A stretch of DNA of 51,735 nt. Source: Pirellula sp. GTDB taxonomy: Bacteria > Planctomycetota > Planctomycetia > Pirellulales > Pirellulaceae. The position numbers and the translations under genes are program-made. This document shows, in pieces, positions 1 to 51,735 of this stretch; position 1 is the first letter of the stretch; every line of letters begins with the position of its first letter. Under the pieces are notes generated by a model that saw only the letters and a program-made list of their open reading frames with translations, did no database searches and was not told where the DNA came from. The stretch lies in assembly GCA_021736575.1 (NCBI GenBank), contig JAIPFP010000008.1, positions 1 through 51,735 of the forward strand, given 5' to 3'.

Positions 1-105
1 GAATTTGGCACCTAATTCACCATCTCCACTTGGCCTGGATACCCTAAACAAGCCAGAATAGGATTACGCATCCCGGGACAAGCGATCCAGCAAAAGGCAT
101 TGCAA

Positions 106-2265
106 ATGACGTTCGACATGACACTTCGAGGTTTAGTGCACGACGCCACGATTACCGCAATCTGGTTTCGGGCTCGTTTAACGCATCGCATTGCGATTGC
201 ACTAACTCTCCTCTTGCTTTCCGGTACAGGGCTTTCCGGGGTTGGGTTATGCCAAGTTTCAAAACCCAAAGAATCCTCGAACGCGAACACCGATTCGATG
301 GCAGTTCGTATCTCGCAACTGATCGAGCGACTCGCCGACCCCAACTATTCAAGCCGTATTAACGCTCAAGCGGAATTGGAGAGAATTGGCGTTGTGGCTC
401 TCGATCAATTGCATTCTGCCAGTTTTCATCCTGATCCACAGATCGCAGCTGTTGCTCGATACATCGTTCAAAGCAACCAATTTACTTGGGCTTGGGAAAC
501 CGACACGCAAAGTGTCCGAAAAATTCTGCTCAACTACGGTAGCTCACAACATGCCGAAAAGTCCGCCTATATCGACCAACTCCAACGACTTGAACACGAC
601 GAAGGATTCGCGGCGCTATGCCGACTGGTTCGTTATGAGACTCAAAGCGGACTCGCGAAACGCGCCGCTCTTGTCTTGATGCGAAGCAAGCCTATCGTCG
701 AACAATCCGCAGAAGCTCGCAAAGAATCTCTCCGTAACTCAATCGTAGGCGGGCAAAGCACAGCCAGTCGATGGGTCCTGAAATACGCTTCCTCATCCGT
801 TCCATTCGACTTGGATTGGTGGAGAAAAACGCTCGACGAAGAACTGAGCTTACTCCAAAAAAACACCGGTGAAACAAGCCTCGAGTTGGTCGCAGACTTG
901 CATCGCTGGGTCATCGAGCAGATTTCGGAAACTCCAGATTTGCGAGATCAAGCGTTGGACATGGGAAGGTCGTTGCTGACCCTCGGTAAATCCGTTCCAA
1001 CGCTGGACTCGATGATCGGGAATCGAACCAATCAAGCAAACGAGTTTGCTCAGTGGGCTTTGAAAGTGAAATTGCCAGAACTTGTTCAAGAACAACACTC
1101 CAAACTCCCTCAATCGACCCTGACCCGGGAATTCCTTTTTGGATATCTTCTCGCCGAAAGTTTCATGCTGCAAGGCAAAACGGAATTGGCAAATAAAGTC
1201 GCGCAGTCATCACTCCGACAGGTATCGTGTGATGAACTCGGTAACGAACGCAAACGAAACGATCTTGGATCTCGCGACCCAATTCGCAATGCCCTGGATT
1301 TAGCGTTTGAACGACGAAATGTCGGTGACCTTGAACGGCGAGCGTATCTCGCAGACCTTTTGAAAGAAAGAGGCCAGTTCGCATGGGCCGAGTCCGAGTA
1401 CATGCTGGCGATCTACAAAAACGAGAATTACCAACTCAAAAAAACCAAACCGAAATCCGCGAACCAAGATCCAGACAGCGACCCCAACGCCCAAGAAAAA
1501 AAAGACGAAGGAGTCGAGTTAGATGCCAAAAACCTTGCCAACGCTCCTTTCGACCTAACTCTGAATGCCACGATCGTTGTGATGTGGAAACTTTCGGAAA
1601 TGCTCCAGTCACAATCAAGGCACAATGAAGCGGCCAACGTTCTTGAACCGTTCGCTGAACGCTTCAACAACGAACCCATGTTCAAACGTCAGCTAACCGA
1701 AAGCTCTCGACTGTCGGATAACCTGATGTCGAGCTATCACCTTTATCGCGGCGATGAAGCTCGTGAAGAAGGCGAAATGGAAAAGGCGAAAGAACACTAT
1801 TGGAATTCCATCGGCCATAGTTCGGATAATGTCGACGCGCTGATCGGACTCTACAAGATTTCCATGTCCGAGAAAGAACAGGCCAAACGTCTCGCCAAAC
1901 TCAGAGAAATCATCAGCGAAATCCGAATGGAGATTCGGGACACGAGCGAAGCTTTGAAGACATCGAGCAGCATTGAGCACTCGTTCTTTCTAAGCAAATT
2001 AGCAAACCACTGCAATACGCTTGCATGGGTTGTCGCAAACACCGAAGGGAGCAAAGAGGAAGCCCTTTTCCTGAGCCGAAAAGCATGCACACTCAGCCCG
2101 GAAAGCGCTGAGTACCTGGATACATTGGCCCATTGCTACGCCGCCATGGGAAAATACCAAGACGCAGTCCAACAACAGCGCCGGGCAGTCGAAATCAAAC
2201 CGCATCACCCTGAACTCAAGAAAGCTCTCTATCACTTCGAAACAAAACTTCGCGATTCAAAGTAG
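106..2265 (+). CDS. Exported or membrane-anchored TPR-like repeat protein, function unknown
   Basis: About 719 residues. I chose ATG 106 over the TTG at 100 because an AAGG lies about 8 nt upstream; ATG 118 is also possible. A hydrophobic stretch at about residues 28-48 looks like a signal anchor or signal peptide. The next ~100 residues have a HEAT-like look (LADPNYSSRINAQAELE). The rest is helical and charged, with a Lys/Asp/Glu-rich low-complexity linker near residues 445-470. The C-terminus (about 640-705) holds TPR-like helices, with SPESAEYLDTLAHCYAAMG followed by a second AVQQQRRAVEIKP-type helix. TPR proteins usually act as protein-protein scaffolds. No catalytic motif is visible and the neighbours give no clue to its job. 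Confidence 0.75.
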   Translation: MTFDMTLRGLVHDATITAIWFRARLTHRIAIALTLLLLSGTGLSGVGLCQVSKPKESSNANTDSMAVRISQLIERLADPNYSSRINAQAELERIGVVALDQLHSASFHPDPQIAAVARYIVQSNQFTWAWETDTQSVRKILLNYGSSQHAEKSAYIDQLQRLEHDEGFAALCRLVRYETQSGLAKRAALVLMRSKPIVEQSAEARKESLRNSIVGGQSTASRWVLKYASSSVPFDLDWWRKTLDEELSLLQKNTGETSLELVADLHRWVIEQISETPDLRDQALDMGRSLLTLGKSVPTLDSMIGNRTNQANEFAQWALKVKLPELVQEQHSKLPQSTLTREFLFGYLLAESFMLQGKTELANKVAQSSLRQVSCDELGNERKRNDLGSRDPIRNALDLAFERRNVGDLERRAYLADLLKERGQFAWAESEYMLAIYKNENYQLKKTKPKSANQDPDSDPNAQEKKDEGVELDAKNLANAPFDLTLNATIVVMWKLSEMLQSQSRHNEAANVLEPFAERFNNEPMFKRQLTESSRLSDNLMSSYHLYRGDEAREEGEMEKAKEHYWNSIGHSSDNVDALIGLYKISMSEKEQAKRLAKLREIISEIRMEIRDTSEALKTSSSIEHSFFLSKLANHCNTLAWVVANTEGSKEEALFLSRKACTLSPESAEYLDTLAHCYAAMGKYQDAVQQQRRAVEIKPHHPELKKALYHFETKLRDSK

Positions 2266-2518
2266 CTGAGGAAAAGGTAAACTGTGCAAGGAGACGATCG
2301 CCGCCATTGTTCGTTCCCTGTGAGGCTTACCATTTCACCGGAGCAACTATCTCGGTCCTGAAACATAATTATTTTCGCGCGCGATATTCTGCGTTCGTTG
2401 CACCGCTCGTCGACATCAACCGCAAGCAAATTCACTATGATGATCAACAAAGTCGGGCGCTTGACGGGAGCGTGTTCCGGCCAAGAAAACTGTTTGGTCA
2501 CATCTGCGACAAAGTGGT

Positions 2519-3808
2519 GTGGCTAAACTTGTGACAGTGCACTTTTTCGGCAGAGCTAATTCAACATCTCACTCCGCTAAAAGTAGTGAAACCAACAAAA
2601 TGGAAACCAACAAAATGGAAACCATCGCGCAATTGAACACGATCACTATCGTTTCCCGCAGCATTGAGCCTCAGCAGGTGAATTTTTTCCAAAAACCGGT
2701 TTTCACGCTCCTTCTTCAAAACACCTCTACGGAGATGGTCACCGTACTACCCGAAACCGAGTTGTGGGTCGTTGATTATCCAAGTGATAACGATCGCGGA
2801 TTCAGGTCCACGGTTGAGACTGCGATCCACATCCAAGGAAATTCTGTGGGATTGCTGCGATTTCTCCCGACCTCGGTATCCAATCCCGAAATAAATTCTG
2901 GAAGTTTTCCACTGCGACTGACTCTTCGGATTCAAACCGGCGCGACTATCCTATCAACCACAGTTGTCTGTACTGACAACTCAGTTCGCGTCCAGGGTAG
3001 CGGCGGCCTCCAACCGATCGAAACAGTAGGTTTCTTTTCTCGCCGTGAAACGCTGATCGTACCTCCGGAAGGAGCATACGAAGATTTTTCGGTAATTATG
3101 AATGATATGTTTCCTGTCGATATTGAAATCGAGTGGCAGCAGATGGAAGAGGGCTGGCAGGTGGTTTCGGACGACGGCGTCGATTTGACGGCAACAGGTT
3201 CCATGATTTTGCGACAGGTCCGGACAAGGACGACATTCGGGATCTGGGTTTATCCAAGTCCCGAATATCCTCCAAATCAGTTGGTCGAACTTGGAACCTT
3301 GATTGTCAGACGTTGTCCGTTGTCGAGACCCTCAGGCGGTCTTGGGACCTGCATTGGTTCGGGAGGCGCTTTGCGGGCAATCATCCCAACGAGTTCCGCA
3401 GTTATCCTCAGCGACCTTTCACTATTTCCACAGGAAGATCTTGTGGTCAAACCCGGAGGGACATTCCAGATTTACGGCACTTTGAATAATCCTTTCCTTC
3501 ACAACGTGTACATCGAAGGTCCCGCTGGCGCCAATTCGTTCCTGAATGGCACGAATGTCAGTAGGTACGTCAGCTTCAAGCGACTTACGATGTTCAGGTT
3601 AGGTGCAGACCAGACAGAGACGGTTTACTGGGATTTTCAGGTCGAAGACTATGCACCGGCGGGTATCTACACGATTCAGCCATTTTTGAGATCCAGAGTT
3701 TGGTACGACAGACCTATATGGGATAGGCGAGCACCGATCGAAACAGCGATTAACGACAGCGACCCGCAGACCAACCTCTTTGTACAAATTGAAGTTAAGC
3801 TGCCCTAA
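2519..3808 (+). CDS. Unrecognised protein, probably beta-rich
   Basis: 429 residues if read from GTG 2519. Internal ATGs at 2600 and 2615 are alternatives and none has a clear Shine-Dalgarno, so the start is uncertain. A 15-bp direct duplication (ACCAACAAAATGGAA) around 2591-2620 creates the two METNK/METIA starts. The protein is rich in Thr, Val, Ser and aromatic residues with regular alternation, as in beta-sandwich domains, and has no obvious signal peptide or membrane helix. I recognise no family. The open frame is long and has amino-acid use like a real protein, so I keep it as a gene of unknown function. Confidence 0.6.
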   Translation: MAKLVTVHFFGRANSTSHSAKSSETNKMETNKMETIAQLNTITIVSRSIEPQQVNFFQKPVFTLLLQNTSTEMVTVLPETELWVVDYPSDNDRGFRSTVETAIHIQGNSVGLLRFLPTSVSNPEINSGSFPLRLTLRIQTGATILSTTVVCTDNSVRVQGSGGLQPIETVGFFSRRETLIVPPEGAYEDFSVIMNDMFPVDIEIEWQQMEEGWQVVSDDGVDLTATGSMILRQVRTRTTFGIWVYPSPEYPPNQLVELGTLIVRRCPLSRPSGGLGTCIGSGGALRAIIPTSSAVILSDLSLFPQEDLVVKPGGTFQIYGTLNNPFLHNVYIEGPAGANSFLNGTNVSRYVSFKRLTMFRLGADQTETVYWDFQVEDYAPAGIYTIQPFLRSRVWYDRPIWDRRAPIETAINDSDPQTNLFVQIEVKLP

Positions 3809-3938
3809 AGATCGGGTAACTGGAGGTAGTCCGGGAGTTGAAGCCATCCCAAGACGCAAGCAGAAAAGGTGGCAAGCAGAAAAGGTGTCAGAGCAGAAAA
3901 GGTGTCCGGAACCGTTTATGGACAATATGGTTAGAGGA

Positions 3939-4200
3939 TCATATATTGGAAACGCTATGGACCTGCCATTGCGCCGCGTTTGACATCCCAGCCAAGTACG
4001 AAGTCGCAGTGATCAGGCAGGGCTCGTCTGCTACTGCTTCCACATCGAGACGCATCGCCGACTGGCCATTCGGACCGTCTGGTACGACAGCCGCTGAGGC
4101 TTTTACTCCGTTCTGCTGCTCGATCTGCCACTCTGCGATCCCATCAGCGAAATCGCCATTGACCATCATTTCATCGATAGTGTCGCTAGCTAGCGGCAAA
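3939..4200 (-). pseudogene. Remnant of a CBM4/9-like carbohydrate-binding domain
   Basis: The minus-strand translation contains MVNGDFADGIAEWQIEQQNG, then PDGPNGQSAMRLDV. This is the usual start of a CBM_4_9-type beta-sandwich (NGdF..gl..W..E...G, then GP.G..alrv.v). The open frame ends after about 90 residues and its upstream part merges into a repeat (4255-4276), so neither a proper start nor the rest of a host enzyme is present. I read it as a degraded end of a former secreted glycan-active protein. It could be a chance match, since the fragment is short. Confidence 0.4.
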
Positions 4201-4254
4201 TTGGAAACTACCAGATGTAGATTGGGACCGTCTGTCCCGATCCGTGGTTTGGAC

Positions 4255-4276
4255 GGGACAAATGGTCCCATCCTAC
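4255..4276. repeat. Interspersed repeat, copy 1 (pair with 38176-38197)
   Basis: GGGACAAATGGTCCCATCCTAC can form a small GGGAC/GTCCC hairpin. An almost identical 22-mer (one C to T change) occurs at 38176-38197. In both places a TTGGAAACTACCA-like string (TTTGAAACTACCA in the second copy) lies 60-130 bp upstream, so the shared unit is larger than the core. Confidence 0.7.
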
Positions 4277-4289
4277 GATGTTATGACAG

Positions 4290-5585
4290 TTAGAACGACG
4301 CAAGGAAAATGGTCTGTTCGCGATCCGGGCCAACCGATAGCACCCCGATCGGCACCGAGATGAGTTCGGAAATCCGATCGATGTAGCGTCTTGCGTTTGT
4401 GGGGAAGTCTTCCAGCTTGCGAACATTCGAGACATCGGTGTTCCAACCAGGTAACGTTTCATAGATAGGTTTGCAAAGCCGCAAGTCTTCGGCAAGGCAA
4501 GGAAAACGACTGATTCTCTCGCCTCGCAATTCGTACGCAACGCAAATCTGCACTGTATCGAAGTAGCTGAGCACATCCATCATCATCAAGGACAGATAGT
4601 GGATACCGCTCAGGCGCGCGGTATAGCGTACCGCAACGGCATCGAACCATCCGCAACGGCGAGGTCGGCCTGTGGTGGTTCCGTACTCGCGTCCAATTTC
4701 GCGGATCTTTTGTCCAGTCTCGTCGATCAATTCTGTTGGGAAAGGGCCACCGCCGACGCGTGTCGAATATGCCTTGGTAACACCGATCACGTTGGTAATC
4801 CAGCGAGCGGGCACTCCCGATCCTGCAGACACACCGACTCCAGAAGCGTTGCTGCTGGTTACGAACGGGTACGTCCCATGGTCGATATCGAGCAACGATC
4901 CTTGGGCTCCCTCCATCAGCAATCGCTTGCCCGCGTCAAGCTCATCGAGCAAGTAATTGGTTGAATCGGCGGCTAGAGATCCTAACGAATTAGCCCACAT
5001 GTGACATTGTTGAAGTACTTTGTCGGTATCAAGCAATTCGAGATCGCTCGGGTCTGCAATGGGCGCCAACATATGCCGTTTGGCGGCAGCCGTCTCAGTG
5101 ATTTTGATTTTGAGTTGATCGCTTGACAAGTCGGCGATGCGAATGGCATGCGTTCTGCCGACTTTGTCTCGATAGCACGGACCGATTCCACGGTTTGTGG
5201 TGCCGATGCTTTCACCCGCTACCATGGCTTTGTTGGTAGCTTTGTCCTCGACGAAATGCCAAGGCATGACGACGTGGGCCCGCTCGCTGATCATCAAGTT
5301 TTTGCGAGGCGTAATACCTCGAGCTTCCAACCCTTCAAGCTCCCTAATCAGCATATTCGGTTCAATAACAACCCCAGGTGCGATAACATTCGTGATCCCG
5401 CCGGCCAAAATCCCGGAGGGCACATGATGAAGCTTGTAGACCTCTTTACCGCACACAACGGTATGTCCTGCGTTAGCGCCCCCTTGGTAGCGAACGACGA
5501 TGTCGTGTCGGGGAGCGAGCAAATCGACGAGCTTGCCTTTGGCTTCGTCTCCCCATTGAAGTCCGATTACACAGGTCGCTGCCAC
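4290..5585 (-). CDS. purA: Adenylosuccinate synthetase
   Basis: Catalyses GTP-dependent joining of IMP and aspartate to adenylosuccinate, the first committed step from IMP to AMP, in the cytoplasm. The protein opens with [20 protein letters not shown], the GTP/IMP-binding loop (most family members have GDEGKGK; here Gly is Ala). It continues with [10 protein letters not shown], the catalytic His region, then [17 protein letters not shown] and [20 protein letters not shown]. The frame stays open to 5630, but I start at GTG 5585. A GGAAAG lies 6 nt upstream, and the resulting 431 residues match the family length (E. coli 432), whereas the extension adds only hydrophobic residues not seen in PurA. 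It is a single gene, with nothing coupled to it. Confidence 0.96.
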
Positions 5586-5924
5586 AGAAGTCTTTCCGAA
5601 TCCAAATAGGACTTTGAGGATAAAAAACACAGGCCCGGCGCGAAAGCGAGGGGGTTGAAGAACCTCTTCTTAATCGCACATCGGGCCAATAAACCAATTT
5701 ACATAGAGTCTAGAAGGGAAACACGAGATTGGTCAAGCCGAGAAAGCGTCGGTTACGCTCTCTACCTATTCGGCAGAGGCAAAGAGACACAATTCTTCTG
5801 AACTTAAATGAAAACACAACTTGAGACCCAGTCGTTGTCGACTACAATATTGTAGAAATTTGCATTTTGCTCTTATATCGGCGATTTTACGGACCGCCCA
5901 TGTTGAGATCGTGACGCCAGAAGT
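5586..5924. other. Divergent intergenic region between purA and the che operon
   Basis: This 339-bp AT-richer gap separates the start of purA (minus) from cheW (plus), so it must hold both promoters. Apart from the palindrome at 5842-5855 I see no confident -35/-10 pair and no open frame that looks real. Confidence 0.5.
5842..5855. promoter_or_regulatory. Perfect 14-bp palindrome upstream of cheW, candidate operator
   Basis: CTACAATATTGTAG is a perfect palindrome 69 bp before the cheW start in an AT-rich stretch. Its size and place suit a dimeric regulator site for the chemotaxis operon. No second copy was noticed, so it could also be chance. Confidence 0.3.
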
Positions 5925-6437
5925 ATGAATAAACCCTACAATCTTGTGCGAGATAATCTTTCTCGGAAAATCGCCCAGTTCGTGGCTTTTCGAATCGAAA
6001 ATCAAAGCTACGCCTTTCGAATCGAACAGATTCAAGAGATTGTTATCTTAGACCAAGTTACCAAGACGCCTCAAGTCCCAGACTACGTCGAAGGGGTAGC
6101 CAATCTACGTGGATCGATTATTCCCATCATCAATCTGCGAAAACTGTTTGGTCTCGAAATCAAACCGGTCGATGAAGACACTCGAACAATTGTCGTTAAC
6201 GTAGGCTCCCGAACGATCGGATGCACCGTAGATACCGTCTCCCAAGTCGTCCGAATTGCCGCCGATGATATCCATCCCGCCCCAGAAACCGTCACGGGCC
6301 ACGGCGCGAGTTACATCGCCGGCTTTGCCCGAGTTAAAGAGCAACTGATTGTCCTTTTAGAAGTGGACGAGTTGCTTGATCCACAAAAACTTGCTCACGT
6401 GAGTCAGTCGACGTTACCAGATCTAACAAAAACCTAG
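5925..6437 (+). CDS. cheW: Chemotaxis coupling protein CheW
   Basis: 170 residues. Couples receptors to the CheA kinase at the cell pole or in cytoplasmic arrays. The whole protein is one CheW fold: the opening strand IAQFVAFRIENQSYAFRIEQ, then QEIVILDQVTKTPQVPDYVEG, and the family signature GVANLRGSIIPIINLRKLFG at about residues 62-82. The N-terminus carries about 15 extra residues. First gene of the che operon; the receptor follows after a gap of about 47 nt. Confidence 0.95.
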   Translation: MNKPYNLVRDNLSRKIAQFVAFRIENQSYAFRIEQIQEIVILDQVTKTPQVPDYVEGVANLRGSIIPIINLRKLFGLEIKPVDEDTRTIVVNVGSRTIGCTVDTVSQVVRIAADDIHPAPETVTGHGASYIAGFARVKEQLIVLLEVDELLDPQKLAHVSQSTLPDLTKT

Positions 6438-6484
6438 CCAAGACTTGAATTCGACATCCTTGAGAAACTTTGGAGCGCCAGCCC

Positions 6485-7927
6485 ATGGCAGATATGAATA
6501 GCGACAAAACGACGACAGCGAAAACGCGTGCCAGGAAGTTGCCTGCCGTACCTTCCGATTCAAAATTGCAAAACAGCAGCCGAGTCGAGGGGGCTCATTC
6601 AACCAAGGTGGAAATGTTCGACGCTTTCAACCGGTCGATGGCGATCATCGAGTTTAATGTTGATGGCACCATTCTTTGGGCAAACAGCAATTTCCTGCAA
6701 ACGGTTGGTTATTCTATTGACGAAATTCGAGGACGTCACCACAGTCTTTTCGTCGATCCGATTTATCGATCCTCACCAGAGTATCGCGAATTTTGGTATG
6801 AGCTCGGTCAAGGGGTTGCGAAAGTCGCCCGCTTCAAACGAATAGGAAAAAGTGGCCGCGAAATCTACCTGCAAGCCGCTTATTCTCCGATTCTCGACGA
6901 AACCGGATCGACGGTCAAGATCGTGAAACTTGCAGCGGATGTGACCGAAGATGCGTTGCGGGAACTGCGATCCGAAGAACGTGAAGCCGCCGTTCAAAAC
7001 GCTCAACTCGAGGCCAAAAACCTTCTCGAACAAAAGGTAAACGAATTGTCGTTCCTCGTGGCCGCAGCCGCTCGAGGCGATCTCACTGGGCAGGTTAACG
7101 TCGAAGGCAATGACGACCTAGGGAGACTGGGTAGTAATCTAAGTAAAATGATGTGCGATCTGCGCAACGTCATCGGTGAAGTCATGGCTGCTGCTCAACA
7201 GCAAAACGAAGGGGCAAGGACTATTGCTGAAAGCAGCGCCAATCTAAGTGAAGGAGCACAGACCCAAGCCGCCTCCGTCGAAGAGATGACGGCAAGCGTT
7301 GCACAGTTAATCGATTCGATTGAAGTTATTTCTAATAGTGCCTCGACCGCGAAGGCAAAAGCCACCGAAACGTCCAGGCTTGCTAAGAGCGGTGGTTCCA
7401 TCGTGGACTCGGCGGTCAACGCGATGAAGATGATTCAAAAGTCGAGCGAACAGATTAATGAGATTATTCAAGTCATCAGCGAAATCGCTAGCCAGACCAA
7501 CCTTTTGGCGCTCAATGCAGCGATCGAAGCGGCTCGAGCGGGAGAACATGGATTGGGATTTGCGGTCGTTGCGGATGAAGTTCGAAAGTTAGCCGAACGT
7601 TCAAGCGAGGCAGCTAAAGAAATCACCAAGCTCATCAAAGAATCCTCGCGTCGTGTTGAAGAAGGAGCAAGCCTATCACAGAAGGTCGGCGATTCACTTG
7701 GCAAGATCGTTGAAGCCGTCGACAATACGGCGGATGGAATCGGGCAAATCGCTGAATCAACGGAAGCCCAAGCAGCCAGTGCTCAGCAAGTTAAGGCTGC
7801 GATTCGGAGCGTTTCGGAGACCACGGAGTCCAATGCGGCTGCATCTGAGGAAATGGCGGCCAGTGCAGAACAACTCGGTGCCCAAGCGCAAAGTCTACGA
7901 GACTTGGTCGCAAAATTCAAAACATAA
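6485..7927 (+). CDS. Soluble PAS-domain methyl-accepting chemotaxis protein
   Basis: 480 residues from ATG 6485, which has GGAG 9 nt upstream; the frame extends to a TTG at 6470. A PAS domain (about residues 40-155: [20 protein letters not shown], then [20 protein letters not shown]) is followed by a helical linker with HAMP-like character ([20 protein letters not shown]) and the long coiled-coil signalling domain. The hairpin tip [20 protein letters not shown] and [19 protein letters not shown] are diagnostic. No transmembrane segment is present, so this is a cytoplasmic receptor that probably senses an internal signal through PAS. Pairs of Glu/Gln in ASVEEMTAS and AASEEMAAS are likely methylation sites for CheR/CheB. 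No C-terminal NWETF-type tether is present. Confidence 0.94.
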
Positions 7928-7933
7928 ATCGGT

Positions 7934-8761
7934 ATGGCAATGGAACTGGAACGACTAACACCGAAACAATTCGAACGGTTCCAGACCTTCATCTACGATT
8001 GTTGCGGCATCAAAATAGACAGTTCCAAAATCACGCTGGTGAGCAATCGCATTCGGCGAAGATTGAATGCCGGAGCATTTGCAGACTTTGATGCCTACTA
8101 CCAACACCTCACATCGAAGTTGGGTGTCACCGAACTAGATAGTTTTCTAGATGCAATCACAACGAATGAGACTTCCTATTTTCGCACAGCAATTCATTTT
8201 GATTGGCTAAAGAACGAATTTGTCAAAGAGCTGTTGGCTGAAAAATCAGCGGGCAAGCGAGAGGCTTCGATTCGGGTCTGGTCGGCCGCCTGCAGTTCTG
8301 GCGAAGAACCTTATTCGGTCGCAATTTGCCTGTCGGAAGCCAGCGTGCTGCTTCGAGGATGGAACATTTACATCCTTGGTACAGATATCAGCGAATCATC
8401 GTTAGCGACGGCTCGCGAAGCCGTTTATCGACAACGAACCTTTCGCGATATGGACCCATCGAGAGTCAACAGATACTTTACCGAGAGCGATGACACATGG
8501 CGACTAAAACCGAATATCGCACAAATGGTCAAATTCAAAAACCATAATTTAATGAAACCGTTGCGGGAGCCCCCCTTCGACTGCATCTTTGTACGAAACG
8601 TTCTTATTTACTTTGACCGGCAATCTAAAGCGAGCGTGATCGACAATCTCGTTCGATCCTTAGTCCCGGGTGGTTATCTCGTTGTAGGACCTTCGGAAGG
8701 AATTTATGACATGCTCGGAATGTTGACGAAACGCGCTCCTTTTTTATATCAGAAACCCTGA
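7934..8761 (+). CDS. cheR: Chemotaxis protein methyltransferase CheR
   Basis: 275 residues. Uses S-adenosylmethionine to methylate glutamates in the receptor signalling domain. An N-terminal helical domain (LTPKQFERFQTFIYDCCGIK) is followed by TTNETSYFR, the SAM-binding motif VWSAACSSGEEPYSVAI, LGTDISESSLATAREAVY, and FDCIFVRNVLIYFD, then the closing VVGPSEG strand. Length and order match stand-alone CheR; no TPR extension is present. It starts 6 nt after the receptor gene, and a second ATG two codons later is also possible. Confidence 0.96.
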   Translation: MAMELERLTPKQFERFQTFIYDCCGIKIDSSKITLVSNRIRRRLNAGAFADFDAYYQHLTSKLGVTELDSFLDAITTNETSYFRTAIHFDWLKNEFVKELLAEKSAGKREASIRVWSAACSSGEEPYSVAICLSEASVLLRGWNIYILGTDISESSLATAREAVYRQRTFRDMDPSRVNRYFTESDDTWRLKPNIAQMVKFKNHNLMKPLREPPFDCIFVRNVLIYFDRQSKASVIDNLVRSLVPGGYLVVGPSEGIYDMLGMLTKRAPFLYQKP

Positions 8762-8775
8762 GAAAGGACTGCCGT

Positions 8776-11220
8776 GTGAGTGATGACTTTGATTTTTCGT
8801 CGGGGATGCCATCGGACGAGATGGCACAATATCTGCAGATGTTCGTCGATGAAACATCGGAGCAACTCGATGCACTTGTGGACGTGCTCTTGGTGCTGGA
8901 GTCGAATCCAAGCAGTCCTAGTGAATTGAATGAGTCCTTTCGATTGATCCATTCGATCAAGGGGGCTGCCGCCATGATGGGCTTGGATAGCATCACGCTA
9001 TTGACTCATCATTTGGAGAACTACTTCGAGCGATTGCGGTCCGGAATCCAGGTACTCGATCGCCCGATGATGCAATTGATCTTGAAATGCGTCGATTTCC
9101 TCCGCGAGTCGACGGTAAAACTACGCGACGGAGAGCCCTTGAGGAGCTCACCGGATTTACTGGATGAACTCGTGAATCGCGAGAACTCACAAGAAGCATC
9201 CGCAGCGGTTGAAAGCAGATTGGACAGCCGTCATTCAACGGAAATCGCCGAAACGGTAGAACCCTTTGCAGTTAAAGAAACTGCAGATGAAGCAAGCCAA
9301 GCGAGCCAAGCAAGCCAAGCGAGCCAAGCGAGCCATAGTAATCAGCTTGTCGACAAACGACTCATTATCTATTTTGACCGCAATATCGAGCTCCCGGAAC
9401 TCAAGGCGGAATTGATCCTGGCTCGGGTGCGAGAGCTGGCGGAGATAACGCGGCTAAGTCCTGCCATCCAAGACATTGCAAGTTTAGTGGAACTGCGAAC
9501 GTTACAAATTTGGGTTCGGACGGTTCGAAGCGATGCCGAGCTCCGAGCGGTTGCGGAGGTTGTCGGGGTTGAACTCTTGGAAATCGACGCAGTTGAGTCG
9601 GAGACTTCCGTCCTAGTTGCAACGGACGCTGTTGGTTTCACCCCTACGGGTGTTGCTCCAGGCCTTCGGAATGAAATTTCGATGCCTCCCGTGGCAGCAA
9701 ACGCATTCACGGCACCGACTGAGCCTGTACCGTCAGTGGACGTTCCAACGCACACCTCCGAGGGTCCAAGCAAGGTGGCTGAAACCGTCAGGGTCGACAT
9801 ACAGCGACTGGATAAGCTGATGAATCTTGCGGGTGAATTGGTTGTCAATCGCGCTCGCTTTGTTCAGATAGCCCAGCAAATGAGCGAGACCTTTAAGAAA
9901 TCTGGCTTGCTCGGCAGCCTGCGAGATTTGTGCGATCAACTTCAAGAAAACCTGCTGGAGGATTCCAAAACCGCAGCGATCACCCATGATCAAGTCGTCA
10001 AGGCAGAGAAACGCCTTGAGCTACAAATGGGTATCAATACGATTCAGGAGCAGTTACAAGTACTCGAACATGGGCGTCGCAGTTTCCTTCAACTTCACGA
10101 AGCGATCGATCATTTTTCTAGAGTCTCCGATGGTTTGCAGCGCGGTGTGCTGGACACTCGGATGGTACCAGTGGGACCGTTATTCAACCGATTCAAGCGT
10201 ACGGTGCGGGATATCTCTGGCGAGCTCAACAAGTCAGTCAACTTCGTGATCCACGGTGAGAAGACAGAGCTAGACAAACGTATGATCGATGAGCTGGGAG
10301 ACCCTCTCGTTCACCTAGTTCGAAACGCAATCGATCATGGCCTGGAATCGGAAGATGTTCGGAAGAGCCGAGGTAAGCCAGGAGCAGGAACGTTGACGCT
10401 GGAGGCAGTTCACAGCGGCAACAATGTTCTGATTTACGTTCGCGACGACGGTGGCGGAATCAACGTCGAAAAGATTAAAAAGAGAGTTCTTGAGCGTGGG
10501 ATCGCGACATCTTCGGAACTAGAACACATGTCCGACCATGAGATTAGCCAATTCATTTGGTCGCCTGGCTTTAGCACGGCAGAAGTGGTGTCGGGTATTT
10601 CGGGGCGAGGCGTTGGGATGGATATTGTAAAGACACGTATCCGCGAACTCAGCGGAACCATCGAAGTCCATTCTGTATTCGGCCAAGGCACGACGTTCGT
10701 GATTCGATTGCCGTTAACTTTGGCCATCATTCGAAGTTTGCTATTCCAATTGAACGAAGGAATGTTCGCAGCTCCGATCGAGAATGTTCGAGAGATCGTT
10801 TCCGTGAGAGATCGAGATATCATTTCGGTACACGGTCGCAACTCAATTGAGGTGCGAGGCGAATTTATTCCGCTGATTGATATCGAGGACGTCTTCGACT
10901 GGCATAAGACGCGTTATGCTTATGAAGTGAATCAATCGGAAGTCGCTGCCAACGAATCGGATAGCTCCAGTGTCATCATACTTTCCACGATCAACAAAAA
11001 AATGGGCCTGTCGGTGTCCGCGTTGAGAGGATGTGAGAATCTCGTCGTGAAGTCGTTAGATGAGAACTTCACCCACATTCAGGGCTTGGCAGGGGCAAGT
11101 ATCCTTGGGGATGGATCGGTTTGTCTACTGCTTGACATCGTATCTTGTGTCGATCTGGCGCAGGAACGACTACGTGATCGAAAACGTGTCGCCAGGAAAA
11201 GGATTCAGCCTTCGTCATGA
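8776..11220 (+). CDS. cheA: Chemotaxis histidine kinase CheA
   Basis: 814 residues from GTG 8776, with AGAAAGGA 7 nt upstream. Domains in order: P1/Hpt with the phospho-accepting His59 in LIHSIKGAAAMMG; a linker with a nine-base tandem repeat (9292-9336) giving repeated QAS triplets; a P2-like region at about 192-275; dimerisation P3 (VDIQRLDKLMNLAGELVVNR onward); the kinase domain with the N box NAIDHGLE, then DDGGGI and GRGVGMDIV; and a C-terminal CheW-like domain (LFQLNEGMFAAPIENVREIV). There is no receiver domain. It phosphorylates CheY and CheB, and perhaps the PP2C-linked receiver downstream. Its stop overlaps the next start. Confidence 0.97.
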   Translation: MSDDFDFSSGMPSDEMAQYLQMFVDETSEQLDALVDVLLVLESNPSSPSELNESFRLIHSIKGAAAMMGLDSITLLTHHLENYFERLRSGIQVLDRPMMQLILKCVDFLRESTVKLRDGEPLRSSPDLLDELVNRENSQEASAAVESRLDSRHSTEIAETVEPFAVKETADEASQASQASQASQASHSNQLVDKRLIIYFDRNIELPELKAELILARVRELAEITRLSPAIQDIASLVELRTLQIWVRTVRSDAELRAVAEVVGVELLEIDAVESETSVLVATDAVGFTPTGVAPGLRNEISMPPVAANAFTAPTEPVPSVDVPTHTSEGPSKVAETVRVDIQRLDKLMNLAGELVVNRARFVQIAQQMSETFKKSGLLGSLRDLCDQLQENLLEDSKTAAITHDQVVKAEKRLELQMGINTIQEQLQVLEHGRRSFLQLHEAIDHFSRVSDGLQRGVLDTRMVPVGPLFNRFKRTVRDISGELNKSVNFVIHGEKTELDKRMIDELGDPLVHLVRNAIDHGLESEDVRKSRGKPGAGTLTLEAVHSGNNVLIYVRDDGGGINVEKIKKRVLERGIATSSELEHMSDHEISQFIWSPGFSTAEVVSGISGRGVGMDIVKTRIRELSGTIEVHSVFGQGTTFVIRLPLTLAIIRSLLFQLNEGMFAAPIENVREIVSVRDRDIISVHGRNSIEVRGEFIPLIDIEDVFDWHKTRYAYEVNQSEVAANESDSSSVIILSTINKKMGLSVSALRGCENLVVKSLDENFTHIQGLAGASILGDGSVCLLLDIVSCVDLAQERLRDRKRVARKRIQPSS
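9292..9336 (+). repeat. Nine-base tandem repeat inside cheA
   Basis: Five copies of GC(A/G)AGCCAA lie head to tail and encode a Gln-Ala-Ser repeat in the linker after the Hpt domain. Such repeats can change copy number by slippage without breaking the frame, altering linker length. Confidence 0.8.
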
Positions 11221-11891
11221 TGACACTATCTCAACCCCAAATGGAGCAGCTAACAGAGCTGTTTCGATGTGGTGCATCCGATGCATCACAGGCGTTATCG
11301 GTGTGGCTCGGACGTCATGCAAGTGTCTGTGTTGACCAGTTAAAGCAGTTAAGCCTTGACGAAGCAACAGAATCGCTTGGACCAGCCGACGCGACATTGT
11401 GCGCTTGCATCATGGGTGTGACAGGGGGAATTAGCGGGCAGATGCTTTTTTGCTTCGATGAGGAAAGTGGCCTTTTGCTGTGCGATCTACTTCTAGGCCG
11501 TGACGGTGTTGTAGGCCGTGACGGTGTTGCGACCGAGTGGGGAGAACTAGAGACTTCTTCGGCGATGGAAACTGCAAACATTGTCGGTTGTGCGTATCTA
11601 AACTCATTGGCGAATGCAATGCCAAGTTTCTCAAGTCCCGTTGCGGATTGCCTGGGGAAAACATCTCACGGTTGGGTTCCTACGCCGCCACAGTTCGTTC
11701 GCGATTTTGCGGCTTCGATTCTCCAGTTTGCGGTAATGAACCAAGCGACTGAATTTGACACCGTTCTGGTCGCTCAAACGAGATTTCAAATAGATGATCA
11801 GCCTGTCGCATGGACCTTGTTGTTGATTCCAGACGCAAACAGTTTGACTTCGATCATAAATTCAACGACAGCGCCGAGGCCTTTAGGGTGA
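11217..11891 (+). CDS. cheC: CheC-family CheY-P phosphatase-like protein
   Basis: 224 residues. CheC proteins remove phosphate from CheY-P and often bind CheD. The start overlaps the cheA stop (ATGA); a second ATG follows directly. The visible active-site element is SAMETANIVGCAYLNSLA, with the E-x2-N spacing of the CheC/FliY/CheX family; a second copy is not clear. An 18-bp tandem duplication (11494-11529) doubles the peptide GRDGV in a surface position ahead of this helix. The next gene is cheD and the two overlap by four bases, which supports the CheC call. A CheX-like role is the main alternative. Confidence 0.75.
   Translation: MMTLSQPQMEQLTELFRCGASDASQALSVWLGRHASVCVDQLKQLSLDEATESLGPADATLCACIMGVTGGISGQMLFCFDEESGLLLCDLLLGRDGVVGRDGVATEWGELETSSAMETANIVGCAYLNSLANAMPSFSSPVADCLGKTSHGWVPTPPQFVRDFAASILQFAVMNQATEFDTVLVAQTRFQIDDQPVAWTLLLIPDANSLTSIINSTTAPRPLG
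11494..11529 (+). repeat. 18-bp exact tandem duplication inside cheC
   Basis: TAGGCCGTGACGGTGTTG occurs twice in direct succession (11494-11511 and 11512-11529). It keeps the frame and adds six residues, and looks like a recent slippage event. Confidence 0.85.
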
Positions 11892-12382
11892 CGAACCTTG
11901 TTATAAAGGATGAGGATTTGGTCTCAATGGGTGGGATCGGCGTTCGCCGAGACGAGGGTATGCTGCGAACCTTGTTGGGCTCGTGTATTGGAGTCGCGTT
12001 GTACGAAAGGCGTTTGAAACTGGTCGGCTTGGCACATATTGTGATGCCTAATTCCATGGGGCGAACCGACGCATTGGGCAAGTATGCAGATACAGCGATA
12101 CCGGAAACAATTCGGCAACTATTAAAAGCGGCAAATGCGCAGCGACTCGAACTTTCTGCAAAGATTGCTGGCGGTGCGAACATGTTTGCCAACGTATCCA
12201 CTATCAGCAAAAACTCGATGGGTGAACAAAATACAGCAGCGGTGGAAAATGCCCTAAAGAAGTGTAACATTCCGATCACAGCAAGGCATTTAGGCGGCTC
12301 GTCAGGCAGGCGGATGGTCGTTCAACTTCCGACTGGAGTCGTTCAAATTCATGTCGTCGGACAAACTGTTGTTGAAATATAG
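11888..12382 (+). CDS. cheD: Chemoreceptor glutamine deamidase CheD
   Basis: 164 residues. Deamidates receptor glutamines to glutamates and, in several bacteria, forms a regulatory pair with CheC. I start at GTG 11888, which overlaps the cheC stop as GTGA and has GAGG 8 nt upstream. The frame reaches back to 11810, but that stretch would lie fully inside cheC. Key features are the catalytic Cys in MLRTLLGSCIGVALYER, the catalytic His in VGLAHIVMPNS, and KIAGGANMF. The length equals that of typical CheD. Confidence 0.93.
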   Translation: MTNLVIKDEDLVSMGGIGVRRDEGMLRTLLGSCIGVALYERRLKLVGLAHIVMPNSMGRTDALGKYADTAIPETIRQLLKAANAQRLELSAKIAGGANMFANVSTISKNSMGEQNTAAVENALKKCNIPITARHLGGSSGRRMVVQLPTGVVQIHVVGQTVVEI

Positions 12383-12418
12383 CGTGGGACTACCTAAGAT
12401 CACTAGACATGGCTCATC

Positions 12419-12787
12419 ATGAACAACCGAATCCTAATTGTCGATGACGCAATGATCATGCGTTTGAGAATTCGTGAGATTGCTGAGCAATCGGGCTGGG
12501 AAGTCGTTGGAGAAGCGGCGACGGGCCAGCAAGCCATTGAAATGTACATTTCGTTGAAACCGAGTTTGGTTACGATGGACATCGTGATGCCGAATTTGGA
12601 TGGAGTCGAGGCACTTCGGGCTATTCGCAGTTTGGATGCCACGGCCCGCATTTGTATGGTCAGCGCCTTGAATCAAAAAGAAAAACTGGCCGAGTGCATT
12701 CAGTTGGGCGCTATCGATTTCATCGTCAAGCCTTTTGATCGAGCCCGACTTCAGACTTTTTTTGAACGGCAAGGACGCCAGACATGA
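12419..12787 (+). CDS. cheY: CheY-type single-domain response regulator
   Basis: 122 residues, a bare receiver domain: acidic pocket Asp9/Asp10 (ILIVDDAM), phospho-acceptor Asp54 in TMDIVMPNLDG, Ser82 as the switch hydroxyl and Lys104 in VKPF. In a che operon it is most likely the output to a flagellar motor or type IV pili, or a phosphate sink. No flagellar gene is in the window, so the target is unknown. The stop overlaps the cheB start (ATGA). Confidence 0.93.
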   Translation: MNNRILIVDDAMIMRLRIREIAEQSGWEVVGEAATGQQAIEMYISLKPSLVTMDIVMPNLDGVEALRAIRSLDATARICMVSALNQKEKLAECIQLGAIDFIVKPFDRARLQTFFERQGRQT

Positions 12788-13827
12788 CGTTGCGAGTATT
12801 GATTGTTGATGATTCGGCTTTGTACCGTCAGCTCGTCAAGAACGTATTGCGAGACATTCCAGGAGTCGAAGTCGTTGGGCTAGCGAAAACGGGTGCCGAA
12901 GCGCTACAGAAGCTTGCAGAGTGCAATCCGCACTTGCTAACACTGGATGTTCAAATGCCCGACATGGACGGTCTCGAAGTATTGCATGCTTTGAAAAAAA
13001 TACGCTCGTCGGTAAAAGCGATTATGTTGAGCAGCTTAACCGGACAAGGGGCGCAAGTGACGACCGACGCATTGTTGGCGGGTGCTTTCGATTTTATCCA
13101 GAAGCCCAACAGCAATGACGCTAGCGCCAACCGAATTTCGCTTCTGGAATCGCTGAGCGATAAAATCGGTGCGTTTCAGGAGAGCCTGGAAATCAAGTTG
13201 CCTCGTCGAGCTCCGACGACCATCGCGGAGCCAACCGCGCGTCGAGGGCGAATTGCCGCCGTTGTCATCGGCTCATCAACGGGCGGTCCAGTCGCTTTGC
13301 GCGAAGTGCTGCCCAAGTTGCCATCGACATTGAAGGTGCCGATATTTGTGGTTCAGCATATGCCAGCCCGATATACCAAGTCATTGTCAGATCGCTTGAA
13401 TGAATCGAGTATACTCCCGATCCAGGAAGCTTTCGATGGGATGAAAATAGAGCCAAACATGGTTTACATCGCACCCGGTGGACTTCAGATGCGTATCAGC
13501 AAGTCGCCAAAGGGTCCAGTCATCAAAATAGTTGACGATCCTCCAGAAAACAATTGTCGGCCTGCTGTCGACTATCTCTTTCGGTCGGCGGCGGAAGTGT
13601 ACGGCGGCAACTTGATGGCAGTCATCCTGACCGGTATGGGACGCGATGGAACAGAAGGTTGCCGTATCATTAAACAGCTTGGTGGTTCCGTCATCGCTCA
13701 ACATCCCGACGGCTGCGTCGTCTATGGTATGCCTAAAGCGGTAGTCGAAGAGCAGCTAGCAGATCGTGTTGTACCTCTTGAAAAGATTGCGTCTTGGATC
13801 GTGCGCATCGTGGAGTCCAAAGAATGA
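12784..13827 (+). CDS. cheB: Chemotaxis response regulator and methylesterase CheB
   Basis: 347 residues. An N-terminal receiver (VLIVDDSALYRQLVKNVL, phospho-acceptor in LLTLDVQMPDMDG, Lys in IQKP) is joined to a C-terminal methylesterase that removes receptor methyl esters. The catalytic triad is visible: Ser in VVIGSSTGGP, His in FVVQHMPARYT and Asp in VILTGMGRDGTEG. Length matches CheB (about 350). It overlaps both neighbours by four bases, so translation of cheY, cheB and the phosphatase gene is probably coupled. Confidence 0.97.
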   Translation: MTLRVLIVDDSALYRQLVKNVLRDIPGVEVVGLAKTGAEALQKLAECNPHLLTLDVQMPDMDGLEVLHALKKIRSSVKAIMLSSLTGQGAQVTTDALLAGAFDFIQKPNSNDASANRISLLESLSDKIGAFQESLEIKLPRRAPTTIAEPTARRGRIAAVVIGSSTGGPVALREVLPKLPSTLKVPIFVVQHMPARYTKSLSDRLNESSILPIQEAFDGMKIEPNMVYIAPGGLQMRISKSPKGPVIKIVDDPPENNCRPAVDYLFRSAAEVYGGNLMAVILTGMGRDGTEGCRIIKQLGGSVIAQHPDGCVVYGMPKAVVEEQLADRVVPLEKIASWIVRIVESKE

Positions 13828-15224
13828 ACAAGCTACAAACCAAAGCGATTATCGTGATCGCAGAAGACAGTCGCGTACAGGGTAAGGTGCTGCAACAACG
13901 TCTCACCGTCGCTGGCTATGAAGCCTATATTGGCTTGAACGGAGCGATTGCCCTGGATCTTGTTAAACAACATCGACCAGATGTTGTCGTATCCGACATC
14001 GAAATGCCTGAAATGACAGGTTATGAACTTTGCCGAGCCATCAAGCAAGATCCCGAATTACGCCACACGCCGGTGATTTTACTTTCCACGCTGGCAGAAG
14101 CGGAGGATATTATTCGAGGACTCGATGCGGGAGCGGACAACTATATCACCAAGCCATTCGATACGAACTACCTCATCTCTCGAATTGAAGCACTTCGTTC
14201 AACTCCTCTCGCCGATGCGGAGAAGGAGACAGCAAACTCCGAAATATCTGTGACATTGGGTGGGCGAGCGTACAAAGTCAAGTCTGGGCGTCAACAAACC
14301 CTAAACCTTTTGGTGTCTACCTTTGAGAATGCAGTTGGCAAAAACAAAGAGTTGCACAGGAGCAATGAACAGCTAATTCTTGCCAAGGAGAAACTCTCGG
14401 CCTGGAACGCGCAGCTCGAATCGCTGAATAATCGCTTAAGCGAATTGAACACCCGAATGACACGGGATTTAGAGGCGGCTGCGAAAGTACAGCAATCGCT
14501 TTTGCCTAATGAGCCAGTCGAGATACCTCAGCTATTGATCCAATGGAACTACACACCTTGCGAGGAGCTTGCTGGCGATTTCCTAAACTACGCCAAGCTT
14601 GATGACAACACCCTTGCTCTCTACGTTGTGGACGTAAGCGGGCACGGAGCGGCATCGGCGTTGCTTGCCGTTGCCATCGGCCGGGTACTCAGTTCGGTTG
14701 TATCTGCTACATCGTTGCTGGTTCGTCAAGATCCATTTACAGGGAACCGGTTGGTGACGGCACCGATAACCGTACTTGGTGAGCTGAATCGACGATTCCC
14801 AATGGACAGCCAAGGTGGCTTGCACTTTACCATTCTGTATGGACTGCTGGATTTGCGAACCAAGCTATTCCGCTATGCCTGTGGAGGGCACCCACAGCCA
14901 GTTCTGCTTCGGAGAGGCGAAGCGGCTCGATTTGCGGAAGGGGAAGGGTTCGCGGTCGGTTGGTTTGACGACATCGAGTTTGAAGAGTTTACCTTGCAAC
15001 TCGAATCAGGCGACCGACTGTATCTTTACTCCGACGGAGTACCTGAAGCGATGGATGCAAACCTCGAGCAGTTGACGAACGAAAAAATGTTGGCGGAACT
15101 TGACGCGACCAGCAAACTGCCTTTAACTGAGCAAGTCCAGCATTTGCGAAAAATCGTCGATCAGTGGTGCAAGCCACACGGACCGAGAGACGACGTATCG
15201 ATCCTTGCGACCGAAATTCTCTAA
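13824..15224 (+). CDS. Receiver domain fused to PP2C/SpoIIE-type phosphatase
   Basis: 466 residues from ATG 13824 (overlapping the cheB stop); the longer frame from 13794 lies inside cheB. The N-terminal receiver has AEDSRVQGK and VVSDIEMPEMTGYELC plus Lys in ITKPFD. A coiled-coil linker (about 160-220: EKLSAWNAQLESLNNRLSEL) leads to the phosphatase: AAKVQQSLLPNE, GDFLNYAKLDDNTLALYVVD, VSGHGAASALLAVAIGR, YACGGHPQPVLL, YSDGVPEAMD and a closing RDDVSILATEI. RsbU/RssB-like proteins of this layout dephosphorylate anti-sigma-factor antagonists. Its place at the end of the che operon suggests the CheA signal also drives a partner-switching output. Confidence 0.9.
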   Translation: MNKLQTKAIIVIAEDSRVQGKVLQQRLTVAGYEAYIGLNGAIALDLVKQHRPDVVVSDIEMPEMTGYELCRAIKQDPELRHTPVILLSTLAEAEDIIRGLDAGADNYITKPFDTNYLISRIEALRSTPLADAEKETANSEISVTLGGRAYKVKSGRQQTLNLLVSTFENAVGKNKELHRSNEQLILAKEKLSAWNAQLESLNNRLSELNTRMTRDLEAAAKVQQSLLPNEPVEIPQLLIQWNYTPCEELAGDFLNYAKLDDNTLALYVVDVSGHGAASALLAVAIGRVLSSVVSATSLLVRQDPFTGNRLVTAPITVLGELNRRFPMDSQGGLHFTILYGLLDLRTKLFRYACGGHPQPVLLRRGEAARFAEGEGFAVGWFDDIEFEEFTLQLESGDRLYLYSDGVPEAMDANLEQLTNEKMLAELDATSKLPLTEQVQHLRKIVDQWCKPHGPRDDVSILATEIL

Positions 15225-15393
15225 AGGGAAACGCACTCGTGGAGATGTCTAGAGCGTGATCTAGCAAGTTCGCGATGAGCGCACCTGGGTGAGGATTCAT
15301 TAGCGACTTGATGGATGCAAATCAAACGAACACAGCAGTGCTGCCAAGCGCTTAGTGGGCTAGACAATTTCGTTTCTTGTGAGATTCTACTGC

Positions 15394-16413
15394 ATGCTAT
15401 TTACATCGCTCGACTGGGAAAGATCCGGCAAACAGCAGGGATTTCTTCAAATCCCTTACTCGCACAATCTCGGTGGGTGGGCGAATGTGATGATTCCTGT
15501 TACATCGGTCGCGAACGGACAAGGGCCGACCGTTCTGGTGCTAGGTGGAAATCATGGGGATGAGTACCAAGGCCAAATTGCAGCCATGAAATTGGCCAGA
15601 GAATTGACCCCCGATATGGTAACAGGCCGCATCGTCCTTATTCCATCGTTGAATTTTCCTGCGGCTCGTACCGCAACTCGTTTGTCTCCGCTCGACGGAA
15701 TGAACATGAATCGGGCCTTTCCCGGCCAACCAGAGGGAAATGTGACGAGCCAGATCGCGCACTATTTAACGACGATTCTGTTCCCAATGAGTGATGTCGT
15801 CATCGATATTCATTCCGGTGGTCGCAGTATGGAATTCGTTCCTTGTTCACACATGCATCTTGTTCCCGACCTTGAACAACGCGAGAAGATGCTTGCCGCC
15901 ATGTTGGCTTGGAACACGGATTTCTCTTTTCTCTATGCGGACATCGCTGGCTCAGGGTTGCTCCCTGTCGAGGCGGAGAACCAGGGGAAGATCGTCGTTA
16001 CAACGGAACTCGGTGGGGGTGAAGGAGTTTCTGCCAGTGTACATCGGATTGCACAAACGGGATTGCGAAACGTCTTGGTCCATGTCGGCGTACTCAAGGG
16101 GACCCAGGCCACGCGCCATGGTCTTGGAAAGCCGCCGACGATTCTCACCCAAGCCTTGAATCGAGACGATTACCTCTTGGCTCCAGAATCTGGTGTATTC
16201 GAGATCGAGGTGGATCTCGGAGCGCCTGTGAACGTTGGTGACAGGATAGGAACCATCCACCATTTAGAACGCCCAGATCGCGTTCCCGAACCGATAGTGG
16301 CCCGTAGTGCGGGATTCCTGATCACGGCACGTGTGCCATGCCTCACCCAGCAAGGTGACTGTGTCGCCGTGATTGCCAAGCAAGTGAGCATCGCTGAGGT
16401 ACTCCGTGCATGA
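15394..16413 (+). CDS. AstE/AspA-family zinc deacylase (DoeB-like)
   Basis: 339 residues from ATG 15394; a GTG at 15379 is an alternative. Members remove acyl groups from N-acyl amino acids (succinylglutamate, N-acetylaspartate, N-acetyl-diaminobutyrate) using one zinc. The zinc motif GGNHGDEYQG and the third ligand in VVIDIHSGG are present, and a C-terminal beta domain (about 255-335: LLAPESGVFEIEVDLGAPV) resembles the barrel of the DoeB-like branch. The substrate cannot be told from sequence. The gene overlaps the transporter gene by ATGA and heads a four-gene operon, so it probably acts on an imported compound. Confidence 0.85.
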   Translation: MLFTSLDWERSGKQQGFLQIPYSHNLGGWANVMIPVTSVANGQGPTVLVLGGNHGDEYQGQIAAMKLARELTPDMVTGRIVLIPSLNFPAARTATRLSPLDGMNMNRAFPGQPEGNVTSQIAHYLTTILFPMSDVVIDIHSGGRSMEFVPCSHMHLVPDLEQREKMLAAMLAWNTDFSFLYADIAGSGLLPVEAENQGKIVVTTELGGGEGVSASVHRIAQTGLRNVLVHVGVLKGTQATRHGLGKPPTILTQALNRDDYLLAPESGVFEIEVDLGAPVNVGDRIGTIHHLERPDRVPEPIVARSAGFLITARVPCLTQQGDCVAVIAKQVSIAEVLRA

Positions 16414-17717
16414 GCAAAGCACTGCCCGACGAACGAGAGGTATTCCGAAGTGCAACCGCTGGCGAACCCGCCCAACCGTCGCCCCCGGTTGCGATAACGA
16501 TGGACGCGATTCTCTTGCTGGCGTTTATGTGGTTTGCGTATTTTTTAAATTATTGCGATCGCCAAGCTGTTTTTGCCATGTTTCCGTCGTTGAAGACGGA
16601 CCTTGCAATGACGGATCAGCAACTGGGGTTAACTGGGACCGTTTTTCTTTGGGTTTACGCATTTGGCTGCCCCGTGGCCGGACACATTGGTGACCGTATC
16701 TCGAAACGGATCCTGGTCGTGTTGAGCCTGATCATCTGGAGCCTCGTGACAGTAGCCACGGGGTTTGCACGCTCTGGACTCGACCTGTTGAGTTTACGCG
16801 CTGCCATGGGGATTTCCGAATCCCTGTTCATGCCCGTCGCGATCGCGCTGACGGCAAGTGCGTTTGCACCAGCGCTCCGATCTCGATCTATAGCAATACT
16901 GACGACCGCTCAGATTGCTGGTACTGTGGTTGGCAGTTGGTTTGGGGGATGGATGGCAGATCGAGGCGCATGGCGAGGAGCATTTTTTGTATTGGGCGGA
17001 ATTGGACTTTTGTATGCTACGCCTTACTTCCTGTTTCTTCGCAGAATGCGTGTCGACGACGGTTCCTTGCAGAAAGTGAAAGGTGAACCGTTCCGACTTG
17101 TCTCACTCGTTCGGATTTCGACTTACCAAATCCTGTGCGTTGTCTTTCCTGTCTTTGTATTTGGTCTGTGGTTGTTGTATGGTTGGCTACCTTCCTTTCT
17201 CCATGACAAATTTTCACTTAGCCAATCGGAAGCAGCGCTCAATGCGGCCCTTTTTCTACAGGGCAGTACGGCCGTGGGATTGCTGGGTGGTGGTTTTTTG
17301 GCCGATATGTTGTTGCGGTTGACCAAAGCTTCGAGATATTGGCTGATGATCATGAGTTTGATTCTCTGCGCACCGAGTCTTCACGCGATTGGAAGCTGCG
17401 AATCGCTGCAAGCATTGAGATTTGCGGCAGTTGCTTTCGGCCTATCGAGCGGACTCTTTATGGGAAATATCTTCCCCGCAGCGTTTGAAGTCGTTCCAAA
17501 GAATTCTCGCGCTACGGCGGTCGGAATTCTTAATTTGTTTGGCGGGCTGATGTCGGGCTTTGCGACGTTGTTCGGTGGACTTTGGAAGTCGACACTCGGG
17601 ATCGACGGACTGATGACACTCACTGCGATTGCCTATTTCGCTGCGGGACTACTGCTGATCTATGGGGTTTATCGGTTGTTTCCGAATGATTATCGTATCG
17701 CAGATTACGCAGATTAA
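16410..17717 (+). CDS. MFS transporter
   Basis: 435 residues with about 12 hydrophobic segments after a 27-residue cytoplasmic N-terminus. The loop between helices 2 and 3 carries the MFS signature form GHIGDRISKRILVV, and the matching motif in the second half is LADMLLRLTKASRY. The start of helix 1 (WFAYFLNYCDRQAVFAMFPS) resembles the anion:cation symporter/sugar-acid group (NYxDR). It sits in an operon with a deacylase, an M81 peptidase and an enolase-superfamily enzyme, so uptake of an organic acid or N-acyl compound is likely. Confidence 0.88.
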   Translation: MSKALPDEREVFRSATAGEPAQPSPPVAITMDAILLLAFMWFAYFLNYCDRQAVFAMFPSLKTDLAMTDQQLGLTGTVFLWVYAFGCPVAGHIGDRISKRILVVLSLIIWSLVTVATGFARSGLDLLSLRAAMGISESLFMPVAIALTASAFAPALRSRSIAILTTAQIAGTVVGSWFGGWMADRGAWRGAFFVLGGIGLLYATPYFLFLRRMRVDDGSLQKVKGEPFRLVSLVRISTYQILCVVFPVFVFGLWLLYGWLPSFLHDKFSLSQSEAALNAALFLQGSTAVGLLGGGFLADMLLRLTKASRYWLMIMSLILCAPSLHAIGSCESLQALRFAAVAFGLSSGLFMGNIFPAAFEVVPKNSRATAVGILNLFGGLMSGFATLFGGLWKSTLGIDGLMTLTAIAYFAAGLLLIYGVYRLFPNDYRIADYAD

Positions 17718-17751
17718 ACCGTATGGCAGATCAACCGAGAAAGGGATCATG

Positions 17752-19266
17752 ATGAGGCGATTGAAGATTCTTGTCGCAGAGTGCAAGCAGGAAGTCTCTA
17801 CATTCAATCCACATTTGAGTGGATATGGCGATTTCCGCATTCGGCGCGGACCTGAAATACTCGACTATCATAGAAGTGTACGCAATGAAATCGGCGGAGC
17901 TGCCCATGTCTTCGACCAGGTTTCGCAGATTGAGTTGGTTCCGTCCTACAGTGCATGCTTTATCACTTCGGGGGGGACGCTGGAGCGAAACGACTGGCAG
18001 CGAATCGCTCGCGAGTTCCTAGAAAGCATTGAGAATACTCCTCCAGTAGATGGAGTCTATTTCTGCATGCATGGTGCCATGGCTAGTCAAGACGAATTGG
18101 ACCCTGAAGGATTCCTGTTGGCTGAGTCGCGGAAGATTCTCGGGGAGGATATCCCGATTGTCGTCTCCCTCGATCTGCATGGAATTCTAACAGATCGCAT
18201 GATCGAGCATTCCGATGCAATTGTCGCTTATCATACTTATCCCCATGTCGATTTCTTCGAAACGGGAGAACGCGCGGCACGATTGCTTTTGCGAATTATC
18301 GCAGGTGAAGTTCGCCCAGTGACAGCCAGAGTTGCGATTCCAGCACTCGTTCGCGGCGACGAACTGATCACCGAAACCGGACTCTTTGGGCAAAGCATCC
18401 GCCTAGCTCAGAGCGCAGAGCAAGGACCGCATGGGCTCTCAGCCGGCATGTTCATCGGTAACCCCTTCACCGATGTGCCAGCTTTGCAGACAATTAGTTT
18501 CGTCGTTACGGATAATGACCCGCAACTCGCAGAACGAGAAGCGGTTCAGATCGCGGAGAACTTCTGGTCGCATCATGAGCGGATGCAGGTAAAGTTGGTC
18601 AGCCTTGATCAAATGGCTGCTGAGATGCTGGCACATGGTGAGGGGACGGTTGCAATTGTGGATGCAGCGGATGCGACAAGCTCCGGCGCATCGGGTGACA
18701 GCAATGCCATCCTGCGAAAGCTGGTAGAAAAGGGCTACCGAGGCAAAATACTTGTTCCGATCGTCGATGCGGCAGCAGTGACATCCGCATTTGCGGCTGG
18801 CGTCGGTGCAATCATACAGACGACGCTCGGCGGAACACTTGACCCAAAGCGGTTTCAACCGTTGCCTATCCGTGGCCAGGTTCGCCTCCTTTCCGATGGG
18901 CGGTTTCGAAGCGAGTCGTTTGGGGAGGAATGGCAAGCCGGATTGTCAGCCGTTTTGGAATGCGACAACGTCACGTGGGTCGTCAGCAGTCGAGCCGTCA
19001 GTCTTTATGACCGTTCGTTTTTTTACGCGCATGGGCGGAATCCAAAGAACTTTCAGGCGGTGGTAGTCAAATCACCTCATTGCCAGCATCATATGTACGC
19101 CGATTGGTGTGCGAAAATGATTCATGTTGACGCACCGGGATCTTCAAGCGCCAATCTTGCTTACTTGGGACATACACGATGCCCTCGTCCCATCTTCCCG
19201 CTAGATCGGGAAGTTTCATTTCAACCACTGGCTAGAATTTTTCGACGAGGATCCAAACATTCATGA
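17752..19266 (+). CDS. M81-family metallopeptidase (MlrC-like)
   Basis: About 504 residues from ATG 17752; ATG 17749 directly before is equally possible (GAAAGGGA upstream), and the frame stays open to 17662. The founding member, microcystinase C, cleaves linear microcystin fragments; most homologues have unknown substrates. Metal-binding elements of the N-terminal DUF1485 part are visible: FCMHGAMASQDELDPEG, VVSLDLHGILT and AYHTYPHVDFFETGERA. The C-terminal part has DAADATSSGASGDSNAILR. Coupled by ATGA to the enolase-superfamily gene. Probably hydrolyses an amide or peptide-like link in the compound that this operon handles. Confidence 0.88.
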   Translation: MRRLKILVAECKQEVSTFNPHLSGYGDFRIRRGPEILDYHRSVRNEIGGAAHVFDQVSQIELVPSYSACFITSGGTLERNDWQRIAREFLESIENTPPVDGVYFCMHGAMASQDELDPEGFLLAESRKILGEDIPIVVSLDLHGILTDRMIEHSDAIVAYHTYPHVDFFETGERAARLLLRIIAGEVRPVTARVAIPALVRGDELITETGLFGQSIRLAQSAEQGPHGLSAGMFIGNPFTDVPALQTISFVVTDNDPQLAEREAVQIAENFWSHHERMQVKLVSLDQMAAEMLAHGEGTVAIVDAADATSSGASGDSNAILRKLVEKGYRGKILVPIVDAAAVTSAFAAGVGAIIQTTLGGTLDPKRFQPLPIRGQVRLLSDGRFRSESFGEEWQAGLSAVLECDNVTWVVSSRAVSLYDRSFFYAHGRNPKNFQAVVVKSPHCQHHMYADWCAKMIHVDAPGSSSANLAYLGHTRCPRPIFPLDREVSFQPLARIFRRGSKHS

Positions 19267-20393
19267 AAATCACTGAGATTCGCTGTGCTGGTTTGCGAGG
19301 AGCAACGCCGGAGGGTGGGTGGAGCAATGAGCTTCGTCCGGAGGATTGTGTGCATACACTGATTGCGGTGCATACCGACGAAGGTTTGGTTGGTCTCGGT
19401 AGTGTCTTCACAAACGATGCGTTGGTGCGTGCGGCTTTAGCCGTTCTTGAGCCGCTCTATCGCGGAGAGAATGCGTTGGAGCCCGAACGAGTGAGCGAAA
19501 AATTGCATCAGCACATGTTTTGGCTAGGTCGCGGAGGAGCGATTACTCATACCATCAGTGGGATCGACATCGCCCTTTGGGACTTGCTTGGCAAGGCCGC
19601 AGGGCAGCCGGTGGGGCGATTGCTTGGGGGGCGGTATCGCGATCGGGTTCAACCCTATGCCTCGTTGCTCATGGATGAGCCAAGCAAGCTGAAAGAACAT
19701 TTGCTCTCGGTGAAGTCGCAAGGATTCCGAGCATTCAAAATTGGGTGGGGACCGTTTGGGCGGCACAGCGCGTCACTCGATGAAGCGATTGTTCGCGCGG
19801 CCCGAGAAGCGGTCGGTGAGGATTCACGTTTGATGGTCGATGCGGGTGGCAGTGATGCCTATTGGACTAACGGCTACAAGTGGGCCTTGAATACGGCGAA
19901 GATGTTGGAAAACTACAATGTTTATTGGTTCGAGGAGCCGCTCAACCCAGATGCGATCGAAGACTATGCGTTGTTAAGAGAGCATTCGCCCGTTGCCATT
20001 GCGGGCGGGGAAGTGCTAACACGCCGCCAGTCTTTTCAACCCTGGTTGGAAGCCCGCGCATTCGACATTGTGCAGCCCGATGTCACGAAGGTCGGCGGGA
20101 TAAGCGAAGAACGCCGAATTGCGTGGATGGCACATGATCACGGTGTGCGGTTTATTCCCCATGGCTGGAATACAGCGGTTGGCTTAGCAGCCGATTTGCA
20201 ATTGGCATCCGCCTTTCCCGATACAGATCTCGTGGAATACCTGACTGGTTCCCCTTTCATCGACGAAATCGCGATCGGAGGCTGGCAGCTTGACGGGGAT
20301 GGCATGTTGGCTATCCCCTCGTCGCCAGGACTTGGTTTGGAACTCGATCGAGATGCGGTCATCGAGTATTCTGGCGTAACGAACCTTTTCTGA
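19263..20393 (+). CDS. Enolase-superfamily (mandelate racemase type) enzyme
   Basis: 376 residues. An N-terminal capping domain (1-125) is followed by the barrel. The Mg ligands are Asp193 (MVDAGGSD), a Glu in WFEEPL (about 224-225) and Glu250 (IAGGEVL). A Lys159 base lies in AFKIGWG, where the usual second Lys of the KxK motif is Gly161; Asp273 and His300 (IPHGWNT) form the opposite base. This suits a sugar-acid dehydratase or racemase acting by alpha-proton removal from a carboxylate; the substrate is unknown. It is the last gene of the operon and faces a PfkB sugar kinase, consistent with sugar-acid breakdown. Confidence 0.88.
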   Translation: MKITEIRCAGLRGATPEGGWSNELRPEDCVHTLIAVHTDEGLVGLGSVFTNDALVRAALAVLEPLYRGENALEPERVSEKLHQHMFWLGRGGAITHTISGIDIALWDLLGKAAGQPVGRLLGGRYRDRVQPYASLLMDEPSKLKEHLLSVKSQGFRAFKIGWGPFGRHSASLDEAIVRAAREAVGEDSRLMVDAGGSDAYWTNGYKWALNTAKMLENYNVYWFEEPLNPDAIEDYALLREHSPVAIAGGEVLTRRQSFQPWLEARAFDIVQPDVTKVGGISEERRIAWMAHDHGVRFIPHGWNTAVGLAADLQLASAFPDTDLVEYLTGSPFIDEIAIGGWQLDGDGMLAIPSSPGLGLELDRDAVIEYSGVTNLF

Positions 20394-20435
20394 GCTAAGC
20401 ACATCCGCAACTGTTTTTCAACCCAACGCGCCGTT

Positions 20436-20494
20436 GGGCGATAGCCCTGGTTTTCCAATTGCTCGACATTCGTCGAGAACCGGGGCTATCGCCC
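20436..20494. repeat. Long REP-like hairpin between convergent genes
   Basis: GGGCGATAGCCC (20436-20447) pairs perfectly with GGGCTATCGCCC (20483-20494). Inside, GGTT/AACC and CTCGAC/GTCGAG extend the stem around an ATTC loop. It lies between the enolase-type gene and pfkB and could end transcription in both directions, though no U tract follows. A half copy (GGGCGTTAGCCCCCGGTT) lies at about 29977-29994. Confidence 0.75.
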
Positions 20495-20548
20495 TTCAGC
20501 TATCCGTTTGTTTCACTCGAAGACTCATACCGTTGTGCTTACCACTCA

Positions 20549-21445
20549 TCATTGGGGTGGGATAGCGGGGCTCGGAATTGCTCCCGCGTAACCGCACACG
20601 ACGGAAGCGACACGACAAGCGTTTGCAACGACCGAGCGCACAGAATCACCGGAGCATAATCCTACGACCAACGCAGCCGTAAAAGCGTCACCTGCACCGA
20701 CGGTATCGCAGACTCTGACAGGAATACCTGGTTGGTCGATGATTTCACTGCGTGTCACTACGACCGCGCCCTCGGCGCCGCGCGTCATTGCCACAAGTTC
20801 TAAATCGAATTTCTGACGCAAAGCAAGAAGTGTTTCCATTGGATCGGAAAGCTCTCCCAACTCGCATGCTTGCGATACCTTTTGAAACTCATCGTCACTC
20901 AACTTGACAATGGTTGCCATCGCGATGGATTCTCGAATCAGCGCATTGTCAAAAAAGGGGGCTCGTAAATTCACATCCAAGACTCGTTGGACTCCATTTC
21001 TCTTAGCGATCTGCAGCGTTTGGATGATCGCTTTTCGCGATTCGGGACTGCGTTGGCCAAGCGTACCAAAGTAGATTGCGTCGGCTTCGGCAACGACCGC
21101 TTCAAACTCCGGCGTCCAACGCAACCGATCCCAAGCTGCGTCAGCGTGAATCACGGAACTTGGCTTGCCCGATTGGTCGACATCCACTCCTACTGTTCCC
21201 GTGTAAACGGATTCATGCCGTTGTACCAGCGAAACATCCACTCCCGTTCCTCGCAAAATCCCCAACGCCTCATCTCCGAACGCATCTTTTCCAACAGCGC
21301 TGAGCATGGTCACATGACTTCCCAACAAGGCAGCGTGGCACGCGAAATTAGCAGGTGCGCCTCCGAATCGAGCGCCATCTGGAAAGAGATCCCAAAGCGC
21401 CTCGCCAATCGAGACGATGGACTTACTCGGTGAATCATCGCGCAT
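20549..21445 (-). CDS. PfkB-family carbohydrate kinase (fructokinase-like)
   Basis: 298 residues. Phosphorylates a sugar with ATP. The N-terminal signature is IGEALWDLFPDGARFGGAPA, typical of fructokinases, with NFACHAALLG following. The C-terminal catalytic motif DTVGAGDAFTAAL holds the anion hole and base Asp. Length is normal. It is convergent with the catabolic operon and may share its regulation, but is not part of it. Substrate identity (fructose or a keto-sugar acid) is inferred only from the N-terminal motif. Confidence 0.9.
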   Translation of the reverse strand: MRDDSPSKSIVSIGEALWDLFPDGARFGGAPANFACHAALLGSHVTMLSAVGKDAFGDEALGILRGTGVDVSLVQRHESVYTGTVGVDVDQSGKPSSVIHADAAWDRLRWTPEFEAVVAEADAIYFGTLGQRSPESRKAIIQTLQIAKRNGVQRVLDVNLRAPFFDNALIRESIAMATIVKLSDDEFQKVSQACELGELSDPMETLLALRQKFDLELVAMTRGAEGAVVVTRSEIIDQPGIPVRVCDTVGAGDAFTAALVVGLCSGDSVRSVVANACRVASVVCGYAGAIPSPAIPPQ

Positions 21446-21529
21446 TGTCTGGCACCATGGGCTTTAAAAAATTCTTCGAAGGACTGCCGCACGGCAGCAG
21501 GTGGTCAGGCGAGCGGCAAATGGCAGCCC

Positions 21530-21585
21530 AACCCGAAGCGTAAGCGAGGGACAATTTCGCAGGTCCCTCACGTACGTATCGGGTT
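21530..21585. repeat. Imperfect inverted repeat upstream of pfkB
   Basis: Two 23-bp arms (21530-21552 and 21563-21585), AACCCGAAGCGTAAGCGAGG and its counterpart ending in ATCGGGTT, match at about 19 of 23 positions around a 10-nt loop. It resembles the GC-rich interspersed repeats common in planctomycete genomes. Just downstream CCGGTTTTCACCA occurs twice (about 21620-21655). Confidence 0.65.
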
Positions 21586-21716
21586 ATGATTGGTAGTTTT
21601 CAGTCTGGCACTCGCCTAAGCACCGGTTTTCACCATCGGCAGCCGGTTTTCACCAGAGGCAGAGGGGGTACGTCGGCCCTCAGGGCCTATGTGATACGAT
21701 ACCAGCATTCTCGGTC

Positions 21717-22289
21717 TCAGTACAACCGAACCATCCTGCGGAATCCAAGTACTCTTAGTACGCACCACCAAGTGCGCCTTTTTTTCGGTAGCTTCGTTCG
21801 ATCGCTCCAGCTACCAAAGTCCCAACCGAGTCGAACAAACCGAATGCAAAGGGAGCGGGACTTGCACGCGAATCCCATTGTCTCCCAAGTTGCAAGCTGA
21901 ATCGCCATCTGGACGCATTCGTCTTGTGCGGCTGTGTCTGCGACCTCCCTCCGATTTAACCATTCGGCGAACAAGAGAGAATCCCTGACGATCGCATTCT
22001 TTCCGTTGACATGATTTCGCTCAGCGTATTGGCGGAACAATGGTCCGAAACGCGATCCCAGTGTTTCCGCTGTCAGCGGCATGTGATGCCTGGTCTGTGA
22101 GATCCTCTTTCGAATCAAGGTTTCGCGACTCCTCGCCAAGTCCTCATCGCTCGGAGAATTCACCGGCAATGTTGAATTTCCCGGCAGAACTGGATTGGCA
22201 TCTTCCGGGATTGAGCTGTCTGTGGAATCGGTCAAGCGTTTCGCTACATAGGTTTGCAAGCGTAGTAGTTGGTCCTTCTCGGATTCCAT
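21717..22289 (-). CDS. Small partner protein of the DUF692 enzyme
   Basis: 190 residues from ATG 22289, four bases after the DUF692 stop. The N-terminal part is acidic and low in complexity. The middle (about 65-115) holds a helical block with RETLIRKRISQTRHHMPLTA and LGSRFGPLFRQYAERN. From memory, similar RxxLARKR...LG.rF.plFr.YA blocks occur in small proteins next to DUF692 enzymes, where a partner binds the precursor or substrate. The C-terminal 40 residues are Arg/Trp-rich and unlike the rest. Probably a substrate-recognition or chaperone partner; this comes from gene context and is not proven. Confidence 0.65.
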   Translation of the reverse strand: MESEKDQLLRLQTYVAKRLTDSTDSSIPEDANPVLPGNSTLPVNSPSDEDLARSRETLIRKRISQTRHHMPLTAETLGSRFGPLFRQYAERNHVNGKNAIVRDSLLFAEWLNRREVADTAAQDECVQMAIQLATWETMGFACKSRSLCIRFVRLGWDFGSWSDRTKLPKKRRTWWCVLRVLGFRRMVRLY

Positions 22290-22293
22290 TGCA

Positions 22294-23157
22294 TTAGGTT
22301 TCGACAAAATCGCGATTCATGATTTCCCGCATGTTAGCCAATTCGGTGAGGATGTCCGAAAACGGAGGAAGCTGTTCATCGCGTTCCAGAATCGCACCGC
22401 AAACCGGTGCATAGCGAACGACTTCCTCCAATAACTGCCAAATTTCTAAGTTGGTCGCATGGCTATGCCCATCGATGAGCAGATCACCTTCACGATCGAA
22501 TCCGACGAAATGCAATTGTACAATTCGATCGCGCGGCAATCGATTTAAAACTTGAACCGCATCAAATCGATAGTTTATCGAATTGATATAGAGGTTGGTG
22601 ACGTCCAGAAGTAAGCCGCAATTGTTTTCGTTCAACACTTCGCCAAGAAACGAAGCTTCGTCGAAAGTGTCATTTTCGTACTCAATCGATTGGGTAATGT
22701 TTTCGAGGATCAACGGTGCCCCAATCTCCGACGTCGCAACGCGAATGTTTTCTTTCAGGCACCTTAGTGTCGCCTTCGTTTTCGGTAAAGCGGTGAGATG
22801 TCCAATATCGATCCCACCCACTCGGCAGAATGAGATATGTTCGCTCCACCAGGCTGGCTGAACTGTTTCAACCACACGTTTGAGCATATTGAGATAGCCT
22901 CGATCTAGTCCATCGGCGCTCCCAAGCGAGAGCCCTAGCCCGTGCGGTATGAGAGGGAAGCGACTCGCGAGCAACTTCAAAAGTTCATTGGATTCCGGTT
23001 TCGGATCAAAGAAGTGATCTGCGGTAATCTCCAGAAAATCAATTTGGTTCGCGTTGCGAAAGACATCGGTACGAACCGCATCGCGATATCCCAATCCCAC
23101 GCCGAGTCGAGGCAGCTCACTCTTGCCGAGGGTGACTTTGCGCTGTCTAGCCGCCAC
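22294..23157 (-). CDS. DUF692-family iron enzyme (MbnB/BufB/TglH-like)
   Basis: 287 residues. The frame is open to 23349, but that upstream part is antisense Gly/Cys-codon sequence. I start at GTG 23157, which has GGAGG five bases upstream and overlaps the preceding stop by 11 bases. The TIM-barrel begins ELPRLGVGLGYRD. Likely metal ligands: His72 (LIPHGLGLS), Glu106/His107 (WWSEHISFC), Glu152/Asn153 (LILENITQS), Asp185 and Asn188 (LLDVTNLYIN), His216 (QLHFVG), Asp229/His231 (IDGHSH) and Glu258. Characterised relatives use two or three irons and oxygen to modify cysteines of ribosomal peptides. Here the probable substrate is the Cys-rich tail encoded just upstream. Confidence 0.9.
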   Translation of the reverse strand: MAARQRKVTLGKSELPRLGVGLGYRDAVRTDVFRNANQIDFLEITADHFFDPKPESNELLKLLASRFPLIPHGLGLSLGSADGLDRGYLNMLKRVVETVQPAWWSEHISFCRVGGIDIGHLTALPKTKATLRCLKENIRVATSEIGAPLILENITQSIEYENDTFDEASFLGEVLNENNCGLLLDVTNLYINSINYRFDAVQVLNRLPRDRIVQLHFVGFDREGDLLIDGHSHATNLEIWQLLEEVVRYAPVCGAILERDEQLPPFSDILTELANMREIMNRDFVET

Positions 23158-24166
23158 AACCGCCTCCGCCACAACCGCCACAACCGCCCCCACCACCACA
23201 ACTCGCACCGCCGCAGCTCGCACCGCCGCCAGAACTTTCACCGCCGCCACAACTTGCTGCGGACGCTCCGGCGCAACCCGAGCCGCATCCGCCACCTGTT
23301 GTTTCTGCACGGAGATACATCTTTCGAAAGTCTTGAAAGGGGCCGCCATTCAAAGCTGCGACTCCGAAGATACCAACTGCCATCAGTGGAATCATGCTAG
23401 CCTGTTGGTCTCGCCCTACGGCGACTGCATTCGTATTGCTTTCCACGGAAAAGTCTCTGACGGCATGGCGATACTGTGCATTGATTAGTTGTACGCCGGA
23501 CAGATATTGGCGCCCCCTCGCGTTGAACCGACGGTGCGATCGCGTCAAAAGTAAACCCACCGATCCAATGATCATCATCAGCACTGCGAACCAGATGTTG
23601 TCCAAGTGCCTAAGGGTAGCGCTCACGATTTTAGTCAGTCCAGCTAAGAAAAAGAGTGTAGCCGAACCAACGGAAAAAAGGTTCAAGATAGACTGCTGCG
23701 ATGGAGCGATGCGGAATCCTTCTTGCTCGATCCATTCATCCCAACGCTCGAACTCGCTAACAAATTGACTAGCCACATTGGAACCGAAAATATCGGTTGG
23801 TTTGCGGGCTACAGAAAAAAAATCTGCGGCTTGTTTTGCAAAGGGGCTCAATGTTTTCGGAAGTTCTGCGTCGAGTTTCCGTTGCCATTGGACTGTCCTG
23901 AGAGTTTTTCCCTCTTCTTTTTGCAACAGGCCCTGAGAATAGAGTTCAAGTGTGGCCAACCGCAGTACTTCGTTTGCCCCACCTCTCAAATAGGCGATCT
24001 TGTACGGGTCCGGATCTGTTTCTGGAATGACTGGGGTGTCTGAACTTACTTGATCTGTTTGGTGACGGACGATCAAGCAAACTACAAAAAAAGCCACCCA
24101 AACGGTGGCATATGCAGCGAGAAACTCTGGGCCTTGCATGTGTGTAAACAACTGGAGCCATTGCAT
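23147..24166 (-). CDS. TIGR04222-type membrane protein with eight-cysteine Gly tail
   Basis: 339 residues; ATG 24166 has a strong GGAGGAGAGGAA upstream. A membrane helix at about 15-34 is followed by a soluble part opening with DPDPYKIAYLRGGANEVLRL, the hallmark I know for TIGR04222 proteins. Further hydrophobic segments lie at about 160-183, 190-208 and 256-272. The last 49 residues are almost only Gly, Ser, Ala and Cys, with eight cysteines at 294, 298, 306, 318, 323, 329, 332 and 337. Such tails are typical of the family, whose role is unknown. First gene of the minus-strand operon with DUF692 and a partner; the tail may be a modified, metal-binding or surface-linked module. Confidence 0.85.
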   Translation of the reverse strand: MQWLQLFTHMQGPEFLAAYATVWVAFFVVCLIVRHQTDQVSSDTPVIPETDPDPYKIAYLRGGANEVLRLATLELYSQGLLQKEEGKTLRTVQWQRKLDAELPKTLSPFAKQAADFFSVARKPTDIFGSNVASQFVSEFERWDEWIEQEGFRIAPSQQSILNLFSVGSATLFFLAGLTKIVSATLRHLDNIWFAVLMMIIGSVGLLLTRSHRRFNARGRQYLSGVQLINAQYRHAVRDFSVESNTNAVAVGRDQQASMIPLMAVGIFGVAALNGGPFQDFRKMYLRAETTGGGCGSGCAGASAASCGGGESSGGGASCGGASCGGGGGCGGCGGGGCGG

Positions 24167-24355
24167 CGTTAATTCCTCTCCTCCATTTTTCTCGAGTACA
24201 TTCGTGTTTATATCAACTGTAGGCTAAATCTGCTCCATACCAAGGCGCGAAAACGAGAAAGTTTTTTCCTCAGCCATTCGCGGTGCTGGGAATCGCTCTG
24301 TTCGATTCTTCGACTACGGGTTTTAGCGTCATTTCATTGAGCACGAGGTCATTCC

Positions 24356-25633
24356 ATGAGGTGGCGTTATGTGCGATACTGGTGTAGAAAAAATTTCCTG
24401 ATGTTACGTTCGTACCCCAAACCAACCAAAACCAAATTGAACGCTATCGATCTTTTCGACAAACTCCCAACCATCGTGGACCAGCAAGGCCCGCTTCAGG
24501 CAGCGTCGCTTTTAGTCGATCAGATGCGACGTGAGCAACGCTACACCGAGTTGTTCGAGGCGCTCAAAATGATGCATCGAGTTGAACTGGGATTGTCCGC
24601 CGTTCAAACAGACCCGTCCGAACCAACATCGGTCGGATCCATTCCCCCGGACATTCAGGACCAACTGGACAAGAAACTTATTGCCGCATGCAGTGAAGTA
24701 GGTACAGCCCTTATGCGACAAGGAAAGCTCCAGGAAGGCTGGATGTACATGCGAGCCGTCGGGGACCGCCAAGCAACCGCAGATGCCATGCGCGATCTGG
24801 AAGTCACTCACGAGAATTTGGATACCTTTCTAGGCCTTTTGGTGCACGAAGCGATCGATGTCGCTCGGGGCACCAAATTGTCGCTTGAGATGCGAGGAAC
24901 CTGCAACACAATTACCATGCTTGATTCCGTTGTCTCGATGAGGGGACGAACGGATCAGCAGGCTGCCGTTGGTGCCCTTGTCGAGCACGTTCATGCAGAG
25001 TTGCTATCAAGTTTAAAGGCGGATATCCTTCGACGAGAAAAACTCGATGAGACGAGCGAAGTTCAACTTGCGAAATCGATCGAACCGCTGCTTGCCACGC
25101 GACCTAGTCTGTTGCGAGACGGCACCTATCATCTGGATACAACGCACTTGGCGTCGACGGTTCGATTTGCGCGAATTTTGGACAACGAAGAACAATTGAG
25201 GATGGCGGTCGATCTGGCTCAATACGGACGGCAACTTCACACTCAATATCAGTATGCAAGCGAGGAGCCGTTTGCTGAGCTCTATCCGATGTCGTTGGCA
25301 ATGTTTCGAGCCTTGCTCGGCGAACATGTTGAGGCTGCCTTGAAAATGTTCCTCCAAAAAGCAGAATCACTTGATCCGCAAGAACACGGCACAGTGGCGA
25401 TCGAAAACTATGCCGATTTGTTGACTCGCGTTGGTCGGCCTGCGGAAGCCATGCAATTCCTAATCAAAAAAATGCCCCGCGGAATGCGTCCGTTTGGAAT
25501 TGCACCTTCGTTGATTGAGTTGGCGGAACTCTCGAAGGATTATGCTCCGATGTTGCAACAAGCGAAAGAGCGTGGGGACCTCGTTGGGTTCGCTGCTGCT
25601 CTGTTGCAGTCAGCGACATCGACACGAAAGTAG
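24356..25633 (+). CDS. Unrecognised helical protein
   Basis: 425 residues from ATG 24356, which has GAGG seven bases upstream; ATG 24401 is a second choice. No signal peptide or membrane helix. Nearly all helical with TPR-like pairs, for example QGPLQAASLLVDQMRREQ near the start and MSLAMFRALLGEHVEAALKM and LLTRVGRPAEAMQFL near the end. I do not recognise a family. It is divergent from the TIGR04222 operon (190-bp gap) and its stop lies only 11 bp from the convergent isomerase gene. Confidence 0.7.
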   Translation: MRWRYVRYWCRKNFLMLRSYPKPTKTKLNAIDLFDKLPTIVDQQGPLQAASLLVDQMRREQRYTELFEALKMMHRVELGLSAVQTDPSEPTSVGSIPPDIQDQLDKKLIAACSEVGTALMRQGKLQEGWMYMRAVGDRQATADAMRDLEVTHENLDTFLGLLVHEAIDVARGTKLSLEMRGTCNTITMLDSVVSMRGRTDQQAAVGALVEHVHAELLSSLKADILRREKLDETSEVQLAKSIEPLLATRPSLLRDGTYHLDTTHLASTVRFARILDNEEQLRMAVDLAQYGRQLHTQYQYASEEPFAELYPMSLAMFRALLGEHVEAALKMFLQKAESLDPQEHGTVAIENYADLLTRVGRPAEAMQFLIKKMPRGMRPFGIAPSLIELAELSKDYAPMLQQAKERGDLVGFAAALLQSATSTRK

Positions 25634-25644
25634 GAAAGGCGACA

Positions 25645-26625
25645 CTATTGGATCGAGGCATCCGCCACGGCTTTTTTCATTCGTTGAAGCCCCGTGGCAG
25701 CGACGAGGTTCGGGTCTTGTTTCCAATAGGTTCGATTAAAGAGTTCCAGTGACAGAACTCCGTCGAAACCACTTTCGAAGACCGTTGCGAGAATTTTGGA
25801 GACGGGCGATATCCCGTCGCCGGGGTAGACACGATCTGCATCGGTAATCTTGTCGCGCGGGATGTCGGGATAATCATTGATATGGAATACATGAATCCGT
25901 TTTCCCGATAGCAACGCCAGATCATAAAATTCCGAGCCGCCTTTATACAAATGATAAATATCCGGCAGAACACACGCGTCTGGATGCTGTGCAGCTGCCG
26001 TCACATAGAGAACCTCGGAGAGCTTGGAGAGATTTTTGGAAAACCCCCAGACTTCAAGCTGAGGTGTGCAACCCGCCACCTTGCCAACTTCCAAGAGTGC
26101 TCGATAACGCTCTGCAACTCGATCTAGATTCAGTGGTGCAATATCGGTTGCGCCTGCTGGCGGTGCTGCAATTCGAATCCCGCCAATGGCGGTTACGATG
26201 TCCATGTCCTTGCGAGCTTGCTCGAGTCCCTTGCTTCGAGCCGTATCGTCGTCGACAATCCAATTCGCGAATGCAATCGAGCTTTCGATCGTGAGCCCTG
26301 CATCCTTGATCCGTTTCTTAAGATCCGACAATGTGCCACCTTGTTCGGTGTACTTGTTGATATCGCGCAACCACGGTTCCATGGCATCGTAGCCAGCCTT
26401 CTGGGCAATCGCGATTTGTTCGACAATCGGAATCACTTCGCCATGGATGGTGCTTGTATTTAGACTGTACTTCACTTTGTTTTCCCTCGCGATTGATTTA
26501 GGTGTGTTCGCTGCGGAATGAACCGCAGCAGCGGAAGCGACTTGCCCAAGAATCGCCGCAGAAGCGATGGCGACCGTTGTATTGAACTGGCGTCGTGATG
26601 ATTGAGAGTCAACGGTGCGTTTCAT
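25645..26625 (-). CDS. Exported hydroxypyruvate-isomerase-like sugar isomerase
   Basis: 326 residues from ATG 26625, which overlaps the upstream stop (ATGA). The frame is open to 26919, inside the neighbouring membrane gene. The N-terminus SSRRQFNTTVAIASAAILGQ is a Tat signal, so the folded enzyme is probably exported. The mature part is an AP-endonuclease-2-like TIM barrel of the sugar phosphate isomerase/epimerase group: KYSLNTSTI, EIPIVEQ-type helix 1, then LEVWGF, VLPDIYHLYKGG, IHVFHINDYPD, YPGDGISP and VLSLELFN, which supply metal ligands and acid residues. Substrate unknown; exported members are common in planctomycetes. Confidence 0.85.
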   Translation of the reverse strand: MKRTVDSQSSRRQFNTTVAIASAAILGQVASAAAVHSAANTPKSIARENKVKYSLNTSTIHGEVIPIVEQIAIAQKAGYDAMEPWLRDINKYTEQGGTLSDLKKRIKDAGLTIESSIAFANWIVDDDTARSKGLEQARKDMDIVTAIGGIRIAAPPAGATDIAPLNLDRVAERYRALLEVGKVAGCTPQLEVWGFSKNLSKLSEVLYVTAAAQHPDACVLPDIYHLYKGGSEFYDLALLSGKRIHVFHINDYPDIPRDKITDADRVYPGDGISPVSKILATVFESGFDGVLSLELFNRTYWKQDPNLVAATGLQRMKKAVADASIQ

Positions 26626-27506
26626 TTTTTCTCTTTTGGAAGGGAAAGGTCGATGGGCCATACTGCGAGACTCATTGCAAGCAACGTAGAAGCATACATC
26701 CAGTCTCCGAGAAGCAAAAGAATACTTAAAGCGAAAAGATACAACAGCCAACGCCCTATCCAAAGACAGTTTGAGCCGAGCATGCTCGCGAGTAAGGCCG
26801 CTTGCACTGCGACGACGCAATGCGTCATAAATTGACCCACCGGTTGCCACCCCTCGGGCAGTCTGAGCCATCCGTGCCGGGCTTCGATCAATAGCCATCC
26901 CGCCTCGCCATTCCACCACTCGGGTTGGGCAAGCATGCTTGCAAGACTAAACGCGATCCAAATCCAAAGATGGCATCGAATCAGTTGAATGGATAGGTTC
27001 GCGCTGACCCGATCCTCGCCACTTGAAAGACCGGGCTTTATGGTCCATTCGAGACGTCCGGGTTCAATGATCAAGTAAGCAAGCGCGGAAAGCAAAAGAG
27101 GTTCAGCCAATACCGTTAAAACAGGTGCTCGATGGTGGAACACTCCAAGTGCAAGCCAAGCTATCAATGGAGCGAGCCTTGCTCCCAGTCCAAGCGTCAT
27201 CGCCAGACTGGCCAAAAGTCCGAAAACCGCAACCCAAGGGGACAAACTGGACATGCCATACAAAGGACTCCATCGAAACAAACTCCCCGTCCCTTCAACT
27301 CCATCGCCAATCAAGTATCGTCCCGCATCTGGATTAAACCATCCGCTGGAACCAACCAGATCCGATCCTGACATGAGGTACTGCCAAAAAACGATCCAAG
27401 TTAAAATGCCAATAGCAATGCGAACGATTGAGATTTGAATCGGCGCACGAGCCGTAAACCAAAACCCATTCCATTCAAACAAGGTTTCCTTCCATTTCGA
27501 ACTCAT
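26622..27506 (-). CDS. HTTM-like polytopic membrane protein
   Basis: 294 residues with about six to seven hydrophobic segments. The opening FEWNGFWFTARAPIQISIVR and the order of helices, with FNPDAGRYLIG between them, resemble HTTM-domain proteins (the membrane part of vitamin K-dependent gamma-carboxylase, also found widely in bacteria). No soluble carboxylase-like domain follows. It overlaps the genes on both sides by four bases (27503-27506 and 26622-26625), so the three form one translation-coupled operon. Function unknown. Confidence 0.65.
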   Translation of the reverse strand: MSSKWKETLFEWNGFWFTARAPIQISIVRIAIGILTWIVFWQYLMSGSDLVGSSGWFNPDAGRYLIGDGVEGTGSLFRWSPLYGMSSLSPWVAVFGLLASLAMTLGLGARLAPLIAWLALGVFHHRAPVLTVLAEPLLLSALAYLIIEPGRLEWTIKPGLSSGEDRVSANLSIQLIRCHLWIWIAFSLASMLAQPEWWNGEAGWLLIEARHGWLRLPEGWQPVGQFMTHCVVAVQAALLASMLGSNCLWIGRWLLYLFALSILLLLGDWMYASTLLAMSLAVWPIDLSLPKEKK

Positions 27507-28231
27507 GGATTGCCTCGCCCAGCATTCTTGGCTCGAACGGATCGATGGCTCTCGATTTTTGGTACAAGACCAATTTCTCCATTTTCAAACCGAGCAACCG
27601 AAGCTTCCACAAGTGCGAATTCTCGCGTGTCGGATTGTGGATCGCTGTCTTCCCCTTTTTCTTCGATGGGCTGTTCCAATCGAATACGCTCGACGAGAAT
27701 CGGAGACTCGTTCGGACCTGTTGATTCGACGTGAACGACGATCGATTTGAAAATGCGAAGGATGCCCTCGGTTTCTTCATTGGCCGATAATTCAATCATC
27801 GCCCGTAGCAACCGCCTGGATTTTACAGGATTCATGCCATTCGATGCATAGCCTTCGGACCGACTGTCCAGAACAGGGTACCATTCGTCAGGTTTTTTTT
27901 TCGTTTGGATTGATACCTTGGTCGGGAGAGATTTGTTTTGGCCAGATACCCATTCGATTGGAAGCATTTCCTGGTACCAACAGCCGCCGATGAGATACGG
28001 TTGCAACCACACGAGGACATTATCCTGGATGACGGAGCGACGCCAATTCGCGGCGTACGTCAATCCAATCGCAGCAAAATGAAATAGGATCAAGCAACTG
28101 ATTGCCCATCGCCAACGAGAGTGAACAGGAATCGAGGAGATCGTTGGCGGGATTGGCTTTTTGCTCACGAAGTAACGATCCAACAAAACGAAGAGGCTAG
28201 GGCGGTCAGGGGAAACACGAATTGCCGGCAA
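27503..28231 (-). CDS. Single-pass membrane protein of unknown function, first gene of the HTTM operon
   Basis: 242 residues. One hydrophobic helix at about 43-61 (WAISCLILFHFAAIGLTYAA) follows a basic N-terminus; the remaining 180 residues are charged and probably outside the membrane. In planctomycetes, small proteins like this often precede HTTM membrane proteins, which is the main reason to treat it as a partner. The stop overlaps the HTTM start. I recognise no domain. Confidence 0.65.
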   Translation of the reverse strand: MPAIRVSPDRPSLFVLLDRYFVSKKPIPPTISSIPVHSRWRWAISCLILFHFAAIGLTYAANWRRSVIQDNVLVWLQPYLIGGCWYQEMLPIEWVSGQNKSLPTKVSIQTKKKPDEWYPVLDSRSEGYASNGMNPVKSRRLLRAMIELSANEETEGILRIFKSIVVHVESTGPNESPILVERIRLEQPIEEKGEDSDPQSDTREFALVEASVARFENGEIGLVPKIESHRSVRAKNAGRGNP

Positions 28232-28314
28232 CCCATAGTGGGGGATGCGTCCAGCTTGCTATCCGTGGTTCATCGCAAACTGGCAGCTTACGCCTTTTTG
28301 CAATCAAAAAAGTA

Positions 28315-28360
28315 TAACAAAAAACCGAGTTGCTGCCCCTGGAGGTGCTTCAACTCGGTT
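28315..28360 (-). terminator. Rho-independent terminator of the Cys-rich gene
   Basis: On the minus strand AACCGAGTTG pairs perfectly with CAACTCGGTT (28323-28332 and 28351-28360) around an 18-nt loop. It is followed at once by TTTTTT and a T-rich stretch. It lies 80 bp after the end of the Cys-rich protein gene and isolates it from the HTTM operon. Confidence 0.8.
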
Positions 28361-28440
28361 CGAGGTTTCGTGCATGTTCGTCGAGGGTTACCAAGGCCAA
28401 ACAGCAGCCATCATTTTATCATCTGAACAGCGTTTCGCTA

Positions 28441-28962
28441 CTAGATTTTGTCGCTAACGGCAGCTGGTACTGCTACTGCTGGCGCTGGTGCTGGTGGAAC
28501 AACGGAGCTGGTGCTGACAGCGCCAGTATCCATAGTTGTTCCGCACGAGCTGCAACCTGACGAAGCCGGAGCGGCAATGTAGGAGCTCATTGTTTCGGTC
28601 ATCGCAGCGCCACAACCGCAAGCTGGTGCTGCTGCTGGTGCTGCTGCTGGTGCTGCACAACCGCAAGCTGGTGCTGCTGGAGCGTCGCAACCGCAGGAAG
28701 GTGCTGGAGCTGGAGCGCATGTTGGAGCTGGTGCACTGCAAGAGCTAGCAGCCTTCTTGGCATGAAGCCGAGCGAACAAACCACCACCATTGCAACCCAC
28801 TTTACCGCCATTGCATCCCGCAACCTTAGCTGCATGCAACTTTGCGAAAATTCCTTGTCGACCGCCGCAGCTATTTCCGCCGCAGTCAGCCATCGCAACC
28901 GATCCAACACAGCTAAGAGCGAATGCTGCCAATGCGAACGATGCCAATCGTACCTTAATCAT
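28441..28962 (-). CDS. Secreted cysteine- and alanine/proline-rich protein
   Basis: 173 residues from ATG 28962, with GGGAGGAAG upstream. A clear signal peptide (ASFALAAFALSCVGSVAMA) ends near residue 24. The mature part is built from two related blocks (GIFAKLHAAKVAGCNGG and GLFARLHAKKAASSC), then Ala/Pro spacers with CGC and SCGCDAP motifs, about 17 cysteines in all. No known fold. Such Cys-rich secreted proteins occur in planctomycetes and may belong to the disulfide-linked cell envelope or bind metal; this is inference. Monocistronic, with its own terminator. Confidence 0.8.
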   Translation of the reverse strand: MIKVRLASFALAAFALSCVGSVAMADCGGNSCGGRQGIFAKLHAAKVAGCNGGKVGCNGGGLFARLHAKKAASSCSAPAPTCAPAPAPSCGCDAPAAPACGCAAPAAAPAAAPACGCGAAMTETMSSYIAAPASSGCSSCGTTMDTGAVSTSSVVPPAPAPAVAVPAAVSDKI

Positions 28963-29347
28963 CAAAACTTCCTCCCGAGAGAACTAAACATGATCCACGC
29001 AATGCCACGATGTACTTCCTGAATGATGGACCTAATCTGTCAGAAACTCTCTGACGCTCCGTGCCGCACCGTCTTCCCTGGTTATCCGAACTAGTGGTAG
29101 ACAGTGCTGGTTAGGGGCTTTGCGTAAAATTGGTAAGCTGGAAGGGTACCAGACTCCATTTCGATGTCAACAACTGTTTCCAAGACCGACCGGCAAAACT
29201 GTTCCAAGGTCGCATTAGAAAAGTCCCTACCGAAAAAACGAAAATGCCTCTCAACAAAGAACTTGCGATTTGATACATTCCCGTTTGGCTTTTCGAAGCC
29301 ACCGTGAGATTTTGGTTTTTTTTAACGCTGGCTAGGAGATTGAAGTC
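28963..29347. other. Divergent intergenic region before secG
   Basis: 385 bp between the Cys-rich gene (minus) and secG (plus). It must hold both promoters. GTCAGA and TCTGAC around 29038-29054 form a short hairpin. I see no further gene, and no -35/-10 pair good enough to call. Confidence 0.5.
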
Positions 29348-29911
29348 GTGTTTTTTCCGTTGGCGATGCTTTCCCAATACGTCTTTGGCCCAGCTTTGTT
29401 TCTGCTTTCGCTTTTCATTGTCTTGATCATTTTGCTCCAACGTGGGCGTGGTGGTGGATTGACTGGAGCGTTGGGAGGAGCGGGTGGCGCAAGCGCGTTC
29501 GGCGTGAAGGCCGGCGATATTTTCACAAGAATCACTGCGATTTCGGTGCTACTTTGGATCATCTTGTGCGCCTTGACTACCTGGTGGTATCTCCCGCCAA
29601 AGCTTGACATCCAAAGCGATCCGGGCTCGATTTCTCCTCCGCGTGGGATGGGTGCCGGCGGCTCAGGTGCGTCAGATTCGGGTTTGCCCGGCTCCGAATT
29701 GCCGCCTGGTGGGCCTGATTCCGTAATCCCGATTACTCCAAGCTTCCCAAATTCGGATCCAGGGGCAGCCCCACCAGCCTCCGGAAGTACTACGCCATCT
29801 CCGGCATTCAGCCTTCCCGAAGCGCTCAAGGAGGCAGTTTTGCCCCCAGCAAACGAACCGGTCGCCCCCAATGCGGTGATCCCCGGTCCGGTTGTGCCTG
29901 AACCAAAGTAG
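29348..29911 (+). CDS. secG: Preprotein translocase subunit SecG with Pro/Gly-rich extension
   Basis: 187 residues from GTG 29348, with AGGAG nine bases upstream; ATG 29366 is an alternative. SecG assists SecYEG-mediated export. Two membrane helices (about 9-30 and 61-82) flank the SecG loop [20 protein letters not shown]. The family is normally 75-130 residues; here a tail of about 100 Pro/Gly/Ser-rich residues follows, likely periplasmic or cytoplasmic and disordered. It heads the yicC-gmk-rpoZ-coaC-coaB stretch. Confidence 0.88.
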
Positions 29912-29970
29912 TCTCAACTTTTTTGCCCAATGGGAGATTTCAAGACTCCCCGACCCCACTTTTCTTGATC

Positions 29971-29995
29971 AGCCGCAGGGCGTTAGCCCCCGGTT
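29971..29995. repeat. Half copy of the 20436-20494 REP-like repeat
   Basis: GCCGCAGGGCGTTAGCCCCC followed by GGTT matches the left arm of the 20.43-kb hairpin (GCCGTTGGGCGATAGCCCTGGTT) at most positions. The returning arm is absent. It lies between secG and yicC. Confidence 0.55.
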
Positions 29996-30029
29996 GTCGC
30001 GTTTCGTTTAACCGTTAGGTAGTCATTCG

Positions 30030-30908
30030 TTGTTACTCAGTATGACAGGGCATGGCCAAGCAGCTTCCCGGCTCGGCGACGTTGCAATTGATATCGAGAT
30101 TCGAACGGTCAATAACCGTTTTCTCAAGGTTACTTCCAAAATCTCGGACGTGGCGTCCGCCGTCGAGCCCCAGATCGAAGGGGTCGTGCGGGAATACTTG
30201 AAACGTGGCAGCATCAGCGTTTCGATTCGTGTTAGTCAAGCCGGTCAGAACAATGCAGCGACGGTAAATCAAAGCACGCTAGAAAACTACATCCACCAGT
30301 CAAAAACGATCGCGGACCGTTTGGGAATTGTGTTCAATTACGACCTCGGACAACTTCTTTCGTTGCCTGGCGTCTTGGAATCTGCGAGACAGCAAGATGA
30401 CGAGCAACTCAACGAAATCGTTCGCGAAACGCTCAAAACGGCTCTTCAAGATCTGCAGTCTATGCGACTTCGAGAGGGGGAAGCGATGGCTCGCCAGTTC
30501 TTCGTTTCACTTGACCAAATTCAATCTTGGAAGGAACAAATTGAATTGCGTGCACCTGCTGTGATTGCAGAATACCGCTCGAAATTGGAGCAACGCATAC
30601 GCACTACGCTCGCTACCCTCGGGCATCAATCGGACGAATTGGACTTGCTGCGAGAGGTTCTGGTTTTTGCCGACCGCTGCGATGTGTCTGAAGAAATCAC
30701 TCGATTGGCCAGCCATCTCGTTCAGTTTCGAGGCGCCATCGATCAATCGGACAGCCAAGGCCGTCGACTTGATTTCCTGATCCAAGAACTTTTTCGCGAA
30801 GTTAACACGATTGGCTCAAAAGCCAATGACTCTCAAATCTCACAGCTAGTCGTCTCAATTAAAACGACAATTGAGCAAATGCGCGAGCTGGTCCAAAATG
30901 TGGAGTAA
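30030..30908 (+). CDS. yicC: YicC-family endoribonuclease-like protein
   Basis: 292 residues from TTG 30030, which gives the family start MLLSMTGHGQA; ATG 30042 would cut it to MTGHG. Known features: TVNNRFLKVTSKI near residue 27-40 and the C-terminal block LIQELFREVNTIGSKANDSQ ending in IKTTIEQMRELVQNVE. E. coli YicC takes part in degradation of small RNA and is an RNase-like protein. Length matches the family. Sits ten bases before gmk, an order common across bacteria. Confidence 0.92.
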   Translation: MLLSMTGHGQAASRLGDVAIDIEIRTVNNRFLKVTSKISDVASAVEPQIEGVVREYLKRGSISVSIRVSQAGQNNAATVNQSTLENYIHQSKTIADRLGIVFNYDLGQLLSLPGVLESARQQDDEQLNEIVRETLKTALQDLQSMRLREGEAMARQFFVSLDQIQSWKEQIELRAPAVIAEYRSKLEQRIRTTLATLGHQSDELDLLREVLVFADRCDVSEEITRLASHLVQFRGAIDQSDSQGRRLDFLIQELFREVNTIGSKANDSQISQLVVSIKTTIEQMRELVQNVE

Positions 30909-30917
30909 ACTAGTTTT

Positions 30918-31514
30918 ATGACCCAAAAAGGTAGACTAGTGATCATTTCGGGCCCATCGGGATCGGGCAAATCAACGGTCCTTCAAAAGCTCTTCCAAAA
31001 TTCGGAAATACCTCTGATGCTGAGCGTTTCCGCTACCACACGTCCCCCTCGACCAGGCGAAAAAGAAGGTCGCGACTATTATTTTCTGAGCGATGAAGAA
31101 TTCCAGCGTCGCCGAAATGCGGGTGAATTTTTAGAGTGCAAGGAGGTTTTTGGTCGCGGATACTGGTACGGAACGCTTCGTGACCCAGTTTCGACTGGCT
31201 TAAATGACGGAAAATGGGTAATCTTGGAGATCGATGTCCAAGGGGCACTTGCAGTCCTTCGAGATCAGCCCGAAGCGATCACCATCTTTGTTCACCCAGG
31301 TTCGATGGCCGAACTCGAAAAACGGCTAAGGAATCGTGGTACTGAGAGCGAGGAAGCCATTCAAAGGCGGTTAAATGTTGCCGCCGAGGAATTGGCACTC
31401 AGACATCATTATACCCATGAAGTAATCAATCAAGAGATCAATACAACTGTCCAGCACTTGTGCCAACTGCTTACGCAGTACCACGGAGAAACGATTCCAT
31501 GCTCGAAGAACTAA
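30918..31514 (+). CDS. gmk: Guanylate kinase
   Basis: 198 residues. Converts GMP to GDP with ATP in the cytoplasm. The P-loop GPSGSGKST is at about residue 11-19, followed by the GMP-binding region [19 protein letters not shown] and the lid and NMP segments ([14 protein letters not shown]). Length and order are standard. It overlaps rpoZ by 16 bases, and the yicC-gmk-rpoZ-coaBC order is widely conserved. Confidence 0.97.
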
Positions 31515-31762
31515 AAGAAGAAGCCATCGTCAACAAGGTGGGTGGTCGATTCAAGCTATCCACGTTGATTCAGAAGCGATTGGTACAACTCAATCGCGGC
31601 AGCCGACCTTTGGTAGAAATGAATACGGACGATCGCATGGAGGTTGTCATCCAAGAAATTTTGCAAGACAAGATCTTCTTGACCACTTCGGGCGAACTCA
31701 AAGTCCTTAGTGAAACGGCAGATCTTGGCGATTTGCTCGATTTGGATACAAGCGATCTGTAA
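31499..31762 (+). CDS. rpoZ: RNA polymerase omega subunit
   Basis: 87 residues from ATG 31499, inside the end of gmk; the frame extends to 31460. The N-terminal core [20 protein letters not shown], then KRLVQLNRG, is the omega fold that clamps the beta-prime subunit. The tail is acidic ([13 protein letters not shown]). The place between gmk and coaBC supports the call. Confidence 0.9.
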
Positions 31763-31781
31763 GGATTAAAGCCTTTCACTG

Positions 31782-32315
31782 ATGAACGATCGCGTTGTTG
31801 TCGGAATTTCAGGCGGCATCGCCGCATTCAAATCAGCGGCTCTCGTTAGCCGCTTAGCGCAACGCGGTTTTGACGTAACTGTTGTGCTGACCGAAGCAGC
31901 CCAACAGTTTGTTGGTGTAGCGACCTTTGCAGCACTCTGCAATCGTGCTCCCGTGACCAGTGCGTTTGACAATCGTTATCCACTGGGACCTCACATCGAG
32001 TTAGCAACCGAGTGCAAGCTTTTTATCATAGCACCCGCAACGGCTCACATGCTTGCGAGTTGCGCACTCGGAACGGCCGATTGCATTCTGTCGACACTTT
32101 ATCTCAACGTGGACTGTCCAGTTGTATTCGCGCCAGCCATGAGCACTCCCATGTGGGAAAAGCCGGCTGTGGTTCGAAACGTTAGTCAGCTCAAGTCCGA
32201 TGGTGCACATTTTGTTGGGCCCGATTCCGGTTGGCTTTCCTGCCGACGCACAGGCGATGGACGCATGTCGGAGCCAGATGATATCATTACGGCTTGCGAA
32301 CCATTCCTCCAATAA
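31782..32315 (+). CDS. coaC: Phosphopantothenoylcysteine decarboxylase part (CoaC), separate gene
   Basis: 177 residues. Flavin enzyme that decarboxylates phosphopantothenoylcysteine in coenzyme A synthesis. The FMN motif GISGGIAAFKSAALVSR, catalytic His in GPHIELATE, and Cys in WLSCRRTGDGRMSEPDD are present. In two conserved places Asn is changed: the PAMNxxMW motif reads PAMSTPMW, and the APATANT motif reads APATAHM. CoaC and CoaB are fused in most bacteria; here an in-frame TAA at 32313 separates them and the ligase starts 15 bases later in the same frame. Confidence 0.9.
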   Translation: MNDRVVVGISGGIAAFKSAALVSRLAQRGFDVTVVLTEAAQQFVGVATFAALCNRAPVTSAFDNRYPLGPHIELATECKLFIIAPATAHMLASCALGTADCILSTLYLNVDCPVVFAPAMSTPMWEKPAVVRNVSQLKSDGAHFVGPDSGWLSCRRTGDGRMSEPDDIITACEPFLQ

Positions 32316-32330
32316 CTTAGTCGACTCTTG

Positions 32331-32969
32331 ATGGCTCGAATTGTTATCACTTCTGGTCCAACTCGCCAATATCTTGACCCGGTTCGATACTTGACCAACG
32401 CATCCAGCGGTCGCATGGGTGCCGCGCTCGCCCAAGCGGCCCTCGATCTAGGTCATGAAGTAATCGTGATTAGCGGTCCAGTCTCGATAGGTTATCCGTC
32501 CGCAGCCCAAGTGGTCGATGTCGTGACGACCCAGGAAATGCTTGATGCAACCAAATTGGCATTCGAGAACGCCGATGGTTTGGTCGGTGCCGCAGCCCCG
32601 TGCGATTACATGCCAAAACAAGTTGAAACGCACAAGCTTAGTAAAACGGGCGATGTGCTGCATCTCGCCTTGATCGAAACCCCAGACATTATTGCTAGCC
32701 TAGGTACCGCCAAGAGACGAGATCAATGGGTAGTCGGCTTTGCTTTGGAGACCGAAGACATTCGCTTTCGAGCCATTGTCAAGATGTCTCGCAAATGTTG
32801 CGATATGATTGTGTCCAATAGTGCATCTGCTATGAATTCCGAAGACAACTCCGTCGAAGTAATCTTGCGAGACGGAACCATTTTAGAACAAATCACTGGA
32901 ACGAAGCCATCGGTGGCAAACGGTATCCTTTCGCACATTCAAAAGCAATTGATCGAACGAGCGCGATGA
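32331..32969 (+). CDS. coaB: Phosphopantothenate-cysteine ligase part (CoaB), separate gene
   Basis: 212 residues from ATG 32331; the frame reaches the preceding TAA. Joins cysteine to 4'-phosphopantothenate with CTP. The opening VITSGPTRQYLDPVRYLTNA and SSGRMGAALA are the CoaB hallmark, followed by AAAPCDYMPKQVETHKLSK, VGFALETED and the Asn of IVSNSA. Same frame as coaC, so the pair is either a true split or a CoaBC gene interrupted by a stop and restarted. It overlaps the next gene by ATGA. Confidence 0.9.
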   Translation: MARIVITSGPTRQYLDPVRYLTNASSGRMGAALAQAALDLGHEVIVISGPVSIGYPSAAQVVDVVTTQEMLDATKLAFENADGLVGAAAPCDYMPKQVETHKLSKTGDVLHLALIETPDIIASLGTAKRRDQWVVGFALETEDIRFRAIVKMSRKCCDMIVSNSASAMNSEDNSVEVILRDGTILEQITGTKPSVANGILSHIQKQLIERAR

Positions 32970-33703
32970 GTACAGGCCAGTTGGAATTCCAAAACCTACC
33001 TGATGTATCGTGTGCATTGGACGTACTGGTCGTTGCGCCGCATCCCGATGACGCCGAACTCGGGATGGGGGGAGCAATTTGCAAGATGATTCAGCAAGGA
33101 AAACGTGTGGGCGTTGTCGATTTGACGAGCGGCGAACCGACTCCTCATGGCAGCCTTGAGATTCGCGCCGCCGAGACGGCAATTGCAACAAGGGCACTCG
33201 GTCTCGAATGGCGCTACAACCTTGGCATGAAGAATCGATTTTTGGAAGCGACGCTGGAAAACCGCCACCGACTCGCAGGCTTGTTTCGTTTGACGCGTCC
33301 ACGCTGGATCTTTGCACCCTATTGGTCAGATGCACATCCAGACCACGTTGCGGCCACCGAGCTAATCGAAGCTGCCCGATTTTGGAGCAAGTTGTCGAAA
33401 AGCGATTTGGCTGGTCATCCCTACCATCCCGAACGCATTTACTACTACTACTGTATCCATCTCAAGATGGTTCCGCAGCCGGCGTTTGTTCTCGATATCA
33501 CGGACCACTGGCACGCCAAAGCGGCCTCGGTCGAAGCGTATCAGAGTCAGTTCGTTGCGGGTCGATCCACCGAGCCACCCAGCTTCGTGGAAAAACTCCG
33601 GGAGGAAGCCTCGTTTTGGGGCAAGACGATTGGCGTTCGTTATGGGGAACCGTTCGCTTCCAAAGAACCTATTGGTATGAAAAACTTCGAGTCGTTGGTC
33701 TAA
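32966..33703 (+). CDS. bshB1: BshB1-like PIG-L deacetylase
   Basis: 245 residues. Zinc LmbE/PIG-L deacetylases remove acetyl groups from amino sugars; BshB1 acts on GlcNAc-malate in bacillithiol synthesis. The zinc and catalytic motif APHPDDAELGMGG and the third ligand DAHPDHVAA are visible, with the BshB1-like LTSGEPTPHGSLEIRAAE and IYYYYCIH. Whether the host makes bacillithiol cannot be told here, since no bshA or bshC is in the window. Overlaps coaB; the metal-binding lipoprotein follows two bases after its stop. Confidence 0.85.
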   Translation: MSTGQLEFQNLPDVSCALDVLVVAPHPDDAELGMGGAICKMIQQGKRVGVVDLTSGEPTPHGSLEIRAAETAIATRALGLEWRYNLGMKNRFLEATLENRHRLAGLFRLTRPRWIFAPYWSDAHPDHVAATELIEAARFWSKLSKSDLAGHPYHPERIYYYYCIHLKMVPQPAFVLDITDHWHAKAASVEAYQSQFVAGRSTEPPSFVEKLREEASFWGKTIGVRYGEPFASKEPIGMKNFESLV

Positions 33704-33705
33704 AC

Positions 33706-34701
33706 ATGAATTCCGTTCGAAACCCTTGGCTCCCCTTTTCGTTTCTCTTTTTACTCAGCTTGCACGTCGGTTGCCAGAATCCGAAAACGCCGCCAGCTTC
33801 GTCGCAGCGTCTTAAGGTGGTAGCAACGACCGGCATGGTCGCCGATTTAGTGCGGCAAATCGGCGGCGAAAACATCGAAGTTGAGCAACTGCTCAGCAGC
33901 GGAGTCGACCCACACTTGTACAAGGCCAACACCGACGACGTGCGAGCGATTCGATCGGCGGATATGGTTTTTTATAATGGTTTCAAGCTCGAAGGCCGAA
34001 TGGGTGACTTGCTAGGCAAACACACCGACGGAATCAAAAAACACATTGCCATCGCCGAATCCATTCCAAACGAATCCGCCTTAGGCGATCCTCAGCACGA
34101 CACCGTCGACCCGCATGTATGGATGGATGTTGCATTGTGGGCATCGACGACAAGGATCATTGAGCGAGAACTAAAGCTGCGGCTCCCTGAGCATGCTGCA
34201 ACCTTTGCCGAACAAGCAGACCAATTGAGAACGCGACTTGCAAATCTGGATGCGTTGGGGCAAGCGTGGATCGACTCGATCCCTCGAGAGCAGCGTATCT
34301 TGATCACATCGCACGATGCGTTTCGCTATTTCGGAAAACGCTATGGACTACAAGTCGAAGGGATCCAAGGCGTTTCCACTTCCTCGGAAGCAGGTTTGAG
34401 ACGGATTAATGAACTTGTTGATCTACTCGTTCAAAAGAAAGTTCCGTCTGCATTCGTGGAGTCCAGCGTTCCAGAAAAGTCCGTGAGATCGCTGATCGAA
34501 GGTGCTGGACAAAAAGGAGCAACTGTTTCCATTGGTGGCGAGCTCTACTCTGATGCCATGGGGCCTAAAGGAAGCGATGCCGACAACTACGAAGGGATGA
34601 TGATGCATAACTTCAAAACAATCGTGACGGCTTTGGGAGGCAATGCTGCAATGCCAGTTGCTTTGGGAGAGGCCTCTCCGACGAAAGAACGCAAGGAGTG
34701 A
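33706..34701 (+). CDS. Metal ABC transporter substrate-binding lipoprotein (ZnuA/TroA family)
   Basis: 331 residues from ATG 33706; the frame is open back to 33208 inside the deacetylase gene and that part is not used. A lipoprotein signal ends in the lipobox LHVGC (about residues 15-19). Metal ligands: His in [15 protein letters not shown], His in [13 protein letters not shown], His in [17 protein letters not shown] and Asp in LYSDAMG. The family binds Zn or Mn in the periplasm. It overlaps the ATPase gene by four bases. No permease gene follows. Confidence 0.93.
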
Positions 34702-35489
34702 CCTTGGTGAACTCCACAATACCCTCGATACCCTCAATACGGATCGCTGACCTAACCGTTGCGTATCAACGCAAGCCAGTCCTTTGGGAGATCAATCTGT
34801 CGATCCCTCAAGGATCGCTCGTCGGCTTGGTCGGCCCAAATGGAGCGGGCAAAAGCACGCTCATCAAATCGATAATGGACATGGTGCCTCGCATCTCAGG
34901 GTCCATCGAGATTCATGGCGATGCATTGTCCAAGCAGCGTCACAATATCGCTTATGTACCGCAACGCGAGTCGGTCGACTGGGATTTCCCTGCGACGGTT
35001 CTCGACGTGGTAACCATGGGGTTGTATCGCGAAATCGGTTGGTTTCTGCCTGTTCGCAAACAGCACCGCAAGCGTGCGATGGATGCATTGGCTCTCGTGG
35101 GAATCCCCGAGTTAGCCGACCGACAAATTAGCCAGCTCTCAGGCGGTCAACAACAACGAACGTTTCTTGCTCGTGCACTTGTGCAATCGGCCAATATCTT
35201 TTTGATGGACGAACCGTTCGCGGCGGTTGACGCAGCCACGGAACAGTCGATTATTCAAGTCTTGCGTGAACAGCAAGCCCAAGGCAAAACAATCCTGGTG
35301 GTCCATCACGATTTGCACACCGTTCCCGAATACTTTGACCATCTGATTTTGCTCAATGTGCGGGCTGTCGCTTGGGGACCTATGCAGTCGACATTCACAC
35401 CAGAAAATTTGCGCAGAACCTATGGTGGCCGACTCACGTTGCTCGACGAAGTGACCGAAGCCATGCGGCGTCGCAACGTTGTGAAATAG
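34698..35489 (+). CDS. Metal ABC transporter ATP-binding protein
   Basis: 263 residues from GTG 34698 (overlap GTGA with the binding-protein stop). Walker [10 protein letters not shown], the Q-loop in [13 protein letters not shown] (the form seen in Mn/Zn/Fe transporters), signature [15 protein letters not shown], Walker [13 protein letters not shown] and switch His in VVHHDLH are all present. Pairs with the ZnuA/TroA-like lipoprotein. A ZnuB/MntC-type membrane protein must be encoded elsewhere or lost, because the next gene is on the other strand. Confidence 0.95.
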
Positions 35490-35539
35490 GCGAGTAGGCT
35501 GCTCGGAGACTGAGCCAGTTGCGAAGCAGGCTGGTTTTG

Positions 35540-35710
35540 TCCCTCATGACCTTGTGTCATGAGAAGCAAAGTCTGGTAATCGTGTACGACGCAAATCGTT
35601 CGGCCCCTTCAGGGCAGCGTCGTTCCTTATTACCATTACCCAGGGCGACGCTGCGCTATGCCCTGGGCTACTTTCTGCCCCATTCGGCCATTCGGGCCAT
35701 TCGGGGCGAA
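35540..35710. repeat. REP-like repeat cluster between convergent genes
   Basis: CTCATGA/TCATGAG (about 35543-35563) forms a small stem. It is followed by CCCAGGGC and GCCCTGGG around a GACGCTGCGCTAT loop at 35639-35667, with flanking GCCCCTTCAGGGC and two tandem GGCCATTCGG units. The sequence is of the type found many times in planctomycete genomes. It lies between the ABC ATPase gene and the EF-hand gene and may end both transcripts. Confidence 0.65.
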
Positions 35711-35761
35711 AGACGAGGAACCGCTTCGAGCGCGTTACACGAATGGTGCTGGATCGTTCGG

Positions 35762-36724
35762 CTACATGGGCCGACGTGGTCGTTCCGGGGTTTCGGCAGG
35801 CCGTCCGCCTTCACCGCGTTGTCCGCCAGGTCCTCCGCGCCCTTCACCGCGAGGTCCGCCTTCACCGCGTGGTCCACCTTCACCGCGTGGTCCGCCTTCG
35901 CCGCGTGGGGGACCACCGGCGTTGTCTCCATGCATTTTGATAAAGTCTGCGATGAACAAGATGAGTTCATCCTTGCTGAGCTTGTCGTCTTTGTCCGAGT
36001 CGAATCTCATTGCATGCTCGAACATGCGATCAGGATTTGGGGAAAAAGCAGTTGGGCCACTTGGTCCTCCTGGACCACCTTCACGTCCTCCTGGACCACC
36101 TTCACGTCCTCCTGGACCACCTTCACGTCCGCCAGGACCACCTTCACGTCCGCCAGGACCACCTTCACGTCCGCCTGGACCACCTTCACGTCCGCCTGGA
36201 CCACCTTCACGTCCGCCAGGACCGCCGGGACCACCGAACCCAGGTCCTCGACCAGGACCTCCTTCACGTCCACCAGGTCCACCAGGTCCAGGTCCACCTT
36301 CGCGTCCGCCAGGACCACCAGGTCCGCCGAATCCAGGTCCGCCAGGTCCAGGTCCGCCAGGTCCTCCACCACCTTGACCACCGCCACCACCTTGACCGCG
36401 TCCTGCGGGTCGGTACTCGTCCTCGGAAAGTTTACCATCCTTGTTTTTATCGAGAGTCATCAACGCGGCTGTTGCATTTTTGAGTTCTTCTGCGGAGATC
36501 ATTCCGTCATGATCTGCATCAAGTGCTTCAATAATGGGGGATGGGCGTCCTCCACCGGGGCCACCGGGGCCACCTTGTCCACCAGGCCCACCACCAGGAC
36601 CTCCTCCCCCACCGCCTTGTCCGCCGCCAGGACCTCTACCACCCGGCCCATCCGGTGGCTGTGCAAAAGCGGTCGTCGCGCTTGAGACGATCAGCAATCC
36701 AAGTGTCCAAGTCCATCGTTTCAT
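35762..36724 (-). CDS. Secreted EF-hand protein with collagen-like Gly/Pro repeats
   Basis: 320 residues. A signal peptide ([15 protein letters not shown]) is followed by Gly/Pro-rich sequence, EF-hand loops [12 protein letters not shown] and [12 protein letters not shown] (about 69-105), a long collagen-like region with seven GGREGGP units, a third loop [12 protein letters not shown] near 245, and a tail of repeated PRGEGG. EF-hand loops bind calcium; the repeats are probably an extended spacer outside the cell. Similar EF-hand/Gly-rich proteins are frequent in planctomycetes, but the function is unknown. Confidence 0.85.
36066..36212 (-). repeat. About seven 21-bp tandem repeats in the EF-hand gene
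   Basis: Units related to CCTCCTGGACCACCTTCACG (plus strand) repeat head to tail with CCT/CCG and CCTGG/CCAGG variants, encoding Gly-Gly-Arg-Glu-Gly-Gly-Pro. The unit length keeps the frame, so copy number can vary between strains. Confidence 0.85.
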
Positions 36725-36787
36725 TTGAAAATCTCCAAAGGGTTCTAAACAAAAACTGAATTCTTCTTTCGACGTTCGTCCGCAGGC

Positions 36788-37972
36788 TCACTCAACCACA
36801 CGAAACACGTCGTTCTTCTTAAACACGATCGGGCCACCGCGGCCGCCGATCGATTCAAACTCGATATGGGTATCCAACAACACGCCCACTGGAGCGTTGC
36901 TTGGTACCTCTATTTCGATCGAAACGGTATTGCCATCTCGGGTTATCGTCTTGGCCTCAAATGGACCGATCTGTGCCCAGTTTGGTTTGGAACTGGGCAA
37001 TGGCCTTCGTAGAGCTTTGGCAGGATCCAAGTCGAATTGGACCGTATGCGTCTTGCCTCGTGATGCTGTACCTGGTCGCACAGAAACGATCACTTTGTCC
37101 ATTCGGTTTTCGCCCTCTTGTGTGTTGTCAACCAGTGCACCGACTCCACCTCGCCTGGGTCCTCGATTGTTGCTAGGTTCGACGACACCCGCGTATCCAC
37201 CCAGGATATACGGGAAGCGACCGGGAGTTACGTGATAGTGAAAACCTCGCGAGTCATCGCTGTGTCCATTGCAAACATCGAGAGCTTGTTTTCCGCTAAG
37301 ATCCTTAGCCATCACACCGTCGGATTCGTATGGTCCGTAAAGCGGGAAACCGTCAAAGGCAAATCCAATAACAGGGGAATGTTGCTTGCCATCGTCTTTG
37401 AAAGGAGAACGTACACAGGCGGGATACTTGTGATAATGATAAACACCTGTTTGCTGAGGATGCCCGCAACACGAATCCAGCCAAACTTCGGAGTAGCCAG
37501 CAACTGCATTCATCCCCTCCATCTCAAACGGATTGAAAAACACGACGCCATTAAGAGCTGTTCCGATGGGTCCCATCGGTAGTCGCGTTATTTGGTCAGC
37601 TTTTTTTGGTTCAAGCGGCAATCGAAACGTAAAGTTTTGAACGCGAATGGAATTCGGATTCCCGCTATTGGGATAAACGGCCGTTGGATGGTTCGGGTAA
37701 CCTTGACTCTCCATGATCAAGAATTGTTTGTCATGACTCAGCCGAACGTTTTCGATACCGTCTTTGTTTGAGTCCTGGGCATGATACGAGAACAAGTCAA
37801 CGAACTGATTTCCGTCGCGATAGTAGTAAACAGGCGATTCCCCCTCTTTGACAAACCAACGGCCACCTATCGCTTTAAGATCACTGGGCGGATCGACAGC
37901 CCATCCGCAACTAAAAAAACAGGTCATGAGCAGGATCGACATCGCGATCTGAACCTTGCTTTGTTGCGCCAT
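36788..37972 (-). CDS. Secreted YHYH-domain protein
   Basis: 394 residues from ATG 37972; the frame is open to 38098, but the upstream part lacks a signal peptide. The N-terminus has a hydrophobic stretch (IAMSILLMTCFFSCGWA), so it is exported. The family name comes from the tyrosine-histidine motif, seen here as GVYHYHKYPACV, with FAFDGFPLYGPYE after it and a second HYH site in GFHYHVTPGRFPYILGGYAG. The C-terminus adds a beta domain (about 285-390). Biochemical role unknown. Most YHYH proteins are exported. Confidence 0.85.
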   Translation of the reverse strand: MAQQSKVQIAMSILLMTCFFSCGWAVDPPSDLKAIGGRWFVKEGESPVYYYRDGNQFVDLFSYHAQDSNKDGIENVRLSHDKQFLIMESQGYPNHPTAVYPNSGNPNSIRVQNFTFRLPLEPKKADQITRLPMGPIGTALNGVVFFNPFEMEGMNAVAGYSEVWLDSCCGHPQQTGVYHYHKYPACVRSPFKDDGKQHSPVIGFAFDGFPLYGPYESDGVMAKDLSGKQALDVCNGHSDDSRGFHYHVTPGRFPYILGGYAGVVEPSNNRGPRRGGVGALVDNTQEGENRMDKVIVSVRPGTASRGKTHTVQFDLDPAKALRRPLPSSKPNWAQIGPFEAKTITRDGNTVSIEIEVPSNAPVGVLLDTHIEFESIGGRGGPIVFKKNDVFRVVE

Positions 37973-38130
37973 TGGAATACTCTTGCGATAGATAGTCGTG
38001 TGGGAAGTGCATTTGTGACAGGCTATCATACTATGCCAACCTGAACCCAAGATTAAGGCCATCGGATAATTTGAAACTACCAAAAACGGATTGGGCAAAA
38101 CGTGAATGGGACGAACGTTCCACTCCTTTG

Positions 38131-38187
38131 TTTGGCCGGGATAACTTGGTTTGGCCGGGACAACTTTGTTTGGCCGGGATAAATGGT
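38131..38187. repeat. Three 19-bp tandem repeats in front of the shared repeat
   Basis: TTTGGCCGGGATAACTTGG, TTTGGCCGGGACAACTTTG and TTTGGCCGGGATAAATGG begin at 38131, 38150 and 38169. The last runs into the 22-mer at 38176-38197. Confidence 0.75.
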
Positions 38188-38197
38188 CCCATCCTAC
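38176..38197. repeat. Interspersed repeat, copy 2 (pair with 4255-4276)
   Basis: GGGATAAATGGTCCCATCCTAC differs at one base from the copy at 4255-4276. It sits between the kinase gene and the YHYH gene. Confidence 0.7.
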
Positions 38198-38246
38198 CCT
38201 CCGTTTCGTCCTGTAGCTTTCAACCTTACGCTCGCAAATGAGTGCT

Positions 38247-39812
38247 TTACGAATCTACGGGTTGATCTGCTTGACGGTCGTCGTCAATGCGATTCCATGC
38301 GTCTTTCACTCGATTGGGAAGCGAATCTTTGATGAGTTTTTCTTTTTCGGGGACATTTTCCAGCAGCTTCATATCCCGAATGGCTCGGTCGTAAAACTCC
38401 TTTGCAACCGATGCATTCACGACCTTGTTTGTCAAATATCCCATCTCGATATTGGCAATAGTACGAAGCACATCGTCGGCGAACGGGGATTCAATCACTC
38501 GGGTGAGTGAATCCGCAGCCATCTTGTAATTCTCTCCCTCGATCGCCAATCTCGCTATTTGGAGCTCCGCTTTTAAGTCGTAGTTGTGACTGATTTCGTC
38601 CGTTGCTTTGAAGTTTTCGCCTATCGCTCGCCAGTGCTTGAGATCGTTTTCAATCAGGGCCAACGCATATTGCCTTTGAACGGTCGATTGGCGAACGACT
38701 CCGGCTGTCGACGACTTCACGGCAAGCAAATCTCGTTGCGTTGCAAACATGGTAGCAAATAAGCCAATCCCGATCGAACCAACAACGGTTGCAATCTTCC
38801 AAAGCATCGATCGAGCATGGACGACGGTTGCCTTAGCTGTGGCCGCTGTCATTGTTCCGTTGCGTGATAGCTTTTGCAATTGTTGAGTGGCTGCCAAATT
38901 GCTTACATGCTGATGATCAATGATCAAGCCTGCAAATGGGATCATCTGGTCCAAATGACCTTCCAGGCTAGTATCCACGACTTCTCGCAACGCTCGGCTC
39001 AACTCGGACGCAGATGCATAGCGTTCGTCTGGACTTTTGGAGAGTAGCTTATGAACGATGCTCACAATTGCTGGCGGCAAATCCGGTCGGAGTTGGCTTA
39101 ACGACGGCGGTTCGGCTTGCAAGTGCTGCATGGCAAGCGCCAACGCGGTCTCGCCCGAAAAAGGTGGTCGGCCTGACAACATGTGATATGCTGTCGCTCC
39201 CAGCGAATACAGATCGCTGCGTGAATCGACGGCCAGTCCTTGGATCTGCTCAGGGCTCATGTACAACGGAGTACCAAGCGTTACACCCACTGCCGTCAAG
39301 TTTTGAGACTGCCCACGGGCTCGGGCCAAGCCGAAATCTGCAATCTTAACTTCGCCATCGGGTGTCAATAACAAATTGTCGGGTTTGATATCGCGGTGCA
39401 CTAGGCCGATCGAAGCGGCTTTTTGTAGTGCCGCAGTCGCTTGCCACAAGATCGACACCGATTCCGCCAACGGCAGTGCACCTCGGCGCTGAATGTATGC
39501 GTGCAAATTGCTGCCAGGCACATACTCCTGGGCAATGTAGTGAATCGATTCAAACTTGCCAACATCGTACACTTGGACAATATTCGGATGCATCAGCGAA
39601 GCCACAGCGCGAGCCTCTTGCAAAAATCGCTGCTCATGATCGCTTGAGCCAACAAAGTCTGCACGCATGACTTTTAACGCTACGTGGCGATGCAATGACT
39701 CTTGGAACGCGAGATACACCTCTGACATACCGCCGACGCCAAGACGATGCAAAATCGAAAAACCAGCGATGCTTTGGTTTGTCAAATCGTTCGAGTCAGA
39801 CTTCGCATTCAT
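38247..39812 (-). CDS. Membrane-anchored serine/threonine protein kinase
   Basis: 521 residues from ATG 39812, which overlaps the upstream gene's stop (ATGA). Kinase motifs in order: glycine loop LGVGGMSEVYLA, Lys47 in VALKVM, catalytic Asp141 in VHRDIKPDNLLL, DFG Asp159 in IADFGLARA, and TPLYMSPEQIQG. A transmembrane helix lies at about 337-356 (WKIATVVGSIGIGLFATMF), followed by about 165 helical residues, some TPR-like, on the far side of the membrane. The kinase domain is cytoplasmic and may be regulated through the outer helices. Coupled to the GH38-like gene, which may encode a substrate or regulator. Confidence 0.92.
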   Translation of the reverse strand: MNAKSDSNDLTNQSIAGFSILHRLGVGGMSEVYLAFQESLHRHVALKVMRADFVGSSDHEQRFLQEARAVASLMHPNIVQVYDVGKFESIHYIAQEYVPGSNLHAYIQRRGALPLAESVSILWQATAALQKAASIGLVHRDIKPDNLLLTPDGEVKIADFGLARARGQSQNLTAVGVTLGTPLYMSPEQIQGLAVDSRSDLYSLGATAYHMLSGRPPFSGETALALAMQHLQAEPPSLSQLRPDLPPAIVSIVHKLLSKSPDERYASASELSRALREVVDTSLEGHLDQMIPFAGLIIDHQHVSNLAATQQLQKLSRNGTMTAATAKATVVHARSMLWKIATVVGSIGIGLFATMFATQRDLLAVKSSTAGVVRQSTVQRQYALALIENDLKHWRAIGENFKATDEISHNYDLKAELQIARLAIEGENYKMAADSLTRVIESPFADDVLRTIANIEMGYLTNKVVNASVAKEFYDRAIRDMKLLENVPEKEKLIKDSLPNRVKDAWNRIDDDRQADQPVDS

Positions 39813-42800
39813 GTGGCGTTCGATTCCATGGCTGATTCCTTGGTTTTCCATTTCAAGAGGATTCGCGATTGCTCGTGCGCACTGACATCCACGATAATCT
39901 GCCCATCGGAAACCTCTAGAGTATCGAACTCGCGGCATTGACTGTCAACTCGCCAAGCAGCAGCCACATCCCGGAAAAAGCTAATTCTTGCCGAACCAGA
40001 TTTTCCTTGCGTTTCCTGCAACCATACACAAGCGTCCCCTTTTTGCCCCGTAAACGTTTCAACTTGCTCCGCCGAGAGATGCTCCGTCGCAAGAACTGGA
40101 TTGGGATTTGTAAAGGAAAAATAAACGCTAGGCAAATTGCATTGAGCCAACCAAGCACCGGCGTCCGGCTTGTCGCTAACCACGCTTGCTTCCTCAATCA
40201 TCCAGGGTGTATCGCATTGATCTAGCGCCGTTTCGTAGGGACGCGGCCAATCCAATCCAATCGCAAAGCGTTCGCTAGCAATCCCGTTTCCGCCTGTCGG
40301 AATGGATGAAATCAGAAAGCGTGATTCGTGTCGACGGTGCGCGCTCAAGCCGCGAGGCGCAAGGTAAATTCGGTGTTCTGCATCGTCGATTTCAATGAGC
40401 TCAACACTCGCTTGAAGCGGTGATTGCAGTTTCCCCTTCGTGCCTTGATGCCAAGCATTTATCGACGCACCTTCGTTTAGCCAGGCGGTTCTCCATACAC
40501 AGCCACACTGATCGGCATTGAGGTTTTCTGCGTGAATCTCAACTTCCACCCATCGAGCACCTTTCCACAACGTATAACTTGTCGTGAGTCTCCCCACGCT
40601 TCCGTCAGGAAATATGCTGGTACCAGTAACTTCTATCGTGCCAACCAATTTCGACGTTTGGAGCAATCGGAGTTGAACATCTTTCAAGTCGAGGCAATCT
40701 GCATCCTCCCACTTGCGTAGAACATCGGCATTGCCACGCACAAGCGATGCCTTTCCGCTAAGTAGACTACCACGTTTGTTTGCAACATAAATCGAACGCA
40801 AGTGACCGCGTTTCGGATCGATCTGGATCTCCATAAATTCATTCGCAAGCGTCCAATCGGATTGCGCGATTCCGCTTCGTGCCCCCGCGATGCGATTCCA
40901 AAACGAGGGCTTCGCGTTTGACTGCGTCAATGCAGCCGCACCGGCGTACCTGGATTTCCCCGTACGAAAGCGAATAAAGCCAAAAGGTGGAATATCGACA
41001 ATCGCCCGCGACGTGCCATTTGACGATTCAGCAGCGTAAATGCGACTGCAGGACGTTTGATCGATGGTTCCTGGAATGTCCTTGAGGAATAGGCGTTGCG
41101 GATGACTAGACGGGTTGGCGATTAAGTAGCTTGTTGCTTCTTTGGTCGCCTCCGCGTTCGAACTTGTCGTTCGATTGCTGAGAGTGTCTCGTATCTGGGC
41201 AAGTTGATTCTCGCGACAGGCTTGCAGGCGTGGCTGCAATTTGGAACAGTCTTCGTCATCGCGTTCAGAACCAGCTTTGTCGGTGTCAAACCAACCATCC
41301 ACGCAATTCACCAATTGCTCGATCTCCGCAACATATGCATCCGATTCGCCGTTCTGAATGGGCGCATTCGAAACCGAGTTTTTAGCGACTTGTGTCCATA
41401 GATAACGGAGTGACTGAAGTCGCTCCAATCCGATTCGCGTTTGCTGATAGCTAATAATCTTTTGATGCAATCCAATTTGTTCGCGAGTCGATTTTGGAAT
41501 TGGAATCTTAAAGGAATTGTTGGGGAAACTATCGCTGGAATAAGGCTGACTTGTCGAAGTGAAGTAGCTTTCTGCGGTATGAAACGCACCCAATGCGGGC
41601 GTTCGAGCGATGACGCGCAGAAGATCCTGCTGAGGCTGCAATTGGATTCCTGGCCAGTGCGCAAGGATTAATGTTGGAACATGATGGTAATCCAGTTGTT
41701 TGGAAAGCGATTCGGCCAAATCGATGTAACTGTCGGCCGAAGCAGCATCGAAAACGTGACCAACAACGGTGTCAAGCGACTTGCCCTCACTGTTCGCTTG
41801 CCAGCGTATCTTGGCCTGATCCCTATCGGGTACTGTCCCTTCACCCCAAGCGACCAATAGCGAGCCTGTATAACCAAACTGAGTAAGCCATATTGGATCA
41901 GAAGCGATGAAACCTGCCCGATAGCGGGTGAAAACTTTGGGTGCATCAACGCCTAGATCCGCGTAAGAACGAATGCCGCGTCCCATCTCCCGAACAATCG
42001 AAGAGGAGGAAAGATAGGAGTGAGGACGCTCGAGCTCTAGACCGCCTACAAGCGAGATCTTCTTTTCCGCAATGCCCTGTGCGATACGAGTCCACGCGTT
42101 TGCATTTCGGTCCTTGAGCAACTTGAGCAAAGCCGAAGTCGCGAGCAGATTGGTCGGATGACTTGTCTCCAATTGTCGATCCAACGAAGGACCGAGTGTC
42201 GTGGTCGCCAATAAGACCACGTCCAACAAGTAGGCTTGCTGAGAACAATACCGATCCCGTTCCTGAGACAAGGAATCGAAACACGTTTGTAACCATCTTT
42301 CGGTTTCCTCCATATCGTTGTTAAGCGAACTTCGCGCAGCCGAGAGCGCTTGCTCACTGAACATGATCCAATCGATATTCCACGAGTAGCGGAGCTTTCG
42401 AGCAAGGATCTGAATTTGCAAAACGGCGTATCCCAGCGCATAAAAATCGTCGATCAAAATCGGTGAGTCACTGCTTTGTTCGCTTGGCCCGCTTTCGCTT
42501 GACGGTCCAATCGACGCCAACAGCGAAGATACCAAATCGGCCCTTGACTTCGAATTGGTATCGACGAGAACGCATTGACCAAGCTCCAAACGTTCGCGCT
42601 GCGGTTGGTCCACTTTCGATTTGGAGACCTCAGGACAAACGACGAGTGAGTGTTCCAGATCCAACGCGCTGCCATCCGCTTTTTTCCATTCCGGCAACGT
42701 TCCCAACGTCGCTAGAAGCCTGGGATCCCACTGACAAGTCCAAGCATTCAAGAAATCGAGGGCGCTGTCATGCCCCATTCGTGTTGGCAAATCCTCAAGC

Positions 42801-42844
42801 GAGGAGCTTGGAATAACAAAGATCGATCGTTTCAATTCAGTCAT
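39809..42844 (-). CDS. Large protein related to GH38 alpha-mannosidases, probably inactive
   Basis: 1011 residues. The stretch VGGLELERPHSYLSSSSIVR (about 266-285) followed by APKVFTRYRAGF and FGYTGSLLVAW resembles the GH38 core, where family enzymes have a GGW..D and a W..DSFGH motif with the nucleophile Asp. Here that position reads RYRAGF, so the nucleophile is missing. The later TLANEFMEIQIDPKRGHLRS resembles the GH38 C-terminal beta-sandwich (leNe.yrv.ld..G.l). No signal peptide is visible. Translation is coupled to the kinase gene. Identification rests on weak motifs, so the function is uncertain. Confidence 0.55.
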   Translation of the reverse strand: MTELKRSIFVIPSSSLEDLPTRMGHDSALDFLNAWTCQWDPRLLATLGTLPEWKKADGSALDLEHSLVVCPEVSKSKVDQPQRERLELGQCVLVDTNSKSRADLVSSLLASIGPSSESGPSEQSSDSPILIDDFYALGYAVLQIQILARKLRYSWNIDWIMFSEQALSAARSSLNNDMEETERWLQTCFDSLSQERDRYCSQQAYLLDVVLLATTTLGPSLDRQLETSHPTNLLATSALLKLLKDRNANAWTRIAQGIAEKKISLVGGLELERPHSYLSSSSIVREMGRGIRSYADLGVDAPKVFTRYRAGFIASDPIWLTQFGYTGSLLVAWGEGTVPDRDQAKIRWQANSEGKSLDTVVGHVFDAASADSYIDLAESLSKQLDYHHVPTLILAHWPGIQLQPQQDLLRVIARTPALGAFHTAESYFTSTSQPYSSDSFPNNSFKIPIPKSTREQIGLHQKIISYQQTRIGLERLQSLRYLWTQVAKNSVSNAPIQNGESDAYVAEIEQLVNCVDGWFDTDKAGSERDDEDCSKLQPRLQACRENQLAQIRDTLSNRTTSSNAEATKEATSYLIANPSSHPQRLFLKDIPGTIDQTSCSRIYAAESSNGTSRAIVDIPPFGFIRFRTGKSRYAGAAALTQSNAKPSFWNRIAGARSGIAQSDWTLANEFMEIQIDPKRGHLRSIYVANKRGSLLSGKASLVRGNADVLRKWEDADCLDLKDVQLRLLQTSKLVGTIEVTGTSIFPDGSVGRLTTSYTLWKGARWVEVEIHAENLNADQCGCVWRTAWLNEGASINAWHQGTKGKLQSPLQASVELIEIDDAEHRIYLAPRGLSAHRRHESRFLISSIPTGGNGIASERFAIGLDWPRPYETALDQCDTPWMIEEASVVSDKPDAGAWLAQCNLPSVYFSFTNPNPVLATEHLSAEQVETFTGQKGDACVWLQETQGKSGSARISFFRDVAAAWRVDSQCREFDTLEVSDGQIIVDVSAHEQSRILLKWKTKESAMESNAT

Positions 42845-43289
42845 TAGGTCGCAGGTTTTTCGAGTTAGGATTCCACTCTACCATAGTACCACAACACAGA
42901 AAAGCTGCGACCGGAAGGGCGCCAGAACTGCCCATGCTTCGGACCACTAATCGCGAAAAACAAGGTTTTCTTGGCAACAGCGATAAATTGTGTCCGGATT
43001 TTCAGCGACCCGAGATACCAATCGCGTTCGCACAGCCCCGTCCGCCGCGATCTCGTCCCCTGCGATCTCGTTCCCTGCGAAAGCCAAAAGCGAAAACTCG
43101 TTACCAAGCTCCGCTTGGTAATGCTATCCTGGAAGCTCTGCTTCCCGCCCAGCTACGGCCGCAGTCGTCGAAGCAGAGCTTCGAGATGTGCGTTACCAAG
43201 CAGAGCTTGGTAACGAGTACACGAGTACACGAGTACACGAGTACCTAATTAAACGCAATTACGAACCAATCACTACGGGGGACTGATGA
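42845..43289. other. Upstream REP region of the transposase
   Basis: The 445-bp gap holds no gene. After a stretch with the phrase TCTCGTCCCCTGCGATCTCG repeated in related form (43050-43080), the first REP module runs from 43100 to 43244. A GGGGGA at 43277-43282 serves as ribosome-binding site for the transposase. Confidence 0.7.
43100..43244. repeat. REP module, copy 1 (upstream of the RAYT)
   Basis: Four hairpins in order: TTACCAAGCTCCGCTTGGTAA (43101-43121), GGAAGCTCTGCTTCC (43131-43145), CGAAGCAGAGCTTCG (43169-43183) and TTACCAAGC/GCTTGGTAA around AGA (43192-43214). They are followed by a GAGTACAC tandem repeat (43215-43244). The stems share GAAGC or CCAAGC cores around TCC, TCT or AGA loops. 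Confidence 0.85.
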
Positions 43290-43826
43290 ATGCCGCGCTC
43301 GCGTTATCGATTTGGAGACGATGCTTACCCTTACTTCATGACTTGGACGATTGTGGGTTGGCTACCTGTTTTCACTCGCCAGGAATCTACCAAAATCATT
43401 TACGATTCATGGCGTTTTTTGCAACTGGAACGCGAGTTTCAATTGCTTGGATATGTAATCCTCGAAAACCATGTGCATTTGATTGCAACGGCACCGAACC
43501 TGGCTGCTGCAGTCAAGTGTTCCAAGTCCTTCACCGCCCTCCAGATAGTTGAACTCCTAAAAAAACGCAATGCACGTCAATTGCTTCGTGGATTGGCTGC
43601 CCTCAAGCTGCCGAACAAAAAACAATCCGAGCATCAAGTATGGCAAGAGGGGAGTCACCCCAAGATAATCGAGACAGATGAGATGCTTTGGCAGAAGCTG
43701 GAGTATATCCATAATAATCCAGTGGAACGTGGTTACGTAGACGACCCTCTGCATTGGCGATATTCAAGTGCACGAAACTATGCCGGGCAGCCAGGCTTAA
43801 TCGAGGTTGTGACAGACTGGATGTAA
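43290..43826 (+). CDS. REP-associated tyrosine transposase (RAYT)
   Basis: 178 residues, a Y1/HUH single-strand transposase of the RAYT type. The HUH metal site is NHVHLIATAP (His61, His63). The likely nucleophile is Tyr139 in KLEYIHNNPVERGYV, the family signature, followed by DPLHWRYSSARNY. The upstream part (YRFGDDAYPYFMTWTIVGWL) matches the usual start F.xxRTxxxT region, somewhat changed. RAYTs act on REP hairpins and are normally single-copy, vertically kept. Here REP modules flank it on both sides in the same order. Confidence 0.9.
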   Translation: MPRSRYRFGDDAYPYFMTWTIVGWLPVFTRQESTKIIYDSWRFLQLEREFQLLGYVILENHVHLIATAPNLAAAVKCSKSFTALQIVELLKKRNARQLLRGLAALKLPNKKQSEHQVWQEGSHPKIIETDEMLWQKLEYIHNNPVERGYVDDPLHWRYSSARNYAGQPGLIEVVTDWM

Positions 43827-43858
43827 CTCGCGGAGAAGATACATCTCGTGACTTCCCA

Positions 43859-44078
43859 CCTCACTCCGCACCTACACCTCACTCCGCACCTACACCTCGT
43901 TACCAAGCTCCGCTTGGTAACGCGATTATGGAAGCTCCGCTTCCTGTCTACGTGCCCTCGATCTGCTGCCTAGCTCCCACAGTGCCCCGCAAAACCAGTG
44001 CCACTCGAAGCAGAGCTTCGAAATCTCACGTTACCAAGCAGAGCTTGGTAACGAGGGTAAAGCAGAGCTTGGTAACGA
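43859..44078. repeat. REP module, copy 2 (downstream of the RAYT)
   Basis: An 18-bp direct duplication CCTCACTCCGCACCTACA (43859-43894) is followed by hairpins at 43899-43921, GGAAGCTCCGCTTCC (43930-43944), TCGAAGC/GCTTCGA (44005-44021) and TTACCAAGC/GCTTGGTAA (44030-44052), then a partial AGCAGAGCTTGGTAAC (44060-44075). Order and sequence repeat copy 1. Confidence 0.85.
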
Positions 44079-44114
44079 GGGTACCAGGGTGCCCCAGAGC
44101 TTGGAAACGAAGGC

Positions 44115-44591
44115 TCACCGCGCGTGCCGCGCCTCGTGGTCCAACAACCATTTTTTGGCCGTGAGCCCACCGCCGTAACCTGTCAGTGCTCCATTCGCAC
44201 CAATCACCCGATGGCAAGGCACGATGATGGAAATCGGATTGCGTCCGTTGGCCATGCCGACGGCCCGCGATGCATTCGGATTACCAAGTTCTCGCGCCAA
44301 CTCTCCATAGCCACATGTCTTTCCATAAGGTATCTGGCAAAGACCCTTCCAGACTCGTTTTTGAAACTCCGTTCCCGCCGCAGCAATAGGCACATCGAAT
44401 TGAATGCGCTCACCAGAAAAGTACTGGTTCAATTGAAAAACGGCGTTTGCAAACGCGTCATCATCGCTCAGACTGTCCCCGTCGATCGCAGGTGTGTGCT
44501 TTTGATTGCGGATGTAAACACCGAAAAGAAATTGCGTATCGCCAGTCAAAAGCAATTCGCCGAGTGGTGACTCAATGCAGCGATACAACAT
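44115..44591 (-). CDS. ogt: Methylated-DNA-protein cysteine methyltransferase
   Basis: 158 residues from ATG 44591, which has GGGA six bases upstream and gives the typical start MLYRCIESPLG; ATGs at 44603, 44615 and 44627 are alternatives. Removes alkyl groups from O6-alkylguanine onto its own cysteine. The active-site motif is IIVPCHRVIGANG; the recognition helix QIPYGKTCGYGELARELGNP and RAVGMANGRNP are standard. No Ada domain, so this is the stand-alone Ogt form. It lies downstream of the RAYT, on the opposite strand. Confidence 0.93.
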   Translation of the reverse strand: MLYRCIESPLGELLLTGDTQFLFGVYIRNQKHTPAIDGDSLSDDDAFANAVFQLNQYFSGERIQFDVPIAAAGTEFQKRVWKGLCQIPYGKTCGYGELARELGNPNASRAVGMANGRNPISIIVPCHRVIGANGALTGYGGGLTAKKWLLDHEARHAR

Positions 44592-44836
44592 TTTCGTTCC
44601 CATTTTTGGTTTCATATCATTTCTCATTGGTTTAAATGGAAGAAGCCCGCTCGCCTAAGAACTCTTGTTCGGACCGAAAGTGAGTGCTATTGGATACTGG
44701 GACCGCAGTTTTTTGAATTGTTTTTGCTGGGAACAGATATGAAATGGATGCGAGCGAATCGCGAATCGAGTAAATTGCTTGTAGCACTGTGGTAACAATG
44801 TAAGAATTCCTTCCAAACCCATTCGAGAATTTTGCT

Positions 44837-46306
44837 ATGACACAATCATCACGTCGTCAATTTCTAGAGCATAGTCTTCTTGCAACTGCAACCGCGATGG
44901 CCGCTCAATCGCGATTTTCAGGTACAGCCGTGGCCGATGACAATCAGTCTCCCAAGATCGGACCAAACGATACCATTCGAGTTGCCGTGATCGGGGCCGG
45001 TGGTCGTGGCGGATCCCACATCGGAGGCTTCGCTGGCATGCGTGGTACACAAGTTACACATATTTGCGATTGCGATGAAAAAGCAGGCCAAAACTCATGT
45101 GAATCAGCCGGTGAGCTACAAAACGGAAAGAAGCCAAGTTGGGTCAAGGATCTCAGAAGACTCCTCGACGACAAATCGATCGATGCTGTCAGCATCGCCA
45201 CACCTAATCACTGGCACTCCTTGGCTGCCATTTGGGCGGTTCAAGCGGGCAAAGACGTCTATGTCGAAAAACCTGTTTCTCACAACGTTCTCGAAGGTCG
45301 CCGACTTGTTCAGGCAGCACGCAAACACAATCGAATTGTCCAAACCGGCACGCAGAGCCGATCCAACCCTGGGATGCGAGACGCCATGGCCTTCATTCAT
45401 GCGGGCGGAATTGGTGACGTTAAGATCTCGCGAGGTTTGTGCTACAAACCCCGTGGTTCCATCGGCCCAAAAGGAACCTACGAACCACCCAAGGACGTCG
45501 ACTATGACCTGTGGTCTGGCCCTGCACCTATCCTGCCGGTTACCAGAAAGCGATTTCACTACGACTGGCATTGGCAATGGGCTTACGGGAACGGCGACCT
45601 CGGAAACCAAGGCATCCATCAAATGGACCTTTGCCGATGGGCGCTCAATGAGAATCGACTGTGCGAGCGAACCTTCTCACTAGGGGGGCGATTTGGTTAC
45701 GAAGATGCAGGTGAAACAGCCAACACTCAAGTGGTAGTGCATGACTACGGACCGCGTCAGCTCATTTTCGAAGTGAGAGGTTTGCCAACCGAAGCCTACA
45801 AAGAAGCCAAAGTAGGCATCATCATCGAAGGAACCAAGGGCTACCTTGTCATGACCACCTATGACAACGGAACCGCTTTCGATCTGGACGGAAAGCCGTT
45901 CAAGCAATTCAAAGGTGGCGGTGACAATTACCACTACAGCAATTTCCAGGACGCAGTTCGAAAGCGCGACTACAAAACGCTCAATGCGGACGTCGAAGAG
46001 GGGCATTTGTCCAGCGCCCTATGTCACTTGGCCAACATCTCGCTCCGACTTGGTACGGAAGTGAATTCGTCCGATGTCGCGGGCATACTCAAAGATGTCA
46101 CAGGACCCGAGAACATGCAAGGTTGCTGGCAGAGAACGGCGGACCACCTCGCGGCAAACAAAGTTGAGAACTACCGGGTGCAAGTGGGACCTCGGTTGGT
46201 TTTCGATCCGATTTCCGAAACGTTCCCGAACAATGCAAAAGCCAACACAATGCTAACTCGGGAATACCGTCGTGGTTTTGAAATCCCAACCGAAACGGCA
46301 GTCTAA
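44837..46306 (+). CDS. Tat-exported Gfo/Idh/MocA-family oxidoreductase
   Basis: 489 residues. The Tat signal is TQSSRRQFLEHSLLATATAM. The mature part starts IRVAVIGAGGRGGSHIGGF, the nucleotide-binding motif, with the sugar-binding Lys in VEKPVSHNVLEG, then NQGIHQMDLCRWAL. The family uses NAD(P) to act on sugars or sugar derivatives. Twin-arginine-exported members are very common in planctomycetes. The gene is followed after 12 bp by a crotonase gene, so the two may be co-transcribed. Confidence 0.92.
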   Translation: MTQSSRRQFLEHSLLATATAMAAQSRFSGTAVADDNQSPKIGPNDTIRVAVIGAGGRGGSHIGGFAGMRGTQVTHICDCDEKAGQNSCESAGELQNGKKPSWVKDLRRLLDDKSIDAVSIATPNHWHSLAAIWAVQAGKDVYVEKPVSHNVLEGRRLVQAARKHNRIVQTGTQSRSNPGMRDAMAFIHAGGIGDVKISRGLCYKPRGSIGPKGTYEPPKDVDYDLWSGPAPILPVTRKRFHYDWHWQWAYGNGDLGNQGIHQMDLCRWALNENRLCERTFSLGGRFGYEDAGETANTQVVVHDYGPRQLIFEVRGLPTEAYKEAKVGIIIEGTKGYLVMTTYDNGTAFDLDGKPFKQFKGGGDNYHYSNFQDAVRKRDYKTLNADVEEGHLSSALCHLANISLRLGTEVNSSDVAGILKDVTGPENMQGCWQRTADHLAANKVENYRVQVGPRLVFDPISETFPNNAKANTMLTREYRRGFEIPTETAV

Positions 46307-46318
46307 GTCACACGGACG

Positions 46319-47092
46319 ATGATCAAAACAGTCAAGCAGAACCCGAGCGGCACGATCGCGTTAGATTACCCCATCACGCGAAACGCGTTGTCGCGTGAAA
46401 TGGTAGCGGCGTTGATCGAAGCCTTCTCCGATTTCCATCGAGAGAAATCGGTGCGTGCCGTCATTTTGACGGCCAAAGGGGCCGTTTTTTGTTCCGGAGT
46501 GGACCTCAAGGAATGGCATACCATTGCGAAAGAGAACGAACCGTTTGAGCAATGGCAAGAAGTCGCTTCGGAACTTCAGGAGTTGGTCGAAGTCATGCTG
46601 CGATTTCCCAAACCGATCATCGCTTCCATCGATGGCTCGGTACATGGGATGGGATTGGCGCTTGCCCTTGCAAGTGACCTAGTTGTTGCGAGTCCGAGTT
46701 CGACTTTTGAATTGTCGGCATCCAAGCTTGGGCTTATTTCTGGGCTGGTTGCTCCACTGCTTGCGTTTCGATGCGGCGGTGGCGTTGCGGCCAAGCTACT
46801 GATTGGTGGTGATTCGATGGATGCTGTCGAAGCATATCGATTGGGTGTGGTACATCACATTGTTGCTTCCGAGTTAACCTGGGCAAAGGCTCATGAAATA
46901 TCGGGCAAGATAGCTCAATGCGCGCCCGAATCGATTCAAATGACGAAGCGACTCTTGAATGAAATGATCGGTGAATCGCTGTTGACACACTTGGTAAGCG
47001 GTGCTGCGGCGATGGCGACAGCTTGTACTACCTCCGCCGCAATCGAAGGTCTAGCTGCATTCTCAGAAAAACGCGAAACTAAGTTTCCTTGA
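46319..47092 (+). CDS. Crotonase-fold enoyl-CoA hydratase/isomerase-like protein
   Basis: 257 residues. Oxyanion-hole motifs VILTAKGAVFCSGVDLKEW and SIDGSVHGMGLALALASDLV define the fold. At the positions where hydratases carry the two catalytic glutamates, this protein has Ala/Leu (GLALALASD, compared with G.ELA..CD) and Ala (FELSASKLGL, compared with F.QPE..LG). So it is probably not a hydratase, but another acyl-CoA isomerase, hydrolase or lyase. Substrate unknown. Confidence 0.88.
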   Translation: MIKTVKQNPSGTIALDYPITRNALSREMVAALIEAFSDFHREKSVRAVILTAKGAVFCSGVDLKEWHTIAKENEPFEQWQEVASELQELVEVMLRFPKPIIASIDGSVHGMGLALALASDLVVASPSSTFELSASKLGLISGLVAPLLAFRCGGGVAAKLLIGGDSMDAVEAYRLGVVHHIVASELTWAKAHEISGKIAQCAPESIQMTKRLLNEMIGESLLTHLVSGAAAMATACTTSAAIEGLAAFSEKRETKFP

Positions 47093-47557
47093 CTTCAAAC
47101 AAACTGCGAAAGCAGTACGAATACCATCTCGATCTGCTGCCGAGCTTCCGCAAGCCCGAAGAGGCAGAGGTTTGATCTCGTTTAACAGTTAGTCGTGGAA
47201 CCACGAAAGGCACGAAAAGCACGGAAGAATTAGGGTATGAGAAAAAAATCTATTGACGCAAGGTTCGAAGCGGGAGGTTTGGTTCAGACGACAGCAGAGA
47301 AAGAATCGACATCCTTGCTGCTGCATTCATGAGTCGACTGCTCTTTCCTTCTTCTGTTCGTGTATTTCGTGTTTTTCGTGGTTAAAATCCGATCCCGGTG
47401 GAAGCTCCGATGATGACAGCAGTTCGATTCGGTAGAGAGTTCATGAAACGCCTCTTCGGGATGTTGCTCGTCTAGACTTGTCGACTTATTGCTATAATCC
47501 CGCGATCGCGGTCCACGCCCGCCTTGAGTTTCCTTCGTTTGTGCCTTGAGTTTACCA
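47093..47557. other. Repeat-bearing gap before the redoxin gene
   Basis: 465 bp between the crotonase and redoxin genes. It holds the inverted-repeat element at 47199-47383. Outside it I see no gene and no clear promoter. Confidence 0.55.
47199..47383. mobile_element. MITE-like element with 31-35 bp terminal inverted repeats
   Basis: The left end AACCACGAAAGGCACGAAAA (continuing to about 47229) matches the reverse complement of the right end, which closes TTTCGTGTTTTTCGTGGTT (about 47349-47383), at most positions. The interior of about 120 bp carries no believable gene. It fits a small non-autonomous element or hairpin repeat; target-site duplications are not obvious. Confidence 0.55.
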
Positions 47558-49553
47558 ATGGTCATCATCCTTTTTCGCTTGCTGGGCTTAGCCGCCCTCG
47601 TCGTTTCGTTCGTCAACTCCACAACTCATCCCATCTGCCTCGCATCCGACGTTACGAAAATCGAATCGTTCCGCGCCACCGCAGTGGATGGCCGTAAAGT
47701 CGAATGGGACAAGTCGGCGTCGATCCACATCTACTTCTTTCTCGGCACGGAATGCCCTGTCGCTCGTCTTTACGCCAATCGCATTCAATCCTTGGCTGAA
47801 AAGCTTGAGCCTCGCGGGGTTCGATTTGTAGGGCTTAGCAGCAATTCTCAAGATTCGGAATCCGATCTGCTGAAATTTGCGAAAGAACTCGAAATCCAAT
47901 TCCCTCTCATCCAAGATCTCGGCCAATCGCTTGCTCGTTTTTTTCATGCATCCCGCACCGCCGAAGTGATCGTCGTCGATCGTTCCGGGACCATTCAATA
48001 TCGCGGTCGAGTCGATGATCAGTTTACGCCCGGTGTCAAACGTTCCGCCCCTAGCTCAAGCGAACTGACACGTGCCATCGACGAAATACTCGACGGAAGA
48101 ACGGTCACGATCCCATCAACGCCTCCCGTTGGATGCTTGATTTCGTTCGAACGCTCCGAACAAAAAGATGCGCCCGTAACATTCACCAAAACCATCGCTC
48201 CCATTCTCTATCGGCATTGCTTGGAATGCCATCGAGCCGGTGAAATCGGGCCGTTTGACATCTCCGAATATTCCGAGCTACGAGGTTGGGCCGACATGAT
48301 CGTTGAGGTTATCGACCAAAAACGCATGCCGCCTTGGCATGCAAGTCCCGAACATGGGGCATTCAAAAACGCTCGCCAAATGACAACCGTAGAAATCGAC
48401 TCCATTAAGCAATGGGTTGCCGCTGGCACTCCCTACGGCAATGCTGACGAATTGCCTGAGATGCCGTCCAAGGTGGAAGGCTGGCGACTTGCCAAAGCAC
48501 CAGACAAAATCGTTGCGATGCGAGAACAGCCCTATATCGTTCCCGCAAATGGGACAGTCGACTATCAGTACTTCGTCGTCGATCCAAAACTGACCGACGA
48601 TTGTTGGGTTTCGGCAGCCCAAGTTATCCCAGGCAACCGCTGCCATCGTCCACCATGCGATTGTTTTCATCCGCCCGCCCGATGACCGAGACTTCAATGG
48701 CATCGGTTGGTTGACGGCTTATGTTCCTGGTCAGCGCGCAACGCAATTCCCACCTGGATATGCGAGACGCGTGCCTGCTGGTTCCAAATTCGTATTTCAG
48801 ATGCACTACACTCCAAACGGGCGTGAGCAATCGGATCTTACGCAGATAGGTATCAATTTTATCGACGCGGCAGCGGTTACCAACGAAGTCTTCACGCTGG
48901 TCGGTATCGATCAAGAGTTTGAGATTCCGCCCAGGTCGGCCAACCATCCGGTGCATGCAAGTGTGCCTTGGTTTCCCAAAGATGGCGAGTTGATTGCGAT
49001 CATGCCGCACATGCATTTGAGAGGCAAGGCATTTCAGCTTCGTTCGAAGGCGGGCAACAATGAATCCATTCTGCTGGACGTGCCTCACTATGATTTTAAT
49101 TGGCAACACACTTATGAGTTCACCCAACCACTGCCATTTCAAGACGTAACAGCCCTCGATTTTACAGCAACTTTTGACAACTCAGCGGCGAATCCATTTA
49201 ATCCCAACCCCGATGAATACGTGATGTGGGGTGATCAGACGTGGGAGGAGATGGCAGTCGCCTTCTTCGAAGTGGCTCGACCGCGAAAGCAAAGTTCCAC
49301 CGACGAGGTGCCCGAAGACGCTGCTAGAAAACGCATAGCCAAGACGAACGACGACGCGCCGAGCCCCGCTCAAGTCGCCTTTGCGGACGCATATCTGAAA
49401 CGATTCGATGCGAATCAGGACTCGATGGTTTCCTTCCTGGAGGTACCGCGGATCGTGCAGGATTACTCTTTTTATCGGATGGATCAAGATGGCAATCGGC
49501 TGATCACACGAGACGAATTGATCGCTGCGGCAAAGGGACGACGTGCAAGATAG
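47558..49553 (+). pseudogene. Frameshifted redoxin - cytochrome c - monooxygenase-like protein
   Basis: The first part (ATG 47558 to about 48640) has a signal peptide, a thioredoxin-fold domain (FFLGTECPVARLYANRI, one Cys only) and a cytochrome c site CLECHRAGEIGPF with RMPPWH. Near 48640 the frame changes by one base: reading AACCGTGCC in place of AACCGCTGCC restores NRAIVHHAIVFIRPPDD. The second part then continues as PHMHLRGKAF-type copper-monooxygenase-like beta domain and two EF-hands (DANQDSMVSFLE, DQDGNRLITRDE). One extra base is enough to explain the break. It is either a recent pseudogene or a sequencing error. Confidence 0.85.
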
Positions 49554-51735
49554 TTCGAATTTAAATGTGCCCATAACGGCAAAGATTTTCGCGTCGGTAA
49601 TCGATTATCCTCGATCTTGTTTGTCGATCTTGTTTGTCCTAACGATGATCGCGCTGGGTGGCTATTATCGACCGACGTGGCCCAAGGAACTCTGGAAATG
49701 GGCAGCCGGCTCGAGCGTCGAATCCGCAGCCATAGACGCAGACGAACCCAAACCGGGCGAGTCGCGCGGCCCCAAGCGGCGGTCCCGATCGGCCAACAAT
49801 CCAAAAGCATCCCTTGGCCGAGCAGATGCTTTTCTAGTGGTTCAATCGCCGCAAATATTCACGGCCGAAGGTGCTACAGCCCTCAGGCATGTCATTGAAC
49901 GATTAGAATCGCTCGAAACGGTCGCGAGTGTTCGCTCGTTGGACCAAGCTCCGCCGCTCAATATCTTTGGGCTACCTGAACCGATTCTGCCGCGTGGGCA
50001 AGCTTCCGAGCAACGCTTTGCGATGGCCAAAGAGCGGGCTATCAAGCATCCATTGGTGGTTGGTCAATTGCTTTCACCCGATGCGGAAACGTTGCTGATT
50101 GAAGTTCAATTCGATTGGATCTTTGTCAATGAGGATGCGGACTGCACGACGCGACTGCTTGAGACAGCTCGCAAGGCTGCGGCGGAGCATCCCCAAGTGA
50201 AGATGCAGATCGATTTGACCGGTCCTGTTCCGTTTCGATTGATGCTTCTGGAGAATGAAAAATCCAACGAATTGAAGTACCAGTTCATTGGCTACGGAAT
50301 GATTCTGTTGATGGCCATCATCCTTTTCCGCGGCTTAAGTGTCGTATTGGTGGTAGCATCTGCACCTGTCATCGGTGTCTTTTGGACGCTAGGATTCCTG
50401 CGTTATTTTGGTTTGCAATTCAACCCATTCAGCAGTGTCATCTTGCCTGTATTGCTAAGCCTGGTCGGATTTACCGATGGCGTACACATGATGGTGCATA
50501 TTCGCAGTGAACTCAACCAAGGGAGATCGCCTCGCGATGCTTGCCGAAATACATTGCGGCTGGTCGGACTAGCTTGCTTCTTGACGTCGTTGACGACGGC
50601 GATTGGGATGGGTTCGTTGGTCGTTGCCCACCACTCCATTGTTCGCGAATTTGGTTGGTCTTGCGTACTCGGAGTGACTGCGACTTGGGTCTCGGTGATG
50701 CTCGTTATTCCGTTGGTCTGTTGCACGCAATGGAGTCGACGACTGGCCAAGGGGGCTGATCGAGGATTCATTGATCAGAATCTGAATCGGATTGGACCCT
50801 TCATTTCGAAGACCATTCGTTACTCACGCCCGATCAGCTACATGTCGATTCTCATGCTGGTTGTCATGGGCGCCTATGCGTTAACCTTGAAACCGGATGA
50901 TCGCAAATCGAATGCGTTGCCCAGTGGCAGCGAAACGCAGCGCGCTTTGGCTCATTTGGACAAAGCCATGGGCGGACTTGATATGTGTGAAGTGCTGTTG
51001 TCATGGAAAGATGGGACTCAGTCCGACGAGCAGGTTGCAACCCTCATCTCCCAGATGGATGTCATCTTAAGGAAAGAGCCGCTGGTCGGCCATCCGCTTT
51101 CCTTGTGCCGATTGCTCGAAGCGTTGCCCGGTGAGGGTACAGCCGTTGAAAAAATTTCGATGGCTGAGCTGTTACCGCCGCCGCTCAAACAGGCATTGTA
51201 TTCGGCAGAGGAAAAAACGGCGAAGATCGTGTTTCGATGCCAAGACTTGGGAACAGCCGCATACAAACCGACCTTCGAACGGATCGAAAAAGCCTTCAAA
51301 GACTTGGAGACAGAAAACGGTGCCGCGATACGTATCACGATGTCGGGTGAACCGATTTGGCGTTGGCGAGACCTTTTTCAGATCGTGACCGATTTGATAG
51401 CAAGTCTCGGATCTGCTGCCATTGTCATTTTTGGGGTAATGGGAATTGCCTACCGTTCCTTGCGAATTGGGCTGATTTCGGTCATTCCGAATCTCATACC
51501 ACTCGCAGCGTCCGCAACTTGGATGGCCATCACAGGGCAACCGCTTGAAATCGTCGGGGTGTGCGCATTTACCGTATGTCTTGGAATTGCCGTGGATGAC
51601 ACGATCCATTTCTTGTCGCGTTATCGGGAAGAGCTTCGCCTCACGACGGATCACAATTTAGCCATCGAGAGAGCCTTTCAAGGTGTCGGTACGGGAATGA
51701 TCATGACTACGGTTGTACTGGTGGCGGGGTTCAGT
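49543..51735 (+). CDS. RND/MMPL-superfamily transporter, runs off the window
   Basis: 731 codons are visible with no stop before the window end. I start at GTG 49543 (AAGGGA upstream), overlapping the preceding stop by 11 bases; GTG 49567 is an alternative. A first membrane helix lies at about 28-43 (SCLSILFVLTMIALGGYY). A large loop domain follows (to about 245), then a block of membrane helices including QFIGYGMILLMAIILFRG, SSVILPVLLSLVGFTDGVHM and ITGQPLEIVGVCAFTVCLGI, with the second large loop between them. The second-half motif GIAVDDTIHFLSRYREE is typical of MMPL/SSD-type RND transporters. Substrate unknown. Confidence 0.85.
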   Translation, partial: MQDSSNLNVPITAKIFASVIDYPRSCLSILFVLTMIALGGYYRPTWPKELWKWAAGSSVESAAIDADEPKPGESRGPKRRSRSANNPKASLGRADAFLVVQSPQIFTAEGATALRHVIERLESLETVASVRSLDQAPPLNIFGLPEPILPRGQASEQRFAMAKERAIKHPLVVGQLLSPDAETLLIEVQFDWIFVNEDADCTTRLLETARKAAAEHPQVKMQIDLTGPVPFRLMLLENEKSNELKYQFIGYGMILLMAIILFRGLSVVLVVASAPVIGVFWTLGFLRYFGLQFNPFSSVILPVLLSLVGFTDGVHMMVHIRSELNQGRSPRDACRNTLRLVGLACFLTSLTTAIGMGSLVVAHHSIVREFGWSCVLGVTATWVSVMLVIPLVCCTQWSRRLAKGADRGFIDQNLNRIGPFISKTIRYSRPISYMSILMLVVMGAYALTLKPDDRKSNALPSGSETQRALAHLDKAMGGLDMCEVLLSWKDGTQSDEQVATLISQMDVILRKEPLVGHPLSLCRLLEALPGEGTAVEKISMAELLPPPLKQALYSAEEKTAKIVFRCQDLGTAAYKPTFERIEKAFKDLETENGAAIRITMSGEPIWRWRDLFQIVTDLIASLGSAAIVIFGVMGIAYRSLRIGLISVIPNLIPLAASATWMAITGQPLEIVGVCAFTVCLGIAVDDTIHFLSRYREELRLTTDHNLAIERAFQGVGTGMIMTTVVLVAGFS

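Follow-up and report, generated by a model that had tools for sequence, protein, structure and literature searches.

The locus described here raises the question of what an MNIO (DUF692) enzyme, an iron enzyme from a family that modifies cysteines, does when its gene is joined to one for a bacterial membrane protein of the TIGR04222 family that ends in a cysteine-bearing tail. The locus lies in a 51,735-nucleotide stretch of Pirellula sp. DNA, hereafter the window. It is a cassette of three tightly joined genes encoding a TIGR04222 membrane protein, an MNIO enzyme and a small partner (Table 1).

Table 1. Coordinates in the window of the cassette genes and of features of the TIGR04222 protein.
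Feature	Position	Strand	Description and basis
TIGR04222 membrane protein	23147..24166	-	339 aa, putative substrate; TIGR04222.1 69.4 bits (cut-off 43)
MNIO / DUF692 enzyme	22294..23157	-	287 aa, GTG start; PF05114 263.9 bits (gathering score 25)
MNIO partner, PME-type 2 kind	21717..22289	-	190 aa, ATG start; no Pfam/NCBIfam match; predicted fold
TM1	24068..24118	-	aa 17-33, read N-out/C-in; rough hydropathy and charge counts
TM2-TM3 hairpin	23546..23680	-	aa 163-207 (segments 163-179 and 191-207); rough hydropathy
Short fourth hydrophobic segment, decides tail side	23351..23392	-	aa 259-272; rough scan
C-terminal Gly/Ser/Cys tail	23150..23302	-	aa 289-339, 8 Cys; direct translation

Gene order and proteins of the cassette

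The close packing of the three minus-strand genes, as given in the original prediction, was confirmed. The GTG that we chose as the MNIO start overlaps the stop of the TIGR04222 gene, and the ATG of the partner lies four bases past the MNIO stop. The start given by the open reading frame lister (23349) would make the MNIO longer, and reading from it would cross the tail in another frame. A profile search of the window genome (94.8% complete) found a single TIGR04222 match and a single MNIO match, both at this locus. The neighbourhood carries no hint of metal handling in the two flanking genes scanned, one a PfkB-type kinase and the other a gene with no match.

The order TIGR04222-MNIO-partner is common to L082, L083, L084, L086, G373 and G107, and the whole gene order is kept in L083, L084 and L086. 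At L082, where the MNIO is 92% identical, two tandem Cys-tailed TIGR04222 genes are followed by MNIO and partner. The Cys tail is retained with varying length at L082, L083, L084 and L086. With this order recurring in relatives, the joint occurrence of the three genes is not due to chance.

Counted from TTGGGC, the Gly/Ser-rich tail is 51 aa long and not 49 as originally stated; its count of eight Cys stands, and the remainder of the protein has a single Cys. Besides its TIGR04222 match, the protein matched PF20990 (DUF2207_C) weakly, with an E of 4.8e-5 that falls under the cut-off. The MNIO gene is complete, as had been predicted from its sequence. Ten polar residues are invariant across eight aligned MNIOs (H72, H107, E152, N153, D185, N188, H216, D229, H231 and E258), and we take the metal ligands to lie among them. 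The conserved His, Asp, Glu and Asn site residues were also seen in the alignment to 3bww, which was matched at E 1.2e-30; TglH and MbnB were the other solved relatives matched by sequence.

In the best MNIO tree, the enzymes adjacent to TIGR04222 genes formed three groups with three label changes, two of which are forced by starred branches, and MNIOs on either side of a starred branch adjoin Cys-tailed TIGR04222 genes. This and the recurrence of the cassette bear out the idea of a conserved MNIO cassette with the tail as its natural candidate substrate. At two Verrucomicrobia loci (L087 and L088), a related MNIO occurs together with a partner and no adjoining TIGR04222 gene, and a search for Cys-rich small ORFs beside these two orphan MNIOs found none that were convincing.

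The RxxLxRKR block noticed earlier in the third gene is RETLIRKR at aa 55-62 of the partner. Neither Pfam nor NCBIfam gave a match to this protein at E up to 1. Its predicted model (pLDDT 71.3) aligned in VIA-align with a Z of 10.6 to 8hi7_A (TglI), 9.0 to 3dee (DUF2063) and 5.4 to MbnC (7dz9_C), with the next, unrelated row at 4.2; two TglHI entries, 3dee and MbnC rank first of the 652 chains aligned. Sequence identity to the known partners TglI and MbnC is 8-9%. Foldseek gave nothing below E 0.001; 3dee and MbnC had E-values above 1, and the first row was an unrelated human complex. The fold assignment therefore relies on VIA-align, which warns that a Z under about 13 may reflect an arrangement common in helical bundles. 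With this reservation about its Z, the partner seems to be of the PME-type 2 kind, having no DUF2063 signature and the predicted fold of 3dee/TglI. A profile of the partner matched 12 of 14 MNIO-linked loci (G115 and G065 being the exceptions), although it includes some of these 12 itself.

Orientation of the tail

Four hydrophobic segments had been predicted for the TIGR04222 protein. A rough scan gives them all, the fourth being shorter and weaker. Antoine et al. (2025) place the tail in the periplasm, on the basis of topology prediction and a reading of AlphaFold models (PMC12452194), and AlphaFold is unable to tell one side of the membrane from the other. We used our own rough hydropathy script with an approximate scale and weighting. 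By this measure none of the four segments is weaker than the last, with 17% of 46 rows below the threshold compared with 98, 46 and 91% for TM1 to TM3. The windows were misplaced for G400, G946 and G878, where the profile match ended early, and in a few fused rows (for example G491, G876, G888 and G396) the segment scored as TM1 is the one preceding the true TM1.

Some of these data fit the published placement. In some rows the fourth segment comes near transmembrane strength, and TM2 exceeds it only slightly (medians of 1.8 and 1.1). The TM2-TM3 loop, which is outside in our model, carries 2.4 K+R in approximately 11 residues, which does not agree with a simple positive-inside rule. On the other side, in fused relatives TM1 is preceded by a GRDP-like domain and an additional hydrophobic segment, in many cases also by a lipobox-like Cys, which suggests that TM1 is N-out. 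The same type of tail also occurs on GRDP-like proteins that have, by eye, two hydrophobic segments followed by basic residues, or no such segment, and this fits a cytosolic tail. From these sequence features, a tail that faces the cytosol appears likelier than a periplasmic one, contrary to the published models.

Genomic context of cysteine-tailed proteins

We surveyed TIGR04222 proteins in Planctomycetota, Armatimonadota and Verrucomicrobiota; most members of the family are reported from Actinomycetota, a phylum outside this sample. There were 53 places over the cut-off (20 + 23 + 10). Five were dropped, namely the fragment G214:C243 and four that were truncated or masked or ran into a contig end (G081, G437, G401 and G932), leaving 48 intact proteins. 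Loci found through their MNIO (L082 to L085) are outside the counts, L085 being the same place as the counted G107; L086 (G395) is counted.

A Cys tail was present in 46 of the 48 intact proteins across the three phyla, and C[GSA]2C occurred within the last 22 aa in 44 of these 46. Fifteen of the Cys-tailed proteins are encoded beside an MNIO, 28 have a GRDP-like domain fused or adjacent and three have neither, with none having both within the approximately 4-5 kb each way that was covered (shorter at contig ends). One label of 'neither', that of G006, is unsure because its contig is only 3.8 kb. The expectation that Cys-tailed proteins co-occur with DUF692 more than tail-less ones was not borne out, as 31 of the 46 have no adjoining MNIO. 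The counts speak against a tight link between tail and MNIO and largely show the pattern named beforehand as refuting it, a DUF692 co-occurrence that does not depend on the Cys tail. This comparison has little power because only two of the 48 are Cys-less: G107b, which has no adjoining MNIO, and G609b, which is inside an MNIO cassette next to its own Cys-tailed tandem copy. Among nine Planctomycetota with no MNIO neighbour, four (G352, G242, G324 and G006) gave no MNIO match anywhere in the genome, which indicates that these tails can occur in the absence of an MNIO; the other five (G205, G381, G333, G087 and G359) have an MNIO elsewhere in the genome.

The separation of MNIO and GRDP-like contexts gave a Fisher P of 1.6e-9 with rows treated as independent, but this overstates the case because the TIGR04222 protein tree, in which the two contexts follow two branches, needs only three label changes (G437 being labelled 'neither' despite its cut contig and G609b MNIO). 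The MNIO-linked proteins of G409, G214 and G065 sit among GRDP-linked ones in this tree, so MNIO appears to have been recruited more than once. TIGR04222-MNIO adjacency recurs in both Planctomycetota and Armatimonadota. A tblastn search of plasmids with two TIGR04222 cores found no match.

The tails in the two contexts are similar. Over the last 50 aa, GRDP-linked and MNIO-linked proteins have means of 5.3 and 6.0 Cys and of 20.6 and 18.4 Gly, respectively. When the GRDP-like domain was searched by itself (at least 150 bits), a Cys/Gly tail was found in 15 of 15 further genes, five of them TIGR04222-linked. The occurrence of one type of tail beside two unrelated modules suggests that it is a target of both and that the tails share a role, perhaps one connected with metals or redox state.

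The GRDP-like domain is poorly known and seems to be common to plants as well. The name is a weak label for the bacterial domain; PF07173 was matched by six of 29 members at E up to 10 (best 0.0082), so kinship with plant GRDP is not secure, and a search at E up to 0.1 matched PF07173 to none of four fused proteins. Below E 0.001, the bacterial domain matched a single PDB sequence, Crov588, over just 24 residues, and this match was set aside. A model of a fusion protein aligned with GOLPH3 (Foldseek E 0.015, probability 0.98; Z 8.2) and with Vps74 (Z 6.6), with unrelated rows at Z 7.5 and 7.4 in between. The GOLPH3 match hints at a GPP34-like core, but we have not built on this because the Pfam families listed, 25 of 28, include none of the GPP34 type.

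Possible modes of action and comparison with known systems

Taken overall, the original interpretation is partly supported. We give a probability of roughly 0.55 to the reading that the cassette serves to oxidise the tail cysteines of a membrane protein, with MNIO and partner acting in place of the GRDP-like domain used elsewhere. What the data show is the order of the genes, their families, the conserved tail and enzyme and the fold match of the partner model; from these we infer the substrate role of the tail, its side of the membrane, the chemistry and the metal binding as follows. The TIGR04222 protein would be anchored in the inner membrane, its N-terminus lying outside and its middle domain in the cytoplasm. 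It would have a transmembrane hairpin, and its flexible Gly/Ser tail with eight Cys would most likely be exposed to the cytosol. The small partner, with its TglI/DUF2063-like build, would deliver the tail to the cytosolic MNIO, and the iron site of the enzyme may oxidise part of the tail cysteines to thiooxazole-type groups, by analogy with bufferins. This would yield a thiol/heterocycle tail, tethered to the membrane, that may bind a soft metal such as copper, copper being named by analogy only.

The majority of Cys-tailed proteins, which are GRDP-linked with no adjoining MNIO, and the three with neither factor count against this reading. They fit a tail that is either unmodified or handled by a different factor, in most cases the GRDP-like domain. 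Plain thiols would then bind a metal or a partner, and MNIO would be one of two alternative tail factors with an effect that is perhaps optional. The likeness of GRDP-linked and MNIO-linked tails, the counts of the two contexts, the tails on all 15 further GRDP-like genes and the Gly-rich C-terminus with interspersed Cys described for plant AtGRDP2 (PMC4299439) all favour this explanation, yet we hold it to be rather unlikely. MNIO adjacency kept in several groups is hardly expected if the enzyme has no job on the tail, much of the apparent exclusion of the two factors is ancestry, and it fails genome-wide. G396 has MNIO and partner on a different contig from its GRDP-linked TIGR04222 gene, and G065 has, besides its MNIO-linked TIGR04222 gene, a GRDP-like gene at another place that bears a tail of its own.

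If the tail were exported to the periplasm, as in the models of Antoine et al., MNIO could act before the last transmembrane segment inserts, giving an anchored metal binder like a bufferin. This is possible but doubtful in our view, given the topology data above and given that a co-translationally translocated tail would hardly meet a cytosolic enzyme. It is improbable that the substrate of MNIO and partner is a different peptide, with the TIGR04222 gene a bystander or helper. The two Verrucomicrobia loci would fit this, but the adjacency recurs in two phyla, and among Cys-rich candidates for the substrate the tail is the obvious one.

Rather speculatively, the glycine-cysteine tail, which ends near CGGCGG, may be a widespread cytosol-facing module on unrelated proteins (TIGR04222, two-transmembrane and soluble proteins, perhaps plant GRDPs). 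It would normally be served by the GRDP-like domain, which, with its invariant His (those of WHxH and HH among them), Cys, Asp and Glu, might be an unrecognised metal-dependent maturase or metal loader of such tails. MNIO and a TglI-like partner would have replaced it in the window lineage and, apparently, again elsewhere. If this is true, two unrelated types of enzyme would build or load one kind of tail. The GRDP-like alternative also opens to testing a domain that may be shared with plants.

The pairing of Cys tail and MNIO has been proposed in print before, and what we add is the GRDP-like alternative. A modified tail on a membrane protein had been taken as a new kind of product, but Antoine et al. 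(2025) already proposed that MNIOs with PME-type 2 partners may act on those TIGR04222 subsets that have C-proximal Cys (PMC12452194). They describe these clusters as putative and mostly from Actinomycetota, and modelled a TIGR04222 protein of Pirellula staleyi. The window cassette resembles the published clusters in its Cys-tailed TIGR04222 protein, adjoining MNIO and partner with a fold close to 3dee/TglI, and differs from them as published in that we read its tail as probably cytoplasmic. The Pirellula example of Antoine et al. has 516 residues, near the GRDP fusions found here (459-508 aa) when compared by length alone; the main text of that paper has no mention of GRDP, DUF1399 or glycine-rich. 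Oxidation of the tail would provide a clear case of MNIO action on an integral membrane protein and not on a small peptide, which so far seems to have been proposed only (PMC12452194). Plant GRDP proteins are like the bacterial fusions in joining an N-terminal domain (DUF1399 in AtGRDP2) to a Gly/Cys C-terminus, with the consensus [CG]GGGCGG[GC] in AtGRDP2; unlike the fusions, AtGRDP2 as described there has no TIGR04222 domain named (PMC4299439).

Compared with bufferins (BufA/BufB/BufC), the window MNIO is of the same broad group. Its top NCBIfam match is the BufB model, but at 225.4 bits it is under the equivalog cut-off of 310, and none of the three genes had a DUF2282 precursor or DUF2063 partner signature in Pfam at E up to 1. 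The bufferin substrate is a small Sec-exported peptide, whereas the candidate here is a membrane protein. TglHI and MbnBC are likewise an MNIO with a helper; the window enzyme matches TglH and MbnB, and the predicted fold of the partner matches TglI and MbnC. Both act on short peptides, unlike the membrane-protein candidate of the window. Among published systems, the closest membrane case appears to be the TMcins, described as RiPPs with a transmembrane helix in the precursor.

The cassette and its partner protein

The three genes of the cassette (see table) are real, as the original prediction had it: a TIGR04222 membrane protein with an eight-Cys tail, an MNIO (DUF692) enzyme and a partner, with an overlap at the first junction, where the GTG start of gene 2 overlaps the stop of gene 1, and a four-base gap at the second. 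In translation, the C-terminal tail of gene 1 is 51 residues of Gly/Ser type with 8 Cys. Gene 2 has solved relatives in 3bww, TglH, and MbnB. Across the genome, TIGR04222 and MNIO each match once, both at this cassette.

Genes of the cassette, with profile matches or position
Gene	Product	Coordinates	Strand	Match or position
1	TIGR04222 membrane protein	24166-23147	minus	TIGR04222, 69.4 bits (cut-off 43)
2	MNIO/DUF692 enzyme	23157-22294	minus	PF05114, 263.9 bits
3	Partner	22289-21717	minus	Starts four bases after gene 2

Neither Pfam nor NCBIfam gave a match for gene 3 at E values up to 1. Foldseek with its structure model (pLDDT 71.3, built from 9 rows) gave weak E values: the first row, an unrelated structure, was at 0.12, with 3dee at 1.2 and MbnC at 1.6. 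A second look with VIA-align over 652 chains placed TglHI 8hi7_A (Z 10.6, 174 aligned, rmsd 4.4), 8hci_A (Z 10.4), the DUF2063 protein 3dee (Z 9.0, 122 aligned), and MbnC 7dz9_C (Z 5.4, 136 aligned) ahead of an unrelated row at Z 4.2, where in helical models a Z under about 13 may reflect a common arrangement. Because the top four rows are all MNIO partners, we accepted gene 3 as having this fold; 8hci chain A was taken as TglI because chain D is the DUF692 enzyme. The PME-type 2 proteins of Antoine et al. (PMC12452194) are described as lacking the DUF2063 signature and being structurally akin to 3dee and TglI, and on its model gene 3 is of this type. A partner profile matched 12 of 14 MNIO-linked loci, some of the 12 being profile members, and a partner-like stretch is joined to the MNIO end in genomes G210 (by profile) and G115 (by eye).

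Three aligned MNIOs, used as the query in a scan of genome contigs, picked up nine loci. At L082, the MNIO is 92% identical to gene 2 and the order is two tandem Cys-tailed TIGR04222 genes, MNIO, partner; this closest relative (L082:2182-4740) has a TIGR04222 pair upstream of one MNIO, with Cys tails of different lengths. The cassette order is kept in L083, L084, L086, and L085 (Candidatus Uabimicrobium amorphum, the identical place to G107). The TIGR04222 and MNIO of L084 cluster with Planctomycetota and Armatimonadota copies. L087 and L088 have MNIO and partner without an adjoining TIGR04222; both pairs belong to the window's group, with no evident Cys-rich precursor alongside. The MNIOs of L089 and L090 are more distant. 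A tree of 42 MNIOs places those adjoining TIGR04222 in three groups with 3 label changes, 2 of them forced by starred branches, and gain and loss of the adjacency are indistinguishable.

The Cys tail and its genomic neighbors

TIGR04222 was searched in 392 Planctomycetota, 291 Armatimonadota, and 387 Verrucomicrobiota genomes, giving 53 places over the cut-off, of which 48 with an intact end were kept. At least two tail Cys occur in 46 of the 48, and the motif C[GSA]2C lies within the last 22 residues in 44 of those 46. An MNIO adjoins 15 of the 46 (8 Planctomycetota, 7 Armatimonadota including G395, 0 Verrucomicrobiota). Both Cys-less proteins are paralogues: G107b stands alone, and G609b is tandem to a Cys-tailed copy within an MNIO cassette. 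Given the 15 of 46 and G609b, a Cys tail is no predictor of an adjoining MNIO in these three phyla, the association that the original prediction had proposed as its check. Since 5 of 9 Cys-tailed Planctomycetota without an MNIO neighbor have one elsewhere in the genome, action at a distance is possible.

A different domain is fused to or adjoins 28 of the 46. It is about 130 residues long, with WHxH, C, and HH invariant in 29 sequences. We call it GRDP-like because PF07173 is its most frequent Pfam match, but a weak one (6 of 29, best E 0.0082), and one relative is so annotated. In the stretches read, MNIO and GRDP-like domain occur together at none of the 46, and 3 have neither. A tree of 53 TIGR04222 cores, including the MNIO-found loci L082, L083, and L084, is split with support 100/96 into the window's side (17 MNIO and 4 'neither' rows) and another with 28 GRDP-like, 3 MNIO, and 1 'neither'. 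On this two-sided tree, with 3 changes between the MNIO and GRDP-like labels, the exclusion is largely ancestral, with apparent later replacement. Across whole genomes it is broken in G396 and G065. G396 is the genome of L087, and its GRDP-linked TIGR04222 lies on another contig.

In G210, G108, G065, and L084, TIGR04222 has a nucleotidyltransferase-like gene immediately upstream. A profile built from these four copies also matches upstream of TIGR04222 in G324 and G081; the loci with this gene are L073, L074, L077, L070, L079, and L084. The L074 copy, the sole one scanned, matches Polbeta/NTP_transf_2 below the cut-off, at E values near 6e-4 and 7e-4. L079 (G081) is apparently decayed, with the nucleotidyltransferase-like gene, a cut tail-less TIGR04222 frame, and, by eye, a partner-motif-like piece.

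The GRDP-like domain searched on its own

For an independent test, we ran the GRDP-like profile against 279 Pseudomonadota and 236 Planctomycetota genomes. It gave 17 matches of at least 150 bits, two of which, G205 and G087, the TIGR04222 set already included. Each of the remaining 15 is accompanied by a Cys/Gly tail, some of the tails having just two Cys: 12 in the same frame (3 being TIGR04222 fusions), 2 on a neighboring TIGR04222 gene, and 1 in another reading frame only. Among 20 weaker matches, 4 have a same-frame tail (L191-L194), in L215 a separate ORF downstream carries it, and the other 15 have none, several of these with short Cys-bearing ends. L191-L194 are distant GRDP-like proteins of Pseudomonadota, Cys/Gly-tailed and by eye without a TM segment; L194 has two Cys. 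L199 and L214, about 3 kb apart in the Planctomycetota genome G064, combine the domain with a Cys/Gly tail, two hydrophobic segments, and a stretch that by eye resembles a zinc ribbon.

Plasmids gave 18 matches, six of which were read. The tail is present in Rhizobium gallicum, on a protein that lacks TIGR04222 and by eye has two TM segments (L174), and in Planktothrix, on a TIGR04222 protein (L178). The TIGR04222 protein of Gloeothece (L173) ends in just a short GGCGCGC stretch, that of Deinococcus (L175) shows Gly/Asp stretches and a single Cys, and neither Halomonas (L176) nor Nonomuraea (L177) has a tail. Plant AtGRDP2 is described as having a DUF1399 domain and a Gly-rich C-terminal domain with interspersed Cys (PMC4299439).

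Topology, mechanism, and the published proposal

In a model of a GRDP-TIGR04222 fusion (m78a497909572, residues 228-456), the TIGR04222 core is structurally similar to GOLPH3/Vps74 (Foldseek probability 0.98, Z 8.2) and may be a GPP34-like domain into which a TM hairpin is inserted.

Fused relatives have an extra hydrophobic segment between the GRDP-like domain and TM1, carrying a lipobox-like motif, [LVIAFTMS][LVIASTGMF][GAS]C, in 15 of 18. If the GRDP-like domain is cytosolic, this segment would make TM1 run from outside to inside. K+R counts around TM1 (0.6 before, 2.6 after; 3.6 after TM3) agree with this orientation, whereas the count for the TM2-TM3 loop (2.4) runs against it. The side of the tail would then depend on the fourth hydrophobic segment, which is weaker than the other three. 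Tails of this kind also occur on GRDP-like proteins that have two hydrophobic segments with basic residues after them, or no such segment at all. Because of the weak fourth segment and these tails, we prefer by about 2 to 1 a cytosolic tail, contrary to the periplasmic location predicted by Antoine et al. 2025 (PMC12452194). Most likely, the partner would bring tail and MNIO together on the cytosolic side, and the MNIO would oxidise some of the tail's cysteines, by analogy with bufferins. Metal binding by the tail is a guess.

In the literature searched, no paper mentions both MNIO and GRDP, or both DUF692 and DUF1399, and Antoine et al. (PMC12452194) do not use GRDP, DUF1399, or glycine-rich in their main text. 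For the exchange between MNIO and GRDP-like domain on tails of one kind, we found no earlier description; the evidence for it is correlational. The same authors report that MNIO is absent from a third of TIGR04222-bearing genomes and that C-proximal Cys are missing in more than a quarter of TIGR04222 proteins. The idea that MNIO and partner modify the Cys tail of a membrane protein is partly supported here, without the novelty first attached to it: Antoine et al. 2025 (PMC12452194) already propose Cys-tailed TIGR04222 proteins as MNIO substrates, and the window cassette is therefore a further member of that kind.
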